The notes under the pieces were generated by a model. That model was not told the origin of the DNA. It saw nothing but the letters and a program-made list of their open reading frames with translations, and made no database searches. DNA of 64,000 bases from Terrirhizobium terrae (GTDB taxonomy: Bacteria; Pseudomonadota; Alphaproteobacteria; Rhizobiales; Rhizobiaceae): positions 2,579,501-2,643,500 of the forward strand of contig NZ_CP104992.1 in the NCBI RefSeq assembly GCF_030323265.1, written 5' to 3'. Shown here piece after piece: positions 1 to 64,000 of this stretch. The translations under genes and the position numbers were made by a program. Each line of letters begins with the position of its first letter. Position 1 is the first letter of the stretch.

Positions 1-2
1 AG

Positions 3-86
3 GAGGACCGGATCTTCCTGAAGAATATGTCTCTGCCGCATGGGGCACCCCGAATGGCGCCAATGGAGGAATTGATAAAGCCATGA
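3..86 (+). CDS. Possible C-terminal end of an upstream gene (partial)
   Basis: An open frame enters from the left edge and ends in a TGA that overlaps the ATG of the next gene in an ATGA arrangement, a common sign of translational coupling. The visible tail ends EELIKP and matches no family I recognise. The frame of the following gene is also open to the left edge, so this could be chance. The ATGA overlap is the only real support. Confidence 0.25.
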   Translation, partial: EDRIFLKNMSLPHGAPRMAPMEELIKP

Positions 87-430
87 TCGCCGTCATCTTT
101 GAAGTCGTGCCCTATATGGGCGAACGCCACCGCTATCTCGATCTCGCCGGAGACCTGCGCTCGGAACTGGAGAAGATCGACGGGTTCATCTCGATCGAGC
201 GCTTCGAGAGCCTCACCATGCGCGGCAAGCTTCTGTCGCTCTCCTTCTGGCGCGACGAGGAGGCGGTGAAGGCCTGGCGCAATGTGGAAGCCCATCGTGC
301 CGCCCAGCAGGCGGGCCGCAACGGCATCTTCGCCGACTACCGCCTGCGCATCGGCCATGTGCTGCGCGACTATGGCATGTTCGAGCGTGACGAAGCGCCG
401 AAGGACAGCCGCGAGGTGCATGCCGCGTGA
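83..430 (+). CDS. Antibiotic biosynthesis monooxygenase (ABM) domain protein
   Basis: A 115-residue protein of the dimeric alpha+beta barrel type. The N-terminal strand (MIAVIFEVVPY), the phrase GFISIERFES and the SFWRDEEAVKAWR block around residues 52-68 are characteristic of ABM-domain (YgiN/HmoA-like) proteins. Relatives include heme-degrading and quinone monooxygenases, but the substrate cannot be told from the sequence. A GGAGGA ribosome binding site lies about 12 bases before the ATG, which supports this start. The gene converges on the Na+/H+ antiporter, whose frame-corrected stop lies 7 bases away. Family assignment is good; biochemical role is unknown. Confidence 0.75.
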   Translation: MIAVIFEVVPYMGERHRYLDLAGDLRSELEKIDGFISIERFESLTMRGKLLSLSFWRDEEAVKAWRNVEAHRAAQQAGRNGIFADYRLRIGHVLRDYGMFERDEAPKDSREVHAA

Positions 431-436
431 GGCACG

Positions 437-2076
437 TCAGATCGTGAACCGCGTCTCGAGCAGATCGATCTCGCGCACCAGTTTGCGGGCGATATCGCCG
501 GAAGCTGGCGCCGGCGGCCGAGCCGGTAATATTCGTCGCGCTCGGCCCTCAGCGCGGCGAGCCTCAGGCGGCGCTCCGCCTCTTCCAGCTTGCGCACCGT
601 TTCGGCATCCTCTCCGGTCTTTCCGTGACCTTCGATCCGGTGGCGATAGAATTCCATCAGCCGGGTCCCGACATCCGAATAGCGGTCGGCATCGGTACGG
701 CCCTCGCTCATCTTGTTGGTCAACTCGTCGATCATGCGGATGGCGGCCTTGGCGGCGGCGATGCGCGCCTCGTCTTCCTGCTGGTGGTGATCGGGCTGCG
801 GCGGCAGCTGCAGGTCCTTCAGCACGATAGGTAAGCCAAGGCTCGCGACGATCAGCGACACGACGATCACACCGGCGGCAAGGAAGATCGCAAGGTCGCG
901 GGCCGGGAACGGCGTCGTGCCATCATTCATGAACAGCGGCAGTGTCAGAATACCGGCAAGTGTGATCGCCCCGCGCACGCCGGCAAGCGAGGCGGCGATC
1001 AGCAGCCGCACCGGCGGTTTTTGGATATCCCGACCGAGGCGGGCGGCACGAAACATGGTGAAGCGCAGCGACACCCACACCCAGCCGAAGCGCAGCAGCA
1101 CCAGTGCCGTATAGATGGTGAGCACGTAGACGAGCAGCCAGATCGGGTGCAGATGCCCGGTCTCGGTGACGATCCGCGCCGCGCCCGAGACGATCCGCGG
1201 CAATTGCTCTCCGAAGAGCACGAAGATCATGCCGTTCAGCGCAAACTGGATCGTATCCCACACGGCGCCTTGGCCGACGCGGGTCTTGGCCAGCGCCTTG
1301 CCGCGCAGTTCCATGTAGCTCATCGTGATGCCGGCCGCGACGGCGGCGAGAATGCCGGAGCAATGCAGGTGTTCTGCCGCCAGATAGGCGCCGAAGGGCA
1401 GGAGCAGGCTGAGCAGGATCTGCGATCCGGTATCTTCGCCGAGTTTTCGCGAGACATATTCCTTCGCCTTCATCGCGACCCAGACGATCGCAACACCGAT
1501 GGCAATGCCGCCGATCGCCAGCCACAGGAAGCCGCCGACGGCATCGATCAGCGAGAAGGTGCCGGTCAGCGCGGCGGCCACGGCAAAGCGCATGCAGACG
1601 AGGCCGGAGGCGTCGTTCAGCAGCGATTCCCCTTCGAGAATATGCATCAGCCGGTGCGGGATCGGCACGCGCGAGGCGATCGCCGAAACCGCGATCGGAT
1701 CCGTCGGCGAGACGATGGCCGCCAGCGCAAAGGCAACGGCGAGCGGCATGGCCGGGATCATCCAGTGGATGAACAGCCCGACGAAGAGAACGGTGAAGAC
1801 GACGAGCCCGAGCGCCAGTTCCAGGATCACGCCCTTGTCGCGAAACAGCCCTTCCTTGGGAATGCGCCACCCATCGAGAAACAACAGCGGCGGCAAAAAC
1901 AGCAGGAAGAAGATGTCCGGCTCAAGCTCCACCCCGCCGCCGGTGGTAACCGCGATCAGCGCTCCGAACGCGATCTGGATGAGGGGCAGGGGAATGGCGA
2001 CAGGCAGCATGCGCGAGATCGTGCCGCTCAGGATGACGGCCAGAAGCAGGGCAAGTGCTATCGTGATGCTGTCCAT
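437..2076 (-). CDS. CPA1-family Na+/H+ antiporter, frameshifted near its C-terminus
   Basis: A multi-spanning inner-membrane cation/proton antiporter of the NhaP/YjcE type. About 12 hydrophobic segments start at MDSITIALALL, and the conserved SPTDPIAVSAIASR and GESLLNDASGL motifs carry the likely ion-binding aspartates. A cytoplasmic helical tail follows residue 440. The start at 2076 is preceded by GAGAAAGG; an upstream in-frame extension to 2283 lacks membrane-protein character. Around 498-506 one base appears to be missing. In the uninterrupted frame the protein runs on to 370, into the neighbouring gene, with a nonsense tail. Restoring one base gives a tail DIARKLVREIDLLETRF and a stop at 437, for 546 residues. 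The corrected end fits the convergent neighbour neatly. Confidence 0.85.
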
Positions 2077-2328
2077 CGATCGGCGGCCTTTCTCATTCCC
2101 GATACCGACCCTGAATAGGAAAGGCAGGCGGATGAGGCAAGGGCAGTGCGAGCCTCGCCTGCCGCGTTTGTTTACGCCGGTTTGTACTTGGCATTTACCG
2201 TTGCGTACTTCCATGCCCGGGGTCGCCGGCGCTAATTTTCCGCCGACATCCGGTATGGCGGCCATCCCTGCCGTCTCAAGCAAGGCTTGGAGTAAGCCGC
2301 TGCCCCAACGACTTTGAGGAGAGAGGCG

Positions 2329-3350
2329 ATGATCGCGAAAAAGAGTACGTTCATCTTCGCCATGGTTCTATTGCCTGCGGTCGTGACGGCTGCGGACGCA
2401 ATCAAGGTGACGCCGGATAATTTCGCACGGGCCGAGACGGACATGTACTTCGCTTCGTGGGCGCGGGAGGCGGAATCGGGAAGTTATTCCACCACCGCGA
2501 GGTGTTCGACGTATCGAAGCAGACCGTCATTCGCGGCAATCGGGATACGCTTTATTCCAGCGCCGTCTTCGATCTCGATGCCGGGCCGGTAACGATCACC
2601 ATGCCGGACGCTGGAAAGCGCTTCATGTCGCTGATGGTGGTCAATCAGGATCACTATGTCACGGATCTCTTCCATGGCGCCGGCAGCCATTTGTTGACCC
2701 GTGATGGCGTCGGCACGCGCTATGTGATGGCGGCGGTGCGTACTCTGATTGATCCGGGCAAGGCCGGCGATGCCGAAGAGGTGCACAGGCTGCAGGATGC
2801 AATCAGGGTGGATCAGCCCGGCGGACTTGGTGCGCTCGATTTGCCGGCGTGGGACAAGGCAAGCCACGATGCCGTGCGTAATGCGCTGCTGGCGCTCGCT
2901 GCCACCATGGATGGCTTCGGCAAGGCCTTTGGCAAGAAGAGCGAGGTTGATCCCGTCCATCATCTGATCGGCACAGCGGCCGGATGGGGTGGCAATCCCG
3001 ATACGGAGGCCACCTATCTCGGGGTTGCGCCCGAAAAGAACGATGGCAATACCATCTACAGGTTGCACGTTCCGGCCGACGTGCCCGTTGACGGCTTCTG
3101 GTCGATCAGCCGCTACAATGCCAAGGGCTATTTCGTGCCGAACGAGCAGAACGCCTACTCGGTGAACAACATGACCGCGGCAAAGGGATCGGACGGCTCC
3201 GTCGACATCCAGTTCGGTGGCTGCGACGGCAAGGTGCCGAACTGCCTGCCGATCGAGGCAGGCTGGAACTATACGGTGAGGCTCTACCAGCCTCAGGCGA
3301 GCATCCTCGACGGCAGCTGGAAATTTCCTCAGCCTGAGCCGGTGAACTGA
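2329..3350 (+). CDS. DUF1254/DUF1214 domain protein, frameshifted near its N-terminus
   Basis: A secreted or periplasmic protein of about 340 residues. It has a signal peptide (MIAKKSTFIFAMVLLPAVVTAA), a DUF1254 region (roughly residues 30-140, with NRDTLYSS and DAGKRFMSL) and a DUF1214 region (roughly 230-330, with GFWSISRYNAKGYF). The function of this family is not established. The signal peptide and the rest lie in different frames. Adding one G near 2456 joins FAS to VGAGGGIGKLFHHRE, which restores the family pattern without a gap. The start is chosen for the GAGGAGAGAGG ribosome binding site just upstream. Read separately, the halves would look like a truncated secreted peptide and a leaderless protein. 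Confidence 0.8.
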
Positions 3351-3429
3351 GCCTACTCGCTGCAGGGTTGGTAATCTAACTCAGGTTCTGGAACTTTTTC
3401 CCGAAATGACGCTCTCGCTTCAGCTTTTG

Positions 3430-4624
<1,195 letters not shown>

Positions 4625-4707
4625 ACCACCAGTCCGAGGCTCAACTTGTGACGGATCGCTGAATTCCTCGTCCGGTTTTGTACCTCTAGTCCCGGACGAG
4701 GATAACT

Positions 4708-4746
4708 GGCGCCCGGGGAGGCTGACCCCGGGCGCCATTGTTTTTG
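4708..4746 (+). terminator. Rho-independent terminator after ccrM
   Basis: A perfect 11-base-pair GC stem (GGCGCCCGGGG with CCCCGGGCGCC) around a 7-base loop is followed by ATTGTTTTT. It lies 84 bases after the ccrM stop. Confidence 0.9.
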
Positions 4747-4785
4747 GTGCCTTTGTCAGCCTCTCACAAAGCAAGAAGGGAAAAG

Positions 4786-5025
4786 TCAGTAGATCGCGGA
4801 AATGGCCCAGCCGATGGCGCCGAGGCCGATCACAAACGCGACGATAACATACACGAAGGCGAGCGAACGACCGTTCTCTTCATCCTCGCTATCCCCGTCA
4901 TGTGCGAAGGCAGGCATGTCGGTTTGATTTATGGTCGCCCCCAAGGGCGCGGCGGTTCGCCGGGGCTCCTGCTCCAACTCCGCCAGGGCCGAAGCCTCTG
5001 TCTCTTTGTCGATTACCATCAGCAT
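4786..5025 (-). CDS. Small predicted membrane protein, function unknown
   Basis: A 79-residue protein with an acidic N-terminal half and one hydrophobic segment near the C-terminus (FVYVIVAFVIGLGAIGWAI), suggesting a single-pass membrane protein with its tail in the cytoplasm. I recognise no family. A second ATG two codons in (5019) is an equally good start. It converges on the ccrM terminator. Codon use looks like the neighbours, but there is no functional evidence. Confidence 0.5.
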   Translation of the reverse strand: MLMVIDKETEASALAELEQEPRRTAAPLGATINQTDMPAFAHDGDSEDEENGRSLAFVYVIVAFVIGLGAIGWAISAIY

Positions 5026-5045
5026 AGATTTATATACTGATTTGC

Positions 5046-5342
5046 TTAAAAGAAGCGAGTCCGCCTAAGGCGTACGCGACCGGCCAACAAGGCGCAGGAT
5101 GTGGTCATGTATAGTCCGCTGTCCGTCACGCTGATCCTGACCGGGCCGTCGGCCTCGAATGTTTCCCGGGTCGTGTCGATCACGGCCCTGTCGGTAACCT
5201 CGATGTCTACAGTGATGCCGCGACCGTTTCTCGTAACCTCGACGTCCTTGGTTAAACCTTCGTCAATGACGAACGAAAAGCGTTCCGAAAACGCGTCACC
5301 GCCGGCTTCGAAGACGTGTTTTGGCTTCTCTGGCTGAGGCAT
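5046..5342 (-). CDS. Hypothetical protein
   Basis: An open frame of 98 codons starting MPQPEKPKHVFEAGG and rich in acidic beta-strand-like segments (VTRNGRGITVDIEVTDRA). The last 25 residues turn basic and hydrophobic and could reflect a lost frame. An upstream start at 5462 is possible but adds unconvincing sequence. No ribosome binding site stands out and no family is recognised. Confidence 0.35.
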   Translation of the reverse strand: MPQPEKPKHVFEAGGDAFSERFSFVIDEGLTKDVEVTRNGRGITVDIEVTDRAVIDTTRETFEADGPVRISVTDSGLYMTTSCALLAGRVRLRRTRFF

Positions 5343-5510
5343 GAAAATCCGACGGTGTTTCAGGGAAGCAAGGCGGTCCGGGCATTCGCGGATTGTAGTG
5401 GCCTGATCTGTATGTACTTTCGCCGGGGGCGGGCCTATGGTGCGCCGATATATGCCGGCCACCTGAAGTTGATTATTGTGGCAGTAGGATAAGTTTTTAA
5501 ATTTGCTTTA

Positions 5511-5548
5511 AGTGAAACCGAGTGAACGATAGTCCAATTAAGTTCACT
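5511..5548. promoter_or_regulatory. Candidate operator of the HTH-S24 repressor
   Basis: AGTGAAAC and AGTGAAC are spaced exactly 10 bases apart (5511 and 5521), and an inverted copy GTTCACT follows at 5542-5548. The cluster lies 35-72 bases before the repressor start, in an AT-rich stretch. This fits an autoregulatory operator, but no binding data exist. Confidence 0.5.
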
Positions 5549-5582
5549 TGTAAACATTCTTCCACCTAAGAGATATGTCGCC

Positions 5583-6349
5583 ATGCGAATTCCCTTAAAG
5601 CGAGAAGTTGCGGGCAAGATCGAACTTGCCCTGGCACGTTTCGCCCGCAGCTGGGATGGGCTGGACCCCTTACGCCGCAGCACCGCGGTCAAGGCCGTCA
5701 TCCTATCCGAGATACTGGGTGGCAGGGCCAAGGCTGCCGATGTCGCCGGTGTCGCGGACAATACGCTCGACAATTATCGCCATGGAAAGAAGGACCCGAA
5801 GCTCAGGACGCTTGAACTGATGGCCGACAGGGCAGGCGTCTCCGCCTCCTATCTGGGGGAGAATGGTTTCTGGACGGCGAGGCCATCCGCATAGAACTGT
5901 CGCAGGCGGCGGGTCTGCGGGACTATGCTTCCGGTCTCATGCCACCGGGCCTGATGGACAACCCGTCTCAGCCCTATCTGCACGGTTATGACGAGGTGAG
6001 ACCGGCATCCGCGGCGGTGAGGACGCTTGAAGACTACTGGAAACGCCTCGGCCTGCAGCCCGATACCGTCACCACGCTGGTGGCGGAAGGCGACAGCATG
6101 GTGCCGACGATTGCCGATCAGGCACCGGTCTTCGTCGATACCGACGATCGTGGCCTTGCCGATGGCGGGATCTACGCCATCAAGGTGGAGGGCAATCTCG
6201 TCATCCGCCGCGTGCAGCGCCTTATCGGCGGCGGACTGCAGCTATTGGCCGATAACGGCACCGCCTATCCGCCGCAAAGCATCGATCCCGGGGCACTGTC
6301 GGACCTCGATGTTGTCGGCCGCGTCCGCAGCACAGCCGTCGCCTGCTGA
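5583..6349 (+). CDS. HTH / S24-peptidase-like repressor, frameshifted in the middle
   Basis: A CI/LexA-type regulator read in two frames. The N-terminal part (about 90 residues) contains an XRE-like helix-turn-helix (AADVAGVADNTLDNYRHGKK). The C-terminal part is an S24 domain with the nucleophile motif EGDSMVPTIADQ. Adding one G to the G5 run at 5855-5859 fuses YLGG to EWFLDGEAIRIELSQ and gives 255 residues. Where family members carry the catalytic lysine in a pattern like LVKRL, this protein reads LVIRRVQRL, so self-cleavage may be lost. No phage genes surround it, so it looks like an orphan chromosomal regulator. Repeats upstream suggest autoregulation. Confidence 0.75.
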
Positions 6350-6359
6350 GCGGGTAAGA

Positions 6360-6974
6360 TCAGATCGCCACGCCGTGGGCGATGAGATCCTTCCTCAGCG
6401 TCTCAGGATCTGTGAACTGCACCGCCTGCCAGCCGGCCGCCCGTGCACCTTCGACATTCACCATGGTATCGTCGATGAAGATCGAATTTTCCGGCGTCAG
6501 GCCGAAATCCTTCGCATGCCGTTCGTAGATGGCCACATCCGGCTTTATCAGCCCGATCTCACCCGAAACCGTCACGCCGCGTGTCTGGTTGAGAAACGGA
6601 TACATTTTGCGCGCCTCGACGAATGTGTCGGCTGCGAAATTGGTCAGCATGGTCACGTCATGGCCCTTGTCGATCAGGCCGAGCATGATCTCGACCGAGC
6701 CGTCATAGGCATGCGGCACCATTTCGGGCCAGTATTTACGGAAGGCGCGGATATGCTCTTCGCGATCCGGATACTGCGCAATCAATAGCGCCTCGGCATC
6801 TTCCCACTTGCGCCCGCGATCCTGTTCCAGGTTCCAGTCATGGGTGCATACATTCTGGAAGAACCACTTGCGTTCCTCGGCATCGGGAATGATGCGGCTG
6901 AAGGGCAGGTTCGGGTCGTAGTGGATGAGAACCTTGCCGATGTCGAAGACGATGTGGTCGATCTTGGCAGCCAT
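6360..6974 (-). CDS. HAD-family hydrolase
   Basis: A 204-residue haloacid-dehalogenase-superfamily hydrolase of the YihX type. Motif I is VFDIGKVLIHYDP near the N-terminus, motif II is MLTNFAAD, and the C-terminal motif IFIDDTMVNVEGARAAGW carries the metal-binding aspartates. Such enzymes usually dephosphorylate small sugar phosphates or nucleotides; the substrate is unknown here. It starts 14 bases after the mutY stop on the same strand and is probably cotranscribed with it. The start at MAAKIDHIVFD is chosen because the upstream extension overlaps mutY and is arginine-rich filler. Confidence 0.85.
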   Translation of the reverse strand: MAAKIDHIVFDIGKVLIHYDPNLPFSRIIPDAEERKWFFQNVCTHDWNLEQDRGRKWEDAEALLIAQYPDREEHIRAFRKYWPEMVPHAYDGSVEIMLGLIDKGHDVTMLTNFAADTFVEARKMYPFLNQTRGVTVSGEIGLIKPDVAIYERHAKDFGLTPENSIFIDDTMVNVEGARAAGWQAVQFTDPETLRKDLIAHGVAI

Positions 6975-6988
6975 GATAAATCCTGCGG

Positions 6989-8080
6989 TCAGTGTTTTAT
7001 AAATGCGGTCGGAATAGCCTGACTGATTACCTTTTTCATGACAGTCGGCAAAGCCTCGTCTCCGAGCGCCTCGACAGGCACCCACCAGCCTTCCGGTGCC
7101 GCGCTCGATGCGATGTGCGTCCGATAGACGGAAAGCCTGAGTTCGAAATGGGTGAAAATGTGGGTGATGGCGCCACAGGGCTGCCAGTCGGCGTCGAACG
7201 GTGCATGCTCGTCTCCGGTGCCGCCATCGATCCGCGCCGTCCAGGCCGTGGTCGGCACTTCGGTCATGCCACCGAGCAGACCGGTCTCGACGCGCCGCCG
7301 CAGCAGGATCTCGCCATCCTCAGTCACCGCGACGAAGGCCGCGCCGACACGTACCGGCTTGTCCTTCTTCGCCGCCTTCACCGGGAAACGCTCCGGGTCA
7401 TGCTCGGCAAGCGCCAGACAGTCGTCGCGGAAGGGACAGAGCGCGCAGGCCGGACGCTTGGGCGTGCAGATCGTGGCGCCGAGATCCATCATCGCCTGGG
7501 CGAAATCACCGGGCCGGTCCGTCGGCGTCAGCTCGCGAACCTTCGCCTTCATCTCGGGCTTGGAGCTGGGCAGGGGCGCATCGATGGCGAAGAGCCGCGA
7601 GATGACCCGCTCGACATTACCATCCATCACCGCCGACGGCCGGTTGAAGGCGATCGCGGCGACGGCCGCCGACGTGTAATCGCCGATGCCGGGCAGCGCC
7701 CTCAAGCCATCTTCGGTATCAGGAAAGATACCGTCATGATCGGCGGCGACGGCCTCGGCGCATTTCTTTAGGTTGCGGGCACGGGCGTAATAGCCGAGCC
7801 CCGCCCATGCAGCCATCACATCGTCGGAAGATGCGGCCGCGAGGTCTTTCACGCTCGGCCAACGGTCGAGAAACTTGGCGAAATACGGCTTCACTGCCCC
7901 GACCGTCGTCTGCTGCAGCATCACTTCCGACAGCCAGACATGATAGGGATCGGCCCGCTTGCCCGCGCACGCGGCAGACGGGTTAACCCGCCACGGCAGT
8001 TCGCGATGGTGGCGATCGTACCAGCCGAGCAGTTTTTCAGCGTGGGTCAGCGTGGGTATCGGGGATAAGGTATCGAGCAT
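6989..8080 (-). CDS. mutY: A/G-specific adenine DNA glycosylase MutY
   Basis: A 363-residue base-excision-repair enzyme that removes adenine mispaired with 8-oxoguanine. The N-terminal region has WYDRHHRELPWR and the catalytic-domain phrase EVMLQQTTV. The helix-hairpin-helix is LPGIGDYTSAAVAAIAFN. The [4Fe-4S] cluster cysteines follow the C-x6-C-x2-C-x5-C spacing in CTPKRPACALCPFRDDC. The C-terminal NUDIX-like domain from about residue 235 reads the 8-oxoG strand. The domain set is complete. It is likely the first gene of a two-gene unit with the HAD hydrolase and is divergent from the DUF721 gene. Confidence 0.95.
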   Translation of the reverse strand: MLDTLSPIPTLTHAEKLLGWYDRHHRELPWRVNPSAACAGKRADPYHVWLSEVMLQQTTVGAVKPYFAKFLDRWPSVKDLAAASSDDVMAAWAGLGYYARARNLKKCAEAVAADHDGIFPDTEDGLRALPGIGDYTSAAVAAIAFNRPSAVMDGNVERVISRLFAIDAPLPSSKPEMKAKVRELTPTDRPGDFAQAMMDLGATICTPKRPACALCPFRDDCLALAEHDPERFPVKAAKKDKPVRVGAAFVAVTEDGEILLRRRVETGLLGGMTEVPTTAWTARIDGGTGDEHAPFDADWQPCGAITHIFTHFELRLSVYRTHIASSAAPEGWWVPVEALGDEALPTVMKKVISQAIPTAFIKH

Positions 8081-8119
8081 CGTTTGCCGTATCGGAGAAG
8101 ATTGCCTTATACTTGGAAG

Positions 8120-8695
8120 ATGAATGCGCCGGCATCAAGGACGGCCAAGTCGCAAGAGACCGGTTATCCAGCGATGAATTACCCCGCCAAGAAAGCCAAA
8201 CCCTTCGTCCGCAAGGGCGCAAACCAGATCGCCGAGATCGCCAACGGCATCATCGATCCGGTGCTGGCAAAACGCGCCGGCATCTCGACGGCTTTGCTCG
8301 GCTCCTGGGACGAAATTGCCGGCGAGGAATTTGCCGATTGCACGCGACCGGAAAAGATAACCTGGGCCCGCAATGACGGTTACCGCGAGGACGGCTATAC
8401 GCCGGGTGTGCTGACGATCGCCTGCGAGGGCGCGCGCGCACTGTTCCTCACCCATGCGCAGGGCGAACTGATCGGCCGCATCAACTCGTTCTTCGGCTTT
8501 CCCGCCGTCCGCCAGATCCGCATCGTCCAGAAACCGGTTTCGCCGCAGGTGAAGCATTCCCGCACGCCGCGCCCGTTGAAGGGCGAACCGGCGCGCAAAC
8601 TGAACGAGATGATGGAGGGGATCGAAAGCGAGGCGCTGCGCAAGGCGGTCGAGCGACTGGGAACGGCAGTGCTGCAGCAGAAGCGGAAGGTATAG
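8120..8695 (+). CDS. DUF721 (DciA-like) protein
   Basis: A roughly 190-residue protein with a DUF721 core (IIDPVLAKRAGISTALLGSWDEIAGE, quoted in part: GSWDEIAGEEFADCTRPEKI). DUF721 includes DciA, a loader of the replicative helicase in many bacteria; whether this alphaproteobacterial member acts that way is inference. The C-terminal 70 residues are basic and helical. The start is uncertain: ATG 8120 has GGAAG directly before it, while ATG 8174 lies closer to the conserved domain. The gene is divergent from mutY and upstream of the DsbA-like gene and smc. Confidence 0.8.
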   Translation: MNAPASRTAKSQETGYPAMNYPAKKAKPFVRKGANQIAEIANGIIDPVLAKRAGISTALLGSWDEIAGEEFADCTRPEKITWARNDGYREDGYTPGVLTIACEGARALFLTHAQGELIGRINSFFGFPAVRQIRIVQKPVSPQVKHSRTPRPLKGEPARKLNEMMEGIESEALRKAVERLGTAVLQQKRKV

Positions 8696-8837
8696 GCTTT
8701 GAGATCCGATGCCCTCCAAAATCGCCGTTTCGTCACAATTCTTTGAAGTAAGTTACTTAACGGCAACTTGCCGCGGAAGGAACGCCGCGATACGGAGTTC
8801 CAATCTGACAGATTTCTCGATCCTGCAAGGATGTTCC

Positions 8838-9539
8838 ATGCTTCTGAACGACCTGACCATGACCCGGCGCGCACTTCTCGGTGGCGCAGCCGTCACCGCC
8901 CTCAGCCTCGCGCTCCCGCTCGGCATCTCCGACGCCTTCGCGCAGGAAATGCCGGACGCTCAGGGCGATGTCGACATGGAAGCCGCGCTGAAGCCCGGCA
9001 CCCTTCCGGACATGTTCCTCGGCAAGGAAGACGCGCCGATCACCGTCATCGAATACATGTCGATGACCTGCCCGCATTGCGCCCATTTCCACACCACGAC
9101 CTTCGAACCGATCAAGACGAAGTATGTCGACAGCGGCAAGGTTCGCTTCATCATTCGCGAATTCCCGTTCGATCCGGTCGCCACCGCCGCCTTCATGCTG
9201 GCGCGCTCCAATCCGCAGAACCCGACCGAGCCTTCGACGTCGGAACAGTATTTCGCCATGGTTTCGCTTCTGTTCAAACAGCAGCGCGCCTGGGCGGCTC
9301 CGGCCGACAAGGATGTCCGCAAGGCACTGCTCCAGACCGTCCGGATTGCAGGTTACTCACAGCAGACTTTCGAGGCCTGCTTGACGAACCAGAAGCTTCT
9401 CGATGAAATCAACGAGGTGGTGAAGCGTGGCGCCGATGAATTCGGCGTCAACTCCACCCCGACCTTCCTGATCAACGGGAAGAAGTATTCTGGGGACATG
9501 ACGGTTGAATCCATGTCGGCGCTTTTCGACAGCATCTGA
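8838..9539 (+). CDS. DsbA-family thiol oxidoreductase, Tat-type signal
   Basis: A 233-residue exported thioredoxin-fold protein. The N-terminus has a twin-arginine signal (TMTRRALLGGAAVTALSLAL) ending near AFAQE. The redox-active motif is CPHC in SMTCPHCAHF, and the conserved cis-proline segment is VNSTPTFLINGKKYSG near the C-terminus. It probably makes or reshuffles disulfides in periplasmic proteins, as BdbD/DsbA-like proteins do. The start is set by a GCAAGGA ribosome binding site. It ends 36 bases before smc. Confidence 0.88.
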   Translation: MLLNDLTMTRRALLGGAAVTALSLALPLGISDAFAQEMPDAQGDVDMEAALKPGTLPDMFLGKEDAPITVIEYMSMTCPHCAHFHTTTFEPIKTKYVDSGKVRFIIREFPFDPVATAAFMLARSNPQNPTEPSTSEQYFAMVSLLFKQQRAWAAPADKDVRKALLQTVRIAGYSQQTFEACLTNQKLLDEINEVVKRGADEFGVNSTPTFLINGKKYSGDMTVESMSALFDSI

Positions 9540-9575
9540 TAACGCGCTCTCATCTGAGAGCGTGAGGGGCGCGGC

Positions 9576-12500
9576 ATGAAGTTCAACAAGCTGCGCCTCG
9601 TCGGGTTCAAGTCCTTCGTCGAGCCGACGGAATTCTTCATCGAGCGCGGCCTGACCGGTGTGGTCGGGCCGAATGGCTGCGGCAAGTCGAACCTTGTCGA
9701 AGCCCTGCGCTGGGTGATGGGCGAAAACTCCTACAAGAACATGCGTGCGTCCGGCATGGACGACGTGATCTTTTCCGGCTCCGGAAATCGCCCGGCGCGC
9801 AACACCGCCGAAGTCGGGCTTTATCTCGACAATTTCGACCGCACCGCGCCTGCCGCCTTCAACGATGCCGACGAGATCCAGGTCACCCGCCGCATCGAGC
9901 GCGAGAACGGTTCCGTCTACCGCATCAACGGCAAGGAAAGCCGCGCCAAGGACGTACAGCTTCTCTTCGCCGATGCCTCGACGGGCGCCCGCTCGCCTTC
10001 CATGGTCGGGCAGGGGCGTATCGGCGAGCTGATCAATGCCAAGCCGCAGGCCCGCCGCCAGCTCCTGGAAGAGGCAGCCGGCATCTCCGGCCTGCATTCG
10101 CGTCGCCACGAGGCAGAGCTTCGCCTGCGCGCCGCCGAAACCAATCTGGAACGGCTGGAAGATGTCGTCGTCCAGCTGGAAAGCCAGATCGAGAGCCTCA
10201 AGCGTCAGGCCCGCCAGGCGAACCGTTTCAAGTCGCTTTCGGCCGATATTCGCGCCCGCGAGGCGATGCTCCTGCATATCCGCTGGGTCGAGGCCGAACA
10301 GGCGGAACTGGAAGCCCAGACCGCGCTGAACCAGATCACCAATGTCGTCGCCGAAAAGGCGCAGGTGCAGATGGAAGCGGCCAAGGACCAGGCGGTCTCC
10401 AGCCTCAAGCTGCCCGAACTGCGCGAGGAGGAGGCGAAAGCCGGTGCCGCCCTGCAGCGCCTGCAGATCGCCCGCAGCCAGCTGGAGGAAGAGGCCGGAC
10501 GCCTCTTGAAGCGGCGCGACGAGCTGACCCGCCGGCTGGCGCAGCTCGGCGAGGACATTCGCCGCGAGGAACAGCTCGCCGCCGACAACACAGCCTTCCT
10601 CGACAAGCTCGACGAGGAAGAGGCCGAACTCAACGACATGCTGGCCGATAGCGGCGCGGAAAGCGCCGATCTGCGCGATGCCTTCGAGGCGGCCGGCACT
10701 GCGCTTGCCGAGAGCGAGCAGCGCCTCGCCGCGATCACCGGCGAACGCGCTGAAGCCGCTGCCGGCCGCAACCAGCTGGAACGCCTGATCCGCGATCTCG
10801 ACGAGCGCCGCCAGCGTCTCGACCGCCAGCGGCAGGATGCGGCTGCAGAACGTGATGCCGTCACGGAGCGCCTGTCTTCGCTCGACGATCCCGCCGAAAA
10901 GGCCGAACTAGTCGAGGCTGCCGAGATCGGGCTGGAAGATGCGACCGCCGCCGCCGAGGAAGCCGAAGCGGCTCTGGCCACAACCCGTGCCGCGGAAGTC
11001 TCCGCTCGCCGTCCGGTCGAGGATGCGAAGACGGCGCTGAACGGGCTGGAAACCGAAGCCCGCACCATCTCGAAAATGCTGGCCGCTGGCGCGACCTCCG
11101 GGGACCATGTGCCGGTCGCCGAAATGATCCATGTCGAGCGTGGTTATGAGGCCGCACTTGGTGCCGCCCTCGGCGACGATCTCGAAAGCCCGGTCGATGC
11201 GTCCGCGTCGAAATTCTGGTCGGTCAGTGGCGATGCCTCTGCCGATCCGCGCCTCCCAGACGGCGTCGAGCCGCTTGCCGCCCGCGTCACCGCCCCGCCG
11301 GAACTCGCTCGCCGTCTTGCCCAGATCGGCATCACATCGGCTGAACAGGCCCGCACGTTGATGGCCTCCTCAAGCCCGGCCAGCGGCTCGTGACGAAGGA
11401 TGGCGCCGTCTATCGCTGGGACGGCCATGTGACCGGCTCCGAGGCGCCCGGCGCGGCTGCCCTTCGCCTGTCGCAGAAGAACCGCCTTTCCGAACTCGAA
11501 GCCGAGATCGACGAGGCCCGCGACATCCTCTCTGAATGCGAGAGCCTGCTCGCCGACGCCACAGCCGAGATCGCCACGAGCGAACGCGTCCTCGGCGATG
11601 CTCGCGACCGTGTCAGGCTCGCGACCCGTCAGGTGGCCGATGCCCGTGAGGCTCTGGCTGCCGCAGAGCGCGCCTCCGGTGACCTGATGCGCCGCCGTGA
11701 CGTGGTGACGGAGGCGCTGCATCAGGTCGAGGCGCAGATCGAGGATGTCGATGCGCAGGGCGAAAATGCGCGCATTGAGTTGGAAAACGCGCCGGATATT
11801 TCCGAGCTCGACAATCGCCTGCGCGACCAGCAGGCCGAGGTCGCCACCGATCGCGGCCGTCTGGCCGAGGCCCGCGCCCGCTACGAAGGCTTGAGCCGCG
11901 AGCTGGAAGCCCGCAAGCGCCGCATCGCGGCCATTGCCCAGGAGCGCTCCTCTTGGAAGGCGCGTGCCGATAGCGCCGCCGCCCATATCGAAAGCCTGCG
12001 TGAACGCGAGGAAGAAGCGCGCGACGAAATCGTCGAACTGGAAGCCGCACCCGAAGAGGTGGATGATCGCCGCCGCAGCCTGCTGTCGGAACTGCAGAAG
12101 GCCGAGGAAGCCCGCCGCAAGGCGTCCGACGAACTCGCTCTCGCCGAAACCCGCCAGCGCGAGGCCGACCAGCGTGCCGCAACCGCCCTGTCCGAACTGG
12201 CCGACGTCCGCGAAAAGCGCGGCCGCGCCGAAGAACGTCTCGTCTCCGCCGCCGAAAAACGTCACGAGAGCGAGCTGCGCATCCGCGAGGCACTCAATGT
12301 CTCGCCGCCCGAAGTGCTGCGCCTTGCCGGCATGCAGCCCGGCCAGCCTGTGCCGGATATCCGCGCCATCGAGCGCGAGGTCGATCGCCTGAAGATGGAG
12401 CGCGAGCGCCTCGGCGCCGTCAACCTGCGCGCCGACGAGGAACAGCAGGAACTGGCCGAAAAGCTCGGTACCTTGACCCGCGAGCGCGACGACGTGGTCG

Positions 12501-13036
12501 ATGCCATCCGCAAGCTGCGCGGCGCAATCCAGAACCTGAACAAGGAAGGCCGCGAGCGTCTGATCGCCGCCTTCGACGTGGTCAACGCCCAGTTCCAGCG
12601 CCTGTTCACCCATCTCTTCGGCGGCGGCACGGCGGAACTGCAGCTGATAGAATCGGATGACCCGCTGGAAGCTGGTCTCGAAATTCTCGCCCGCCCGCCG
12701 GGCAAGAAGCCGCAGACCATGACGCTGCTCTCGGGCGGCGAACAGGCGCTGACGGCGATGGCACTGATCTTTGCCGTCTTCCTCACCAATCCCGCGCCGA
12801 TCTGCGTGCTGGACGAGGTGGACGCGCCGCTCGACGACCACAATGTCGAGCGCTACTGCAACCTGATGGACGAGATGGCCGCATCGACCGAGACGCGCTT
12901 CATCATCATCACGCATAATCCGATCACCATGGCACGGATGAACCGTTTGTTTGGCGTGACGATGGCGGAACAGGGCGTGTCGCAATTGGTATCGGTCGAC
13001 CTGCAGACCGCCGAGCTTCTGCGCGAAGCAAGCTGA
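9576..13036 (+). CDS. smc: Chromosome segregation ATPase SMC, frameshifted in the hinge
   Basis: SMC forms a ring-shaped dimer that condenses and segregates the chromosome with ScpAB. The N-terminal head has Walker A GPNGCGKSN at residues 31-39. Long coiled coils flank a central hinge. The C-terminal head has the ABC signature LLSGGEQALTAMAL and Walker B PICVLDEVDAPLDD. The gene is split between two frames at about 11368-11370. Adding one C turns the dead-end tail into ASLKPGQRLVTKDGAVYRWDG and restores 1,153 residues, the expected length. The break is in the hinge, and such a mutation would probably be very deleterious, so a sequence error is the likely cause. Confidence 0.95.
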
Positions 13037-13054
13037 CAAAAAATCAGTCTCGCA

Positions 13055-13070
13055 AATAAATCGATTTATT
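13055..13070. repeat. 16-base perfect palindrome after smc
   Basis: AATAAATCGATTTATT is self-complementary over all 16 bases and lies 18 bases after the smc stop in AT-rich DNA. No T-tract follows, so it is not a normal terminator. It is the first structural element in the 362-base gap between smc and ppdK. Confidence 0.5.
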
Positions 13071-13150
13071 GTCATCATAAATACGTCAATTCACCTATAT
13101 GGGTGATGCGCAAAATGCGGTATATGAATACATGAATTAGACAATTCGTC

Positions 13151-13277
13151 GGGGGCTGGGGGCGCACCTTCTGGTGCGAATAGCCATCCTGACGGATGCT
13201 ACCCCCGCGCGGGTTTCCTGTCCCGCGCGGAAGGCTTTGCGGGGCCGAGTGTGATCCGGCCCCGCAAAGCCTTTTAA
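13151..13277 (+). ncRNA. Candidate structured RNA between smc and ppdK
   Basis: A compact series of helices with no convincing coding frame. A GGGGG/CCCCC helix (13158-13162 with 13202-13206) encloses two hairpins: CGCACC-TTCT-GGTGCG (13163-13178) and CATCC-TGAC-GGATG (13185-13198). Next is a 9-base-pair hairpin CCGCGCGGG/CCCGCGCGG (13205-13230) that shares two bases with the first helix, and last a strong terminator. This is the layout of a free small RNA or a regulated leader. I recognise no named family, and a plain string of terminators is the alternative. Confidence 0.45.
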
Positions 13278-13281
13278 TTTC
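13231..13281 (+). terminator. Strong Rho-independent terminator before ppdK
   Basis: A perfect 16-base-pair stem (AAGGCTTTGCGGGGCC, 13231-13246, with its complement at 13258-13273) around an 11-base loop is followed by TTTAATTT. It ends either smc readthrough or the candidate RNA. Confidence 0.85.
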
Positions 13282-13304
13282 ACCCATCTAGCTGTCTCAT
13301 CGTC

Positions 13305-13327
13305 ATTATGTTGCGCCGCAACATAAT
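13305..13327. promoter_or_regulatory. 23-base palindrome upstream of ppdK
   Basis: ATTATGTTGCG and CGCAACATAAT are perfect inverted repeats around a single central C, ending 71 bases before the ppdK start. A one-base centre is too tight for an RNA hairpin loop, so a dimeric regulator site is more likely. The regulator is unknown. Confidence 0.5.
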
Positions 13328-13398
13328 CCTGCCCCGTTGAATTCCTAACCTATTGCAAAATCTGCAAATGCGGGGGAAAGATGCGGTGGGAGGCAGGC

Positions 13399-16071
13399 AT
13401 GACGAAATGGGTTTATCTGTTCGGAGGAGGCGAGGCTGATGGCAGCGCTGCGGACGTGGCGTTGCTCGGAGGAAAGGGCGCTCATCTCGCGGAAATGGCC
13501 AATCTCGGCCTTCCGGTTCCTCCAGGCCTCACGATCACCTGCGATGCCTGCCATGATTTCTTCGACAACGGCAAGAAGCTCTGCGATGAGCTGAAGAACC
13601 AGGTTATCGCGGGCATCAAGACGATCGAAGCCAAGACCGGCCGCGTCTTTGGTGGCGGCGAGCGGCCGCTGCTTCTCTCCATCCGCTCCGGCGCGCGCGC
13701 CTCCATGCCGGGCATGATGGACACTGTCCTCAATCTCGGCCTCAACGATAAGACCGTCCAGGCACTCGGCCATGATGCCGGCGACGCGCGATTTGCCTGG
13801 GACAGTTATCGCCGCTTCATCCAGATGTATGCCGATGTCGTCATGGGCCTCGACCATGAGGCCTTTGAAGAAATTCTCGAAGACCAGAAGGGCGCGCTCG
13901 GGCACGAGCAGGACACCGATCTCTCGGCCGTCGAATGGCAGCATATCGTCGATCTCTACAAGCGCCTGATCGAGGAAGAGCTTGGCGAGAGTTTCCCGCA
14001 GGATCCCGACGTGCAGTTGTGGAAGGCGATCGCCGCCGTATTCTCGAGCTGGAACAATGCCCGCGCCGCGACGTATCGCAACCTGCACCGCATTCCCGAC
14101 AGCTGGGGCACGGCCGTCAACGTCCAGGCCATGGTCTTCGGCAATCTCGGCTCGACGTCTGCCACCGGCGTGGCCTTCACCCGCAATCCCTCGACCGGCG
14201 AGAAGGCGCTCTATGGCGAGTTCCTGGTCAATGCCCAGGGCGAGGATGTCGTTGCCGGCATGCGTACGCCGCAGTCGATCACCGAGGAAGGGCGCCTCGC
14301 ATCCGGCTCCGACAAGCCGTCGATGGAAAAGCTGATGCCGGCAGCCTTCACTGAGTTTCGCGCCACCTGCGAGCGACTTGAGAACCACTATCGCGATCTG
14401 CAGGATGTCGAATTCACCGTCGAGCGTGGCAAGCTGTGGATGCTGCAGACGCGCACCGGCAAGCGGACGACAAGGGCCGCGATGAAGATCGCGGCCGATC
14501 TCGTCGCCGAGGGCCTGATTTCCGAAGAGGAAGCGGTCTGTCGCATCGAGCCGTCCTCACTGGATCAGCTGCTGCATCCGACGATCGACCCCAAGGTCCA
14601 GCGCCATATCCTCGGCTCCGGCCTGCCTGCGTCGCCGGGCGCTGCCACAGGAGAGATCGTCTTCACCGCCGAACAGGCGGTGGAGGCCGAAGCGGAAGGC
14701 CGCCGCGTTATCCTCGTGCGTATCGAGACGAGCCCCGAAGACATCCACGGCATGCATGCGGCCGAGGCGATCCTGACCACCCGTGGCGGCATGACCAGCC
14801 ACGCGGCCGTCGTCGCCCGCGGCATGGGCATTCCCTGCGTCGTCGGTGCCGGATCGATGCGTGTCGACCTGCGCAACGAGCTGCTGATCGGCGTCGGCGG
14901 TGTCACGCTCAGAAAGGGCGACATCGTCACCATCGACGGCTCGTCCGGCCAGGTGCTGAAGGGCAGCGTCGCCATGCTGCAGCCGGAACTCTCCGGCGAT
15001 TTCGGCAAGCTGATGGCCTGGGCTGACAAGACGCGCCGCATGTCCGTCAGGACCAATGCCGACACGCCGCAGGATGCCCGGTCGGCCCGCTCCTTCGGCG
15101 CCGAGGGCATCGGCCTCTGCCGAACCGAGCATATGTTCTTCGAGGGCGAGCGCATCCACATCATGCGCGAGATGATCCTCGCGGAAGACGAGACTGCGCG
15201 TCGTGCGGCGCTCGCCAAGCTTCTGCCGATGCAGAGGTCGGACTTCACCGAGATCTTTTCGATCATGCACGGCCTGCCGGTGACGATCCGCCTTCTCGAT
15301 CCGCCTCTGCACGAATTCCTGCCGAAGACGGAGGCAGAGATCGAGGACGTGGCGCGTGCCATGGGCATGCCGCCTGCCTTCCTCGCCCGCCGCATCGACG
15401 CTATCCACGAGTTCAACCCGATGCTTGGCCACCGCGGCTGCCGCCTGGCGATCTCCTATCCCGAGATCGCCGAAATGCAGGCGCGCGCCATCTTCGAGGC
15501 CGCGACCGAGGCTGCCGGCATGACCGGCGAACCGGTCGAACTGGAAATCCTCGTGCCGCTGGTCGGCCTCCGCGCCGAGCTCGACTACGTCAAGGGCGTG
15601 ATCGATGCGGTGGCCGGGGAGGTTTCGAAGGAGACCGGCCGGCCGATCGACTATCTCGCCGGCACGATGATCGAGCTGCCACGCGCGGCGATCCGCGCCC
15701 ATGTGATTGCCGAGACCGCCGATTTCTTCTCCTTCGGCACCAACGACCTGACCCAGACCACTTTCGGCATTTCCCGCGATGACGCTGCGACCTTCATTCC
15801 AACGTATCAGCGCAAGGGCATCATCGAGCACGACCCTTTCGTGTCTCTCGATTTCGACGGTGTCGGCGAGTTGATCCAGATTGCGGCAGAGCGCGGGCGC
15901 CGGACCAAGCCGGATCTCAAGCTCGGCATTTGCGGTGAACACGGCGGCGATCCAGCGTCGATCCGCTTCTGCGAGAATGCCGATCTCGACTACGTCTCCT
16001 GCTCGCCCTTCCGCGTGCCAGTTGCCCGACTGGCAGCGGCCCAGGCGGCGATCGACAAGCGGCGCGGTTGA
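13399..16071 (+). CDS. ppdK: Pyruvate, phosphate dikinase
   Basis: An 890-residue enzyme that interconverts pyruvate + ATP + phosphate with phosphoenolpyruvate + AMP + pyrophosphate, linking glycolytic and gluconeogenic flux. The nucleotide-binding domain occupies the N-terminal 350 residues (LGGKGAHLAEMANLGLPVPPG). The phosphohistidine domain has the catalytic histidine in TTRGGMTSHAAVVARGMG. The C-terminal PEP/pyruvate barrel ends with the catalytic cysteine in GICGEHGGDPAS. Length and domain order are normal. The start is set by GGGAGG before ATG 13399 rather than the ATG at 13381. It is a single-gene unit behind a strong terminator and a 23-base palindrome. Confidence 0.95.
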   Translation: MTKWVYLFGGGEADGSAADVALLGGKGAHLAEMANLGLPVPPGLTITCDACHDFFDNGKKLCDELKNQVIAGIKTIEAKTGRVFGGGERPLLLSIRSGARASMPGMMDTVLNLGLNDKTVQALGHDAGDARFAWDSYRRFIQMYADVVMGLDHEAFEEILEDQKGALGHEQDTDLSAVEWQHIVDLYKRLIEEELGESFPQDPDVQLWKAIAAVFSSWNNARAATYRNLHRIPDSWGTAVNVQAMVFGNLGSTSATGVAFTRNPSTGEKALYGEFLVNAQGEDVVAGMRTPQSITEEGRLASGSDKPSMEKLMPAAFTEFRATCERLENHYRDLQDVEFTVERGKLWMLQTRTGKRTTRAAMKIAADLVAEGLISEEEAVCRIEPSSLDQLLHPTIDPKVQRHILGSGLPASPGAATGEIVFTAEQAVEAEAEGRRVILVRIETSPEDIHGMHAAEAILTTRGGMTSHAAVVARGMGIPCVVGAGSMRVDLRNELLIGVGGVTLRKGDIVTIDGSSGQVLKGSVAMLQPELSGDFGKLMAWADKTRRMSVRTNADTPQDARSARSFGAEGIGLCRTEHMFFEGERIHIMREMILAEDETARRAALAKLLPMQRSDFTEIFSIMHGLPVTIRLLDPPLHEFLPKTEAEIEDVARAMGMPPAFLARRIDAIHEFNPMLGHRGCRLAISYPEIAEMQARAIFEAATEAAGMTGEPVELEILVPLVGLRAELDYVKGVIDAVAGEVSKETGRPIDYLAGTMIELPRAAIRAHVIAETADFFSFGTNDLTQTTFGISRDDAATFIPTYQRKGIIEHDPFVSLDFDGVGELIQIAAERGRRTKPDLKLGICGEHGGDPASIRFCENADLDYVSCSPFRVPVARLAAAQAAIDKRRG

Positions 16072-16142
16072 GACCATCTTGATATTGCTATGATACGACC
16101 GATAGATCCTGCCCCGAAGGGATCAGGATCGAATAGTGTCGT

Positions 16143-16409
16143 TTAGTACCGATAAAAGCCGTGCCGCCCGACAAAGACCGGGCCGTTCCAGTAGAACGGA
16201 TCGTCATAGGCCGAAAGCGAGCGTAACCGTGCGCGGCGATCGAGTTCGAGATCCAGCAGGCAACGCGCCATCCCGTCTGTCCGCGCCTTGAAGCCATAGC
16301 TGGCGCAGGTCTGCTGATCCGCCGCTCGCCGTTCCTCCGGTGTCATCGTCTGGCAGGAAGCCAGCAGCACAAGCAGAAGGGAAGGGATGAGAAAGCGTTG
16401 AGGACGCAT
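16143..16409 (-). CDS. Small predicted lipoprotein
   Basis: An 88-residue protein whose N-terminal hydrophobic stretch ends in a lipobox-like LLASC, followed by QTMTPEERRAADQQTCASYGF. The mature part has two more cysteines (CASYGF and ARCLLDLELDRRAR) and an aromatic tail. Similar short lipoproteins with the TPEERRAADQ pattern are frequent in rhizobia and have no known role. The start at MRPQRFLIPS is chosen over an upstream ATG because it begins the signal peptide. Confidence 0.65.
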   Translation of the reverse strand: MRPQRFLIPSLLLVLLASCQTMTPEERRAADQQTCASYGFKARTDGMARCLLDLELDRRARLRSLSAYDDPFYWNGPVFVGRHGFYRY

Positions 16410-16662
16410 CGTTCGAACTCCGTCAAGTCGCGCGGGGAGCCGCACGATTCATATCTAGGGCACGCGGCGTGAAAATGCTTGGCCTTGGTTGGTTTTGTAA
16501 TAAAAAAATCGACATGATGTGACGGATGAATTGAACCCTGCAATCATGCTTCGGGATTCCAATTCAACTCTACCTGCCGTACAAGACGAGAATGGCTTTG
16601 CTGTAGTGTCGCCGGACGCGGCGCGCAGAAAGTGTTCGAGCATTTAAGGTTGCGCTGCCTCC

Positions 16663-17556
16663 ATGACAGTCCGCTTTGTCCGGCCCGTTTCCCATTCCGC
16701 CTATCTCGGCCGGCGCCTGGCCCTGTCGGCCTTCCTGCTTTTTGCCATCGTTGTGCTTGCCCATCGCTTCGGCCCGCTTCGAGAGCCGGATTTTCTGGCG
16801 CTGCTGTTTCTGTCCGCAGCGATCGCCGCCGCGTCCTTGCCGTTCTCGCTGATCGGCCTGGCGCGTCTCTGGCAGGTAGGTGCAGAAGGTGGTGTTGCCG
16901 CAACGAAGGGGCTCATCTACGCCGCACTACCGCTCGGCACGGTCGCTTACGGAGCCCTTCAATACTATACCTTGCCGGCGCTCTACGACATCTCCACCGA
17001 TCTGGCCGATCCTCCAAGCTTCATCGCAGAACCGCACGCGCCACAGCAATGGCTGCCGCGACCCGAAGCTATCACCGTTGGTGAGCGCCGCATCCAGCTT
17101 GCCGCCTATTCCGGCCTGACAGGTCGCCGCTATGAGGGCGCGCTTGACCGCGTCTACGAGGGTGTCCGCAAGGCGGCGGTATCGGCACGGATCTCCATTC
17201 GCCGCAACCAGGGTCTCTCGCTCGTCGAACCGGATCTTTCCGAACGTACCGCAGCGAAGGACGACCAGGCACCGGTGCCCGACGTCGCCCCGGTTCCCAT
17301 GCCGCGGCCGGAACCTTCTCTCGATGCGGATTTCGGCAATGTCGGCGACGTCCTTCTGCAGGGCGAAACCCGCACGCTGCTCGCCGGCCTGCGCTTCGAT
17401 GTCGTCATCCGCCTTCGCGAGGATGCCGAGACCACGTCCGTCGATATCCGCGTCGTCTCCCGCTATGGCCCGCACGACCTGGGCTTCGGCGAAGAGATTG
17501 CCGAGGACTTCCTCGACAGGCTGGATTCGGAACTGCTGGGGCTCGCCGGCGGTTGA
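16663..17556 (+). CDS. DUF1499 membrane protein
   Basis: A 297-residue protein with three hydrophobic segments in the first 110 residues (for example LALSAFLLFAIVVLAHRF and GLIYAALPLGTVAYGAL). A soluble DUF1499 domain follows: AYSGLTGRRYEGALDRVYEG, then RLREDAETTSVDIRVVSRYG near the end. The proline-rich insert around residue 205 (APVPDVAPVPMPRPEP) looks like a linker. The family has no proven function. It ends 5 bases before the convergent hydrolase gene. Confidence 0.8.
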   Translation: MTVRFVRPVSHSAYLGRRLALSAFLLFAIVVLAHRFGPLREPDFLALLFLSAAIAAASLPFSLIGLARLWQVGAEGGVAATKGLIYAALPLGTVAYGALQYYTLPALYDISTDLADPPSFIAEPHAPQQWLPRPEAITVGERRIQLAAYSGLTGRRYEGALDRVYEGVRKAAVSARISIRRNQGLSLVEPDLSERTAAKDDQAPVPDVAPVPMPRPEPSLDADFGNVGDVLLQGETRTLLAGLRFDVVIRLREDAETTSVDIRVVSRYGPHDLGFGEEIAEDFLDRLDSELLGLAGG

Positions 17557-17561
17557 TTTCC

Positions 17562-18476
17562 TCAGGCGGGCCTGTAGATGCCTGCGAGCGAGGGCGACCC
17601 GTCCGTTACCACGCGCCCTTTTTCGATCAGATCTTCCAAATGCGCCAGGACCGACAGGGCTGCCGCACCATGCAGCTTCGGATCGGTCTTCACATAAATC
17701 GCCTTGACCATATCGGGAATAGTCCGGTCTCCAGCGAGGATGCGTTCCATAACGGCGCGCTCCCTCATGCGTCTGTGGGTGCGCAGGCCGCGCAGGAAGG
17801 ATGCGGTCTCGCGCACCGGCCCGCCATGGCCCGGCAGGAAGATGCGGTCATCGCGCAAGAGCAGCTTGTCGATCGACCGCATGAAATCCGCCATCGAGCC
17901 ATCTGGCGGGGCAACGATCGTGGTCGCCCAGGCCATCACGTGATCGGCTGAAAACAGGATGCCGGTGCCGTCCAGAGAGAAAGCTGAATGGTTGGCGGTA
18001 TGTCCCGGTGTGTGGACCGCCGACAGGGTCCAGCCATCGCCTTCGATCGCAGCACCATCCGCAAGCGCGATGTCCGGGCGGAAATCGGTATCGGCGCTTT
18101 CGGCGAATGGATTGATCTCACCCTCGTGCAGTGGGCGCGATGCGCGATGCGGGCCCTCCGCCACCGTGAGCGCACCGGTGGCAGCCTTCAGTCTGCCGGC
18201 AAGCGGCGAATGATCCCGATGCGTATGGCTGACAAAGATGTGGCTGACCGCGCGTCCATCGAGCGCCCGCATCAGCGCATCGAAATGCGCCTCGTCATCC
18301 GGGCCGGGATCGATGACGGCGACCGATGACGATCCACCGACGATATAGCTGTTCGTACCGTGGAATGTGAACGGGGAGGGATTGTTGACTGTCAGCCGCT
18401 GGACGCCGGCGGCTACCGGCACTGGCACTCCATAGGACGGTTGGAATGCCGTATCGAAGTCAATATCGTCTGCCAT
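17562..18476 (-). CDS. Metallo-beta-lactamase-fold hydrolase
   Basis: A 304-residue MBL-fold protein of the LACTB2-like group. The zinc motif HxHxDH appears as SHTHRDHSPLAGRL, with further metal ligands in VHTPGHTANHSAF and SADHVM, and a winged-helix-like tail (AALSVLAHLEDLIEKGRV). Relatives include ribonucleases and thioester hydrolases; the substrate is not evident. The start MADDIDFDTAFQP is preferred because upstream codons are not conserved in character. It converges on the DUF1499 gene. Confidence 0.85.
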   Translation of the reverse strand: MADDIDFDTAFQPSYGVPVPVAAGVQRLTVNNPSPFTFHGTNSYIVGGSSSVAVIDPGPDDEAHFDALMRALDGRAVSHIFVSHTHRDHSPLAGRLKAATGALTVAEGPHRASRPLHEGEINPFAESADTDFRPDIALADGAAIEGDGWTLSAVHTPGHTANHSAFSLDGTGILFSADHVMAWATTIVAPPDGSMADFMRSIDKLLLRDDRIFLPGHGGPVRETASFLRGLRTHRRMRERAVMERILAGDRTIPDMVKAIYVKTDPKLHGAAALSVLAHLEDLIEKGRVVTDGSPSLAGIYRPA

Positions 18477-18707
18477 ATGGATCCGGCCCGCTCGATGCCT
18501 TGCTTCCTGATATACCTGCTGCAATTCAAGCGGCACGCATTGTGCTCTGCCATTACGACGTTTTGCGCCTGCCGCACACCCCTGGCAAATCCCTTTGTCG
18601 GTCGCACAAAGGCGGGATTGCTGCCCGCGGCCGGCTGAGCACCCGATCCGCCAGCCAATTTAAGCAAAAACACTTTCGGAAAATGGAAAGCGAAATGAAC
18701 TTAGCCG

Positions 18708-18736
18708 TTGAGGGGGCGTCAAAGCTTTGCTAGATG
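18708..18736 (+). promoter_or_regulatory. Promoter of tRNA-Gln
   Basis: TTGAGG and TAGATG are separated by 17 bases, and the -10 element ends 44 bases before the mature tRNA. The remainder of the 304-base gap from 18477 holds nothing else I can support. Confidence 0.5.
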
Positions 18737-18780
18737 AGGCGCCTGCCGGGCGGCTTGCACTCGATTTGCCGCCCTCGCAT

Positions 18781-18855
18781 TGGGGCGTCGCCAAGCGGTA
18801 AGGCACCGGTTTTTGGTACCGGCATTCCCAGGTTCGAATCCTGGCGCCCCAGCCA
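18781..18855 (+). tRNA. tRNA-Gln (anticodon TTG)
   Basis: A 75-base gene including the encoded CCA. The acceptor stem is TGGGGCG/CGCCCCA. The anticodon stem CCGGT/ACCGG encloses the loop TTTTGGT, which gives anticodon TTG. The T-arm CCAGG-TTCGAAT-CCTGG is canonical with a 7-base loop. It decodes CAA (and probably CAG by wobble). Confidence 0.95.
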
Positions 18856-19046
18856 CGGCTTTGTTGACGAAGTCGATCTCTTTCACCGCGCTGAAATCGA
18901 GACCCTCTGGGGTTCGCCAACAATTTTCCTCCCGCCTCGCGCCGAGAGAAGGCCGCTGCCATGCAACCGAAGGCTCGTGTCGAACTAGAGCCGGCTGTGG
19001 GGCGGGCCGATCCGTTGCGAAAGCTCGATCGGCCCCTCCCAAATCC

Positions 19047-19403
19047 TTACTGGCGTGCCAGAAGCTCTTCGCAATAGCTCGGGCCATTTGCGCCCGGACG
19101 GTCGGAGGTGATCGTGATGTCGCGGATCACATAGCTGTCGGAAACCGTCAGTTTCGCCGAGCAGCTGACGCTTGCGGTGCGCCCGCTCTGTTGTTTGATC
19201 CGCTTGTAGCCGCCGCGCCAGTTATAGATCGTCGAGGATCCGCTCTCGATATCGCTGAGCGGCGGGTTATAGGCGGCAAAGAACTCGCCTGCGGAACGTC
19301 CGACCCAGGTCTTGCTGATCGGGTTGGCGGCAACGCTGACCGTGGTGCAGCCGGCAAGTGTGAAGGCGAAAAGAGCGGTCGCGGCGATAAGGCGATGGCG
19401 CAT
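19047..19403 (-). CDS. Small predicted lipoprotein
   Basis: A 118-residue protein with a lipoprotein signal (MRHRLIAATALFAFTLAGC). The mature part, starting CTTVSVAANPISKTWVG, contains a repeat-free beta-rich region and two further cysteines (VSCSAK and PSYCEELL) that could form a disulfide in the periplasm. No family with known function is recognised. It lies alone between the two tRNA genes on the opposite strand. Confidence 0.65.
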   Translation of the reverse strand: MRHRLIAATALFAFTLAGCTTVSVAANPISKTWVGRSAGEFFAAYNPPLSDIESGSSTIYNWRGGYKRIKQQSGRTASVSCSAKLTVSDSYVIRDITITSDRPGANGPSYCEELLARQ

Positions 19404-19596
19404 GAACGGTGATATCCTGATCTTTGGATTGCAGCAGAAAAACTTCCATTCTGAGCTAGCAGATTTTGTCGGCGCGTCACGGATTTGCTGAGGGTTCGAG
19501 CATCAAAACTCTCATGCGCCGCTTTTTTGCAACGCATCGCAGGCGGCTCCTTCGACAGATTGAAAAATGCTGTCGCATTTTTTTCAAGAAGGGAGC

Positions 19597-19625
19597 TTGT
19601 GCGACCAGTTCGGCTGATCTATAGA
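19597..19625 (+). promoter_or_regulatory. Promoter of tRNA-Pro
   Basis: TTGTGC and TATAGA are separated by 17 bases. The -10 element ends 14 bases before the tRNA, leaving room for a very short 5' leader. Confidence 0.5.
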
Positions 19626-19639
19626 GGCGCCGCTGGTCA

Positions 19640-19717
19640 CGGAGTGTAGCGCAGTCTGGTAGCGCACCACGTTCGGGACGTGGGGGTCGCAAGTTCGAGA
19701 TCTTGCCACTCCGACCA
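19640..19717 (+). tRNA. tRNA-Pro (anticodon CGG) with an abnormal T-loop
   Basis: The acceptor stem CGGAGTG/CACTCCG, the anticodon arm CCACG-TTCGGGA-CGTGG (anticodon CGG) and the encoded CCA identify tRNA-Pro. The T-arm GCAAG/CTTGC encloses an 8-base loop, TTCGAGAT, instead of the invariant 7 (TTCGAAT expected), making the gene 78 bases instead of 77. The extra base is most simply G19699. In a functional tRNA this would disturb the D-loop/T-loop contact, so a sequencing error is likely. Confidence 0.85.
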
Positions 19718-19721
19718 GTCG

Positions 19722-19752
19722 AAAAGGCTCGCTCTCGCGGGCTTTTTCTTTT
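19722..19752 (+). terminator. Terminator after tRNA-Pro
   Basis: AAAAGGCTCGC pairs with GCGGGCTTTTT (two G-U pairs) around a short TCTC loop, and TTTCTTTT follows. It starts 5 bases after the tRNA. Confidence 0.7.
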
Positions 19753-20013
19753 GGCGGGATGCCAGGTCGCGCAAGCGGCCAAATCACCTGAAAGGCCAGG
19801 GTGTCTAGGCGCTCGATGGTCAATATAGCGAATATAATGATGCCGGCGAAGACGGCGGAGAGAGCCATCAGAACCGTTAGTTCATGGCAAATAGCGGTGG
19901 GCGCTACGAGGGCTGCACTCAATTCGCGTTTCAAGCGCTCACGGCTGTTATCCACAGCTGCGCCGGATGCGAAAGGCGTATACTTGAGCGTGCAAAGGGG
20001 ATAAAACGTCTCG

Positions 20014-21009
20014 ATGATCAAGCGAGCCCTTCAACTGGTTGAACATGACGTGATCGATTCCGCGTTGCGGACGATCTCATTCGGAAAACAAGGGCTGGAT
20101 GCGCTTGAGAGCTCCCTACAGGATGGGCTCGGTGCAGCTTTCCGAAGCGCCGCCGAAATGATCGGCGGCATCGAGGGCCGGGTCATCATCACCGGCATCG
20201 GTAAAAGCGGCCATATCGGTCACAAGATCGCAGCAAGCCTCGCGTCGACGGGTACTCCGGCCTTTTTTGTCCATCCGGTTGAGGCCAATCACGGCGATCT
20301 CGGTATGATCACCGCAAGCGATGTCGTTCTCGCGCTTTCCTGGGGCGGCGAGACGGCCGAGCTTCGGGGCATCGTTTCCTTCACTCGCCGCTTTTCCATT
20401 CCGCTGATCGCGATGACCTCCGGCGCGACTTCGACCCTGGCGCGTGAGGCCGATATCGTTCTTCTTCTGCCCAAGGCGCAGGAAGCCTGTCCGCATGGAC
20501 TGGCGCCGACGACCTCAACGTTGATGCAGCTCGCGCTTGGCGATGCGTTGGCCGTCGCCCTGCTTGAGGCACGCGGCTTTTCCGCGACCGATTTCCGCGT
20601 TTATCATCCCGGCGGCAAGCTCGGCGCGATGCTGAGCCATGTCAGCGACCTGATGCATTCGGGTGATCGCGTCCCGCTCATCAGCAAGGGTTCGTCCATG
20701 CCGGACGCCATCCACGAACTATCCGCCAAGCGCTTCGGCTGCGTCGGCGTGCTGGATGAGGACGGAAGGCTTTGCGGCGTTCTGACCGACGGCGACCTTG
20801 CCCGTCATCTGGACGGCAATCTTGGTGTCATGACCGTCGATGAGGCGATGACGACGAACCCGAAGACGATCGGCAAGGATGCGCTTGCGACCGCTGCCAT
20901 GGCTCTGCTCAACAAGCACAGCATCGCAGCACTCCTGGTCGTCGATGACGACCGCCGCCCGATCGGCATCATCCACTTCCACGATCTGCTGCGCGTCGGC
21001 GTCGCCTGA
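20014..21009 (+). CDS. kdsD: D-arabinose-5-phosphate isomerase (KdsD/KpsF type)
   Basis: A 331-residue enzyme converting ribulose 5-phosphate to arabinose 5-phosphate, the first committed step toward Kdo for lipopolysaccharide. The SIS domain (residues 45-185) has GRVIITGIGKSGHIGHKIA and the histidine-bearing VHPVEANHGDLGM. Two CBS domains follow (about 210-330; MTVDEAMTTNPKTI). Length and order match the family. It starts with ATG after GGGGATAAAACG and is followed by a strong terminator facing cysN. Confidence 0.92.
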   Translation: MIKRALQLVEHDVIDSALRTISFGKQGLDALESSLQDGLGAAFRSAAEMIGGIEGRVIITGIGKSGHIGHKIAASLASTGTPAFFVHPVEANHGDLGMITASDVVLALSWGGETAELRGIVSFTRRFSIPLIAMTSGATSTLAREADIVLLLPKAQEACPHGLAPTTSTLMQLALGDALAVALLEARGFSATDFRVYHPGGKLGAMLSHVSDLMHSGDRVPLISKGSSMPDAIHELSAKRFGCVGVLDEDGRLCGVLTDGDLARHLDGNLGVMTVDEAMTTNPKTIGKDALATAAMALLNKHSIAALLVVDDDRRPIGIIHFHDLLRVGVA

Positions 21010-21031
21010 CCGGCCGACTGGTTGATAACGC

Positions 21032-21067
21032 AACGGCGGCCCGCATTGCTGCAGGCCGCCGTTCTTC
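21032..21067. terminator. Terminator between kdsD and cysN
   Basis: A perfect 10-base-pair stem AACGGCGGCC/GGCCGCCGTT around a 12-base loop is followed on the plus strand by CTTCTTCC. It lies between convergent genes and may serve both, although the T-tract is weak in each direction. Confidence 0.65.
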
Positions 21068-21082
21068 TTCCTCCCGAAACAA

Positions 21083-22607
21083 TCAGATGCCGCTACCGAC
21101 ATCCTTGAAGATTTCGGCCGCTTCGCTCGCCGTCATCCGGCGGATCTCCGCCTCGTCGCGGCGGCTGGCGAAGAGTTCGCTCGTCATCAGCTGCTCGGCA
21201 AGATCGGCAGGCAGCGACAGCACGACACGCTGGCGGTCGCCGTCACGGTCGCGATGAATGCCGCCGAGTTCGGCGCGCTTGGCCGTGATCATGCCGCCTG
21301 CGACGGTGTTGAGCGTATCCGGATCGATCAGGATGAAGGCACCCGTCGAGCGGTTCTGCTCGTAGGTGTCGAAGACAGCCTGTTCCTCGAAGGCGAGATG
21401 CGCCTTGCCGATCGCGTTCATGCCGTAAGCCGATGCATGCGGCTTCCACTGGCCGGTCTGAAGGTCGAGCTGGGAAAGCGGCTCGACCGCGACGCGCTGG
21501 CGGCGTGAGCCGCTCTTCAGCCAGTAGCGCTTGCCGGGCTCGATGCCGCCGGGCTGCAGTGCCACGATCTGCGCGTCGAAGGCCTTGCCGGTCATCGGCT
21601 GGTTGTCGATCGAGACGATCACATCGCCGCGGGCGACGTCCACCTGCCGGTCGAGCACGAGCGTGATCGCGTCGCCGGCAACGGCCGCATTGCGCACGAG
21701 ATCGAAGGTGACGATCTGCTTAACGTTGGCAACCGTGCCGGACGGCAGGATCGCGACACTGTCGCCCGGCTTGATCGAACCGCCGGCAACCGTGCCCTGA
21801 TAGCCGCGGAAACTTTCGCCCGGGCGCACGACGCGCTGTACCGGAAGGCGGAAGCCGCCGGCCTGGGTGGAACGTGTGGTGGCCAGTTCCAGCGCCTCGA
21901 TCAGCGTCGGGCCGTCATACCAGGGCATGGCCTGGCCGCCGGAAAGCACGACATTCTCGCCCTTCAGCGCCGACATCGGAATGGCGGTGATCTGGCGTAC
22001 ACCGAGCGCCAGCGCAAATTCACGGAACTCGGCGGCGATCTTTTCGAACACCGCCTTGTCGTAGCCAATCAGGTCGATCTTGTTGACCGCCAGCACGAAT
22101 TGCTTGATGCCCATCAGGGCTGCGATCGTCGCATGGCGGCGGGTCTGTTCCAGCAGGCCGGCGCGTGCGTCGGCAAGCAGGATGGCAAGATCGGCCGTCG
22201 ATGCTCCCGTCACCATGTTGCGGGTATATTGCTCATGGCCGGGCGTATCGGCGACGATGAACGAGCGCCGGTCGGTGGAGAAATAGCGATAGGCCACGTC
22301 GATCGTGATGCCCTGTTCGCGCTCCGCCTGCAGGCCGTCGAGCAGCAGGGCGAAATCGGGCAGGCCGAGATCGTTCTGCTGGCCCAGAATCGCGGGCAAG
22401 CGTTGCCGCCTGGTCTTCCTTCACTGCCTTGGTGTCCCAGAGCAGCCGGCCGATCAGTGTCGACTTGCCATCATCGACGGAGCCGCAGGTAATCAGCCGA
22501 AGCGGCCGGGTGTCTCGGGAGGAGACGCGGGCAGCCGATTCCGCAAAGGGAATGACATTGGCCGAAGCGGCCGGCGCGGTGTTTGTCGCGGTTGCTGTGG
22601 CGCTCAT
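21083..22607 (-). CDS. cysN: Sulfate adenylyltransferase large (GTPase) subunit CysN, frameshifted
   Basis: CysN is the GTPase subunit that drives ATP sulfurylase (with CysD) to form APS from sulfate and ATP. The P-loop is [17 protein letters not shown], the G3 motif is [11 protein letters not shown], and G4 is VNKIDL; elongation-factor-like beta domains follow. There is no C-terminal APS-kinase domain, so this is CysN rather than a NodQ/CysNC fusion. The two frames join at 22383-22385, where removing one of three C bases (plus strand) restores [19 protein letters not shown] and 507 residues. It starts one base after the cysD stop. Confidence 0.93.
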
Positions 22608-22608
22608 A

Positions 22609-23561
22609 TCAGAAATACCCCTCGCGCTTCTTCTTTTCCATGGAGCCGGACTGGTCGCGGTCGATGGCGCGGCCCTGGCGTTCGGAGACGGTGGCGATTT
22701 CCAGTTCGGCGATCACTTCCTCGAGGTTCGACGCCGTCGAGCGGATCGCGCCGGTGAGCGGGAAGCAGCCGAGCGTGCGGAAGCGGATCGAACCGTGCTT
22801 GATCTCTTCGCCGGGCAGGAGTTCCAGCCGAGGATCTTCGGCCAGGATCATCATGCCGTCGCGCTCCACATAGGGGCGTTCGGCGGCGTAATAGAGGGGA
22901 CGAGCGGAATGTCTTCGGCCTGGATGTAGCGCCAGATGTCGACCTCGGTCCAGTTCGATAGAGGGAAGGCGCGCACGCTCTCGCCTTGTCTGATCATGCC
23001 GTTATAGATGTTCCACAATTCCGGCCGCTGGTTGCGCGGGTCCCATTTATGGTCGGGCGTGCGGAAGGAATAGATGCGTTCCTTGGCGCGGGAGGCTTCC
23101 TCGTCGCGCCGCGCGCCGCCGAATGCCGCGTCATAGCCGCCTGCATCGAGCGCCTGCTTCAACGCCTCGGTCTTCATCACGTCGGTATAGAAGGCGGAAC
23201 CGCGGGTGAAGGGAGTGATGTTCTCTTGCTTGCCGCGCTTGTTGGTATGCACGACGAGATCGAGGTCGTATTCCTCGGCGATCCGGTCGCGGAACTCGAT
23301 CATCTCCTTGAACTTCCAGGTCGTGTCGACATGGAGGAGCGGGAAGGGGACGCGGCCCGGATGGAAGGCTTTGCGGGCGAGATGCAGAAGGACGGAAGAA
23401 TCCTTGCCGATCGAATAGAGCATGACCGGGTTTTCGAATTCGGCCGCGACTTCGCGGAAGATGTGGATCGCTTCGTTTTCGAGAGCCTTGAGATGCGGAT
23501 CGAGCGGCGGGCGGGAAACGGGCGGGTTCTTGATTTCCGTTTCCTGTACGGACAGGGACAT
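22609..23561 (-). CDS. cysD: Sulfate adenylyltransferase small subunit CysD, frameshifted
   Basis: CysD is the catalytic adenylyl-transferring subunit of ATP sulfurylase. The PP-loop motif is [20 protein letters not shown], and the family phrases [13 protein letters not shown] and WNIYNG are present. The C-terminal 80 residues lie in another frame. Adding one base to the G4 run at 22896-22899 (plus strand) gives [17 protein letters not shown] and a 317-residue protein of normal length. The start MSLSVQETE is chosen because the upstream extension is unrelated and overlaps the cysH end region. Operon order is cysH-cysD-cysN. Confidence 0.93.
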
Positions 23562-23611
23562 TTCGGTCTCCGGTAGTCGGACGTTACACACAAAGAGTGA
23601 AGAGGCGGGGC

Positions 23612-24412
23612 CTAGCGGGCGATGGAACTCGCCTGCGGGATAGGCTGAGACGCGTTGGCGTTTGCATGACTGTCTGGCACATGCAGGCCGCATTCGCGTT
23701 TCTCATCGTTTTCCCACCACCATCGGCCGGCGCGTTCGGGTTCGCCGGGCTTGATGGCGCGGGTACAGGGCTCGCAGCCGATCGAGGGATAACCTCGGGC
23801 ATGCAGCGGGTTGATCGGGATCTCTTCCGCCGCCACATGGGCTTTGATGGTGTCGATATCCCAATCGGCCAGTGGATTGACCTTGATGAGGTTTCGCTCG
23901 GCATCGTATTCGGCAAACGGCGTGGTCGCGCGATTGCCGGACTGGCCGCGGCGAAGGCCGGTGATCCACACCTGCGCGCCGCTCAACGCCTTGGCGAGCG
24001 GCACCAGCTTTCTGACATGACAGCAGGCATGGCGGGCCTCGACACTGTCATAGAAACCGTTCAGGCCATATTTGGCTGCATAGGCGTCGACATCGTCCTG
24101 CTCGGGCCGGAACCGGCGGATCGAAATGTCGTAGCGGTCCTCCGTCTCCGAAATCAGCTCGACGGTTTCCTTGAACAGGCGCCCGGTCTCCAGGGTGGAG
24201 ACGTCGATCGGCAGGCGATGGGTGCCGATTGCGGCGGTGATCACCTGATCCTCGATGCCGAGAGATGTCGTGAAGACCGCGTGGCCGAATTCGGCGGCGG
24301 AGGAAAGACGGCCTGCGAGATCGAGATCGGCCAGTCGCCGGTCGAGGTCTGCTGCCAGGGTTTCAGCACCCTCAGCATACGCGTTACGCTCAATCACATC
24401 ATGCGGTGTCAT
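23612..24412 (-). CDS. cysH: Assimilatory APS reductase CysH
   Basis: A 266-residue reductase that turns adenylyl sulfate into sulfite. Two cysteine pairs, HACCHVRK and [10 protein letters not shown], are the [4Fe-4S] ligands that mark the APS-using rather than the PAPS-using type. The catalytic cysteine lies in the C-terminal ECGLH. The arginine-rich loop ITGLRRGQS binds the substrate phosphosulfate. This fits the absence of an APS kinase in the cluster. The start [12 protein letters not shown] is chosen at the conserved domain boundary. It is the first gene of the minus-strand cys operon and is divergent from the Rrf2 regulator, with a strong inverted repeat between them. Confidence 0.92.
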
Positions 24413-24632
24413 GTTTCTACTTTCATCAGCGATGGCTGGATTATCGGCACGCGAAAGGCTGATGGCGAGAAACAGGCGTTTCTTCGGCTCTGGCTCGGGA
24501 GCAAATATCTCTAGAAACCGCGGCGCACACAGAAAACCTGCCGCCTTAACCAAATGTGACTGTTTTTGCGGGCTCAAGTGCCCGCATTGGTTTGTATTTT
24601 CAGGCAGTTTGAGCTATGCCGAAGGCAGATTT

Positions 24633-24659
24633 TTGCAATGCGGGATTGCCGCATGCAAA
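24633..24659. promoter_or_regulatory. Inverted repeat between cysH and rrf2: candidate operator
   Basis: ATGCGG and CCGCAT (24638-24643 and 24649-24654) are separated by 5 bases, and the match extends outward to TTTGC and GCAAA with one extra A. The element lies in the 363-base divergent gap (24413-24775). A separate short hairpin, TGCGGGC-TCAAGT-GCCCGCA, sits at 24567-24586. Binding by the adjacent Rrf2 protein is inference. Confidence 0.5.
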
Positions 24660-24775
24660 CGAGCACCCGCAAGGCCATTCCCGGCCTCAAGGATGTCCGT
24701 AGACTTTGATGATTGAGCGACGACGTGAGGCCTTCAAAACAGCCTCGCGGCGGCGATCCTGTTAGTGGTTGCGTG

Positions 24776-25234
24776 ATGATATCCCAGAGAGCGAAATATG
24801 CGCTGAGGGCGCTCGCCGCCCTTGCGCAGGCCGACCAGGACGAGCCGATGTTGATTTCGGAGATCGCGGTCCAGCAGAGCATTCCGAAGAAGTTTTTGGA
24901 ACAGATCCTGCTCGACCTCAAACGCTCCGGCATCGTCGTGAGCCGCCGCGGCAAACAGGGCGGATATCTGCTCTTGAAGCCGGCCGATGCGATCACCTTT
25001 GGGGAAGTGCTGCGTCTGGTCGATGGCCCGATCGCGCCGCTGCCCTGCCTCTCCCAGACCGCCTACCGCAAATGCGACGATTGCGACGGCGAGCATCTCT
25101 GCGAAATCCGCCATGTCTTCGCCCGCGTGGCCGATGCCACCCGCGACGTGCTGTTCAACACCACGATCGCCGACGCGATCGAAGGCGCCGCCGAGCAGAA
25201 GCCCGCCAAGGTCCGCGAACTGTTGACGGCCTAG
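24776..25234 (+). CDS. Rrf2-family transcriptional regulator, cysteine-rich
   Basis: A 152-residue winged-helix regulator. The N-terminal helices (MISQRAKYALRALAALAQ) and the recognition segment IPKKFLEQILLDLKRSGIV with the wing SRRGKQGGYLLLKP are typical of Rrf2/IscR/CymR proteins. Four cysteines cluster at residues ~90-113 (PCLSQTAYRKCDDCDGEHLC), which could bind an Fe-S cluster or sense redox or sulfur state. ATG 24776 is preceded directly by an in-frame GTG, and the upstream extension is not Rrf2-like. Its place divergent from cysH makes control of sulfur assimilation the natural hypothesis. Confidence 0.88.
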   Translation: MISQRAKYALRALAALAQADQDEPMLISEIAVQQSIPKKFLEQILLDLKRSGIVVSRRGKQGGYLLLKPADAITFGEVLRLVDGPIAPLPCLSQTAYRKCDDCDGEHLCEIRHVFARVADATRDVLFNTTIADAIEGAAEQKPAKVRELLTA

Positions 25235-25367
25235 TGCTGCGGACTGGTCCGCGTTGCAGATGCAATGATGGCCGCGGAGTTTGAAATCTCGTGATATCAG
25301 CGAAATCGTAGATAAGCGCTTTCGCGGGCAGCTAGGCGCCGCCTCCGTGACCGAAGAGGATCCGACC

Positions 25368-26015
25368 ATGTCATCCGAGACCGCAGCATCCAAGCCCTGG
25401 CTCGCCGCCGAGGCCGAAGAGGAGGGGCGCAAGTACGCGCCCGCCGTGCAGCGCAATCGCGAGGCGATTGCTGCGGTGCTGAAAGATCTGCTGCCCCGCG
25501 ATGGTCTTATCCTCGAACTGGCGAGCGGAAGCGGCGAGCATGCCGTCTATTTCGCGGGCCTGTTCCCTCAATTGACCTGGCAGCCGAGCGATCCGGATCC
25601 CCATGCGCTGACCTCGATCGAGGCATGGCGCGAGCATTCCGGCCTGCCGAACCTGCTGGCGCCGCTGAATATCGATGCCGCTGCGTCACCATGGCCGATT
25701 GCGGAGGCCGATGCGGTGCTCTGCATCAACATGATCCATATCAGTCCCTGGTCGTCGACCGAGGGTCTGCTTGCGGGAAGCCGCAAACTGCTCAAGCCCG
25801 GTCAGCCGCTTTTCATCTACGGCCCGTTCATACAGGCAGGCGTCGAGACCGCGCCGAGCAACATCGCCTTCGACGCATCGCTGCGGGAGCGCAATCCGGA
25901 ATGGGGCGTGCGCCGCATCTATGACGTGATCGCACTTGCCCGCGACTGCGGCTTCACGCGGGAAGAGATCATCCCCATGCCTGCCAACAATCTGTTCGTG
26001 GCGCTGTACCGCTGA
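25368..26015 (+). CDS. DUF938 family putative SAM-dependent methyltransferase
   Basis: A 215-residue protein with the DUF938 pattern: KYAPAVQRNREAIAAVL near the start, the SAM-binding glycine motif LELASGSGEHAVYFAGLFP, and CINMIHISPW. The Rossmann-like fold suggests a methyltransferase, but no substrate is known for the family. The start is fixed by GAAGAGGA before ATG 25368. It follows the Rrf2 gene by 133 bases, so cotranscription is possible. Confidence 0.85.
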   Translation: MSSETAASKPWLAAEAEEEGRKYAPAVQRNREAIAAVLKDLLPRDGLILELASGSGEHAVYFAGLFPQLTWQPSDPDPHALTSIEAWREHSGLPNLLAPLNIDAAASPWPIAEADAVLCINMIHISPWSSTEGLLAGSRKLLKPGQPLFIYGPFIQAGVETAPSNIAFDASLRERNPEWGVRRIYDVIALARDCGFTREEIIPMPANNLFVALYR

Positions 26016-26119
26016 TGCCCTGACCCTGCGGCCCTGCGGGTCTCGCCTCCGGTTCGATGTATGCCTGTCGATGCGGGTGCGGTTGTGCTAATGTTTGAGA
26101 GCACAGTCGAGGGTTCGGC

Positions 26120-26655
26120 ATGCTCTCAGTCTCTATCGCGAAATCTCAGGAGGATTTCGAGGCGGCTTCCTTGCTGTGCGGGCAGCTTGCCGAATGGGAC
26201 ATGGCGATGGCTCAAGCCCACGGCGTCGATCCCGATATTGTCATGGGCCTCTATCACGGCGAGACCGCGACGAGCCTTGCTGGCCGCTACCTGAAAGATG
26301 GCGCGGGGCTGTTTCTGGCAACGTGGGTGGGCAAACCCGCCGGCTGCCTTGCCCTCTCCCCTTTGATGAGACATCGGATGAATTGCACAAGTTCTTCGTC
26401 CCGCCCGCCTTCCGCAGGAAGGGCATAGGCCGTGCTTTGATGCAGTCCGTTGTGGCCAATGTCGAGCTTCGCCGGCGATGCAGGCTGCTGGCGCACACGA
26501 CGATCTATATGAGCGACGCCGTGGCGCTCTATCGCGCCTTCGGCCTGGATCTTTGCCCGCCGTTTCGGGATGTGCCCGAGTCGGTCAGACACACGGAGCT
26601 GTTTCTGAGCCGCCCCTTTGAAGCATCGGATCGGGCACGAATGGAGCCCTCTTAG
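26120..26655 (+). CDS. GNAT-family N-acetyltransferase, frameshifted
   Basis: A 178-residue acetyltransferase in two frames. The first part (MLSVSIAKSQEDFEAASLLC to GKPAGCLALSP) and the second (FDETSDELHKFFVPPAFRRK, then GIGRALMQSVV) join if one C is added to the C4 run at 26358-26361. RRKGIGRAL is the acetyl-CoA pyrophosphate-binding motif of the GNAT fold. Substrate is unknown. The N-terminal frame otherwise ends in arginine- and serine-rich nonsense at 26428. It lies between the DUF938 gene and the sulfate transporter operon. Confidence 0.75.
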
Positions 26656-26783
26656 CCGGATTGGCATTCTGCCGGCACGGCTTTTCCCGTGTCAGCCGTT
26701 CTGCCTGATCGCCTTCACGCTGCGCGTTCTTTGCCCGCCAAACCCGTCAAAGGGAAACAGTTTTGCCTTCTTTTCGCCGTGAA

Positions 26784-26811
26784 TTGACTAAGACGACCTG
26801 ACCGATAGAGT
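26784..26811 (+). promoter_or_regulatory. Candidate promoter of the sulfate transport operon
   Basis: TTGACT and TAGAGT are 16 bases apart, and a GGAGGG ribosome binding site lies just before the sbp start. No clear binding site for a sulfur regulator is visible alongside. Confidence 0.4.
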
Positions 26812-26838
26812 TTAGCCGAGACCACAGGAGGGATCCTC

Positions 26839-27861
26839 ATGCAGAACTTTTTCCGGAGATTGGGCATTGTCGCGCTCAGCCTTTCGCTGACCACCGGCGT
26901 CTTCGCGCCGGCCTTTGCCGACAGCCAGCTCCTCAACGTGTCCTACGATCCGACCCGCGAGCTCTACAAGGATTTCAACGCCGCCTTTGCCAAGCACTGG
27001 AAGGCCGAAAGCGGTGAGGACGTTACCATCCGCCAGTCCCATGGCGGTTCCGGCGCCCAGGCGCGCTCGGTGATTGATGGTCTCGAAGCCGATGTCGTCA
27101 CGCTGGCGCTGGAAAGCGATATCAACGCAATCCAGAAGACCGGCAAGATCAAGGAGGACTGGCGTTCCCGTCTGCCGAATAACTCTTCGCCTTACACCTC
27201 GACGATCGTCTTCCTCGTCCGCAAGGGCAATCCGAAGGGCATCAAGAACTGGGGTGATCTGGTCAAGGGCGACGTGCAGATCGTAACCCCGAACCCGAAA
27301 ACCTCCGGTGGCGCCCGCTGGAACTATCTCGCCGCCTGGGCCTGGGCCAATGAAGAGTTCAAGGGCGATCAGGACAAGATCAAGGCCTATATCGCCGATC
27401 TCTACAAGCGCGCCCCGGTTCTCGACACCGGCGCCCGCGGTTCCACGGTGACGTTCGCGCAGCGCCAGATCGGCGACGTGCTGCTTGCCTGGGAAAACGA
27501 GGCCTATCTGGCCGGTGAGGAATTCGGCAAGGACGCTTTCGACATCGTCGTGCCGCCGATCTCCATCCTGGCAGAACCGCCAGTCGCCGTGGTCGACGCG
27601 ACGGTCGACGCCAAGGGCACCCGCAAGGTGGCCGAAGCCTATCTCCAGTACCTCTATTCCGATGAGGGACAGAATATCGCGGCCAAGCATTTCTATCGCC
27701 CCTCGAAGCGCGACGTCGTCGAGCCGGATCTCCTGAAGGCGCTGCCGGACATCAAGCTCGTCACCATCGACGATCCGATTTTCGGCGGCTGGAAGAAGGC
27801 GCAGCCGGAACACTTCGGCGACGGCGGCATTTTCGACCAGATCTACAAGCCGGGTAGATAA
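26839..27861 (+). CDS. sbp: Periplasmic sulfate-binding protein
   Basis: A 340-residue solute-binding protein that delivers sulfate (or thiosulfate) to the CysTWA permease. The signal peptide ends at APAFADSQ. The mature protein shows the family phrases [34 protein letters not shown] and [18 protein letters not shown], which line the sulfate pocket. Length is normal. It is the first gene of the plus-strand sulfate uptake operon and ends 5 bases before cysT. Confidence 0.95.
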
Positions 27862-27866
27862 GCCGC

Positions 27867-28732
27867 ATGAACACAAACGCCTCCGCCTCGACATCCGTCG
27901 GTGGCGGGTGGCGACTGAAGCAGCCGAGCATCATCCCGGGTTTCGGGTTGACGCTCGGCTTTTCGCTCGCCTACCTGTCGCTGATCATCCTCATCCCCAT
28001 CGCCGGGCTGCTCTGGCGCACGGCCGAACTCGGCTGGGCCGGCTTCTTCGCCATCCTCTCCGATGAACGCACGCTGCGGGCACTCTATGTTTCCTTCGGC
28101 ACTGCCTTCGTCGCAGCCATCGTTAACGTTGTCTTCGGGACGCTGCTCGCCTGGGTGCTCACCCGCTACCGCTTCCCCGGCCGCAGGTTGATCGACGCGA
28201 TGGTCGACCTGCCGTTTGCGCTACCGACAGCGGTGGCCGGCATTGCTTTCGCGTCGCTCTATGCACCGAATGGCTGGATCGGCTCGCTCTTCATGCCGTT
28301 CCGGATTGCATTTACCCCGCTCGGCATCGTCATTGCGCTCATCTTCATCGGCCTGCCCTTCGTCGTGCGCACCGTGCAGCCGATCATGGAGGAGATCGAC
28401 AAGGAAGTGGAAGAGGCGGCCGCAACGCTCGGCGCCAACCGTTTCCAGACCATCTTCAAGGTGCTTTTGCCCGGCCTGACCCCCGCCATCCTGACGGGCT
28501 TCGCACTCGCCTTCGCCCGCGGCGTGGGGGAATACGGCTCGGTCATCTTCATTGCCGGCAACATTCCTTACGTCTCGGAAATCGCACCCTCCTGATCGTC
28601 ATCCGGCTGGAAGAGTTCAACTATGCCGGCGCGACCGCGATCGCCACGATCATGCTGCTGATCTCCTTTGCCATGCTGCTGGTGATCAACCTCATCCAGG
28701 CCTGGAGCCGCAGGAGGTATGGGAATGCGTGA
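27867..28732 (+). CDS. cysT: Sulfate ABC transporter permease CysT, frameshifted near its end
   Basis: One of two inner-membrane permeases of the sulfate importer, with six predicted spans. The EAA loop is EEAAATLGANRFQTIFKVLL near residue 185. The reading frame stops early at 28595 after SEIAPS. Adding one C to the C3 run at 28587-28589 restores APLLIVIRLEEFNYAGATA and the last membrane span, ending at 28732 with 288 residues. It is tightly linked to sbp but separated from cysW by a 162-base gap containing palindromic repeats. Confidence 0.92.
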
Positions 28733-28767
28733 GTTCGCAAACCGTGCGCGACCGAACCCTTCCCCAA

Positions 28768-28881
28768 CCCCTCCCCACAAGGGGAGGGGCTTAACCCAGC
28801 CGATCCGTCGACATTCGATGGGGCAGAACGTCGCCGCAAGTTTTCTCCCCCTTGTGGGGGAGATGGCCGGCAGGCCAGAGG
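28768..28881. repeat. Rhizobial-type palindromic intergenic repeats between cysT and cysW
   Basis: Two GC-rich palindromes stand in the cysT-cysW gap: CCCCTCCCC-ACAA-GGGGAGGGG (28768-28789) and TCTCCCCC-TTGT-GGGGGAGA (28844-28863). The latter is followed directly by TGGCC-GGCA-GGCCA (28864-28877). The second pair also occurs twice at 56.9-57.1 kb. The element resembles the mosaic repeats found between genes in rhizobia, though I cannot assign a named family. In an mRNA these would form stable hairpins within the operon. Confidence 0.8.
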
Positions 28882-28894
28882 GAGACTTTTTAAA

Positions 28895-29755
28895 ATGTCT
28901 GAAACGTCCCGGACAAAATTCCGCAACCCGGCCGACGAAAGCTTCACGACCAAGCTGTTGCTTGTCGCCGTCTCGCTCGTCTTCCTCGCTTTCTTCCTCT
29001 TCCTGCCCCTGGTCTCGGTCTTTTTCGAAGCGTTTCGCGAGGGGTGGGTGACCTATGAGGAAGCTCTGCTCGAACCGGATGCCTGGTCGGCTATCCAGCT
29101 GACATTGCTGGTGGCGGCCATTGCGGTGCCGCTCAACCTCATCTTCGGGCTTGCCGCCTCATGGGCGATTGCCAAGTTCGAGTTCAAGGGCAAGGCCTTC
29201 CTCATCACGCTCATCGACCTGCCATTCTCCATCTCGCCGGTCATCTCGGGTCTGGTCTATGTGCTCCTATTCGGCTCCGGCAGTGTGCTCGGGCCGTTTC
29301 TGAAGAGTTATGGCATCGAGATCCTGTTCGCCGTGCCGGGCATCGTGCTTGCCACCATCTTCGTGACATTCCCCTTCGTCGCGCGTGAGCTGATCCCGCT
29401 CATGCAGGACCAGGGCACGGGAGACGAGGAAGCGGCGCTGTCACTCGGAGCATCCGGATGGCAGACCTTCTGGTACGTGACGCTGCCGAACATCAAATGG
29501 GGCCTGCTCTATGGCGTGCTGCTCTGCAACGCCCGTGCCATGGGCGAGTTCGGCGCCGTCTCGGTCGTGTCAGGCCGCATCCGGGGCCTCACCAACACGA
29601 TGCCGCTTCATGTCGAGATACTCTATAATGAGTACAACATGGTCGCGGCCTTTGCGGTGGCCTCGCTTCTGGCCCTGCTCGCCCTCGTCACGCTCGCATT
29701 GAAAACCTTTCTCGAACTTCGGTTCGGTGCCGGCGCAGCCGGCGGCAGACATTAA
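28895..29755 (+). CDS. cysW: Sulfate ABC transporter permease CysW
   Basis: The second permease subunit of the sulfate importer, 286 residues with about six membrane spans. The conserved cytoplasmic loop is GDEEAALSLGASGWQTFWYV, followed by CNARAMGEFGAVSVVSGRIR, a hallmark of CysW. Length is normal and the frame is intact. It lies downstream of the repeat-bearing gap after cysT and 15 bases before cysA. Confidence 0.95.
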   Translation: MSETSRTKFRNPADESFTTKLLLVAVSLVFLAFFLFLPLVSVFFEAFREGWVTYEEALLEPDAWSAIQLTLLVAAIAVPLNLIFGLAASWAIAKFEFKGKAFLITLIDLPFSISPVISGLVYVLLFGSGSVLGPFLKSYGIEILFAVPGIVLATIFVTFPFVARELIPLMQDQGTGDEEAALSLGASGWQTFWYVTLPNIKWGLLYGVLLCNARAMGEFGAVSVVSGRIRGLTNTMPLHVEILYNEYNMVAAFAVASLLALLALVTLALKTFLELRFGAGAAGGRH

Positions 29756-29770
29756 AAGGCTGAAGCCCGC

Positions 29771-30808
29771 ATGGAAGTTCGCATCAATACCATCCGCAAG
29801 GAATTCGACCGCTTCGCCGCGCTGAACGATGTCTCGCTCGACATCGCGTCGGGCGAGCTGATCGCGCTGCTCGGCCCCTCCGGTTCCGGCAAGACGACGC
29901 TGCTGCGCCTGATAGCCGGTCTGGATTTCCCTACCGCCGGCCAGATCTTCTTCGGCCAGGAAGACGCTTCGCATCACTCGGTGCAGGAGCGCAATGTCGG
30001 CTTCGTCTTCCAGCATTACGCGCTGTTTCGCCACATGACGGTGGCGGAAAATATCGGCTTCGGCCTCAAGGTGCGCCCCGCAGCCACCCGGCCGCAGAAA
30101 GGCGAGATTAGGAAGCGCGTCTCCGACCTGCTCGACATGGTGCAGCTCTCGGGGTTGGAAAATCGCTATCCGAACCAGCTTTCCGGCGGCCAGCGGCAGC
30201 GCGTGGCGCTTGCCCGCGCCATGGCGATCGAGCCGCGCATCCTGCTGCTCGACGAACCTTTTGGCGCGCTCGATGCGAAGGTGCGCAAGGAACTGCGCCG
30301 CTGGCTGCGCGAGTTCCACGACCGCACCGGCCACACGACCGTCTTCGTCACCCACGACCAGGAGGAGGCGCTGGAACTTGCCGACCGCGTCGTCGTCATG
30401 AGCCAGGGCAAGATCGAGCAGGTGGGCTCGGCGGACGACGTCTATGATCGGCCGCAATCGCCCTTCGTCTTCTCCTTCATCGGCGAATCCTCGCATCTGC
30501 CGGTCGAGGTGAAGGACGGCACCGTTCTGTTCCAGGGCGAGCCGATCGGTGTCTCGGGACAGGCCGATACCGCCGGCGACCTGTTCTTCCGCCCGGAAGA
30601 CGTGGTGCTGACGGATGAGAAGGACGCGCTTTTCGGCAGGGTCACCGCCTCGCGTCGTCTGGCCGGCACCCGCATCGCCGAGATAGACATCGCCAACAAT
30701 GGCCACGATCCCTACCACGTCGAAATCGAGGTGCCGCTGTACGCGCCAATCGAGCTCGGATCGGAAGCCCGCTTCCGCCCGACCCGCTGGAAAATCTTCC
30801 AGAAGTAG
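29771..30808 (+). CDS. cysA: Sulfate/thiosulfate import ATP-binding protein CysA
   Basis: The ATPase of the sulfate importer, 345 residues. Walker A is [20 protein letters not shown], the Q-loop is [17 protein letters not shown], the signature is [16 protein letters not shown], and Walker B is [12 protein letters not shown], with the H-loop [11 protein letters not shown]. The C-terminal 100 residues form the regulatory beta domain (FFRPEDVVL) typical of CysA/MalK-like subunits. It is the last gene of sbp-cysT-cysW-cysA and ends 3 bases before the convergent ClC gene. Confidence 0.95.
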
Positions 30809-30811
30809 GGC

Positions 30812-32152
30812 TCAGGCTGCCCGGCTTTCCGCCCGCCGCGCCCGCAATCCGGCGGCGATGAACGGCCGCGAGAGGGCGTGGTAGAGCGGTTCCGGCGACA
30901 GCATGCGCGAGGTGATGTAACCAAGCATGGATGCGGCCATCACCGGTATCACCGCTTCGTGGTTACCGGTCATTTCGATGATGATGACGAAGGCGGTCAT
31001 CGGCGCCTGCACAACGCCTGCAAAATAACCGGCCATGCCGAGAAGCGCCGACAGTGCGATGCTGGCCCCAAGCAGTGAGCCCAGCGTCGCACCCATGCCG
31101 ACACCGACCGACAACGACGGCGCGAAGATGCTGCCGGGAATGCCCGACACCATCGAGGCGAGCGTGCTTGCGAATTTCTCGATGAAGAAGAACGGCGAAG
31201 CGGCATCGCCCTCCAGCATGGCACGGGCCTGTTCGTATCCAGTGCCGAAGGTCTCTCCGCCGGAAATGATGCCGATCAACGCGACGAGCAGGCCGCAGCC
31301 TGTGGCCAGCCCTACCATGCGCTTCATCGGGTTTGGCTGCGCCCAGCGACGGATGCGCCGCGACAGTCTTATCGCGCCGGCACTGAAACCGGCCCCAAGC
31401 GCACCGCCGCCGATGCCGCAAAGCCCGACCATCAGCCAGTCGAGATGGCTGGTTGCCATGACCGAGGTCTCGCCGAAATAGGTATAGCTGCCGACGAGCC
31501 CGAGTGCCGCCAGACCGGAGAGGATGACTGCCGTCAGTACCAACCCATTGGCACGGGCTTCATAGGTGCGGCTCATTTCCTCGATGGCAAAGACAATGCC
31601 GGCAAGCGGTGTGTTGAACGCCGCCGCGATGCCGGCGGCCGAGCCGGCGAGGATCAGCCCACGCGCCTGCGCCATGCCGCCGAAGCGCGCGGCCGCCAGC
31701 ATGATCGATGCGCCCACCTGTACCGTCGGTCCCTCGCGGCCGATCGAAGCGCCGCAGAACAGGCCGACAACGGTCAGCACGATCTTGCCGACCGCGATCT
31801 TGAGCGAGAGCAGCAGCTTGCGGTCTTCCTCATGACGCAGATGACGCGCAGCGATCGCCTGGGGAATGCCGCTGCCCTGCGCATTGGGAAAGACGGTGAT
31901 GGCGAGCCATGCGCAAAGCGCGAAGCCGGCCGGCGTCAGGACAAGCGGGATGAGGAAGGTGTGCGGCCCGGCCTCCGTCATCGCCGTAAACAGCCCGTGG
32001 GCCGCATCCGCTGCCCATGCAAAGCCGACACTGACGACGCCGATCATCAGCGCCCCGATCCAGAACACGATCCGCGGTTTCCACACCGACCATGAGCCGC
32101 GCATGACGCGGGAACGGCGGAACATCTTGGAACGGCGGAAGGCAGAGGACAT
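30812..32152 (-). CDS. ClC-family chloride channel or H+/Cl- antiporter
   Basis: A 446-residue multi-spanning membrane protein. The ion-pathway motifs are all present: GSGIPQ, GREGPTVQVGA with the gating glutamate, and GIPGSIFAPSLSVGVGMG. There is no C-terminal CBS pair. The start is uncertain; MSSAFRRSKM at 32152 is chosen, and an open extension to 32272 has no membrane character. ClC antiporters help with acid resistance or halide balance, but direction and partner ion cannot be read here. It converges on cysA with no terminator between them. Confidence 0.9.
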   Translation of the reverse strand: MSSAFRRSKMFRRSRVMRGSWSVWKPRIVFWIGALMIGVVSVGFAWAADAAHGLFTAMTEAGPHTFLIPLVLTPAGFALCAWLAITVFPNAQGSGIPQAIAARHLRHEEDRKLLLSLKIAVGKIVLTVVGLFCGASIGREGPTVQVGASIMLAAARFGGMAQARGLILAGSAAGIAAAFNTPLAGIVFAIEEMSRTYEARANGLVLTAVILSGLAALGLVGSYTYFGETSVMATSHLDWLMVGLCGIGGGALGAGFSAGAIRLSRRIRRWAQPNPMKRMVGLATGCGLLVALIGIISGGETFGTGYEQARAMLEGDAASPFFFIEKFASTLASMVSGIPGSIFAPSLSVGVGMGATLGSLLGASIALSALLGMAGYFAGVVQAPMTAFVIIIEMTGNHEAVIPVMAASMLGYITSRMLSPEPLYHALSRPFIAAGLRARRAESRAA

Positions 32153-32442
32153 GGCGGACGAGAGGGCGGCAGGTTGCAGGAAGGGCGCGTATGCAGGCTT
32201 GCTTAAGCGCCTGTTCCCGGGCTTGCAAGGCCGGGTTGCCCGAAATCCGGCCCTAGGGCCTGTTTCCGGCATGGCGGGTAGCTACGCCGTTCCAAGCAAC
32301 GAGGAATCTCCGGCGGAGCGATGATGAGCACCGCATGGCTTGCTCGCTTTCGATGAACCGTCCTTCAACAACCGGTGAGGCCACTCGCCATGCGGCAAGG
32401 CTGTCCCACTTCATCGGCAGAAACGGGAAAAGGAGAGCAGCC

Positions 32443-32835
32443 ATGATACCGATGACAACTCGCGCGATTGCCGCGGCCTTCGCCGCCACCACCCTGTTCG
32501 CCACGATCGCCGGCACCGCTTTCGCCCATCACGGCTGGGCCTGGGCGGAAGGCGAGCAGACGACTCTCGAAGGGACGATCCAGTCGATATCCTTCGCCCC
32601 GCCGCATCCCTCGCTCACGGTCATGTCCGAGGGTGTGGTCTGGCAGATCGATCTCGGCAATCCGCGCCAGACCGAACGCTCGGGCTTTGCTGAAGGCTCC
32701 GCCAAGGTCGGCGACGCCATCACCGTGCTAGGAAATAAGTCCCAGGATGAGAACGAGAAGCTGATGAAGGCCGTACGCATCACCGTCGCAGGCAAGAATT
32801 TCGACATGTATCCAGAGAGGATCAAGACGAATTAG
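32443..32835 (+). CDS. DUF6152-type exported protein
   Basis: A 130-residue periplasmic protein. Its signal peptide ends at GTAFAHHGW, and the mature chain begins with the HHGWAWAEGE pattern typical of this small beta-barrel-like family, followed by TLEGTIQSISFAPPHPSLTV. The function is unknown; the exposed histidine pair at the new N-terminus could bind metal, which is speculation. AAAAGGAGAG fixes the start. It is followed 9 bases later by the DUF2214-like membrane protein, a pairing that suggests a shared role. Confidence 0.75.
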   Translation: MIPMTTRAIAAAFAATTLFATIAGTAFAHHGWAWAEGEQTTLEGTIQSISFAPPHPSLTVMSEGVVWQIDLGNPRQTERSGFAEGSAKVGDAITVLGNKSQDENEKLMKAVRITVAGKNFDMYPERIKTN

Positions 32836-32844
32836 GCCTGCGAC

Positions 32845-33327
32845 ATGGAGTGGATTGCCGAGTGGATCGAACCGCTGTCGGCGACGCCGGTCGCGCGCCT
32901 GCTCATCCGGTCGTCCACCGCTTACCTGCTGGTCAATGCCGCCCACATTCTCAGCCTCGGCACTCTGTTCGGCGCCATCCTGGCGCTGGACCTGAGACTG
33001 TTAGGCCTCGCGAAGCCTATCCCGCTGCCGGTCGTCGCCCCCTACCTGTCGCGTCTGGCAGGAACAGGCCTCGTCCTCACGATGATCAGCGGCCTCTGTC
33101 TCTTCTCCGTCCGGCCGGTGGAATATGCGACCAATCCAGCCTTTCTCTGGAAGCTCGGCTTGATCGCGCTGGGGCTGCTCAATGTAATTGCGGTTCATCG
33201 CAGCAGCGGTTGGAAGGCGGTGCTTCAAGGTGGCGGAGTAACGACTGGCCTGCGGATTTCGGCCTTTGCTTCGATTGCGATCTGGATTGGTGCAGTCGTG
33301 GCGGGAAGGTGGATCGGCTTTCTGTAG
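32845..33327 (+). CDS. DUF2214/DUF6644-like membrane protein
   Basis: A 160-residue protein with four predicted membrane helices, for example LLVNAAHILSLGTLFGAILAL (partial: HILSLGTLFGAILALDLRL) and FLWKLGLIALGLLNVIAVHR. The histidine in NAAHILSLG and those near the third helix resemble possible haem or metal ligands, but this is unproven. It probably works with the upstream DUF6152 protein, given the 9-base gap. Confidence 0.7.
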   Translation: MEWIAEWIEPLSATPVARLLIRSSTAYLLVNAAHILSLGTLFGAILALDLRLLGLAKPIPLPVVAPYLSRLAGTGLVLTMISGLCLFSVRPVEYATNPAFLWKLGLIALGLLNVIAVHRSSGWKAVLQGGGVTTGLRISAFASIAIWIGAVVAGRWIGFL

Positions 33328-33388
33328 CCTTGCCATTATTCGTGGATGAGCGCATCATGCATCGCAATTGCAACGCATGAGGTGTGCC

Positions 33389-33646
33389 ATGAAGGCTGCG
33401 ACAAAAACTGCGACAATTCCTTCGCTCCGCGTCGAGCCCGAATTGCGTGCAGCAGCAGAAAGCGTGCTTGAAAAAGGAGAGACGTTGTCAGCGTTTGTGG
33501 AAGATGCTCTGAAAAAGCAGGTCCACTATCGCAAAACCCAGGCTGAGTTCATCGCAAGGGGGCTGGCGGCAAGAGAGGAGTCCAGACGCACCGGCGAGTA
33601 TTATGATGCTGATGAGGTCCACGACGAGTTGAGAGCAATGCTTTGA
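33389..33646 (+). CDS. Antitoxin of a type II toxin-antitoxin pair (YlcI/YnfO-like)
   Basis: An 85-residue protein with an N-terminal DNA-binding-like segment (IPSLRVEPELRAAAESVLEK, then SAFVEDALKKQV) resembling ribbon-helix-helix antitoxins, and an acidic C-terminal tail (YYDADEVHDELRAML) suited to toxin binding. GAGGTG precedes the chosen ATG. The toxin gene follows 24 bases later. Family naming is tentative, but the pairing is convincing. Confidence 0.75.
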   Translation: MKAATKTATIPSLRVEPELRAAAESVLEKGETLSAFVEDALKKQVHYRKTQAEFIARGLAAREESRRTGEYYDADEVHDELRAML

Positions 33647-33670
33647 GGCAAAGCGCGCCGAACTGAAAAG

Positions 33671-33970
33671 ATGACCTTCCGACTTCGCTACGCCAAAAAA
33701 GCCCGCGCCGATATCAAGCGGCTCTACGCATTTCTGTTGGAGCATGATTTCGATACCGCGGAACGAGCGGTCGAAGTCATCATAAGAACGATTAACACGC
33801 TAAGGGAATTCCCCTTTGCGGCTCGGAAAGCGCAAGAGGGCAATCCTTTTATACGGGAACTCGTCATCCCCTTCGAATCAGCGGGTTACGTCGCTCTTTT
33901 CGAGATAGAGAATGCCACGCAAGTCACTATTCTCGCCATCCGGCACCAGCGCGAGGACGATTACCATTGA
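33671..33970 (+). CDS. RelE/ParE-family toxin
   Basis: A 99-residue protein with the ParE/RelE fold pattern: LRYAKKARADIKRLYAFLLE at the start, FPFAARKAQ in the middle, IRELVIPF and the C-terminal strand VTILAIRHQRED. Members either poison gyrase or cleave ribosome-bound mRNA; which applies cannot be told. It lies directly after its antitoxin, and the complex probably represses its own promoter. Confidence 0.8.
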   Translation: MTFRLRYAKKARADIKRLYAFLLEHDFDTAERAVEVIIRTINTLREFPFAARKAQEGNPFIRELVIPFESAGYVALFEIENATQVTILAIRHQREDDYH

Positions 33971-33995
33971 TCTTCTTGCAATGACTACCGATCGC

Positions 33996-35633
33996 TCACC
34001 GCAGCTCTTGGATTGACCCAGGGCTCCTGGTTGCTGCGGGGAGCGGCGTCCTGCCGAGGATGTGATCCGCCGCCTTCTCGCCGGTCATGATCGAGGGACC
34101 GTTGAGATTGCCGTAGGTGATGTGCGGGAAGATCGATGAGTCCGCCACACGCAGCCCCTCGACGCCGATCACCCTGCACTCCGGGTCCACGACCGCCATC
34201 GGATCATCGGCGCGGCCCATGCGGCAGGTGCCGCAGGGATGGTAGGCGCTTTCCAGATGCTCGCGCAGGAAGGCGTCGATCTCTTCGTCCGACTGCACTT
34301 TCTCGCCCGGCTGGATCTCCGGCCCCCGATAATCATCGAAGGCCTTCTGGGAAAAGATCTCGCGAGTGAGCCGCACGCAATGGCGGAATTTGATCCAGTC
34401 CTCTTCGTGGCTCATGTAGTTGAAGCGGATCACCGGCTCGTCCATCGGATCGGCCGAGCGCAGGGTCACATTGCCGCGAGATTTCGACAGGTTGTAGCCG
34501 ACATGCGCCTGGAAACCGTGGCTCTTGGCGGCCGCCTTACCGTCATAGGAAATTGCGACGGGCAGGAAGTGATACTGGATATCCGGTTGCTTCAACCCCG
34601 CCTCGGAACGCAGGAAGGCACAGGCCTCGAACTGGTTCGAGGCGCCGAGCCCGCCTTTCGAAAGCACCCATTGCGCGCCGGCCACGCCCTGCCAAAACCA
34701 GGGCAGCCAGGAATAGAGCGATACCGGCTTGGTCGAGACCTGCTGGAAGTAGAATTCCATATGGTCCTGCAGGTTGGCGCCGACGCCTGGACGGTCGGCC
34801 TTCACCTCTATGCCCATGGATTTCAGGTGCTCCGCCGGGCCAATGCCCGACAGCATCAAAAGCTTCGGCGAGTTGAAGGAGGAGGCGGCGACGATGACCT
34901 CGCGGTTCGCCTTGATCACCTCCGGCACACCACGGCGCAGCACTTCCACGCCAATGGCGCGGCCATTCTCGATGACGACCTTCTGCGCAACGCCATAAAC
35001 GATCTCGACATTCGGCTGCTTCATCGCCGGCCTCAGATAGGCATTGGCGGCGGACCAGCGGCGACCATTGTGGATCGTCTGCTCCATCAGCCCGAAACCT
35101 TCCTGCTTCGAGCCGTTATAGTCCTCGGTCGTCTCGAAACCGGCCTGCGCGCCCGCCTGGATGAAGGCGTGGAACAGCGGGTTCTTCACCGGTCCGCGCT
35201 GCACATGCATCGGCCCGTCGGTACCGCGCCAGCCGGCCTCGCCACCGTGAGAGGTTTCCATCCGCTTGAAATAGGGCAGAACGTCCGCATAGGACCAGCC
35301 GGTGGCACCCAGCTCTTCCCAACGCTCGTAATCCTGCTCGTGCCCGCGCACATAGACGAGACCGTTGATGGAGGACGAGCCGCCGAGAACCTTGCCGCGC
35401 GGCGCGGTGATGCGGCGGTTGTTGAGATTGGGCTCGGGCTCGGAGAGATAGCCCCAGTTGTACCGCTTCATGCTCATCGGCCATGCCAGCGCGCCCGGCA
35501 TCTGGATGAACGGACCATAGTCCGATCCGCCGGCCTCGATGACGATCACCGAATGCTTGCCGTCCTCCGACAGCCGGTAAGCCATGGCTGAACCTGCCGA
35601 ACCGGAACCGATGATGACGAAATCTGCCTGCAT
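33996..35633 (-). CDS. betA: Choline dehydrogenase
   Basis: A 545-residue GMC-family flavoprotein that oxidises choline to betaine aldehyde at the membrane. The FAD-binding motif is [40 protein letters not shown] is the GMC signature, and HPCGTCRMG near the C-terminus is typical of BetA. The length is right. It lies downstream of betC and betB, but a 257-base gap with a long inverted repeat separates it from betB, so its expression may be partly uncoupled. Confidence 0.95.
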
Positions 35634-35723
35634 TCTAACCTGTCCCCTGTCTGCGGCGCTGGCTGAAGGGCCTCACCCTCACCAAGCGCGTCCAGCGATC
35701 GGCTATGCCTCTCGCGGACTTGC

Positions 35724-35822
35724 TATCCTCTCCCGCAAGGGGAGAGGTAAACTCGTGGCCCCCTCTTGCTCGAAGCGAAGGCGGCTTGTGGCACCCTGCC
35801 TCTCCCCTTGCGGGAGAGGATA
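35724..35822. repeat. Long inverted repeat between betB and betA
   Basis: A 24-base sequence beginning TATCCTCTCCCGC (35724-35747) recurs as a perfect reverse complement at 35799-35822, across a 51-base spacer. Each arm is itself hairpin-forming (CCTCTCCC...GGGGAGAGG). It is a GC-rich rhizobial-type intergenic repeat, different in sequence from the copies at 28.8 and 57 kb. It could act as a cruciform or an mRNA stabiliser or terminator within the bet cluster. Confidence 0.8.
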
Positions 35823-35890
35823 CGAAGGCCGGGTGAGCAAAGCGAACCCTTGGCCGAAGTTGGTAAGGGGTAAGCCCCACCGGGTACCCC

Positions 35891-37354
35891 TCAATACGGC
35901 GCCTCGACCTTGCCCATTCCCACATAAACCGTCTTCAGCTCGGAGTAATGCTCCAGAGCCGCGAGCGAGTTCTCCCGCCCGAAACCTGACTGCTTTGACC
36001 CGCCGAACGGCATTTCCACCGGGCAAAGATTGTAGGTGTTGATCCACAGCGTCCCGGCCTCGAGCTGGTCGACAACCCGGTGCCCGCGCGTCAGATCCGC
36101 GGTGAACACGCCGGCCGACAGGCCGAATTCGGTGGCGTTCGCCCGCGCAATCACCTCGTCCTCGTCGTCGAAATCGAGCACGCACATCACCGGCCCGAAG
36201 ATCTCCTCGCGCGCGATCGTCATCTCGTCGGTCACGTCGGCAAATACGGTCGGTTGGATGTAATAGCCCTCGCCGGTGACATCGTTGGGAATGCCGCCGC
36301 CGGTCAGAAGCGTGGCGCCTTCCGCTTTGCCCTTGTCGATATAGCTCATCACCTTCTGGCGCTGGTCGAAGGAAATCAGCGGTCCCATCTGCGTCGCCTC
36401 GTTCATCGGCTCGCCGATGACGATCTTTTCCGTCCGGACTTTAAGCCGCGACAGGAACTGGTCTTTGATCTTCCGCTGCACGAAGACGCGCGTGCCGTTG
36501 GAGCAGACCTGACCGGTCGAATAGAAATTGCCGAGCATCGCGCCGCCGATGGCACTGTCGATATCCGCATCATCGAACACGATCAGTGGCGATTTTCCGC
36601 CAAGCTCCATCGTCACATGCTTGAGGCTTCCGGCTGCCGCTGCCGCCACCTTGCGGCCGGTCGGCACGGAGCCGGTCAGCGAAACCTTCGCGACATCGGG
36701 ATGATTGACGAGAAGGGGGCCAGTCGCGCGGTCGCCCTGGATGACATTGAACAGGCCCTTCGGCAGTCCGGCCTCGATCAGGATCTCGGCAATCTTCAAT
36801 GCGCCGAGCGGCGTGTTTTCCGAAGGCTTGAACACCATGGCATTGCCGGCGGCGAGTGCGGGCGCACCCTTCCAGCAGGCAATCTGCTGCGGATAGTTCC
36901 AGGCGCCGATGCCGACGCAGACGCCGAGCGGCACCCGCTTCGTATAGGCAAAATCGCCGCCAAGCGGGATGTATTGTCCGTTCATGCCTGCCGCGATCAC
37001 GCCGCCGAAGAATTCGAAACTGTCGGCGCCCGAGGTCGGGTCGGCAACGATCGTTTCCTGGATCGGCTTGCCGGTATCGAGCGTCTCGAGTTCGGACAGC
37101 GCGCGATTGCGCTCGCGCATGATCTCGGCGGCTCGCTTCAGGATGCGGCCGCGCGCCGTCGGGCTCATCGCCGCCCATTCCGGCTGGGCGCGTTTCGCCG
37201 CCGCGATCGCCTGTTCGACAATCGCGGGCGTTGCCGCATGCAGCCTTGCGACCACCTCGCCGGTGGCGGGGTAAAGGCTCTCGATGACGGTACCTGCAGT
37301 GTCTTCCACATATTCGCCGTCGATGAAGTGGCTGGCTTTCGGCTGTGCTTTCAT
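35891..37354 (-). CDS. betB: Betaine-aldehyde dehydrogenase
   Basis: A 487-residue NAD(P)-dependent aldehyde dehydrogenase converting betaine aldehyde to glycine betaine. It shows the ALDH motifs [19 protein letters not shown], the catalytic glutamate in [14 protein letters not shown], and the catalytic cysteine in [16 protein letters not shown]. Residue count equals the S. meliloti enzyme when the start is 37354; ATG 37360 would be too close to the GCGGAGA ribosome binding site. It starts 25 bases after betC. Confidence 0.95.
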
Positions 37355-37379
37355 GGTCATTCTCCGCATTCCCCGCGCG

Positions 37380-38897
37380 TCATTCGCCCCGAGGGTAGCG
37401 CTTGGATTCTTCAAGGTTATCAAGGTTCATGTGGTTGCGCATGTAGCGCTCTGAGGCTCGTTGCAAGGGCTGGTGGTCCCACGGATAGTAGGCGCCATTT
37501 CTCAGCGCCTCGTAGACAACCCACCGCCGCGCCTGGCTTTCGCGCACGGCGGCGTCGAAGGCGCCCATGTCCCAGCGCTCCTCCCGCTGCTTGCGGAACA
37601 TCGCCACGACGTCGGCGAAATCCGGATCATCGGCGAGGTTCGTCAGCTCCTGCGGATCGGCCTCGAGGTCGTACAGCTGGTCCGGGTCGAGCATGCAATG
37701 GATATATTTCCATTTTCCCGAGCGGATGCCGACGAGCGGGGAATAGGAAGCCTCTGCGGCATATTCCATCAGCACCGGCGATGTGCGCTTCCCGCCGTCG
37801 ATGACCGGCTTCAGGCTCTCACCATCCGTCCAGGGCGCGATCTCGGCCATGGAAATGCCGGCGAGGTCACAGAGTGTCGGCGTCACGTCGAGATTTGAAA
37901 CCGGCGCCTCATGCAGGGCAGGGGCGACCTCCGGCCCGGCGATCATCAATGGCACGCGCGCCGAGCCCTCGAAGAAGTTCATCTTGAACCACAGCCCGCG
38001 CTCGCCCAGCATGTCGCCATGGTCGGAGCAGAACAGGATGTAGGTGTTGTCCAGCATCCGCGTCCGGGTCAGCGTGTCGATAAGCTCGCCGACCTTCTCG
38101 TCGATATAGGAAATGTTGGCGAAATAGCCTTGCCGTGCGCGGCGCACATGCTCGTCGGTGATCGCGAAGCTCGCATAGTCGCAGGAACCCAGGATGCGCT
38201 TGGAATGCGGATCCTGATCGTCGAGCATGCCGACCTCCGGCATCAGGTGCTTGCAATCGTTATAGAGGTCCCAGAATTTCCGCCGCGCCACATAAGGGTC
38301 GTGCGGATGGGTGAAGGACACGGTCAGCGCCCAGGGGCGTCGCTCCGCGTCGTCACTCTCGCGCGACAGATGGTAGAGCTTCTGGTTGGCGAGGAAGGCG
38401 ACCTCGTCGTCATATTCCATCTGGTTGGAAATCTCGGCCACGCCCGCGCCGGTCACCGATCCCATGTTGTGATACCACCAGTCGATCCGCTCGCCCGGCT
38501 TGCGATAATCCGGCGTCCAGCCGAAATCGGCGGGGTAGATGTCGGTTGTCAGCCGCTCCTCGAACCCGTGCATCTGGTCCGGCCCGACGAAATGCATCTT
38601 GCCGGAAAGCGCCGTGTAGTAACCGGCGCGGCGCAGGTGATGCGCATAGGTTGGGATGGAGGAGACATATTCGGCGGCATTGTCATAGACCTGCGTCCGT
38701 GACGGTAATTGCCCGGCCATGAACGAGGCGCGGGCCGGGGCGCAGAGGGGCGAGGACGTGTAGTTGTTGCGGAACCGTGCCGAGCGTGCCGCCAACGCTT
38801 TCAGATGCGGCGCATGCAGCCAGTCCGCCGGACCATCCGGAAACAGCGTGCCGTTCAGTTGGTCGACCATGATGATGAGGATATTCGGGCGGGACAT
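37380..38897 (-). CDS. betC: Choline sulfatase
   Basis: A 505-residue type I sulfatase that frees choline and sulfate from choline-O-sulfate. Metal ligands are in [17 protein letters not shown], and the cysteine converted to formylglycine is in [20 protein letters not shown], following C-x-[AP]-x-R. The C-terminal tail ([17 protein letters not shown]) is typical of BetC. It heads the order betC-betB-betA. The betI repressor that usually precedes betC in rhizobia is not upstream; the next gene is an unrelated HdeD-like gene in the opposite direction. Confidence 0.95.
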
Positions 38898-39120
38898 GAT
38901 CGCGGTCGACTCTCTGATGGCGGAATTGGCGTCGTACCGAGTTATTTTTGATCGCGCTCTGGATCAAGCGGTGATTGCGAACAGCGCTGTTCCAAAAGCG
39001 CGCCATTGACGCCGGTCAAGGTCGCACCAAATCCGATCCGCGATATTCGAAACGTCCAAGCCGCCTGCTGGCGGGCGGCGATAGCTTCATTCTCTGGTTC
39101 ACGGTTTAGGAGGAAGTGTC

Positions 39121-39672
39121 ATGGTTCTCGGTCTGGATACGCCCCCGGTTTCGACGCTGCGGGACAAGTGGGGCTGGTTTCTCGCGCTCGGCATCCTGCT
39201 GATCGTTTTCGGCTTCATAGCCTTTGCAAATCTGTTCGCTGCCACTGTTGCATCGGTTTTCTACATCGGCATGCTGATGCTGATCGGTGGCTTCGCCTAT
39301 CTCTTTCATGCCTTCCAGGTCAAAGGCTGGGAACATACGCTGACTTGGGTGCTGAGCGGCATCCTTTACACGGTCGCGGGCTTTCTCGCCTTCTGGAACC
39401 CTGCGTTGACCGCGGTCGTCCTGACGCTTCTGATGGCGGTCGCGCTGATGGTGGCGGGCATTTTCCGCATCTGGGTGGGTATTCGCATGCGCCCGCATCG
39501 GGGATCGGGCTGGATCGTCGCTGGCGGTGTCATCACGGCTCTTGCCGGTCTGATCATAGCCCTCGGCTGGCCGGTCAACAGCCTCCTCGTGCTTGGCGCG
39601 TTCCTGGCGGTGGATCTGATGATCCAGGGTTGGGCGATGGTTGCCTTAGCGCTCGCCGCCCGACAGGCATGA
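39121..39672 (+). CDS. HdeD/DUF308-family membrane protein
   Basis: A 183-residue inner-membrane protein with six predicted helices arranged as three DUF308 repeats (for example WFLALGILLIVFGFIAFANL and LTWVLSGILYTVAGFLAFW). E. coli HdeD protects against acid at high cell density; a stress role here is inferred only from the family. A strong ribosome binding site, TTAGGAGGAAG, precedes the ATG. An imperfect hairpin follows. Confidence 0.85.
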   Translation: MVLGLDTPPVSTLRDKWGWFLALGILLIVFGFIAFANLFAATVASVFYIGMLMLIGGFAYLFHAFQVKGWEHTLTWVLSGILYTVAGFLAFWNPALTAVVLTLLMAVALMVAGIFRIWVGIRMRPHRGSGWIVAGGVITALAGLIIALGWPVNSLLVLGAFLAVDLMIQGWAMVALALAARQA

Positions 39673-39680
39673 GGCGTGGT

Positions 39681-39718
39681 GAGGCTGTGCTAATTAATTG
39701 AATATTAAGCACAACCTC
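39681..39718 (+). terminator. Hairpin after the HdeD-like gene
   Basis: GAGGCTGTGCT and AGCACAACCTC pair (one mismatch) around an AT-rich loop, 9 bases after the stop. There is no T-tract, so it may be a weak terminator or a 3' stabiliser. Confidence 0.45.
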
Positions 39719-39844
39719 GCCGACCGTCACAAAACCTTCATACGAACTTCATAGACGAGCAACGGATTGTTGAGAGGTTGTGCGCCAGTTTTCCCACATC
39801 TTTATGGGGGCTTTGCAGCCTGCCTTGCGTTGGAGTATCGCGTG

Positions 39845-41650
39845 ATGTCGTCTGCTGCCGTTGTTGAGCCGGAAATTGTCCGGCGTTATGCGGGCGATCA
39901 GCTTGTCAGTCTCGGAAAACTGGTGCTGGAGAATGCTTTCCAGCCCATCGTCGAAGTCGCGACGGGTACGGTCTTCGGTTACGAGTCCCTGCTGCGCGGC
40001 CATGAGCGGATCGGCTTTTCCTCGCCGCCGGAACTGCTGGACGAAGCCGAAGGCTCCGGCCAGCTTCTGGCGCTTGAACAGATGATGTCGGGCCGCGCGC
40101 TCGCCAAGTTCGCCACGCTGCCGGATTTCTCCTCCGCCACGCTGTTCCTCAATCTCGATGTCCGGCTCATCCCCCAGGGGCATGAGTTTTTGGAGCGGGT
40201 ATTGCACCACCTGCGCGCGGCCCACATCGCGCCGTCCTCCGTCTGCTTCGAATTCTCCGAGCGCTTCGACAATACCAGCGTGCCCGAGTTTGCCGACCTG
40301 GTGAGCGAGATGCGCAAGGCGGGCTTCAAGCTCGCCATCGACGATTTCGGCGTCGGCCATGGCGAGATGAAGCTGCTCTGCGACTACCCGGTCGATTATT
40401 TGAAGATCGACCGGCATTTCGTCTCCAATATCGAGGCGAGCCCGCGCAAGCGCCATCTGGTCAAGAGCATCGTCAACATCGCCCATGTCCTTGGCATCCG
40501 CGTCATTGCCGAGGGCATCGAGACCGAGGCGGATTTCCTCGCCTGTCGCGAATATGGCGTCGATCTGGTCCAGGGCTATTTCGTTGCCAAGCCGACGACA
40601 TTCACCTCGGAACTGCAGCATTCATTTCATCATCTTGCGGATATCGGCCGGACACGCCGCTCCAGCCAGTCGCTCGACGAAATCCTCATCCGCAAGCAGA
40701 TCGAGAAACTGCCGACGGTGTTCGAGAACGACGCGATCGACTCGGTCTTCGAACTCTTCCGCCGCAACCCGCGCCAGGCCTTCTTTCCGGTGCTGAATGC
40801 CAATGGCGAACCGCGTGGCGTCATCAACGAATATCACCTGAAGGAATTTATTCATCAGCCTTTCGGCCGCGACCTTTTGAAGAACAAGGTCTATGAGCGC
40901 TCGATCGCCCATTTCGTCGAGCGTGCGCCGATCATCGGCCTCGATGCCGAAGCGGAAGAACTGATGAGCCTCTTTGCCAATATGGAGAACAGCGCCTGCG
41001 TCATCCTGACGGAAAACATGCGTTATGCTGGCGTCGTGTCGGCCGCCTCGCTCATCAAGGTCGTCAACGAGAAGCAGCTGAAGATCGCCCAGGACCAGAA
41101 CCCGCTGACCAGCCTGCCGGGCAACCGCGCCGTGCGCGATTTCATGCAGGAGGCCGGCCGCGACGACGGTCAGTCGCGCTTCTTCTGCTATTGCGACTTC
41201 GACAACTTCAAGCCTTTCAACGATCACTACGGCTTCCAGAAGGGCGATCACGCCATCTCGCTCTTCGCCGCCCTGATGAAGCGCTACTTCTTCTCCGAGG
41301 AACATTTCCTCGGCCATATCGGCGGCGACGATTTCTTCATTGGCGTGCGTGACTGGACGCGTGAGGAGATGGAAGAGATCCTGGAACGCCTGCTCGGTGA
41401 TTTCCATGACGATGCGATCGAACTCTATTCCGAGGAAGAACGCGCCGCCGGCAAGATCCGCGGCCACGACCGTTCCGGCCGCGAGCGAGATTTCCCGTTG
41501 CTGCGCTGCTCGATCGGCGTTCTCGAATTGCCCAAGGACCTGCTGCTCGACGATATCGGCCGCATCAGCGTGGAGATCGCAGCGGTCAAGGCGAGCGCCA
41601 AGGAGAGCGAAGGCGGGCTCGTGTTCTCGACTTTCGGCGAGACAAAATGA
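39845..41650 (+). CDS. EAL-CBS-GGDEF c-di-GMP signalling protein
   Basis: A 601-residue protein. The EAL domain (residues ~15-260) keeps the expected catalytic positions: ESLLRG, NLDVRL, FEFSERF, IDDFGVGH, LKIDRHF, EGIETE and QGYFV, so phosphodiesterase activity is plausible. Two CBS-like segments (about 295-415) follow, as in nucleotide-sensing relatives. The C-terminal GGDEF domain (about 425-590) has GGDDF at the active site and no RxxD inhibitory site five residues before it. Bifunctional activity is uncertain. The start is ATG 39845, just after an in-frame GTG. Confidence 0.88.
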   Translation: MSSAAVVEPEIVRRYAGDQLVSLGKLVLENAFQPIVEVATGTVFGYESLLRGHERIGFSSPPELLDEAEGSGQLLALEQMMSGRALAKFATLPDFSSATLFLNLDVRLIPQGHEFLERVLHHLRAAHIAPSSVCFEFSERFDNTSVPEFADLVSEMRKAGFKLAIDDFGVGHGEMKLLCDYPVDYLKIDRHFVSNIEASPRKRHLVKSIVNIAHVLGIRVIAEGIETEADFLACREYGVDLVQGYFVAKPTTFTSELQHSFHHLADIGRTRRSSQSLDEILIRKQIEKLPTVFENDAIDSVFELFRRNPRQAFFPVLNANGEPRGVINEYHLKEFIHQPFGRDLLKNKVYERSIAHFVERAPIIGLDAEAEELMSLFANMENSACVILTENMRYAGVVSAASLIKVVNEKQLKIAQDQNPLTSLPGNRAVRDFMQEAGRDDGQSRFFCYCDFDNFKPFNDHYGFQKGDHAISLFAALMKRYFFSEEHFLGHIGGDDFFIGVRDWTREEMEEILERLLGDFHDDAIELYSEEERAAGKIRGHDRSGRERDFPLLRCSIGVLELPKDLLLDDIGRISVEIAAVKASAKESEGGLVFSTFGETK

Positions 41651-41654
41651 CAGA

Positions 41655-41673
41655 GCGGCTTAACGCCGCCTTT
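41655..41673 (+). terminator. Short terminator after the EAL-GGDEF gene
   Basis: GCGGC-TTAAC-GCCGC is followed by CTTTC. The stem is only 5 base pairs, so termination may be partial. Confidence 0.45.
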
Positions 41674-41727
41674 CTAAAACTAGCGGCCTGACCTAAGTCA
41701 GTGGCTTCACGCTGACAGGAGTTCTCC

Positions 41728-42741
41728 ATGCCGCTTTCCCCCGCGACGCTTCCCGCTGACATGCGCCATGTCGACCTGCCATCCTTCGGTGCGCCCGAGG
41801 TGATGAAACTTGCCCGGGGTCCGCTGCCGAAGCCGCGCGCTGGAGAAATCCTGGTCAAGGTCGAGGCTGCAGGCGTCAATCGCCCGGATGTCGCGCAGCG
41901 TCAGGGCAGCTATCCACCGCCGAAGGACGCAAGTCCGATCCTCGGGCTCGAGATCGCCGGCGAGATCGTGGCGCTCGGCGAAGGCGTCACCGAATTTGCG
42001 ATCGGCGACAAGGTCTGCGGCCTCGCCAATGGTGGCGGCTATGCGGATTATTGCGTCCTCCCGGCCGGTCAGACACTGCCCTGGCCAAAGGGCTATGACG
42101 CCGTAAAGGCTGCAGCCGTGCCGGAAACCTTCTTCACCGTCTGGGCCAACCTCTTCCAGATGGCCGGCCTCACCGAAGGCGAGAGCGTCCTGATCCACGG
42201 CGGCTCGAGCGGCATCGGCACGACCGCGATCCAGCTCGCCAAGGCTTTTGGCGCGACCGTCTACACGACGGCGGGCTCGCGCGATAAATGCGAAGCCTGC
42301 GAAAAGCTCGGTGCGACGCGGGCGATCGATTACAAGTCGGAAGATTTTGCCGAAGTGGTCAAAAACGAGACCGGCGGCAAGGGCGTCGATGTCGTGCTCG
42401 ACATGATCGGCGGTGCTTATTTCGAGAAGAACCTGGCGGTGCTTGCCAAGGACGGCTGCCTGTCGATCATCGCTTTCCTCGGCGGCAACACGGTCGAGAA
42501 CGCAAACCTCACGCCGATCATGGTCAAGCGCCTGACGGTGACCGGCTCCACCATGCGCCCGCGCACGGCGGAAGAGAAACGCGCCATCCGCGACGATCTT
42601 CTGGCTCAGGTTTGGCCGCTCCTGGAACAGGGCAAGGTCGCGCCGGTAATCCATTCGGTGCTGGATTTCGGTCAGGTCGTCGAGGCGCACCGATTGATGG
42701 AAACCAGCAGCCATGTCGGCAAGATCGTGTTGAAGCTTTAA
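41728..42741 (+). CDS. NAD(P)H:quinone oxidoreductase (PIG3-like)
   Basis: A 337-residue zinc-independent medium-chain reductase. The N-terminal catalytic domain shows [20 protein letters not shown], and the cofactor-binding motif is [20 protein letters not shown]. The family phrase [18 protein letters not shown] marks the TP53I3/PIG3 quinone reductase group. It probably reduces quinones or enones with NADPH. The start lies 8 bases after CAGGAG. It converges on the small exported protein gene. Confidence 0.9.
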
Positions 42742-42748
42742 GCCGGGC

Positions 42749-43321
42749 TCAGTCTGCGTCCTGACGGAACGAGGCGAGCATGGCCATAGCGTCGCGATGA
42801 CGTATCTCGCCAGTTTCGCAGGTCTTGCAGCTCACCTGCACCTTCCAGCCACCGATGATGGTATCGGCGAACAGGCCCGATTTCATGTTGTGGCGGGCGT
42901 CGGTTTCGGCCACGTACCAATCGCGCGGACCGATCCTCATCGGCGCCAGCAGGCGACGGAATTCGGCGTCCTTGCTGGTGGCGATGCGCACCGCGCGCAT
43001 GCGGAAATAGCGTGCCATAGGCGCTGCATAGAGCGCTTCGAGGCTTTCGGCATCCCGCGCGTCGCCATGATGCTCCGGGAAAAGCACCACGCGGCAGGTC
43101 TCCAGCGTGTCGTTCTTGCAATGCTCGGTCTCACAGGCGATCTCGACGATGAGGCGGCCGTTGTCGCCCTTGCGTGTATCGCGTTTTTCCTCCAGCACCC
43201 AGCCGGGCGGCAGCGTAAAGGAGATGCCGTGATCGAGCGTCAAAGCGGCGGTATCCGTGGCCTCAGCCGATCCGGCTGCCAGCAGGAGGTAGGTCAGCAA
43301 AAGGACAGCCATGCTCTTCAT
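42749..43321 (-). CDS. Hypothetical exported protein
   Basis: A 190-residue protein with a signal peptide (MKSMAVLLLTYLLLAAGSAEA). The mature chain begins with a strand-rich segment, HGISFTLPPGWVLEEKRD, a pattern seen in small periplasmic proteins. Six cysteines in pairs (CETEHC, CKTC) suggest disulfides. No family function is known. Its ATG overlaps the end of the YcxB-like gene by 4 bases, so the two are translationally coupled. Confidence 0.65.
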   Translation of the reverse strand: MKSMAVLLLTYLLLAAGSAEATDTAALTLDHGISFTLPPGWVLEEKRDTRKGDNGRLIVEIACETEHCKNDTLETCRVVLFPEHHGDARDAESLEALYAAPMARYFRMRAVRIATSKDAEFRRLLAPMRIGPRDWYVAETDARHNMKSGLFADTIIGGWKVQVSCKTCETGEIRHRDAMAMLASFRQDAD

Positions 43322-44651
43322 GGGTTCTTCCCTTCGCTCACGCCTTGGCCGACCCGCTCGCGGAACAGCGTTTCGATGGCCGGGATCTTGTCCGACGGAA
43401 AGACACGCTTAGGGTAGGTGAGCACGGCGCCCAGCCGTATCGTCAGGAAAATGTGGTCGGGCGAGATCCTGACCCTGCGGATGGCTTTCCACGGAATGAA
43501 CATGCGGATCGCGGTGCCATCGTCCAGGAGCCCGTTCTCGCCGATCACGACAGTGCTTTCACCAAGTCCTGCCGCCAACATCTGGTCGGCATAAAACCGG
43601 GCGCCCCAGCGACGAAACGTTGAATTGAAAGCGGCAAAGCCGGCCATCACCGCGACTGCGACCAAAGCCGTTTTCCAGAAAGTCGTCATGAATAGTTCGA
43701 GATAGATCGGCCATGCGATCGCAAGCGGCAGCCGATCCGGATCGATTAGCCAACCGATCAGATAGAATGCCGGGGTAAGAAGGCTGAGTGCAGCGGCGAT
43801 AGCTAGGAAAGTCCTGATGCGATGCATCCTCCAGGCCTGGCTGTTGCCGGTCTCCTCCACCGTGGCTACCAGCTCGTCGCGGCTGGAGGTGAATGTTTCC
43901 GAACGCGCGATTTCTGCGCCTTGGAGTTCCGGCGCGATTGCGAGGTTTGCAGGCAGGCCTGCCGCTGTGCGCAGTTCATTCCATTCTAGTATCGCCTCGA
44001 TCTGTTGGGCGGAGAGATCGTACTTGGGAATGGTAATGCACAACTCGTGCATATGGCCGACGAAGCACAGCCATCCATTCTCGTCCGTCAGCGTCAGATT
44101 GTCGTGCCACGGCTGTAGCTGGGCCATCCCATCCGCTTCGATAAGCGTGATTCCTTCGCCATCGAAGCGGAAGCTGACGGCGCGCTGGCCTGTCTCGCCA
44201 AGCCGCGTCAGATAGCGGCGGTATTTCCCCGCTTGCGCCGGGCCACGCCCCTGGCCCACAAAAGGTCTGCGATCGTCGCTGCGACCAGCAGGAGCAAGAT
44301 GGGTAGAATGGCGGCGATCGCGGAACCCGTCAGAAAGACCTCGACGCCGCGTTCGCGAATGTCGTCATATAGAAAGAAGCCGAGGGCCAGCACGAAGAAC
44401 AGCCAGAGCCAAATCCACATGACAGCACGGGCTTTGACCTTGCCTTTGCTGCGCACACCATAGGCAACCTCCTGCATGACCAGCGCTTGCACCCTGTCCT
44501 CGATCGTCTGGGTGATGGCAATTTCGAGCGGCGGCAGCGTTTCACGGGCCTCGGTCGGGTCTCGGCGAACGGTCGGAAGTTTCACGGCAGGCCTGTCGTG
44601 CAATGGCGGGATGGCCCGTAATGTAGAGGGAGAGAAAGGGATGTCCAGCAA
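43318..44651 (-). CDS. YcxB-like membrane protein, frameshifted
   Basis: Two adjacent open frames form one 444-residue protein once one base is added to the C4 run at 44227-44230 (plus strand): RRKRG then continues KYRRYLTRLGETGQRAVSF. Two pairs of hydrophobic segments (near residues 80-125 and 290-350) and a duplicated beta module ending IFLTIRLGAVLTYPKRVFP match the YcxB-like arrangement, in which two membrane helices precede a PH-like domain; here the unit occurs twice. Function is unknown. It ends overlapping the exported-protein gene. Confidence 0.7.
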
Positions 44652-44749
44652 GAGCAGGGAAGAGAATCAGGCTCGATCGCTTGCGTATGCTAAAACGTGC
44701 CGTGAGCTTTGCAACACACGTATTTCGCGGTTCGGTTACATATCTTGCC

Positions 44750-44778
44750 TTGCGAAAGGCGCCTTTCGCTCCTACCTT
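44750..44778 (+). promoter_or_regulatory. Promoter with an embedded 18-base palindrome
   Basis: TTGCGA and TACCTT are 17 bases apart. The perfect palindrome GCGAAAGGCGCCTTTCGC (44752-44769) lies across the -35 and spacer, where a bound repressor would block polymerase. It precedes the 23-codon gene by 38 bases. Confidence 0.45.
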
Positions 44779-44815
44779 TTAGTCATCGTCAACGTAGTGA
44801 AAGGAAGGTGATCCA

Positions 44816-44887
44816 ATGTCTAATGAGATTTCGGTCTGTGTTTCGGGCAATGGAAAGGTGGTTTTGACGAGGCAGCCCTCGGCTTAA
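44816..44887 (+). CDS. 23-residue small protein or leader peptide
   Basis: ATG at 44816 is preceded by a strong AAGGAAGGTG ribosome binding site and opens a 23-codon frame, MSNEISVCVSGNGKVVLTRQ followed by PSA and TAA. A palindromic promoter lies upstream. Downstream are RNA-like helices and a terminator. It could be a stand-alone microprotein or a leader peptide of an attenuator. No tandem regulatory codons (for example Trp or His) are visible. I recognise no homologue; too short for confident calling. Confidence 0.4.
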   Translation: MSNEISVCVSGNGKVVLTRQPSA

Positions 44888-44954
44888 ACCTTATCTTCCT
44901 GTCGGACCGTCTAGAGGCGGCCCGGGTTCGTTGAACGGACTAGATTTCATGGAA

Positions 44955-44982
44955 GGGTCGCTCTGGCGGCCCTTTTCCTTTT
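44955..44982 (+). terminator. Terminator after the 23-codon gene
   Basis: GGGTCGC-TCTG-GCGGCCC (one G-U pair) is followed by TTTTCCTTTT. A second GCGGCCC at 44917-44923 could pair with the same GGGTCGC and prevent the terminator from forming. The 325-base gap between the small gene and the DUF1127 gene otherwise holds nested repeats (TCTAG...CTAGA, GTTC-GTT-GAAC) just upstream. Confidence 0.65.
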
Positions 44983-45054
44983 GTGCGTCCGATATGGTCG
45001 CGACGATTTTGACGAAGATCCCTTCAGTCTATCCGCAGTCGATTGCCTTAACTT

Positions 45055-45093
45055 TGATCGAGATCAGTTCGACCTATGCGAATTGCACATAGG
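45055..45093. promoter_or_regulatory. Inverted repeats upstream of the DUF1127 gene
   Basis: TGATC-GA-GATCA (45055-45066) and CCTATG-N9-CATAGG (45073-45093) lie 120-158 bases before the DUF1127 start. They look like regulator sites, but no regulator can be named. Confidence 0.3.
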
Positions 45094-45212
45094 TGCGCTG
45101 ACAAACGCGTGCTACGCCAGCAATGCATCCTGAGGTATAAGAAAGCCATCGAAGCAATGAAGGCGCCAAGGACTGGCCGCCGGCTTCGAAAACCCAGGAA
45201 AGGGGGACTATC

Positions 45213-45359
45213 ATGAACGTAGCACGCACCTTCACCAACTGGCGCAAGTATCGTCAGACGGTTGCCGAACTGGGGCGCATGACGCCGCGTGAGCTGACCG
45301 ATATCGGGGTCGACCCGAAGAACATCCGTCACTTTGCACGGACCGCCAACGGCCTCTGA
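45213..45359 (+). CDS. DUF1127 small protein
   Basis: A 48-residue arginine-rich protein, MNVARTFTNWRKYRQTVAEL continuing GRMTPRELTDIGVDPKNIR. The RxL-DIG pattern in its second half is the DUF1127 signature. In related bacteria such proteins bind RNA and influence phosphate, carbon or stress responses; the role here is inferred. GGAAAGGGGG precedes the start, and a clean terminator follows, so it is a single-gene unit. Confidence 0.85.
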   Translation: MNVARTFTNWRKYRQTVAELGRMTPRELTDIGVDPKNIRHFARTANGL

Positions 45360-45384
45360 TCAATAGATAGGCAATCTACTCTGT

Positions 45385-45417
45385 AAACGCCCGCTCTGCC
45401 GCGGGCGTTTTGCATTT
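45385..45417 (+). terminator. Terminator after the DUF1127 gene
   Basis: AAACGCCCGC-TCTGCC-GCGGGCGTTT, a perfect 10-base-pair stem, is followed by TGCATTTT. It may also serve the convergent DUF3750 gene. Confidence 0.85.
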
Positions 45418-45441
45418 TCGGGATATGTCGCGGCCTGCAGA

Positions 45442-46179
45442 TCAGACCCCGATCCGCCCGAGCGCCGGCACTTTGACGCCGGGCTGGGCGAAATCGAGCC
45501 CCGCGACGAGGCCGAGGAAATGCACTTCTATGCCGCTGCGCTGACCGATGGAAAAGCCGACAAGGCCGCGCAGCGTCACATGCAGGTCGCGCCAGTCGTC
45601 GTCGAGATGGATGAACTCGCCGTTCGGCAGGTAATCGCGCCCGACCGCATGGGGCGGCAGCACCGCGCCGAGTTCCGGCACGGTCCTAAGCACATAGGCA
45701 ACGAAAGTGTTGGAGTTCGGTCCGGGCCAGATCGTATAGCCGCCCGGCTCGGCATAGGGATAGGCGGCGATCGCGCCCTCGACCTTCGGGATCAGCAGTT
45801 CCGCCTTCGCGCCGCGGATCTCGGCCACCATCTGCGGCATGTTCGAATACCAGTAGGCATCCGCCTCCCGGTGGTTGCGGCGTATCGGTGAACCCCAGCC
45901 CACCTTGTCGTAGCGGGTATAGGCGGAAGCGCCCTTTTCTTTCGTCACGATCCAGGCATGGCTGGCGACGGAACCCTTCAGCCCACCGGTCATCGCCGAG
46001 AAAATGTAGATCGCCGCTTCATCGCTTTCATCGGCCTTCGGGAGGATGCCGGCCGACGTCCAGCGTGCTTCGCTCCAACGGGACGGGTGTTCTCCCATTG
46101 CCCAAAGCCCTGCCGAAGCAAAGGTCGGCAGCAGGTAGACGACGAAAATGACGATCAGCAATCGCTTTACCGATTTCAT
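45442..46179 (-). CDS. DUF3750 family protein
   Basis: A 245-residue exported or membrane-anchored protein with a hydrophobic N-terminus (RLLIVIFVVYLLPTFASAGL). Conserved-looking blocks include SHAWIVTKEKGASAYTRYDK and GPNSNTFVAYVLRTVPELGA, the latter like the NTF motif of amidase-like folds. The family has no proven function. It is transcribed away from the asparaginase gene, with starts about 90 bases apart. Confidence 0.75.
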   Translation of the reverse strand: MKSVKRLLIVIFVVYLLPTFASAGLWAMGEHPSRWSEARWTSAGILPKADESDEAAIYIFSAMTGGLKGSVASHAWIVTKEKGASAYTRYDKVGWGSPIRRNHREADAYWYSNMPQMVAEIRGAKAELLIPKVEGAIAAYPYAEPGGYTIWPGPNSNTFVAYVLRTVPELGAVLPPHAVGRDYLPNGEFIHLDDDWRDLHVTLRGLVGFSIGQRSGIEVHFLGLVAGLDFAQPGVKVPALGRIGV

Positions 46180-46269
46180 AAGTATTTCCCGTGCAAGTAA
46201 TGGGCGAACAAGCTAAGAGGCTGCCACCGTTTCTTCTTGTCATTCAAGCCAGCAAAGCCAGGACTGACC

Positions 46270-47276
46270 ATGCAAAATCCCGTTACCGTAGAAGTGACCC
46301 GCGGCAATCTCGTTGAAAGCCGCCACAGGGGATTGGGCGTGGTGGTCGATGGTAGCGGAAAGACGGTGTTTTCCTTCGGCGATGCTGACGCTGCCGTCTT
46401 CCCGCGTTCCTCCTGCAAGGCGATGCAAGCCCTGCCGCTGATCGAAAGCGGCGCGGCTGATGCCTATGGCTTCGGTAATGCCGAACTCGCCTTCGCCTGT
46501 GCCTCCCATTCCGGCGAGGACCGTCACGCGGAAATGGCGGCCTCCATGCTGGCCAAGGCAGGCCGCGACGTCTCGGCGTTGGAATGCGGCTCCCACTGGG
46601 CCTTCGAGCAGCAGTCGCTCATCCATCAGGCCCGCACGATGGACGCGCCGACGCAGCTCCACAACAATTGTTCCGGCAAGCATGCCGGCTTCGTCTGCAC
46701 CTGCGTTCATTCCGATGCGCCGGTGGCAGGCTATGTCGAATATGACCATCCGCTGCAGCGGGAAATCCGCGATGTCATGCAGAGCTTGACCGGTGCCGTG
46801 CTCGGCGCCGACAATTGCGGCACCGACGGCTGCTCGATCCCGACGTATGCCGTGCCGCTCAAGGGCCTTGCCCACGGCTTCGCCAAGATGCTGACCGGTG
46901 AAGGTCTCTCCCCTCGCGTGCAAAGGCCTCGCGTCGCCTGATCGATGCCTGCATGGCCGAGCCCTTCTACGTGGCCGGCACCGGCCGCGCCTGCACCCAG
47001 CTGATGGAGCTTGCGCCCGGCAAGATCTTCGCCAAGACCGGCGCCGAAGGCGTCTTTGTCGCGCTTCTGCCGGAGCAGGGGCTTTCCATGGCCGTCAAAT
47101 GCGAGGATGGCACAACCCGTGCCGCCGAGGCGATGATCTTCGCCCTGATCGCCCGCTATTTCGAAAAGGGCGGTGAGATTGAGACCAAGCTGATGGGCAT
47201 GGCCAACCGGCAGATGAAGAACTGGAACGGCCGCCATGTCGGTGACGTCAGGGTCACCGACGCCATGTTCGGCTGA
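46270..47276 (+). CDS. L-asparaginase of the R. etli type, frameshifted
   Basis: A 335-residue enzyme of Pfam Asparaginase_II, the class known from Rhizobium etli and unrelated to E. coli asparaginases. The active-site pattern S-x-x-K is in PRSSCKAMQALP; the zinc and catalytic residues lie in HNNCSGKHAGFVC and ADNCGTDGCSIP. The frame breaks at the C4 run 46910-46913. One added C gives LSPSRAKASRRLIDACMAEP and the normal C-terminus (FAKTGAEGVFVALLPEQG). The start MQNPVTVEVTRG is set by family length. It would convert asparagine to aspartate and ammonia. Confidence 0.88.
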
Positions 47277-47351
47277 TTGCGCGGATCGGCATCGCCCGGA
47301 CTGGTCAGCGGCTCATGCCGTGTTATGACTGGGGAAGCAGGGAGGATACCG

Positions 47352-47975
47352 ATGAACACGCTCTATTTCTCGCCCGGAAGCTGCGCACTCGCCAGCCACA
47401 TCGCGCTGGCCGAATCCGGTCTGCCCTATGAGGTGAAGAAGCTGAACTTCGCCGAGAAGGAGCAGCAGGGACAAGCCTATCTGGCGATCAATCCGAAAGG
47501 CCGCGTCCCGGCCTTGGTGACGGAAGAGGGTGCCGTGACCGAGACCGTCGCCATCCTTGCCTATATCGCCCAGATGGCGCCCGAGGCGAAACTGGCGCCG
47601 CTTCACGATCCCTATCTGTTTGCGAAGATGCAGGCCTTTAACGCCTATATGGCGTCCACCGTTCATGTGGCCCATGCCCATGGAAGGCGCGGCTATCGTT
47701 GGGCCGATCAGGAATCTTCGTTCGACGACATGAAGACCAAGCTGCCGCAGGTGATGACCGAGTGCTTTCGCCTGATCGAGGACGGCATGCTGGAAGGCCC
47801 CTATGTGCTCGGTGAGCACTATTCCACCGCCGATCCCTATCTTTTTCTCATGTCTGGCTGGCTGAAGAGCGACCGGGTGGAGATCGCGGATTTTCCGCGC
47901 GTCCATGCCCATTACCGCATGATGCTGGAACGACCCGCCGTGCAGAAGGCATTGGCGGAAGAAAAGGCGGCTTGA
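47352..47975 (+). CDS. Glutathione S-transferase family protein
   Basis: A 207-residue GST. The N-terminal thioredoxin-like domain starts MNTLYFSPGSCALASHIALA, with a cysteine where beta-class GSTs form a mixed disulfide with glutathione, and the binding motif is NPKGRVPALVTEEGAVTET. The helical C-terminal domain includes YSTADPYLFLMSGWL. Substrate is unknown. GGAGG before ATG 47352 fixes the start, and upstream open codons are ignored. It follows the asparaginase gene by 75 bases. Confidence 0.9.
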   Translation: MNTLYFSPGSCALASHIALAESGLPYEVKKLNFAEKEQQGQAYLAINPKGRVPALVTEEGAVTETVAILAYIAQMAPEAKLAPLHDPYLFAKMQAFNAYMASTVHVAHAHGRRGYRWADQESSFDDMKTKLPQVMTECFRLIEDGMLEGPYVLGEHYSTADPYLFLMSGWLKSDRVEIADFPRVHAHYRMMLERPAVQKALAEEKAA

Positions 47976-47979
47976 AGGT

Positions 47980-48192
47980 TCAGGCGCAGCGCGCGAGCGG
48001 CATTGGTCCTTGCTGGTCGGCGCTTGCCTCTACTGCCAGGGGCAGGCCGGGCAGGGGAAGGTCTGCAAGCTCGCGCAGATCCATGGCGCATATGTCCGGA
48101 TGATCGAACGCATCCGGGGCGGGACGACCCGTAGCCAGGAGCAGATCCGTAATCCGCGTCCGCAAATTGAAGAAAATCTTGAGGGAGTTCAT
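47980..48192 (-). CDS. Hypothetical small protein
   Basis: A 70-residue frame starting MNSLKIFFNLRTRITDLLLA, with a C-terminal segment AMDLRELADLPLPGLPL that faintly recalls DUF1127 proteins. It is divergent from a LysR-type regulator, with 103 bases between the starts, a common arrangement of a regulator and its target. The ribosome binding site is modest. An upstream start at 48267 is possible. Confidence 0.45.
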   Translation of the reverse strand: MNSLKIFFNLRTRITDLLLATGRPAPDAFDHPDICAMDLRELADLPLPGLPLAVEASADQQGPMPLARCA

Positions 48193-48295
48193 CTCTAGCA
48201 CCTCACAAATGCCGGTTTCATTTGCACGGTGAATATGGGAGGTGGCGGGTGTCCAGACAATCGACATTCTCAGTTTGCCGTTATAGGTTTTCTAT

Positions 48296-49186
48296 ATGAG
48301 CAATCTGAACCTGGTTCATCTCAACGGCCTCAGGGCGCTGGAAGCAGTGGCTCGTCTCGGCTCGCTGCAGGCAGCGGCCGATGAGCTTGGCGTATCGATT
48401 GGCGCCGTCAGCCAGCAGGTCATCAAGGCGGAGGCGCAGCTCGGCCATCCCGTCTTCCAGCGTCTGGCAAAGGGCATGGTGCCGCTCGATAGCGCCCGGC
48501 CCATGCTTGCGCGGCTGACCGAGGGATTTCGCAACCTGTCAGAAGCGGTCGCGATCGGCCGGCCGCGGGACGAAAAGCTCCTGACCATCTCCGTCGCCCC
48601 GGTCTTCGCCGCGCGTTTCCTCGTCCATCGTCTCGACCGCTTTACAGCACTGCATCCCGATATTCGTTTGAGGATCGATGCGACGACGGCTATGGCGGAT
48701 TTCGTTGCCGACGGCGTCGATCTCGGCATTCGCGTCGGCGCGGGAAAATGGCCGGGCGTCGATGCCGAGTTGCTTCTGCCCCAACTCGTCTTCCCCGTTT
48801 GTACACCTGCTCTCGCCAAAGAGCTGAAGGAGCCCGCAGATGTGCTGAAGCTGCCGGCCATCATCGACGGACCGGCGATGTTTTCATGGGATGTGTGGCT
48901 TCACGCAGCGGGTCTTGAGGGCCGGCTGATGCAAGCACGCCACGTATTCAGCGAGGCATCGCTCTGCCTTGACGCGACGATGGCGGGCGAGGGGGTGATG
49001 CTCGCCTGGCAAACCTTGGCGGGCTATGCCCTGAAAGAGGGCAAGTTGGTCGAGCCTTTTTCCATTCGCGCCCCCACTGGCTTCGGGCACTATTTCGTCA
49101 CGCCCTCCGGACTACGCCAGTCAGCCAAGGTGAAGGCCTTTCACATATGGCTGACTGGCGAGCTGGTAGATCTCCAGCCGGATTAA
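48296..49186 (+). CDS. LysR-family transcriptional regulator (GcvA-like)
   Basis: A 296-residue regulator. The N-terminal helix-turn-helix is LEAVARLGSLQAAADELGVS, and the substrate-binding domain begins near residue 90 (LLTISVAPVFAARFLVHRLD). MADFVADGVDLGIRVGAGKW marks the GcvA-like group. The effector is unknown. Likely targets are the divergent small gene or the neighbouring GST genes, judged from position only. ATG 48296 is the natural start. Confidence 0.88.
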   Translation: MSNLNLVHLNGLRALEAVARLGSLQAAADELGVSIGAVSQQVIKAEAQLGHPVFQRLAKGMVPLDSARPMLARLTEGFRNLSEAVAIGRPRDEKLLTISVAPVFAARFLVHRLDRFTALHPDIRLRIDATTAMADFVADGVDLGIRVGAGKWPGVDAELLLPQLVFPVCTPALAKELKEPADVLKLPAIIDGPAMFSWDVWLHAAGLEGRLMQARHVFSEASLCLDATMAGEGVMLAWQTLAGYALKEGKLVEPFSIRAPTGFGHYFVTPSGLRQSAKVKAFHIWLTGELVDLQPD

Positions 49187-49196
49187 GCTTGGGCAA

Positions 49197-49844
49197 TCAC
49201 GCCGGTTCGGCGTTGCGCTTGGCCCACATGGAGCGATAGGCCGGGCGGCTGGTGCAGGTCTCGTACCAGGCCTTCAACGCCGGGCGGCTGTCGAACAGGG
49301 CGTTGTGGCCGCGAGCATAGCGCAGGATTTCCGCGACATTGATATCGGCCGCGGTGAAGCGGTCGCCGACCATGTAGTGGGTGGTCGTCAGGTGCTTTTC
49401 CAGAACGTCGCAGGGGCGTTTCAGCAGACGGGCGGCAACCCCGATTTCGGCCTCGCCTTCGACTGTATCAGCCTTGGTGGACTGGATCTTGAGCGCCGGC
49501 GTCTCGACGCTTGTTGCGGCAAACAGCGACCACTGCACCATCAGCGCCTCTTCCTCGACATCCTTCGGCCCCAGATCGCCACCGTATTTGCGGGCGAGAT
49601 AGAGGCAGATCGCCAGCGACTCGTGCAGCACGAAACCGTCGTCGTCCATCGATGGGATCGAGCCCATCGGGTTGATCGCCAGGAATTCCGCCGACAGCGT
49701 GTTGACCGGGGCTCCAGCCGCCATCGGCTCGTCGAGCCGGTAGGCCTGCATGATCGGCACATGCTCGAACGGCAGGCCGATTTCCTCGACGAGCCAGAGC
49801 GGCCGTGTCGCACGCGAACGATAAACCCCGTAGATTTTCAGCAT
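49197..49844 (-). CDS. Glutathione S-transferase family protein
   Basis: A 215-residue GST: MLKIYGVYRSRATRPLWLVE opens the thioredoxin-like domain, followed by FLAINPMGSIPSMDDDGFVL and the serine of LHESLAICLYLARKYG, which binds the gamma-glutamyl group. The helical domain contains GDRFTAADINVAEILRYARG. Substrate is unknown. The start is ATG 49844 after GAGGGAGA; the in-frame TTG before it is not needed. It converges on the LysR gene. Confidence 0.9.
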   Translation of the reverse strand: MLKIYGVYRSRATRPLWLVEEIGLPFEHVPIMQAYRLDEPMAAGAPVNTLSAEFLAINPMGSIPSMDDDGFVLHESLAICLYLARKYGGDLGPKDVEEEALMVQWSLFAATSVETPALKIQSTKADTVEGEAEIGVAARLLKRPCDVLEKHLTTTHYMVGDRFTAADINVAEILRYARGHNALFDSRPALKAWYETCTSRPAYRSMWAKRNAEPA

Positions 49845-49974
49845 CAATATCTCCCTCGTGATATGCGCGCGAAGCTAAAGCGGTTCTGCGACGAACGGAA
49901 GATCAATGGGCGTTGGACGTCCATGAAAGTTTTCGATAGGATTTAATCGTGTCGGATGACCGTAGGAGATCGCC

Positions 49975-50262
49975 ATGCGTACCACCCAGTCCCTCAGCAT
50001 CACGCTTCCGATCGAAATGGCCGAGATGGTCAAGGCCAAGGTCGCCTCGGGCGAATACGCCTCCGAAAGCGAAGTCATCCGCGACGGCCTGCGCACGCTG
50101 ATCGCGCGAGATGCGGCGATCGAGAAATGGCTGGTGGAGGAGGTGGTGCCGACGATGAAGGAAATCGAGGAGCATCCTGAAAGCCTGCTGACACTGGAAG
50201 AGGTCGACAGGAGGCTGGATGCCCGGATGGCAGTTCTTCTTGCGGAGCAGGAAAAGCGATGA
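49975..50262 (+). CDS. ParD-type antitoxin
   Basis: A 95-residue ribbon-helix-helix protein. TTQSLSITLPIEMAEMVKAK is the beta-strand and first helix that insert into DNA, and SGEYASESEVIRDGLRTLIA is the ParD consensus. The acidic C-terminal half binds the toxin. Its stop overlaps the toxin start (ATGA), so the pair is translationally coupled and probably autoregulated. Confidence 0.9.
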   Translation: MRTTQSLSITLPIEMAEMVKAKVASGEYASESEVIRDGLRTLIARDAAIEKWLVEEVVPTMKEIEEHPESLLTLEEVDRRLDARMAVLLAEQEKR

Positions 50263-50576
50263 GCTACAAGGTCGTCTTCTCGCCTGCCGCAAGTGATGAC
50301 CTCGAAGAATTGTTTATCTATCTCGTTCCCGAAATGGGCCTGAAGGGCGCGCGGGAATATGTCCGGAAAATCCAGATCTATTGCTTCGGTTTTTCGACAT
50401 TCCCGCAGCGGGGAATGCTGCGCGACGACTTGTGGCCAAATCTTCGTCTTGTCGGCTATCGGCGCAGGGCCACCATCGCCTTCCAGGTTCGAGGGGATGT
50501 CGTGCGCATTGCCCGCATCTACTATAAAGGTAGAGGCATCGATCCTGATGATTATAGCTCCTACGTGGAAACCTAG
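50259..50576 (+). CDS. ParE-type toxin
   Basis: A 105-residue toxin of the ParE/RelE superfamily. It has SYKVVFSPAASDDLEELFIY, FSTFPQRGMLRDDLWPNLRL and the C-terminal strand VVRIARIYYKGRGIDPD. ParE proteins usually block DNA gyrase. It overlaps its ParD antitoxin by 4 bases. The module is chromosomal and sits between a GST gene and a beta-helix protein gene. Confidence 0.9.
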   Translation: MSYKVVFSPAASDDLEELFIYLVPEMGLKGAREYVRKIQIYCFGFSTFPQRGMLRDDLWPNLRLVGYRRRATIAFQVRGDVVRIARIYYKGRGIDPDDYSSYVET

Positions 50577-50598
50577 CTCACTCGGTTACCCTCAATCG

Positions 50599-51945
50599 TC
50601 AGATGCGCAAAACGCTCCGCCCCTCCTTAGCAAGGTCCCCGGTCGAAGCATCGCTCCAGCGATAGCCGATGATGGCGCCGCGCTGCACCGCCTGGAAAAT
50701 GTTGTTGGCGATGACAGCACTGCCGGCGCCATCTGCCACCGACACGGCACAGCCGGTGCCGGCCTGCCGTACGATGTTGCCCGTCGCGGTCACATTGCGC
50801 AGATAAGGACCGAAGCCGAGCGCCAGGCCCCAGAACGGCGCGTTCTCGATGACGTTACCGGTGACGGCCGTATCGGCCTCGACGCTGATGCCGACGCCGA
50901 AGATCGCACCGTCGAGAACGTAAGGCCCGACGAGGCGCAGGTTGCGCACCATGTTGCCGGCAACGGTCGCAAGCCGCCCGCCCTCGTTGAAATTGACGAC
51001 CGAGATGCCGTTCGCCGCCTCATCGACGATATTGCCTGAGATCATCGCGCCCTCGAAGGCGAATTCGGCATAGATCGCGGTCTCGCCCGACGCGGTGCAG
51101 TGATTGTCGGCGATCATCACGTTCGACGCGCTGTTGGCCCGGATCGCCGAAAAGGCGGAGTCGGAAATGTGGTTGCCGGAAACGATCACGTCATCGGCGC
51201 GAAACAGGTTGATGGCGTTGCCGTATTGGCCGGTGCCGCCATTGGTCGAGCGGATCCGTGAGACCCGGTTGCCGGTCACGATCGTGCCATCCTTGCCCTT
51301 CTCCCAGCGGTGGATAAGGATGCCGCCATTGCCGCAGTCGGAAACGCTGTTGCCGGTGATCGATAGATCCGCGCTTTGCACCGCATAGAGCCCGTAGTCA
51401 CCGGCTTCCGTAATTGTGTTGCGTTCCACTCGTCCGCCGCAGCGCTCGAGGCTCAACCCAGTGCCGCTGGCATTCGTGATCGCGCAGTTTTCGATCGTGA
51501 GTGCCGAGACGCCGCTTAGGCGGACCAGAGCCGGTTCATCGCCGGTCAGCGGCCGGTTGCCGCCGTCGATAACGATATCGGAAAGCTCCACTCGCCGTAC
51601 GCCCTCAGCCCGTAGCATTGCGCCCTCGCCGGAATAGACGAGACGCGAAGCGCGGGCGATACCTGTGATCCGGCAGCCGTCGGGCAGGTCGAGATTGGAG
51701 ACCGGGTAGTCCCCGGGCGGCAGGAAGACGGGCAGGTTCTGCCGGGCGGCATCCTGCAGCAGGCGCGCGAGCTTGCGCTGTGACGCGGCACCGCCCTCCG
51801 GCGTCACGCCATGGGCGCGGGCATCGAGTGCGCCGCGCAGGTTCGTGCCGCCGATCGCCGGAGACTGCGCCCTAACGAGAGACGGAAGCGCTGCGAACGA
51901 CGCTGTCGCCGTTAGTCCAGCCAGCAACTCGCGTTTCGAAATCAT
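50599..51945 (-). CDS. Tat-exported right-handed beta-helix repeat protein (TIGR03808-like)
   Basis: A 448-residue secreted protein. The signal begins MISKRELLAGLTATASFAAL, and its KR pair with a hydrophobic stretch resembles a Tat signal. The body consists of short parallel beta-helix coils (for example NCAITNASGTGLSLERCGG, NSVSDCGNGGILIHRWEKG, NHISDSAFSAIRANSASN), as in pectate-lyase-like folds. It matches the pattern of an uncharacterised rhizobial exported repeat family. A polysaccharide substrate is likely, but no catalytic site is identifiable. Confidence 0.82.
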   Translation of the reverse strand: MISKRELLAGLTATASFAALPSLVRAQSPAIGGTNLRGALDARAHGVTPEGGAASQRKLARLLQDAARQNLPVFLPPGDYPVSNLDLPDGCRITGIARASRLVYSGEGAMLRAEGVRRVELSDIVIDGGNRPLTGDEPALVRLSGVSALTIENCAITNASGTGLSLERCGGRVERNTITEAGDYGLYAVQSADLSITGNSVSDCGNGGILIHRWEKGKDGTIVTGNRVSRIRSTNGGTGQYGNAINLFRADDVIVSGNHISDSAFSAIRANSASNVMIADNHCTASGETAIYAEFAFEGAMISGNIVDEAANGISVVNFNEGGRLATVAGNMVRNLRLVGPYVLDGAIFGVGISVEADTAVTGNVIENAPFWGLALGFGPYLRNVTATGNIVRQAGTGCAVSVADGAGSAVIANNIFQAVQRGAIIGYRWSDASTGDLAKEGRSVLRI

Positions 51946-52110
51946 CCAGCCCTCGCGACGCTTGTTAATCCTATGTTATTCATGGATGGCTCTGTTACCA
52001 ACCTGCGTCGATATTGTTTGCCCAAGCGGGTAAAAACTTTGTCATCATCCAGATCTGGCACGTTCTTTGATCCGTAGCGTTTACTGTATTCATTTTCGAG
52101 GAGGGAAATA

Positions 52111-53643
52111 ATGACAGGCTTGGCATCGCAGACTATGGCCTCGGATGTTTCGATTAAGCTACGCAAGAAGGCGACGGCTCAGTCCTCCGAGGCGCTCCGC
52201 GATCCATTGCAGATTATCTCTCTCCAGGATGGTTCCCGTCTCGACGAGGACCTTGACCAGGCGCTGAACGATCTCCCCGCGCTCGGGCTTCTCGATCAGC
52301 TGTCCGACTATGTGTCGGTAAGGGATAGGGAAGGGCGCTACGTCTTCTGCAACCAGGTCGTCTGCCGCGCGACCGGCACCGGTGACGGCGCTGAACTGAC
52401 CGGCAAGACCGATTTTGACTTCGTGGACGAGCGGGTTGCGCTCCGCCTGTCCTCCCTTGAAAAACGTGTCCTGGCGACCGGCGTCCCGGTCGAAAAGCAC
52501 GAGGAAAAATGCGTGCTGACGAATGGCCGCACGCTCTGGCTCTCCATCTCCAAGACGCCGCTGCGCAACGATCTCGGTGAGATCATCGGCGTTGTAGAGA
52601 TCTCGCGGGATATCACCGAGCGCAAGCGGCAGGAGGATCTGCGTCACGGCCACGCGCGACTTCTGGAAATGATCGCGCGTGGACGGCCGATCGACTCCGT
52701 GCTTGAAGCATTGATCAAACTCGCAGAAAGCCAGCTTGATGATGTCAGGGGCGCGATCATGCTGACGGATGAGAGCGGCAAGCGTCTCACCTCGATCGCT
52801 GCCCCAAGTCTTCCGGCAGCCTATGCGAGGCTGATCGATGGTCTTGAAGTCGGCCCATCCCGCGGCTCCTGCGGCACTGCCGCTTGGCGCCGCCAGCCGG
52901 TGATCGTCAAGGACGTCAACAGCGATCCCCTCTGGGAGGATTTTCGCGAGCTTGGGCCGCTTTTCGGTTTCCGTTGCTGCTGGTCGACGCCGATCATTGG
53001 TGCGGAGGCACGGGTGCTCGGCACGTTCGCGCTCTATGCTGACTCGGTGCGCGAACCCACGGCGCTTGAACTCGAACTGATGACCATGGCGACCGATCTT
53101 GCTGGCATTGCGATCGAACGCGACCTGAGCGAGCGCCGCATCCGTCACATGGCCCATCACGACGCGCTGACCGGATTGCCGAACCGCGCCCTGTTCTGGG
53201 GCCAGCTCGGCGATGCCCTGCGACAGGCCAAGCGCGATGCGCGCCGGCTCACCGTTGCCTATCTGGATCTCGATAATTTCAAGGACATCAACGACACGTT
53301 CGGTCATGCCGCAGGCGACGAGGTGCTGAAAACGGTTGCCGCGCGCATGGCGAGATATGCCCGTCCGGGCGATCTTCTCGTCCGGCTGGGAGGCGACGAA
53401 TTCGCCGTCGTGTTTGACGACACCGGTGACTGCAACGCAGCACTTGACCGCCTCGACGGCTTGAAAGACCTGATCACCCGGCCGATTGCCCTGCAGGGCC
53501 GCGACATTACCGCAAACTGCAGCATGGGCGTCGCCTTCTTCCCCGTCGATGGCGACGCGCCGGACGAGCTTCTGGCAAGCGCCGACCGCGCCATGTATCG
53601 CGACAAGGAACTTGGCCGTGACGGGCAAAGCCCGGCGCGGTAA
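52111..53643 (+). CDS. PAS-GAF-GGDEF diguanylate cyclase
   Basis: A 510-residue sensor that makes c-di-GMP. A PAS domain spans about residues 55-172 (DYVSVRDREGRYVFCNQVVC to VVEISRDITERK), a GAF domain about 185-330 (SRGSCGTAAWRRQPVIVKDV), and a GGDEF domain about 345-505 (ALTGLPNRALFW, RLGGDEFAVVF). The product-inhibition site RPGD lies exactly five residues before GGDEF, so the cyclase is probably feedback-controlled. No membrane segment is seen. GAGGAGGG precedes the start. Confidence 0.93.
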   Translation: MTGLASQTMASDVSIKLRKKATAQSSEALRDPLQIISLQDGSRLDEDLDQALNDLPALGLLDQLSDYVSVRDREGRYVFCNQVVCRATGTGDGAELTGKTDFDFVDERVALRLSSLEKRVLATGVPVEKHEEKCVLTNGRTLWLSISKTPLRNDLGEIIGVVEISRDITERKRQEDLRHGHARLLEMIARGRPIDSVLEALIKLAESQLDDVRGAIMLTDESGKRLTSIAAPSLPAAYARLIDGLEVGPSRGSCGTAAWRRQPVIVKDVNSDPLWEDFRELGPLFGFRCCWSTPIIGAEARVLGTFALYADSVREPTALELELMTMATDLAGIAIERDLSERRIRHMAHHDALTGLPNRALFWGQLGDALRQAKRDARRLTVAYLDLDNFKDINDTFGHAAGDEVLKTVAARMARYARPGDLLVRLGGDEFAVVFDDTGDCNAALDRLDGLKDLITRPIALQGRDITANCSMGVAFFPVDGDAPDELLASADRAMYRDKELGRDGQSPAR

Positions 53644-53649
53644 GCGGTC

Positions 53650-54180
53650 TCAGGAGGCGTCCGCGAGGGTAGGCTGCTGCGGCGCCTTCTCGGTTGCATA
53701 GGCACTCTCGAAACGTCCTACGAATTTCTCGAACAGAACCGCAAACGCGCTCAATTCGTCTTCCGGCCAGTCCTCAAGCAGCGATGCAAGCAACCGGCGC
53801 TTCGTCGCATGAATTTCGGCGAGAAGCTTGTCGCCGAGTTCCGTCCTGACGACGATCGAGCGGCGGCCGTCGATCTGCGATGCGTCGCGGCGAAGAATTC
53901 CTTGCGCCACCAGTTCGGCGACCAGACGGCTTCCGCGCGACGGATCGAGCCGCATCGCGTCTGCGATCGCGCCGACCGTCACCTCGCCATCGATCCGCCG
54001 CATCGCGTCAAGCGCGTCGAGATGCGAGATTTCCAGGCTGGGCGCGATCTTGTTGATCACCGTACGGCTGATCACGCGCCGGCCGATCATCATGCGCATG
54101 CGGCCCATAACGTCGCTGATATGGGCAATATCGGCGGCCGCGGAAGAGGGCGGTTCTATCTGGGCGGTCTGCTTCGTCAT
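53650..54180 (-). CDS. MarR-family transcriptional regulator
   Basis: A 176-residue winged-helix regulator. ISHLDALDAMRRIDGEVTVG begins the DNA-binding domain; GAIADAMRLDPSRGSRLVAE is the recognition helix, and ASQIDGRRSIVVRTELGDK the wing. It is divergent from an MFS drug-type exporter, with an inverted repeat beside the exporter's promoter, so it probably represses that gene until a ligand binds. Ligand unknown. Confidence 0.9.
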   Translation of the reverse strand: MTKQTAQIEPPSSAAADIAHISDVMGRMRMMIGRRVISRTVINKIAPSLEISHLDALDAMRRIDGEVTVGAIADAMRLDPSRGSRLVAELVAQGILRRDASQIDGRRSIVVRTELGDKLLAEIHATKRRLLASLLEDWPEDELSAFAVLFEKFVGRFESAYATEKAPQQPTLADAS

Positions 54181-54225
54181 GGCCGCAGAATACCAGAGTA
54201 GAGTGTGCCCGCAATAGATATTTGT

Positions 54226-54273
54226 CTTTCACATGAAAGTGCGATTGACATTTATATGCGAAAGGCACATTAA
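54226..54273 (+). promoter_or_regulatory. MarR operator candidate and MFS promoter
   Basis: CTTTCA-CA-TGAAAG (54226-54239) is a perfect 6-base inverted repeat just upstream of a -35 TTGACA (54245-54250), with a -10-like CATTAA 17 bases on. The layout in the MarR/MFS divergent gap suits repression of both genes. Confidence 0.6.
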
Positions 54274-54295
54274 TTGGTGGAAGCTTGGATCCGCC

Positions 54296-55833
54296 ATGAC
54301 CCCCACTCATATTGCCCCACCCTTGTTGCCGACCACCGGCAGCGGCTTATCGTCTTCTCTTTGCTGATGGCCGCGCTGTTCATGGCGACGCTGGACAACC
54401 AGATCGTCTCCACGGCTCTCCCGACGATCGTCGGCGAATTCGGCCAGATGGAGCGCTTCGGCTGGGTCAGTTCCGCCTTCCTGCTCGCCACCAGCGCCGT
54501 TATGCCGATCTACGGCAAGCTCGGTGATCTCTTTGGCCGCAAATACGTCATGCTGGCCGCCATCGTCATCTTCACGCTCGGTTCGCTCGCCTGTGGTTTC
54601 GCCTGGTCGATGGACAGCCTCATTGCCGCCCGCGTCTTCCAGGGGCTCGGCGGCGGCGGTATCATGGTGTCGATCTTCTCGATCAATGCCGATCTCTTCG
54701 AGCCGCGTGAACGGGCGAAATACCAGAGCTATTCGAGCCTGATGATCATGGCGTCCGGCAGCATCGGCCCGCTGCTCGGCGGCACGATGAGCGACCTGTT
54801 CGGCTGGCGCTCGATCTTTCTCATCAACCTGCCGCTTGGTGTCATCGTCATCGCCGGCCTCGTGATGATGCTGCCCTATCGCCGCCCCACCCGCCGGCCG
54901 AAGATCGATTATGTCGGCGCCGTCGTGCTGGCGGCGACGATCACCTGCCTCGTCGCCTATGCCGACAGCCGCCAGATCTTCGGCTCGCTGGTGGCACCTG
55001 AATCACTTGCCATGCTGGCGGTCGGCATCGCCTGCGCGGCCCTCTGGGTCTTCGTCGAAAGCCGGGTGCCGGAACCCATCGTCCCGCTGAAACTCTTCCG
55101 CGACAGTACCTTCTCGCTTTACCTGATCATCTCGCTTTGCTCGGGCGCAGTCGGCATCGGTCTCGTCAATTACTACGCGCTCTTCCTGCAGACGACGACG
55201 GGCCTCTCTCCCTCGCTTGCCGGCCTGTTCTTCATCGCGCTGACCGGTGGCATCGTCACCGGGTCGCTGTCGGCCGGCCGCCTGATTTCCATCACCGGAC
55301 GCTACAAGCCCTTCACCATCATCGGCCTGTCGATGAGCGTCGTCATGCTGTTCTGCTTCTCGCGCATCGGCCATGACGTTTCGCTTGCTGTCGTCGCTGT
55401 CATCATGTTCCTGCAGGGCATGTCCGTCGGCATCGGCCAGCAGGCACCGATCATCGGTGTGCAGAATTCCGCGCCGCGCAGCGATATCGGCGCTGCGACC
55501 GGTGCCGTGACGCTGATGCGCATGGGTGGCGCGTCGATTGCCATCTCGCTCTTTGGCGCGATCATCGGAACGGGATTGAGGGGCGAAAGCGTATCGATAC
55601 CGGGCCTCTCCGATATCGAAGCCCTGACGCCGAAAATCCTGGCGGGCCTGCCCGAGGCTTCGCGTCAGGCCATCGCTGCCATCTATCACGACGCCTTCGC
55701 GCCGCTGTTTGTCACGGCTGCCGGCATCGCCGCGATCGGGCTCGTTGCGGCCTTCTGCCTCAAGCCGATCCGCCTGCCGATGGCGCAGCCGGTACCTGCA
55801 CCGAAGGAAGAAGAGAAGGCGGCCGCAGCCTAA
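54296..55833 (+). CDS. MFS transporter, DHA2 (EmrB/QacA) type, probable N-terminal frameshift
   Basis: A drug/proton antiporter of about 512 residues with 14 predicted helices. MATLDNQIVSTALPTIVGEF is the DHA2 opening motif, GKLGDLFGRKYVML is the motif A loop, and GIGLVNYYALFLQTTTGLSP lies in the second half. ATG 54296 starts a frame MTPTHIAPP that dies quickly; adding one C at 54320-54322 joins it to LVADHRQRLIVFSLL. Without this, translation would need a TTG at 54274 inside the promoter region. The neighbouring MarR gene suggests substrate-induced expression. Confidence 0.85.
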
Positions 55834-55870
55834 GCGCTTCGTCCCTCTCGAAACTCCCGCATTCCCGCCT

Positions 55871-56893
55871 ATGTTGATGGGGATGAAACCCGAGGCTCTG
55901 CTTCATCCCACTCCCGCCGGGCTGTTCTGCCCCATCGGCAATTTCTACGTCGATCCCGTCCGTCCCGTCGGCCGGGCACTGATTACCCATGGTCACTCCG
56001 ACCACGCCCGTTCCGGCCATGGCAGCGTGCTCGCCACCCGCCAGACGCTCGACATCATGGCGATCCGCTACGGCGAGGATTTTGCAGGCACCGAGCAGGC
56101 GGCCGGATGGGGCGAGGAGATCGTCATCGACGGCGTCAAGGTGATGTTCAGACCCGCCGGCCATGTCCTCGGTTCGGCCCAGATCCTGATCGAGAAGGAT
56201 GGCCTGAGAATTGTCGTGTCGGGTGATTACAAGCGCGGTGTCGACCCCACCTGCGCGCCTTTTGAGCCGATCGCCTGCGACGTCTTCATCACCGAGGCGA
56301 CCTTCGGCCTGCCGGTCTTCCACCACCCCGATCCGAAGGCGGAAATCCGCAAGCTGTTCACCTCGCTCGAACAGTTTCCCGAACGCAGCCATCTCGTCGG
56401 CGCCTATGCTCTCGGCAAGGCACAAAGGGTCATTCGCCTGATCCGCGACAACGGCTATTCCGAGCCGATCTACATCCATGGCGCGCTGGCGCGGCTCTGC
56501 GACTATTACCAGTCCCAGGGCATCGAGCTGGGCGATATTCGCCCCGCGACGATCGAGAAGAGCAAGCCGGCTGAATTCGCCGGCGCCGTCGTTGTCGGCC
56601 CGCCGTCTGCCTTCCAGGACCGCTGGGCGCGGCGCTTCAACGAACCGCTGATCGCCTTTGCTTCCGGCTGGATGATGGTGCGCCAACGCGCCAAACAGGG
56701 CGGCGTCGAACTGCCGCTTGTCGTCTCCGACCATTGCGACTGGCCCGAGCTTCTCTCGACGATCGAGGAGATTGCCCCGCAGGAGGTTTGGGTTACCCAT
56801 GGGCGGGAGGAGGTTCTGGTGAGGTGGTGCGAGCTGAAAGGCATTCCGGCACGGCCGCTGCATCTGGTGGGCTATGAGGATGAGGGGGATTGA
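55871..56893 (+). CDS. Ligase-associated DNA exonuclease (MBL/beta-CASP fold)
   Basis: A 340-residue metallo-beta-lactamase-type nuclease of the group found beside bacterial ATP-dependent ligases. The metal motif is ALITHGHSDHARSGHG, with further ligands in RPAGHVLGSAQILIE, SGDYKRG and a C-terminal SDHCDWPELL. It is thought to trim DNA ends before ligation. Start choice is open among three nearby ATGs (55871, 55877, 55883). The ligase gene follows after a repeat-containing gap of 255 bases. Confidence 0.9.
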   Translation: MLMGMKPEALLHPTPAGLFCPIGNFYVDPVRPVGRALITHGHSDHARSGHGSVLATRQTLDIMAIRYGEDFAGTEQAAGWGEEIVIDGVKVMFRPAGHVLGSAQILIEKDGLRIVVSGDYKRGVDPTCAPFEPIACDVFITEATFGLPVFHHPDPKAEIRKLFTSLEQFPERSHLVGAYALGKAQRVIRLIRDNGYSEPIYIHGALARLCDYYQSQGIELGDIRPATIEKSKPAEFAGAVVVGPPSAFQDRWARRFNEPLIAFASGWMMVRQRAKQGGVELPLVVSDHCDWPELLSTIEEIAPQEVWVTHGREEVLVRWCELKGIPARPLHLVGYEDEGD

Positions 56894-56917
56894 TGGGCAT
56901 CCGTTCGCATCAAGACA

Positions 56918-57109
56918 CCCCCTCTGGCCTGCCGGCCATCTCCCCCACAAGGGGGAGATCAGCTGGGCGCACCACTTCAGCCCAAACCAGCCGCTGACAT
57001 GAAAAGTCGAAGTGAACTGCATTGGCTTGATGGTAGCCCTTATGGGACGAGGCGCTCGCCACTTGTGATCTCCCCCTCGTGGGGGAGATGGCCGGCAGGC
57101 CAGAGGGGG
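56918..57109. repeat. 43-base inverted repeat pair between exonuclease and ligase
   Basis: A 43-base unit (56918-56960, starting CCCCCTCTGGCCTGCC) recurs inverted at 57067-57109 with one difference, 106 bases apart. Each unit contains TCTCCCCC...GGGGGAGA and the TGGCC-GGCA-GGCCA palindrome, the same module seen between cysT and cysW. Pairing of the two arms would place the ligase's 5' region in a large stem. It is a rhizobial-type mosaic repeat; I cannot name the family with certainty. Confidence 0.85.
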
Positions 57110-57148
57110 CTGGCAGAGCACGACGGCAGATATCGGCGGGGCGCACCT

Positions 57149-58798
57149 ATGAAACCCTTTGCAACTCTCCTCGACCGCCTCGTCCTCACCCCGTCGCGCA
57201 ACGGCAAGCTCACCCTGCTCGTCGACTATTTCCGCAATACCCCCGACCCCGATCGCGGCTATGGCCTCGCAGCCCTTGCCGGTACGCTCGACCTCAAAAG
57301 CGTCAAGCCGGCCATGCTGCGCGAGCTCGTCATGGAGCGGATGGACGAGGTGCTGTTCCGTTATTCCTACGACTATGTCGGCGATCTGGCCGAAACCATC
57401 TCGCTGGTCTGGGAAGGTTCTGCCAAGGAACACCTTGTCGAAGAGCCGCGCCTCTCCGACGTCGTTAAGCGGATGAACGCGCTCGGTCGCACCGAGGTTC
57501 GTGGTGCCGTGCGTGATCTGCTCGACCACCTTGACCCCTCCGGCCGCTTCGCCTTCCTGAAGCTCGCCACCGGTTCGCTCAGGATCGGCGTTTCCGCCCG
57601 TCTCGCCAAGCAGGCACTGGCCGATATGAGCGGTAAGGACATCATCGAGATCGAGACGCTCTGGCATGGCCTGACGCCGCCCTATGAACCGCTTTTCGCC
57701 TGGCTGGAAGGCAAGGCGGGCAAGCCGGTTCTGGCAACGCCGGCCATCTTCCATTCCGTCATGCTCGCCAATCCGGTAGAGGACGGCGATCTCGAAAAGC
57801 TCGATCCGGCCGATTACGCCGCCGAATGGAAATGGGACGGCATCCGCGTGCAGATGTCGAGCCATGGCGGCACGAAAAAGCTCTATTCCCGCTCCGGCGA
57901 CGACATTACCGGCGCCTTCCCGGATGTGGTCGACGCGATCAATTTCGACGGTGTCATCGATGGCGAGCTTCTGGTCGGCGGCACGAAGCGGACGAATGCC
58001 CCGACGCGCACCTTTTCCGATCTGCAGCAGCGGCTGAACCGCAAGACCGTGACGGGCAAGATGATGGACGAATACCCCGCTTTCGTTCGCGCCTACGATC
58101 TGCTCTTTCAGGGCGAGGCTGATATCCGCGCCGAAGGATTTCTCACCCGCCGCGACCGACTGTCCGAGGTAATCGACAAGGCGCCCCACGACCGCTTCGA
58201 TCTCTCCGATCTTGTACCCTTCACTGACTGGGCCGAACTCGACCGCCTGCGCATCGACCCGCCCGATCCCGTCATCGAAGGCGTGATGATCAAGCGGAAG
58301 GACAGCCCGTATCAGGCCGGTCGCCTGAAAGGTCCGTGGTTCAAGTGGAAGCGCGATCCCTACAATATCGATGCCGTCATGCTCTATGCCCAGCGCGGCC
58401 ACGGCAAGCGGTCGAGCTACTATTCCGACTTCACCTTCGGCGTGTGGACGGTCGGCGAGGATGGCAAGGACCAGCTCGTGCCGGTCGGCAAGGCCTATTT
58501 CGGCTTCACCGATGCCGAACTGGAAGTGCTCGACAAGTTCGTCCGCGACAACACGATCGATCGTTTCGGGCCGGTGAGGGCCGTCAAGGCGACACCCGAT
58601 TTCGGCTTCGTGCTGGAAGTCGCCTTCGAAGGCATCGCCCGCTCGACGCGTCACAAGTCGGGCGTCGCGATGCGTTTTCCCCGTATCGCGCGTCTGCGGC
58701 AGGACAAGCTTCCCCGTGATGCCGATCGCCTGGAAACCCTTACGGCGATGATCGAGATGCGCGATGGGGCTGTCGGCCTTGCCGCCGACGAAAACTGA
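57149..58798 (+). CDS. ATP-dependent DNA ligase (exonuclease-associated type)
   Basis: A 549-residue ligase. The adenylated lysine is in motif I, AAEWKWDGIRVQM (residue ~226). Other nucleotidyltransferase motifs are SRSGDDITGAFP, DGELLVGG, EGVMIKRKDSPYQAGR and the motif V lysines in PWFKWKRDP. A helical N-terminal DNA-binding domain and a C-terminal OB domain (FEGIARSTRHKSGVAMRFPR) flank it. The start is MKPFATLLDRLVLTPSR; upstream in-frame codons lie in the repeat. It works with the upstream exonuclease in a ligase-associated repair set, but the helicase and phosphoesterase partners are not downstream. Confidence 0.93.
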   Translation: MKPFATLLDRLVLTPSRNGKLTLLVDYFRNTPDPDRGYGLAALAGTLDLKSVKPAMLRELVMERMDEVLFRYSYDYVGDLAETISLVWEGSAKEHLVEEPRLSDVVKRMNALGRTEVRGAVRDLLDHLDPSGRFAFLKLATGSLRIGVSARLAKQALADMSGKDIIEIETLWHGLTPPYEPLFAWLEGKAGKPVLATPAIFHSVMLANPVEDGDLEKLDPADYAAEWKWDGIRVQMSSHGGTKKLYSRSGDDITGAFPDVVDAINFDGVIDGELLVGGTKRTNAPTRTFSDLQQRLNRKTVTGKMMDEYPAFVRAYDLLFQGEADIRAEGFLTRRDRLSEVIDKAPHDRFDLSDLVPFTDWAELDRLRIDPPDPVIEGVMIKRKDSPYQAGRLKGPWFKWKRDPYNIDAVMLYAQRGHGKRSSYYSDFTFGVWTVGEDGKDQLVPVGKAYFGFTDAELEVLDKFVRDNTIDRFGPVRAVKATPDFGFVLEVAFEGIARSTRHKSGVAMRFPRIARLRQDKLPRDADRLETLTAMIEMRDGAVGLAADEN

Positions 58799-58846
58799 TC
58801 TACTTGCCTCTGCGCCTCCGCCATGGAGGTGATCGGGAGGGTTTTG

Positions 58847-59070
58847 ATGACGGCATCGGGCTGGATCTGGAGGGGCTTCTGGCACTGGCGGGCTGCATTG
58901 CCACCGCCTACGTCTTCGAGGAGGTGATCGGCGGCGGCGCGCTTGGCTGGACGGTCGGCGGCGCCATGCTCGGCGCAACCTGCGGCCCGCTGTTCAAGTC
59001 GCTTCTTGCCTGGCGCAAGGAAAAGGACGCCGCACGCATCGCGGCAAGGGATGGTGGCAGGAGCGCCTGA
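58847..59070 (+). CDS. Small predicted membrane protein, probable frameshift
   Basis: ATG 58847 has a strong GGGAGG ribosome binding site and begins MTASG; one added G in the run 58858-58860 joins it to LDLEGLLALAGCIATAYVFE and gives 74 residues. Two hydrophobic, glycine-rich segments (ALAGCIATAYVFEEVIGG, ALGWTVGGAMLGATCG) and a basic tail suggest a small membrane protein. Without the correction the frame would need a TTG at 58804 with no ribosome binding site. Function unknown; it may be cotranscribed with the ligase. Confidence 0.5.
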
Positions 59071-59090
59071 ACGCTCCCGCCCCAAATGGG

Positions 59091-60004
59091 TCAGATCGTG
59101 CCGAATATCAGCGACCGGTGAACGCCGGCACCGGCAATATTGCCGTCACCGACGGCAAGCGCCACCGATGCCATCAGCCTTGCGGCGTCGCCGCAGGCGA
59201 ATACGCCCGGCATGCTCGTTTCCTTCATCGGATCGGTCTTGATGACCGAGCCGAACATGCCCTCTTCGAAATCCAGGCCGAGCTGTTCGGCGATTGGGCT
59301 TGCCATCTCGAAATTCGCCGCCGTGAACAGGCCGGCAAACGTAAGCATACGGCCGTCGGCAAGACGAATGTCCGCATGTCCGGTAATCGCCTCGATCGGG
59401 CTGCGTTCGACGCTTACGCCGCGCAGCGCGAGGCTGGCCAGTTGTTCCTCATCCGGCTCGAAAGTGCCGTTGACCAGCAATGTCGTCGGCCCCCAGTCCG
59501 GCAGCATCAGCGCTTGATGTGTCGAAAGCGGGAGGTGGCGATGACGCCGATCCGCCCCTGTTCCAGCTCGTAGCCATGGCAATAGGGGCAATGGAATACG
59601 GCCTTGCCCCAGCGCTCCTCCAGCCCTTCCACCTTTGGCAGGATATCCCTGATGCCGGTCGCCAGCAGAAGCCGCCGCGCCCGATGCGACCCGCCGGCTG
59701 CGCTGACCTCGAAGCCCGCGTCCGAACGATCGGTTGCCGCGATCCGCGCGGCACTTTCGGCCCGACCGGAAATCCACTGGACGGTCGGATACTCCATAAC
59801 CTGAGATCGGGCATCGGCTGCAATCGCCGCCGGATCGGCGCCATCCTGCGTCAGGAACCCGTGTGAGCTGTCTGCAAAACGGTTGCGGCGCTTGCCTTCG
59901 TCGATGATCAGCACGTCGCGTCTGGCGCGCCCGAGCTGCAAGGCGGCCGACAGGCCGGCATAGCTGCCGCCGATGATAATGACGTCATGGATGGGATCTG
60001 TCAT
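59091..60004 (-). CDS. FAD/NAD(P)-dependent oxidoreductase (thioredoxin-reductase-like), frameshifted
   Basis: A 304-residue flavoprotein in two frames. The FAD-binding motif is VIIIGGSYAGLSAALQLGRA, the redox pair lies in FHCPYCHGYELEQGR, and the C-terminal FAD site is GVFACGDAARLM. Adding one base at the G3 run 59530-59532 (plus strand) joins VIATS to PLSTHQALMLPDWG. It resembles thioredoxin reductases but may act on another disulfide or small electrophile. The start is ATG 60004. A conserved-looking inverted repeat lies between it and the divergent Rrf2 gene. Confidence 0.88.
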
Positions 60005-60031
60005 GAGAGGCTCCTTTTCTCGAAACAAGAT

Positions 60032-60070
60032 AAGTTACGTGATATTGCCATGTCAACGGTCACGCAACTT
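60032..60070. promoter_or_regulatory. Inverted repeat between the flavoprotein and rrf2 genes
   Basis: AAGTTACGTGA (60032-60042) and TCACGCAACTT (60060-60070) are inverted copies with one mismatch, 17 bases apart, i.e. AAGTTRCGTGA facing each other. Position in the short divergent promoter region points to the Rrf2 protein as the binder. Confidence 0.6.
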
Positions 60071-60154
60071 TTGTTGTGACGAGTGTCGATCGCCATGCTA
60101 AGCGATGGCCATCGGGCCGGGTGGCCGCGATTTCCGGATGGAAAGGGGATGGAG

Positions 60155-60613
60155 ATGCGTCAGGATAGTCGGCTTTCGCGAATGCTGCATGTCCTGATCC
60201 ATATGGGCAGGCACGAGGGCGCCATGACATCGGACATGATCGCCGCCATGCTGGATACCAATCCGGTCGTCATCCGCAGGACGATGGCGGGCCTGCGCGA
60301 CAAGGGTTACGTGCGTTCGGAAAAGGGCCATGGCGGTGGCTGGACGCTTGCGCGGCCGCTTGCCGACCTGACCTTGCTGGATGTCTACCGTGCTGTCGGC
60401 GAACCCTCCGTCTTTGCCGTGGGTCCCGCCTATGACATGCCGGGCTGTCCTATCGAGCAGGCGGTCAATGCAACGCTGAAGGATGTTTTTGCCGAAGCGG
60501 AGCAGCTGCTGCTAAGGCGGTTCGCAGGCGTGACGCTGGCAGATATCGCCGGCGAGTTTCCGCCCGGGCTTTCGCTCGCCGGCCACGATGCGGAAGGCGG
60601 CTGCGCGCCCTGA
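60155..60613 (+). CDS. Rrf2-family transcriptional regulator (no cysteine cluster)
   Basis: A 152-residue regulator. RMLHVLIHMGRHEGAMTSDM and NPVVIRRTMAGLRDKGYVRS form the winged helix, with the wing EKGHGGGWTLARPLADLTL. Unlike the Rrf2 protein at 24.8 kb, it has only scattered cysteines (GCPIEQ and the C-terminal GGCAP), so an Fe-S cluster is unlikely; a thiol switch at one cysteine remains possible, as in YwnA/YodB-like sensors. AAAGGGG gives best spacing to ATG 60155. It probably controls the divergent flavoprotein. Confidence 0.85.
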   Translation: MRQDSRLSRMLHVLIHMGRHEGAMTSDMIAAMLDTNPVVIRRTMAGLRDKGYVRSEKGHGGGWTLARPLADLTLLDVYRAVGEPSVFAVGPAYDMPGCPIEQAVNATLKDVFAEAEQLLLRRFAGVTLADIAGEFPPGLSLAGHDAEGGCAP

Positions 60614-60634
60614 ACCTGCGGAGGTGGCCAGGAA

Positions 60635-60667
60635 AAAGGCGGAAGCGCCTGAAGCACTTCCGCCTTT
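60635..60667. terminator. Bidirectional terminator between rrf2 and the chemoreceptor gene
   Basis: AAAGGCGGAAG and CTTCCGCCTTT form a perfect 11-base-pair stem with an 11-base loop, flanked by A-rich and T-rich ends suited to both converging genes. Confidence 0.75.
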
Positions 60668-60699
60668 CGTATCACAGTCTTACTGGCAGATCTGCTTGA

Positions 60700-62994
60700 T
60701 CAGAACTCTTCCCAGTTATCCGCTGCAGCCGACGGAGAGGCCGCTGCCGCAGTCCGGCCGCCACCGAAAGCCTGAGCGATCTTGCCGACCATGCCGCGAG
60801 CCGGCGACTGGCGCGGCTGGGAAGCCGGCGATGCGGCCATGACGGAAGCCGTCTGGCGCAGCGCTGCCGACTGGCGAGCAGGCATCTGGTAAGATGTCGC
60901 CTGCTGTGATGTTCCGCCATTCAGCTGGAACTGCGAGACAAGGTCGCGCAGGCGAGCAGCTTCGGTGGCAAGCGTCGCGCCTGCGGCATTTGCCTCTTCA
61001 ACCATGGCTGCGTTCTGCTGGGTCACCTGGTCCATCTGGTTGACCGCGGTATTGACCTCGGCAAGACCTACGGACTGCTCGCGGGCGGAAGTCGCGATCG
61101 AATCCATGTGCTGGTTGATCGTGACGATATAGCCCTCGATCGTCTTCAATGCCTCACCGGTATCGCTTACCAGCTTGACGCCTGTTTCGACTTCGATCGA
61201 GGACTTGCCGATCAGGTCCTTGATTTCCTTGGCGGCCTGTGCCGAACGCTGAGCAAGTTCACGAACTTCCTGTGCGACGACCGCAAAGCCCTTGCCGGCT
61301 TCGCCTGCACGCGCGGCTTCGACGCCGGCGTTCAGAGCGAGAAGGTTGGTCTGGAACGCGATGTCATCGATGACGCCGATGATGTTGGAGATCTGGCCGG
61401 AAGACTGTTCGATGCGACCCATGGCATCGACCGCATTGGCAACAACGGCGCCGGAATGGCGGGCGCTTTCGTTTGCCTGGATCGCCACCGTACGCGCTTC
61501 GTCGGCACGCTTGGAAGAATTCGCCACGTTGGTGGTGATTTCGTCCAGGGCGGCTGCGGTTTCCTCGAGCGAGGCCGCCTGCTGTTCGGTACGCTTGGAA
61601 AGGTCGTCGGCGCTCTGGCTGATTTCCCGCGAACCGCTGTCGATCGAGCTGGTCGCCTGCGCGACGGATCCGAGCGTGCCGCGCAGTTGTTCGATGGCGG
61701 CGTTGAAATCGGAGCGAAGGCTCTCGAAATCTGCGGCGAAGGGCCGGTCGAGCTGGAAGGTCAGATTGCCCGACGACAGATGCTTGAGGCCGGTAGCCAG
61801 ACCATTGGTCGCCTCGGCCATGGCTTCGGCGCGAATGCGGTCCTGCTCCGCATTGTGGCGGCGCTGTTCTTCTGTCTGGCTGCGCTGTTCCTCGGCCTGG
61901 CGCTCCAGTGCCTGCGTCTTCAGCGCATTGTCCTTGAACACCTGCACAGCCTTGGCCATCGCGCCGAGTTCGTCTGCACGGCTCTCGCCGTCGATCTTCG
62001 CGGTCAGATCACCGGAGGCCAAACGTCCCATCGTACGGGTCAGTCCGCCGATCGTGTTGCCGAGCGAACGTGCGAACACGAGGAAGCCGGCAAGGCAGAT
62101 CGCCGCAGCAATCAGGGTGCCGATGACCGTGTTGATCAGTGCCGAGGTGTTGGCCGCGACGATATGGGTCGCGTCGGCGCCGATCTCGAACACGCCGATC
62201 TTCTCACCGGCGAAATTGTTGAACGGAATGACCTTCACGACGAGTTGGCGACCGTTGATTTCGATGCGATCGAAGACTTTCTTGCCGTCGAACCCGTCTT
62301 TCAGGCTCTGCTCTGCGACAAGCGGCTTGTCGTTCTGGGTCGAGGTCTGGGTGGTCAGCTTGCCGTTGACCATGACGTCGACGGCGATTTCGCTGCCGAG
62401 CTTTTCGGCCAGCGGGTCGAAATAGGCATCGGCCAGTCGGGTGCCGACATCTACCGCACCGATGACCTTGCCATCCACCATGACCGGGGCGACCGCATAC
62501 ATGCTGATGTCGCCATTGTTGCCCTGTTCGAGGCCGGAGGTGATCTGACCGGTTTTCATGGCCTGGTCGATGGTCTTGCGGCGTCCGCGGATTTCGTCGT
62601 CGAAAGCATCCGGATTATGGGTCCGCGCGACGACCTTGCCGTCGCTGCTGACGAAGGTAATGAGCGAAAGGCCGCCCTGGCTCTTCACGAATTCTGCGCC
62701 GGCAGAGTATTTCTGCAATATTTCCTGGCGGTCCCTGGACGTGATCAGCGCAGCCATGTCGGCATCTGCCGCAGCTTGGGCAGCGATCGCCGAAGCGGAG
62801 CGCTGAATGGCGGCCATGTCGTTCTGAATAAGCTTGAGATCGCTGTCCGCCTTGCGGGTCAGCGCGTCATTACCCATCGCATTCTGCGCATACCAGGCAA
62901 GGCCACCGACGGCTGCACTGGCAAACATGACGGCTGCAAACCCGCAGCCGGTAATCGTGACCCAAAGCGGTCTCTTGATAGTAGTCTCGGTCAT
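60700..62994 (-). CDS. Methyl-accepting chemotaxis protein with C-terminal CheR-docking pentapeptide
   Basis: A 764-residue chemoreceptor. Transmembrane helix 1 is near residues 14-35 and helix 2 near 285-310; between them lies a periplasmic Cache-type ligand domain (SLITFVSSDGKVVARTHNPD, APVMVDGKVIGAVDVGTRLA). Two HAMP-like segments follow (RTMGRLASGDLTAKIDGESR). The signalling tip is LALNAGVEAARAGEAGKGFA with VVAQEVRELAQRSAQAAKEI. The protein ends in NWEEF, a CheR/CheB docking pentapeptide. Ligand unknown. The start is MTETTIKRPLWV; an upstream ATG at 63042 is not needed. Confidence 0.93.
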   Translation of the reverse strand: MTETTIKRPLWVTITGCGFAAVMFASAAVGGLAWYAQNAMGNDALTRKADSDLKLIQNDMAAIQRSASAIAAQAAADADMAALITSRDRQEILQKYSAGAEFVKSQGGLSLITFVSSDGKVVARTHNPDAFDDEIRGRRKTIDQAMKTGQITSGLEQGNNGDISMYAVAPVMVDGKVIGAVDVGTRLADAYFDPLAEKLGSEIAVDVMVNGKLTTQTSTQNDKPLVAEQSLKDGFDGKKVFDRIEINGRQLVVKVIPFNNFAGEKIGVFEIGADATHIVAANTSALINTVIGTLIAAAICLAGFLVFARSLGNTIGGLTRTMGRLASGDLTAKIDGESRADELGAMAKAVQVFKDNALKTQALERQAEEQRSQTEEQRRHNAEQDRIRAEAMAEATNGLATGLKHLSSGNLTFQLDRPFAADFESLRSDFNAAIEQLRGTLGSVAQATSSIDSGSREISQSADDLSKRTEQQAASLEETAAALDEITTNVANSSKRADEARTVAIQANESARHSGAVVANAVDAMGRIEQSSGQISNIIGVIDDIAFQTNLLALNAGVEAARAGEAGKGFAVVAQEVRELAQRSAQAAKEIKDLIGKSSIEVETGVKLVSDTGEALKTIEGYIVTINQHMDSIATSAREQSVGLAEVNTAVNQMDQVTQQNAAMVEEANAAGATLATEAARLRDLVSQFQLNGGTSQQATSYQMPARQSAALRQTASVMAASPASQPRQSPARGMVGKIAQAFGGGRTAAAASPSAAADNWEEF

Positions 62995-63246
62995 AACCCC
63001 GTCCGTTAAGCATAGTGTCCCGGACGCAGCTATGACGTGCAAATTGCTAATTTTAGATAAAGTAATACACGCTCAGTAGCCTTTCGTTCATCATAATTTT
63101 CACCGGAAGACCGGGTATCGCGACGGGGTTGCAAGGTGCCGCTGGGCCTCTCGAAAAGGTTGTCAGGCGCGTGCCCTCTCCACCAGCTTCGCGCCAGCGC
63201 GGACTGCCACATTGCAGAAAGAGAATCTCTGCCGAAGTGGGTTTCC

Positions 63247-64000
63247 ATGCTGAATAACGCCTTACCGCTCCGCCGTGCCGCGGGCCTTGCCGCCATCCTC
63301 GTCGCCACGACTGCGCTTGCCGGCTGCCAGCCGCTCTTCGTCACCGATACGAGCCGCATGAACCCGGACGTCTTCGTGCAGGAGACGGCGCCTGTCTTTT
63401 CCGTCCCGGAATATCGGGATCCACCGACCAACCAGCCGCCGCCCATGCCCGGCGGTATCCCGCATCGGCGTCAGCTCTACCCATCGGACTTCCACCAGAC
63501 CTACGGTTTGCCGGTCACGAACCCGGTGCATCGAACGATGTATGACGTCATGCGCGACGACGGCCACACGCTGCCGGCCATTCCGCTGTCTCGCGTCGAC
63601 CGGCGCTTCCTGCGTGCCGAGGTGGATTATCGCACCACCGAGGCGCCCGGCACGATCGTCGTCGATACCCGCGCCCATTACCTCTATTTCGTACAGCCGA
63701 ACGGCAAGGCCATGCGCTATGGCGTCGGACTCGGCAAGGACGGCTTTGCCTGGTCGGGCCGCGGCATCATCCAGCGCAAGGCGAAATGGCCACGCTGGAC
63801 GCCGCCGCAGGACATGGTGGACCGCCAGCCGGATCTGCGCCAGTTCGCTGCTGCCGAAGGCGGTGCAACGCCCGGCCTCAACAATCCGCTCGGTGCCCGC
63901 GCGCTCTACATCTACAAGGATGGCAAGGACACGCTTTACCGGGTGCACGGCACGCCTGACTGGCAATCCGTCGGCAAGGCGACCTCGTCGGGCTGCGTGC
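63247..64000 (+). CDS. L,D-transpeptidase lipoprotein (partial, runs off the window)
   Basis: The first 251 codons of an ErfK/YbiS-type peptidoglycan L,D-transpeptidase. The N-terminal signal ends in a lipobox, TTALAGCQPLF. The YkuD domain begins near residue 130 (EAPGTIVVDTRAHYLYFVQP) and includes the conserved HGTPDW and the catalytic-cysteine motif SSGC at the window edge. It would form 3-3 crosslinks or attach proteins to the wall. ATG 63247 follows the chemoreceptor gene in divergent orientation. The stop lies outside. Confidence 0.9.
   Translation, partial: MLNNALPLRRAAGLAAILVATTALAGCQPLFVTDTSRMNPDVFVQETAPVFSVPEYRDPPTNQPPPMPGGIPHRRQLYPSDFHQTYGLPVTNPVHRTMYDVMRDDGHTLPAIPLSRVDRRFLRAEVDYRTTEAPGTIVVDTRAHYLYFVQPNGKAMRYGVGLGKDGFAWSGRGIIQRKAKWPRWTPPQDMVDRQPDLRQFAAAEGGATPGLNNPLGARALYIYKDGKDTLYRVHGTPDWQSVGKATSSGCV

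Follow-up and report, generated by a model that had tools for sequence, protein, structure and literature searches.

The intergenic element between smc and ppdK in the window, i.e., the whole 64,000-nucleotide stretch of Terrirhizobium terrae DNA analyzed, is probably an autonomous small-RNA (sRNA) gene whose product would work by base pairing. Comparison of related loci at the level of the sequence established the structure of the element, covariation in its 3′ core, its separability from both neighboring genes, the conservation of a palindrome upstream, and its distribution.

Of the two neighbors in the window, smc ends (second frame) at position 13036 and ppdK starts at 13399, or at 13381 when counted from its first ATG; they gave domain matches to SMC_N (smc) and PPDK (ppdK). 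The original prediction had placed an RNA-like element at 13151–13281. This stretch folds at −82.5 kcal/mol, far more stably than shuffled sequences (z = −7.06, 0/200 shuffles as good), and the element can be taken as real. The folding signal is concentrated in the 3′ half of the stretch, and the extent of the element had to be revised: the conserved portion is the 3′ core, and the unit begins 5′ of 13151, with the palindrome and the predicted start (∼13133) lying upstream (Table 1). As a separate observation, smc is present in the window (9576–13036) as two overlapping frames of 605 and 548 amino acids, and in most relatives as a single frame of approximately 1150 to 1250 amino acids. The split is likely due to an indel in the window's assembly (91.25% complete).

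Table 1. Features of the smc–ppdK intergenic region, in window positions
Feature	Position	Strand	Basis or composition
Near-palindrome TCACCTATATGGGTGA of 16 bp; likely operator of the sRNA promoter	13091–13106	+	Rarity and recurrence in relatives
Candidate −10 element TATATG	13121–13126	+	Read from the sequence, 12 nt past the GATG of the palindrome
Predicted RNA start	near 13133	+	Inferred
Clade-specific 5′ hairpin domain	13138–13201	+	13138–13158 with 13181–13201; inner hairpin 13163–13168/13173–13178; minimum-energy fold
Conserved 3′ core	13201–13276	+	C-tract, hairpin with loop UUUCCUGU, 17–19-bp terminator
ACCCCC, candidate single-stranded seed (ACCCCCC in relatives)	13201–13206	+	Conservation, predicted accessibility
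Hairpin I, conserved loop UUUCCUGU at 13214–13221	13205–13230	+	9 pairs; loop resembles an anti-ribosome-site motif
Hairpin II, rho-independent terminator with short U-tail	13231–13276	+	Fold versus shuffles, covariation
PhaR/AniA-type box GTTGCGCCGCAAC before ppdK, outside the sRNA	13310–13322	+	Contains the PhaR-motif core YGCRNYGCR

The 3′ core opens with the C-tract, which comprises six Cs in 70 of the 71 distinct loci and five in the window (13202–13206); the shorter tract is perhaps a homopolymer error of the assembly, or real. In 40 of 54 predicted RNAs, the first four Cs were mostly free (mean probability of being unpaired above 0.5). The tract was mostly paired in 14 of the 54 (11 Rhizobium-type, 3 from the window's genus), which counts against the sRNA reading. 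Hairpin I folded better than most shuffles (13206–13230: z = −4.29, 2/200 as good), six of its nine pairs were changed on both sides among the relatives, and the UUCCUG of its loop had a mean unpaired probability above 0.5 in all 54 RNAs. The original prediction of a 9-bp hairpin competing with a closing helix agrees with these data, as the hairpin at 13205–13230 has nine pairs and, because it pairs the final two Cs of the tract, competes with that helix. The terminator stood out most from its shuffles (13229–13275: z = −8.31, 0/200), and 5 of 17 stem pairs were changed on both sides. Thus, of the 16-bp terminator with a T-tract originally proposed, the strong stem was confirmed, but it comprises 17 to 19 pairs and the T-tract is weak (TTTTAATTT). 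A simple terminator scan of 12950–13450 listed no site.

Covariation was evaluated with two alignments. In a MAFFT alignment of 15 relatives, made without fitting to structure, 99.5% of cells were paired and 20 cells were changed on both sides (0/500 shuffles each); the number of pairs changed on both sides was five, matched by 49 of 500 shuffles. When 71 rows, 53 of them distinct, were aligned with model R1, pairing held in 97.7% of cells, 11 of 26 pairs were changed on both sides, and none of 500 shuffles reached any of five measures; this alignment is model-fitted and so leans to the structure, and it includes one opposite-strand row (L025). The lineage g42 (L069 and L273) has a short 5′ part and retains both hairpins with replaced pairs, the loop, and the palindrome (2 and 3 of 16 positions mismatched). 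The check for compensatory changes, one part of the refutation test set for the element, spoke against refutation in the 3′ half, where such changes are present; covariation in the 5′ half was not above shuffles. By fold and covariation, the core has the properties of a conserved structured RNA with its own predicted terminator, as would be expected of a trans-acting sRNA gene.

For the 5′ half, the prediction of a GGGGG/CCCCC closing helix around two hairpins was not borne out: the domain 13150–13206 alone yielded z = −1.96 with 7/200 shuffles as good. The closing helix appeared in the minimum-energy fold when the RNA was started at 13151. With starts at 13121, 13128, 13134, or 13140, it was missing, 13202–13204 were unpaired, and the G run was taken up in the long 5′ helix; with a start at 13100, three Cs of the C-tract paired elsewhere. 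Among eight distinct close relatives, 72.7% of cells were paired for the second inner hairpin of the original prediction, 95.5% for the alternative long 5′ helix, and 96.0% for the long helix together with its inner hairpin; covariation of the 5′ domain in this set was not above shuffles (51/500). Eleven of 54 RNAs carry a GGGGG run in their predicted 5′ part, and across the lineages read the length of the 5′ domain varied from roughly 30 to 220 nt. A switch based on the closing helix was rejected in view of the rarity of the G run, the poor retention of the inner hairpin, the covariation at shuffle level in the 5′ domain, and the loss of the helix from upstream starts. By the first two of these values, a pair of mutually exclusive conserved folds, as a ppdK attenuator requires, was not found.

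The palindrome upstream of the RNA is rare. No other place in the window comes within three mismatches of TCACCCATATGGGTGA, and the genome holds no second site within one mismatch of TCACCYATATRGGTGA. The exact palindrome was found in 6 of 57 same-genus genomes, in all six solely at the smc–ppdK locus. An 18-nt version was present with at most four mismatches in 54 of the 71 distinct loci, approximately 100 to 260 nt 5′ of the C-tract. In a control of 30 shuffles per locus, the mean best match had ∼8 mismatches, with single shuffles reaching 4; this count is not a blind test, since the consensus was derived from the same loci. A site within four mismatches was missing in 17 of the 71 loci, which counts against an autonomous sRNA gene. 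In the 330 nt before ppdK of four sRNA-less relatives, the best match had 6 mismatches in 16 positions. The spacing between the palindrome and the −10-like element differs among clades. On account of its rarity, its conservation, and this variable spacing, the palindrome was read as the likely operator of the sRNA promoter. A sigma-70 scan of 12950–13450 gave no promoter at the predicted start, which is a further point against an autonomous gene; the sole promoter-like site in this range lies before ppdK (13300–13327, 0.5 sites expected by chance).

Five further places in the genome (L232–L236) were within two mismatches of the looser 18-nt pattern TNACCCANWTGGGTGATG, and a control with the reversed pattern gave none. 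In L233, both palindrome arms are exact (TCACCC-GAAT-GGGTGA), and in L236, the palindrome-like site lies between two divergent ORFs. These five places are possible further targets of the putative regulator of the palindrome. In another group of loci (L024 and L027–L032), a same-strand ORF of 139 to 261 amino acids stands between smc and the RNA, and no palindrome site within four mismatches was found; the RNA apparently uses another promoter there.

The window's genus is Neorhizobium-type and includes Neorhizobium galegae, N. alkalisoli, and N. huautlense; 52 of its 57 genomes scanned matched model R1. In the Rhizobium genus to which R. croatiense and R. ecuadorense belong, 104 of 148 genomes matched R2. 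The covariance model, like the palindrome consensus, was derived from the loci it counts. In wider scans, 14 of 394 genomes, in 4 of 109 genera, matched across the family (10/297 with R1), and 5 of 297 genomes across the order, in two genera of the same family. The wide scans scored 12 to 16 candidates per genome, so that weak copies may have been missed. Genomes are referred to as sRNA-less according to strict-filter scans, and in some of them the gap itself was read. A named pattern scan yielded at least 119 stretches; among the matches listed, the element is present in 49, always with at least one of smc and ppdK nearby, and 70 of the 119 fail the fuller pattern. One contig among the matches listed (L178), labeled as an Acidobacteriaceae metagenome-assembled genome, carries Rhizobiaceae-like smc, sRNA, and ppdK and is probably mis-binned.

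The position of the element relative to its neighbors bears on two alternative readings. In 129 fetched element loci (duplicates included), smc was upstream in 121 of the 121 in which it was in reach, and ppdK was downstream in 125 of 125. One of them is that the element is the terminator of smc (its 3′ UTR) and that any small RNA is a by-product of read-through from smc or of smc transcript processing. For this reading, the element follows smc by approximately 130 to 260 nt on the same strand in many loci of the window's genus, and no promoter-like site was scored from smc to the hairpins. However, the gap to smc exceeds 400 nt in 25 of the 121 loci and reaches 4514 nt in R. phaseoli JHI366 (L150), with three opposite-strand ORFs of 303 to 696 amino acids in between; in R. 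croatiense, 2.5 kb and an opposite-strand ORF of 372 amino acids intervene. Furthermore, the loop and C-tract are conserved besides the stem, the palindrome is conserved upstream of the element, and a pattern search found no element 3′ of smc in 26 of 30 family-wide smc loci. We consider an smc terminator unlikely as the explanation.

Far less probable still is a switchable leader of ppdK, acting as attenuator or riboswitch, one of the two functions originally suggested. It could build on the many genomes in which the element stands approximately 110 to 140 nt before a conserved ppdK start on the same strand, and on the two mutually exclusive folds that can be drawn. Against it, adjacency to ppdK does not hold throughout: in seven fetched loci (four genomes, the rest duplicates), 1170 to 1264 nt and an opposite-strand ORF of 326 to 327 amino acids, identified in L012 as a Glyoxalase-type protein, separate the element from ppdK, and on this ground the ppdK leader was rejected. 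The PhaR-type box of ppdK lies 3′ of the terminator, the closing helix lacks its G run in 43 of 54 RNAs and its inner hairpin is poorly kept, and no Rfam riboswitch was matched. As opposite-strand ORFs part the element from smc in some genomes and from ppdK in others, it is probably neither a ppdK leader nor just an smc terminator.

The other function originally suggested, an independent small RNA, is favored by the covariation of the 3′ core, the co-inherited palindrome, the ORFs that part the RNA from either neighbor, and the absence of the unit from four relatives. In these same-genus genomes without the sRNA (L247, L248, L249, and L252; L250 was left out of this reading), smc is followed within approximately 10 to 20 nt by the PhaR-type box, and palindrome, RNA, and terminator are all missing together.

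The PhaR-type box contains YGCRNYGCR, which is the core of the PhaR motif of Sinorhizobium meliloti, where the ppdK promoter is bound and regulated by PhaR (PMC12542648). A like box precedes ppdK in relatives both with and without the sRNA, and in the window it overlaps the promoter-like site at 13300–13327. From the position of the box 3′ of the terminator and the PhaR binding in S. meliloti, it follows that ppdK is most likely transcribed from a promoter of its own, 3′ of the sRNA.

The ppdK start was evaluated as a target of the C-tract. In the window's species, none of 75 background genes paired as well as ppdK, and similar values were obtained for G447 (0/57), G477 (0/72), and G402 (1/58); pairing was weaker in G027 (7.6% of 66 as good) and G002 (11% of 73), and two of the eight species were dropped from the comparison (G016 and G018). 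With a longer RNA segment, ppdK ranked first among 50 window ORFs. Cognate sRNA–ppdK pairs had a slight advantage over swapped ones (p = 0.023, with no correction for kinship; 10 of 70 loci dropped because no start was recognized). These results would suit an sRNA gene with ppdK as its main target, the C-tract masking the G-rich ribosome site, which is a special case of the autonomous sRNA gene. Against this, p was below 0.05 versus shuffled start regions in just 8 of 70 loci, and the ppdK starts of Rhizobium genomes without the sRNA were equally good, with a median of 0.5% of 187 background genes as good for both the 12 loci with and the 13 loci without it. In the window's genus, the starts were middling (medians of 9% of background genes as good with and 25% without the sRNA). 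Two of the 49 loci were dropped from this comparison, which used 13 of 20 sRNA-less Rhizobium loci; the seven unused were six without a recognized start and L270, and in one of those used, L271, the ppdK frame contains stops. The G-rich ribosome site of ppdK is thus a possible target, suggestive in its pairing and shared by genomes that lack the RNA. Because the latter pair as well, ppdK remains a lead, and we regard it as doubtful that ppdK is the main target. Slightly more tentative is the wider proposal that a dedicated, operator-controlled sRNA emerged beside ppdK in the Rhizobium/Neorhizobium lineage and governs the translation of PpdK and of other mRNAs with G-rich sites via its C-tract. 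If true, it would add a post-transcriptional layer atop the PhaR/PHB control of the pyruvate–PEP node in root-nodule bacteria.

A further alternative is a protein-binding RNA, i.e., a sponge for a regulator, with the invariant loop and the near-invariant terminator stem as binding site. It would account for the letters of loop and terminator stem varying less than pairing requires, which in the stem antisense pairing alone leaves unexplained. However, each RNA has a single copy of the core with no repeated binding sites, and no protein motif was recognized in an unsystematic look; we judge a sponge improbable, though not to the degree of the ppdK leader.

For the autonomous sRNA gene, we infer transcription, start point, operator role, base-pairing mode, Hfq involvement, and targets as follows. 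The palindromic operator would overlap the promoter, and an RNA of ∼144 nt would start near 13133 and end at the terminator. Predicted RNA sizes are approximately 135 to 150 nt in the window's genus and 165 to 295 nt in Rhizobium. It would consist of a variable, clade-specific 5′ domain and the conserved 3′ core with C-tract, UUUCCUGU hairpin, and terminator with U-tail. Acting in trans, the C-tract and the loop would pair with G-rich and CAGGAA-type ribosome-binding sites and thereby block translation of target mRNAs, with Hfq probably bound to the U-tail. For bacteria of importance to agriculture, this adds an RNA gene with comparatively good support, for which a covariance model that works and a palindrome on the promoter side are at hand; among the matches listed, copies occur in R. 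leguminosarum, R. phaseoli, and N. galegae. The rare palindrome offers a handle on its putative regulator, and the presence or absence of the gene in close relatives makes its function testable by deletion and by transfer between laboratory strains.

No report of this RNA was found in the partly covered literature on the smc–ppdK gap, ppdK, rhizobial sRNAs, and the letters of the element; the noncoding RNAs from an R. etli array (PMC2881028, supplement) may include it. At gathering score, Rfam 15 gave only two tRNAs in the window and no match in nine related loci, and membership in its families (alpha-r sRNAs, suhB, riboswitches) was rejected on this basis. The element is probably a lineage-specific sRNA gene of an ordinary kind, its expression and function being predictions. 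The best subthreshold match was to BjrC80 (RF02354), likewise a GC-rich multihairpin sRNA, with 19.9 and 19.1 bits; the gathering score of this family is 80, and the scores of the two strands are similar, so that it probably reflects base composition.

In the AbcR RNAs, the third stem-loop is the terminator. AbcR1 and AbcR2 (alpha-r15, suhB RF00519) resemble the RNA described here in being intergenic and in having three stem-loops with anti-ribosome-site motifs in unpaired parts, at lengths of 114 to 120 nt versus the ∼144 nt predicted here (PMC7143759). They differ in genomic place and in their motifs, which are CU-rich there and ACCCCCC plus UUUCCUGU here, and RF00519 was not matched at gathering score by the present element. 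RsaE-type sRNAs of Gram-positive bacteria have a C-rich seed, unpaired and directed against G-rich ribosome sites. The likeness to this type lies in the candidate C-tract seed as a feature, and the phylum is different. The network of MmgR and PhaR (AniA) in S. meliloti is similar in that an sRNA is tied to PHB control and ppdK is under PhaR (PMC12542648). MmgR, however, is a separate RNA that is itself controlled by PhaR, whereas here the PhaR-type box stands before ppdK, behind the sRNA.
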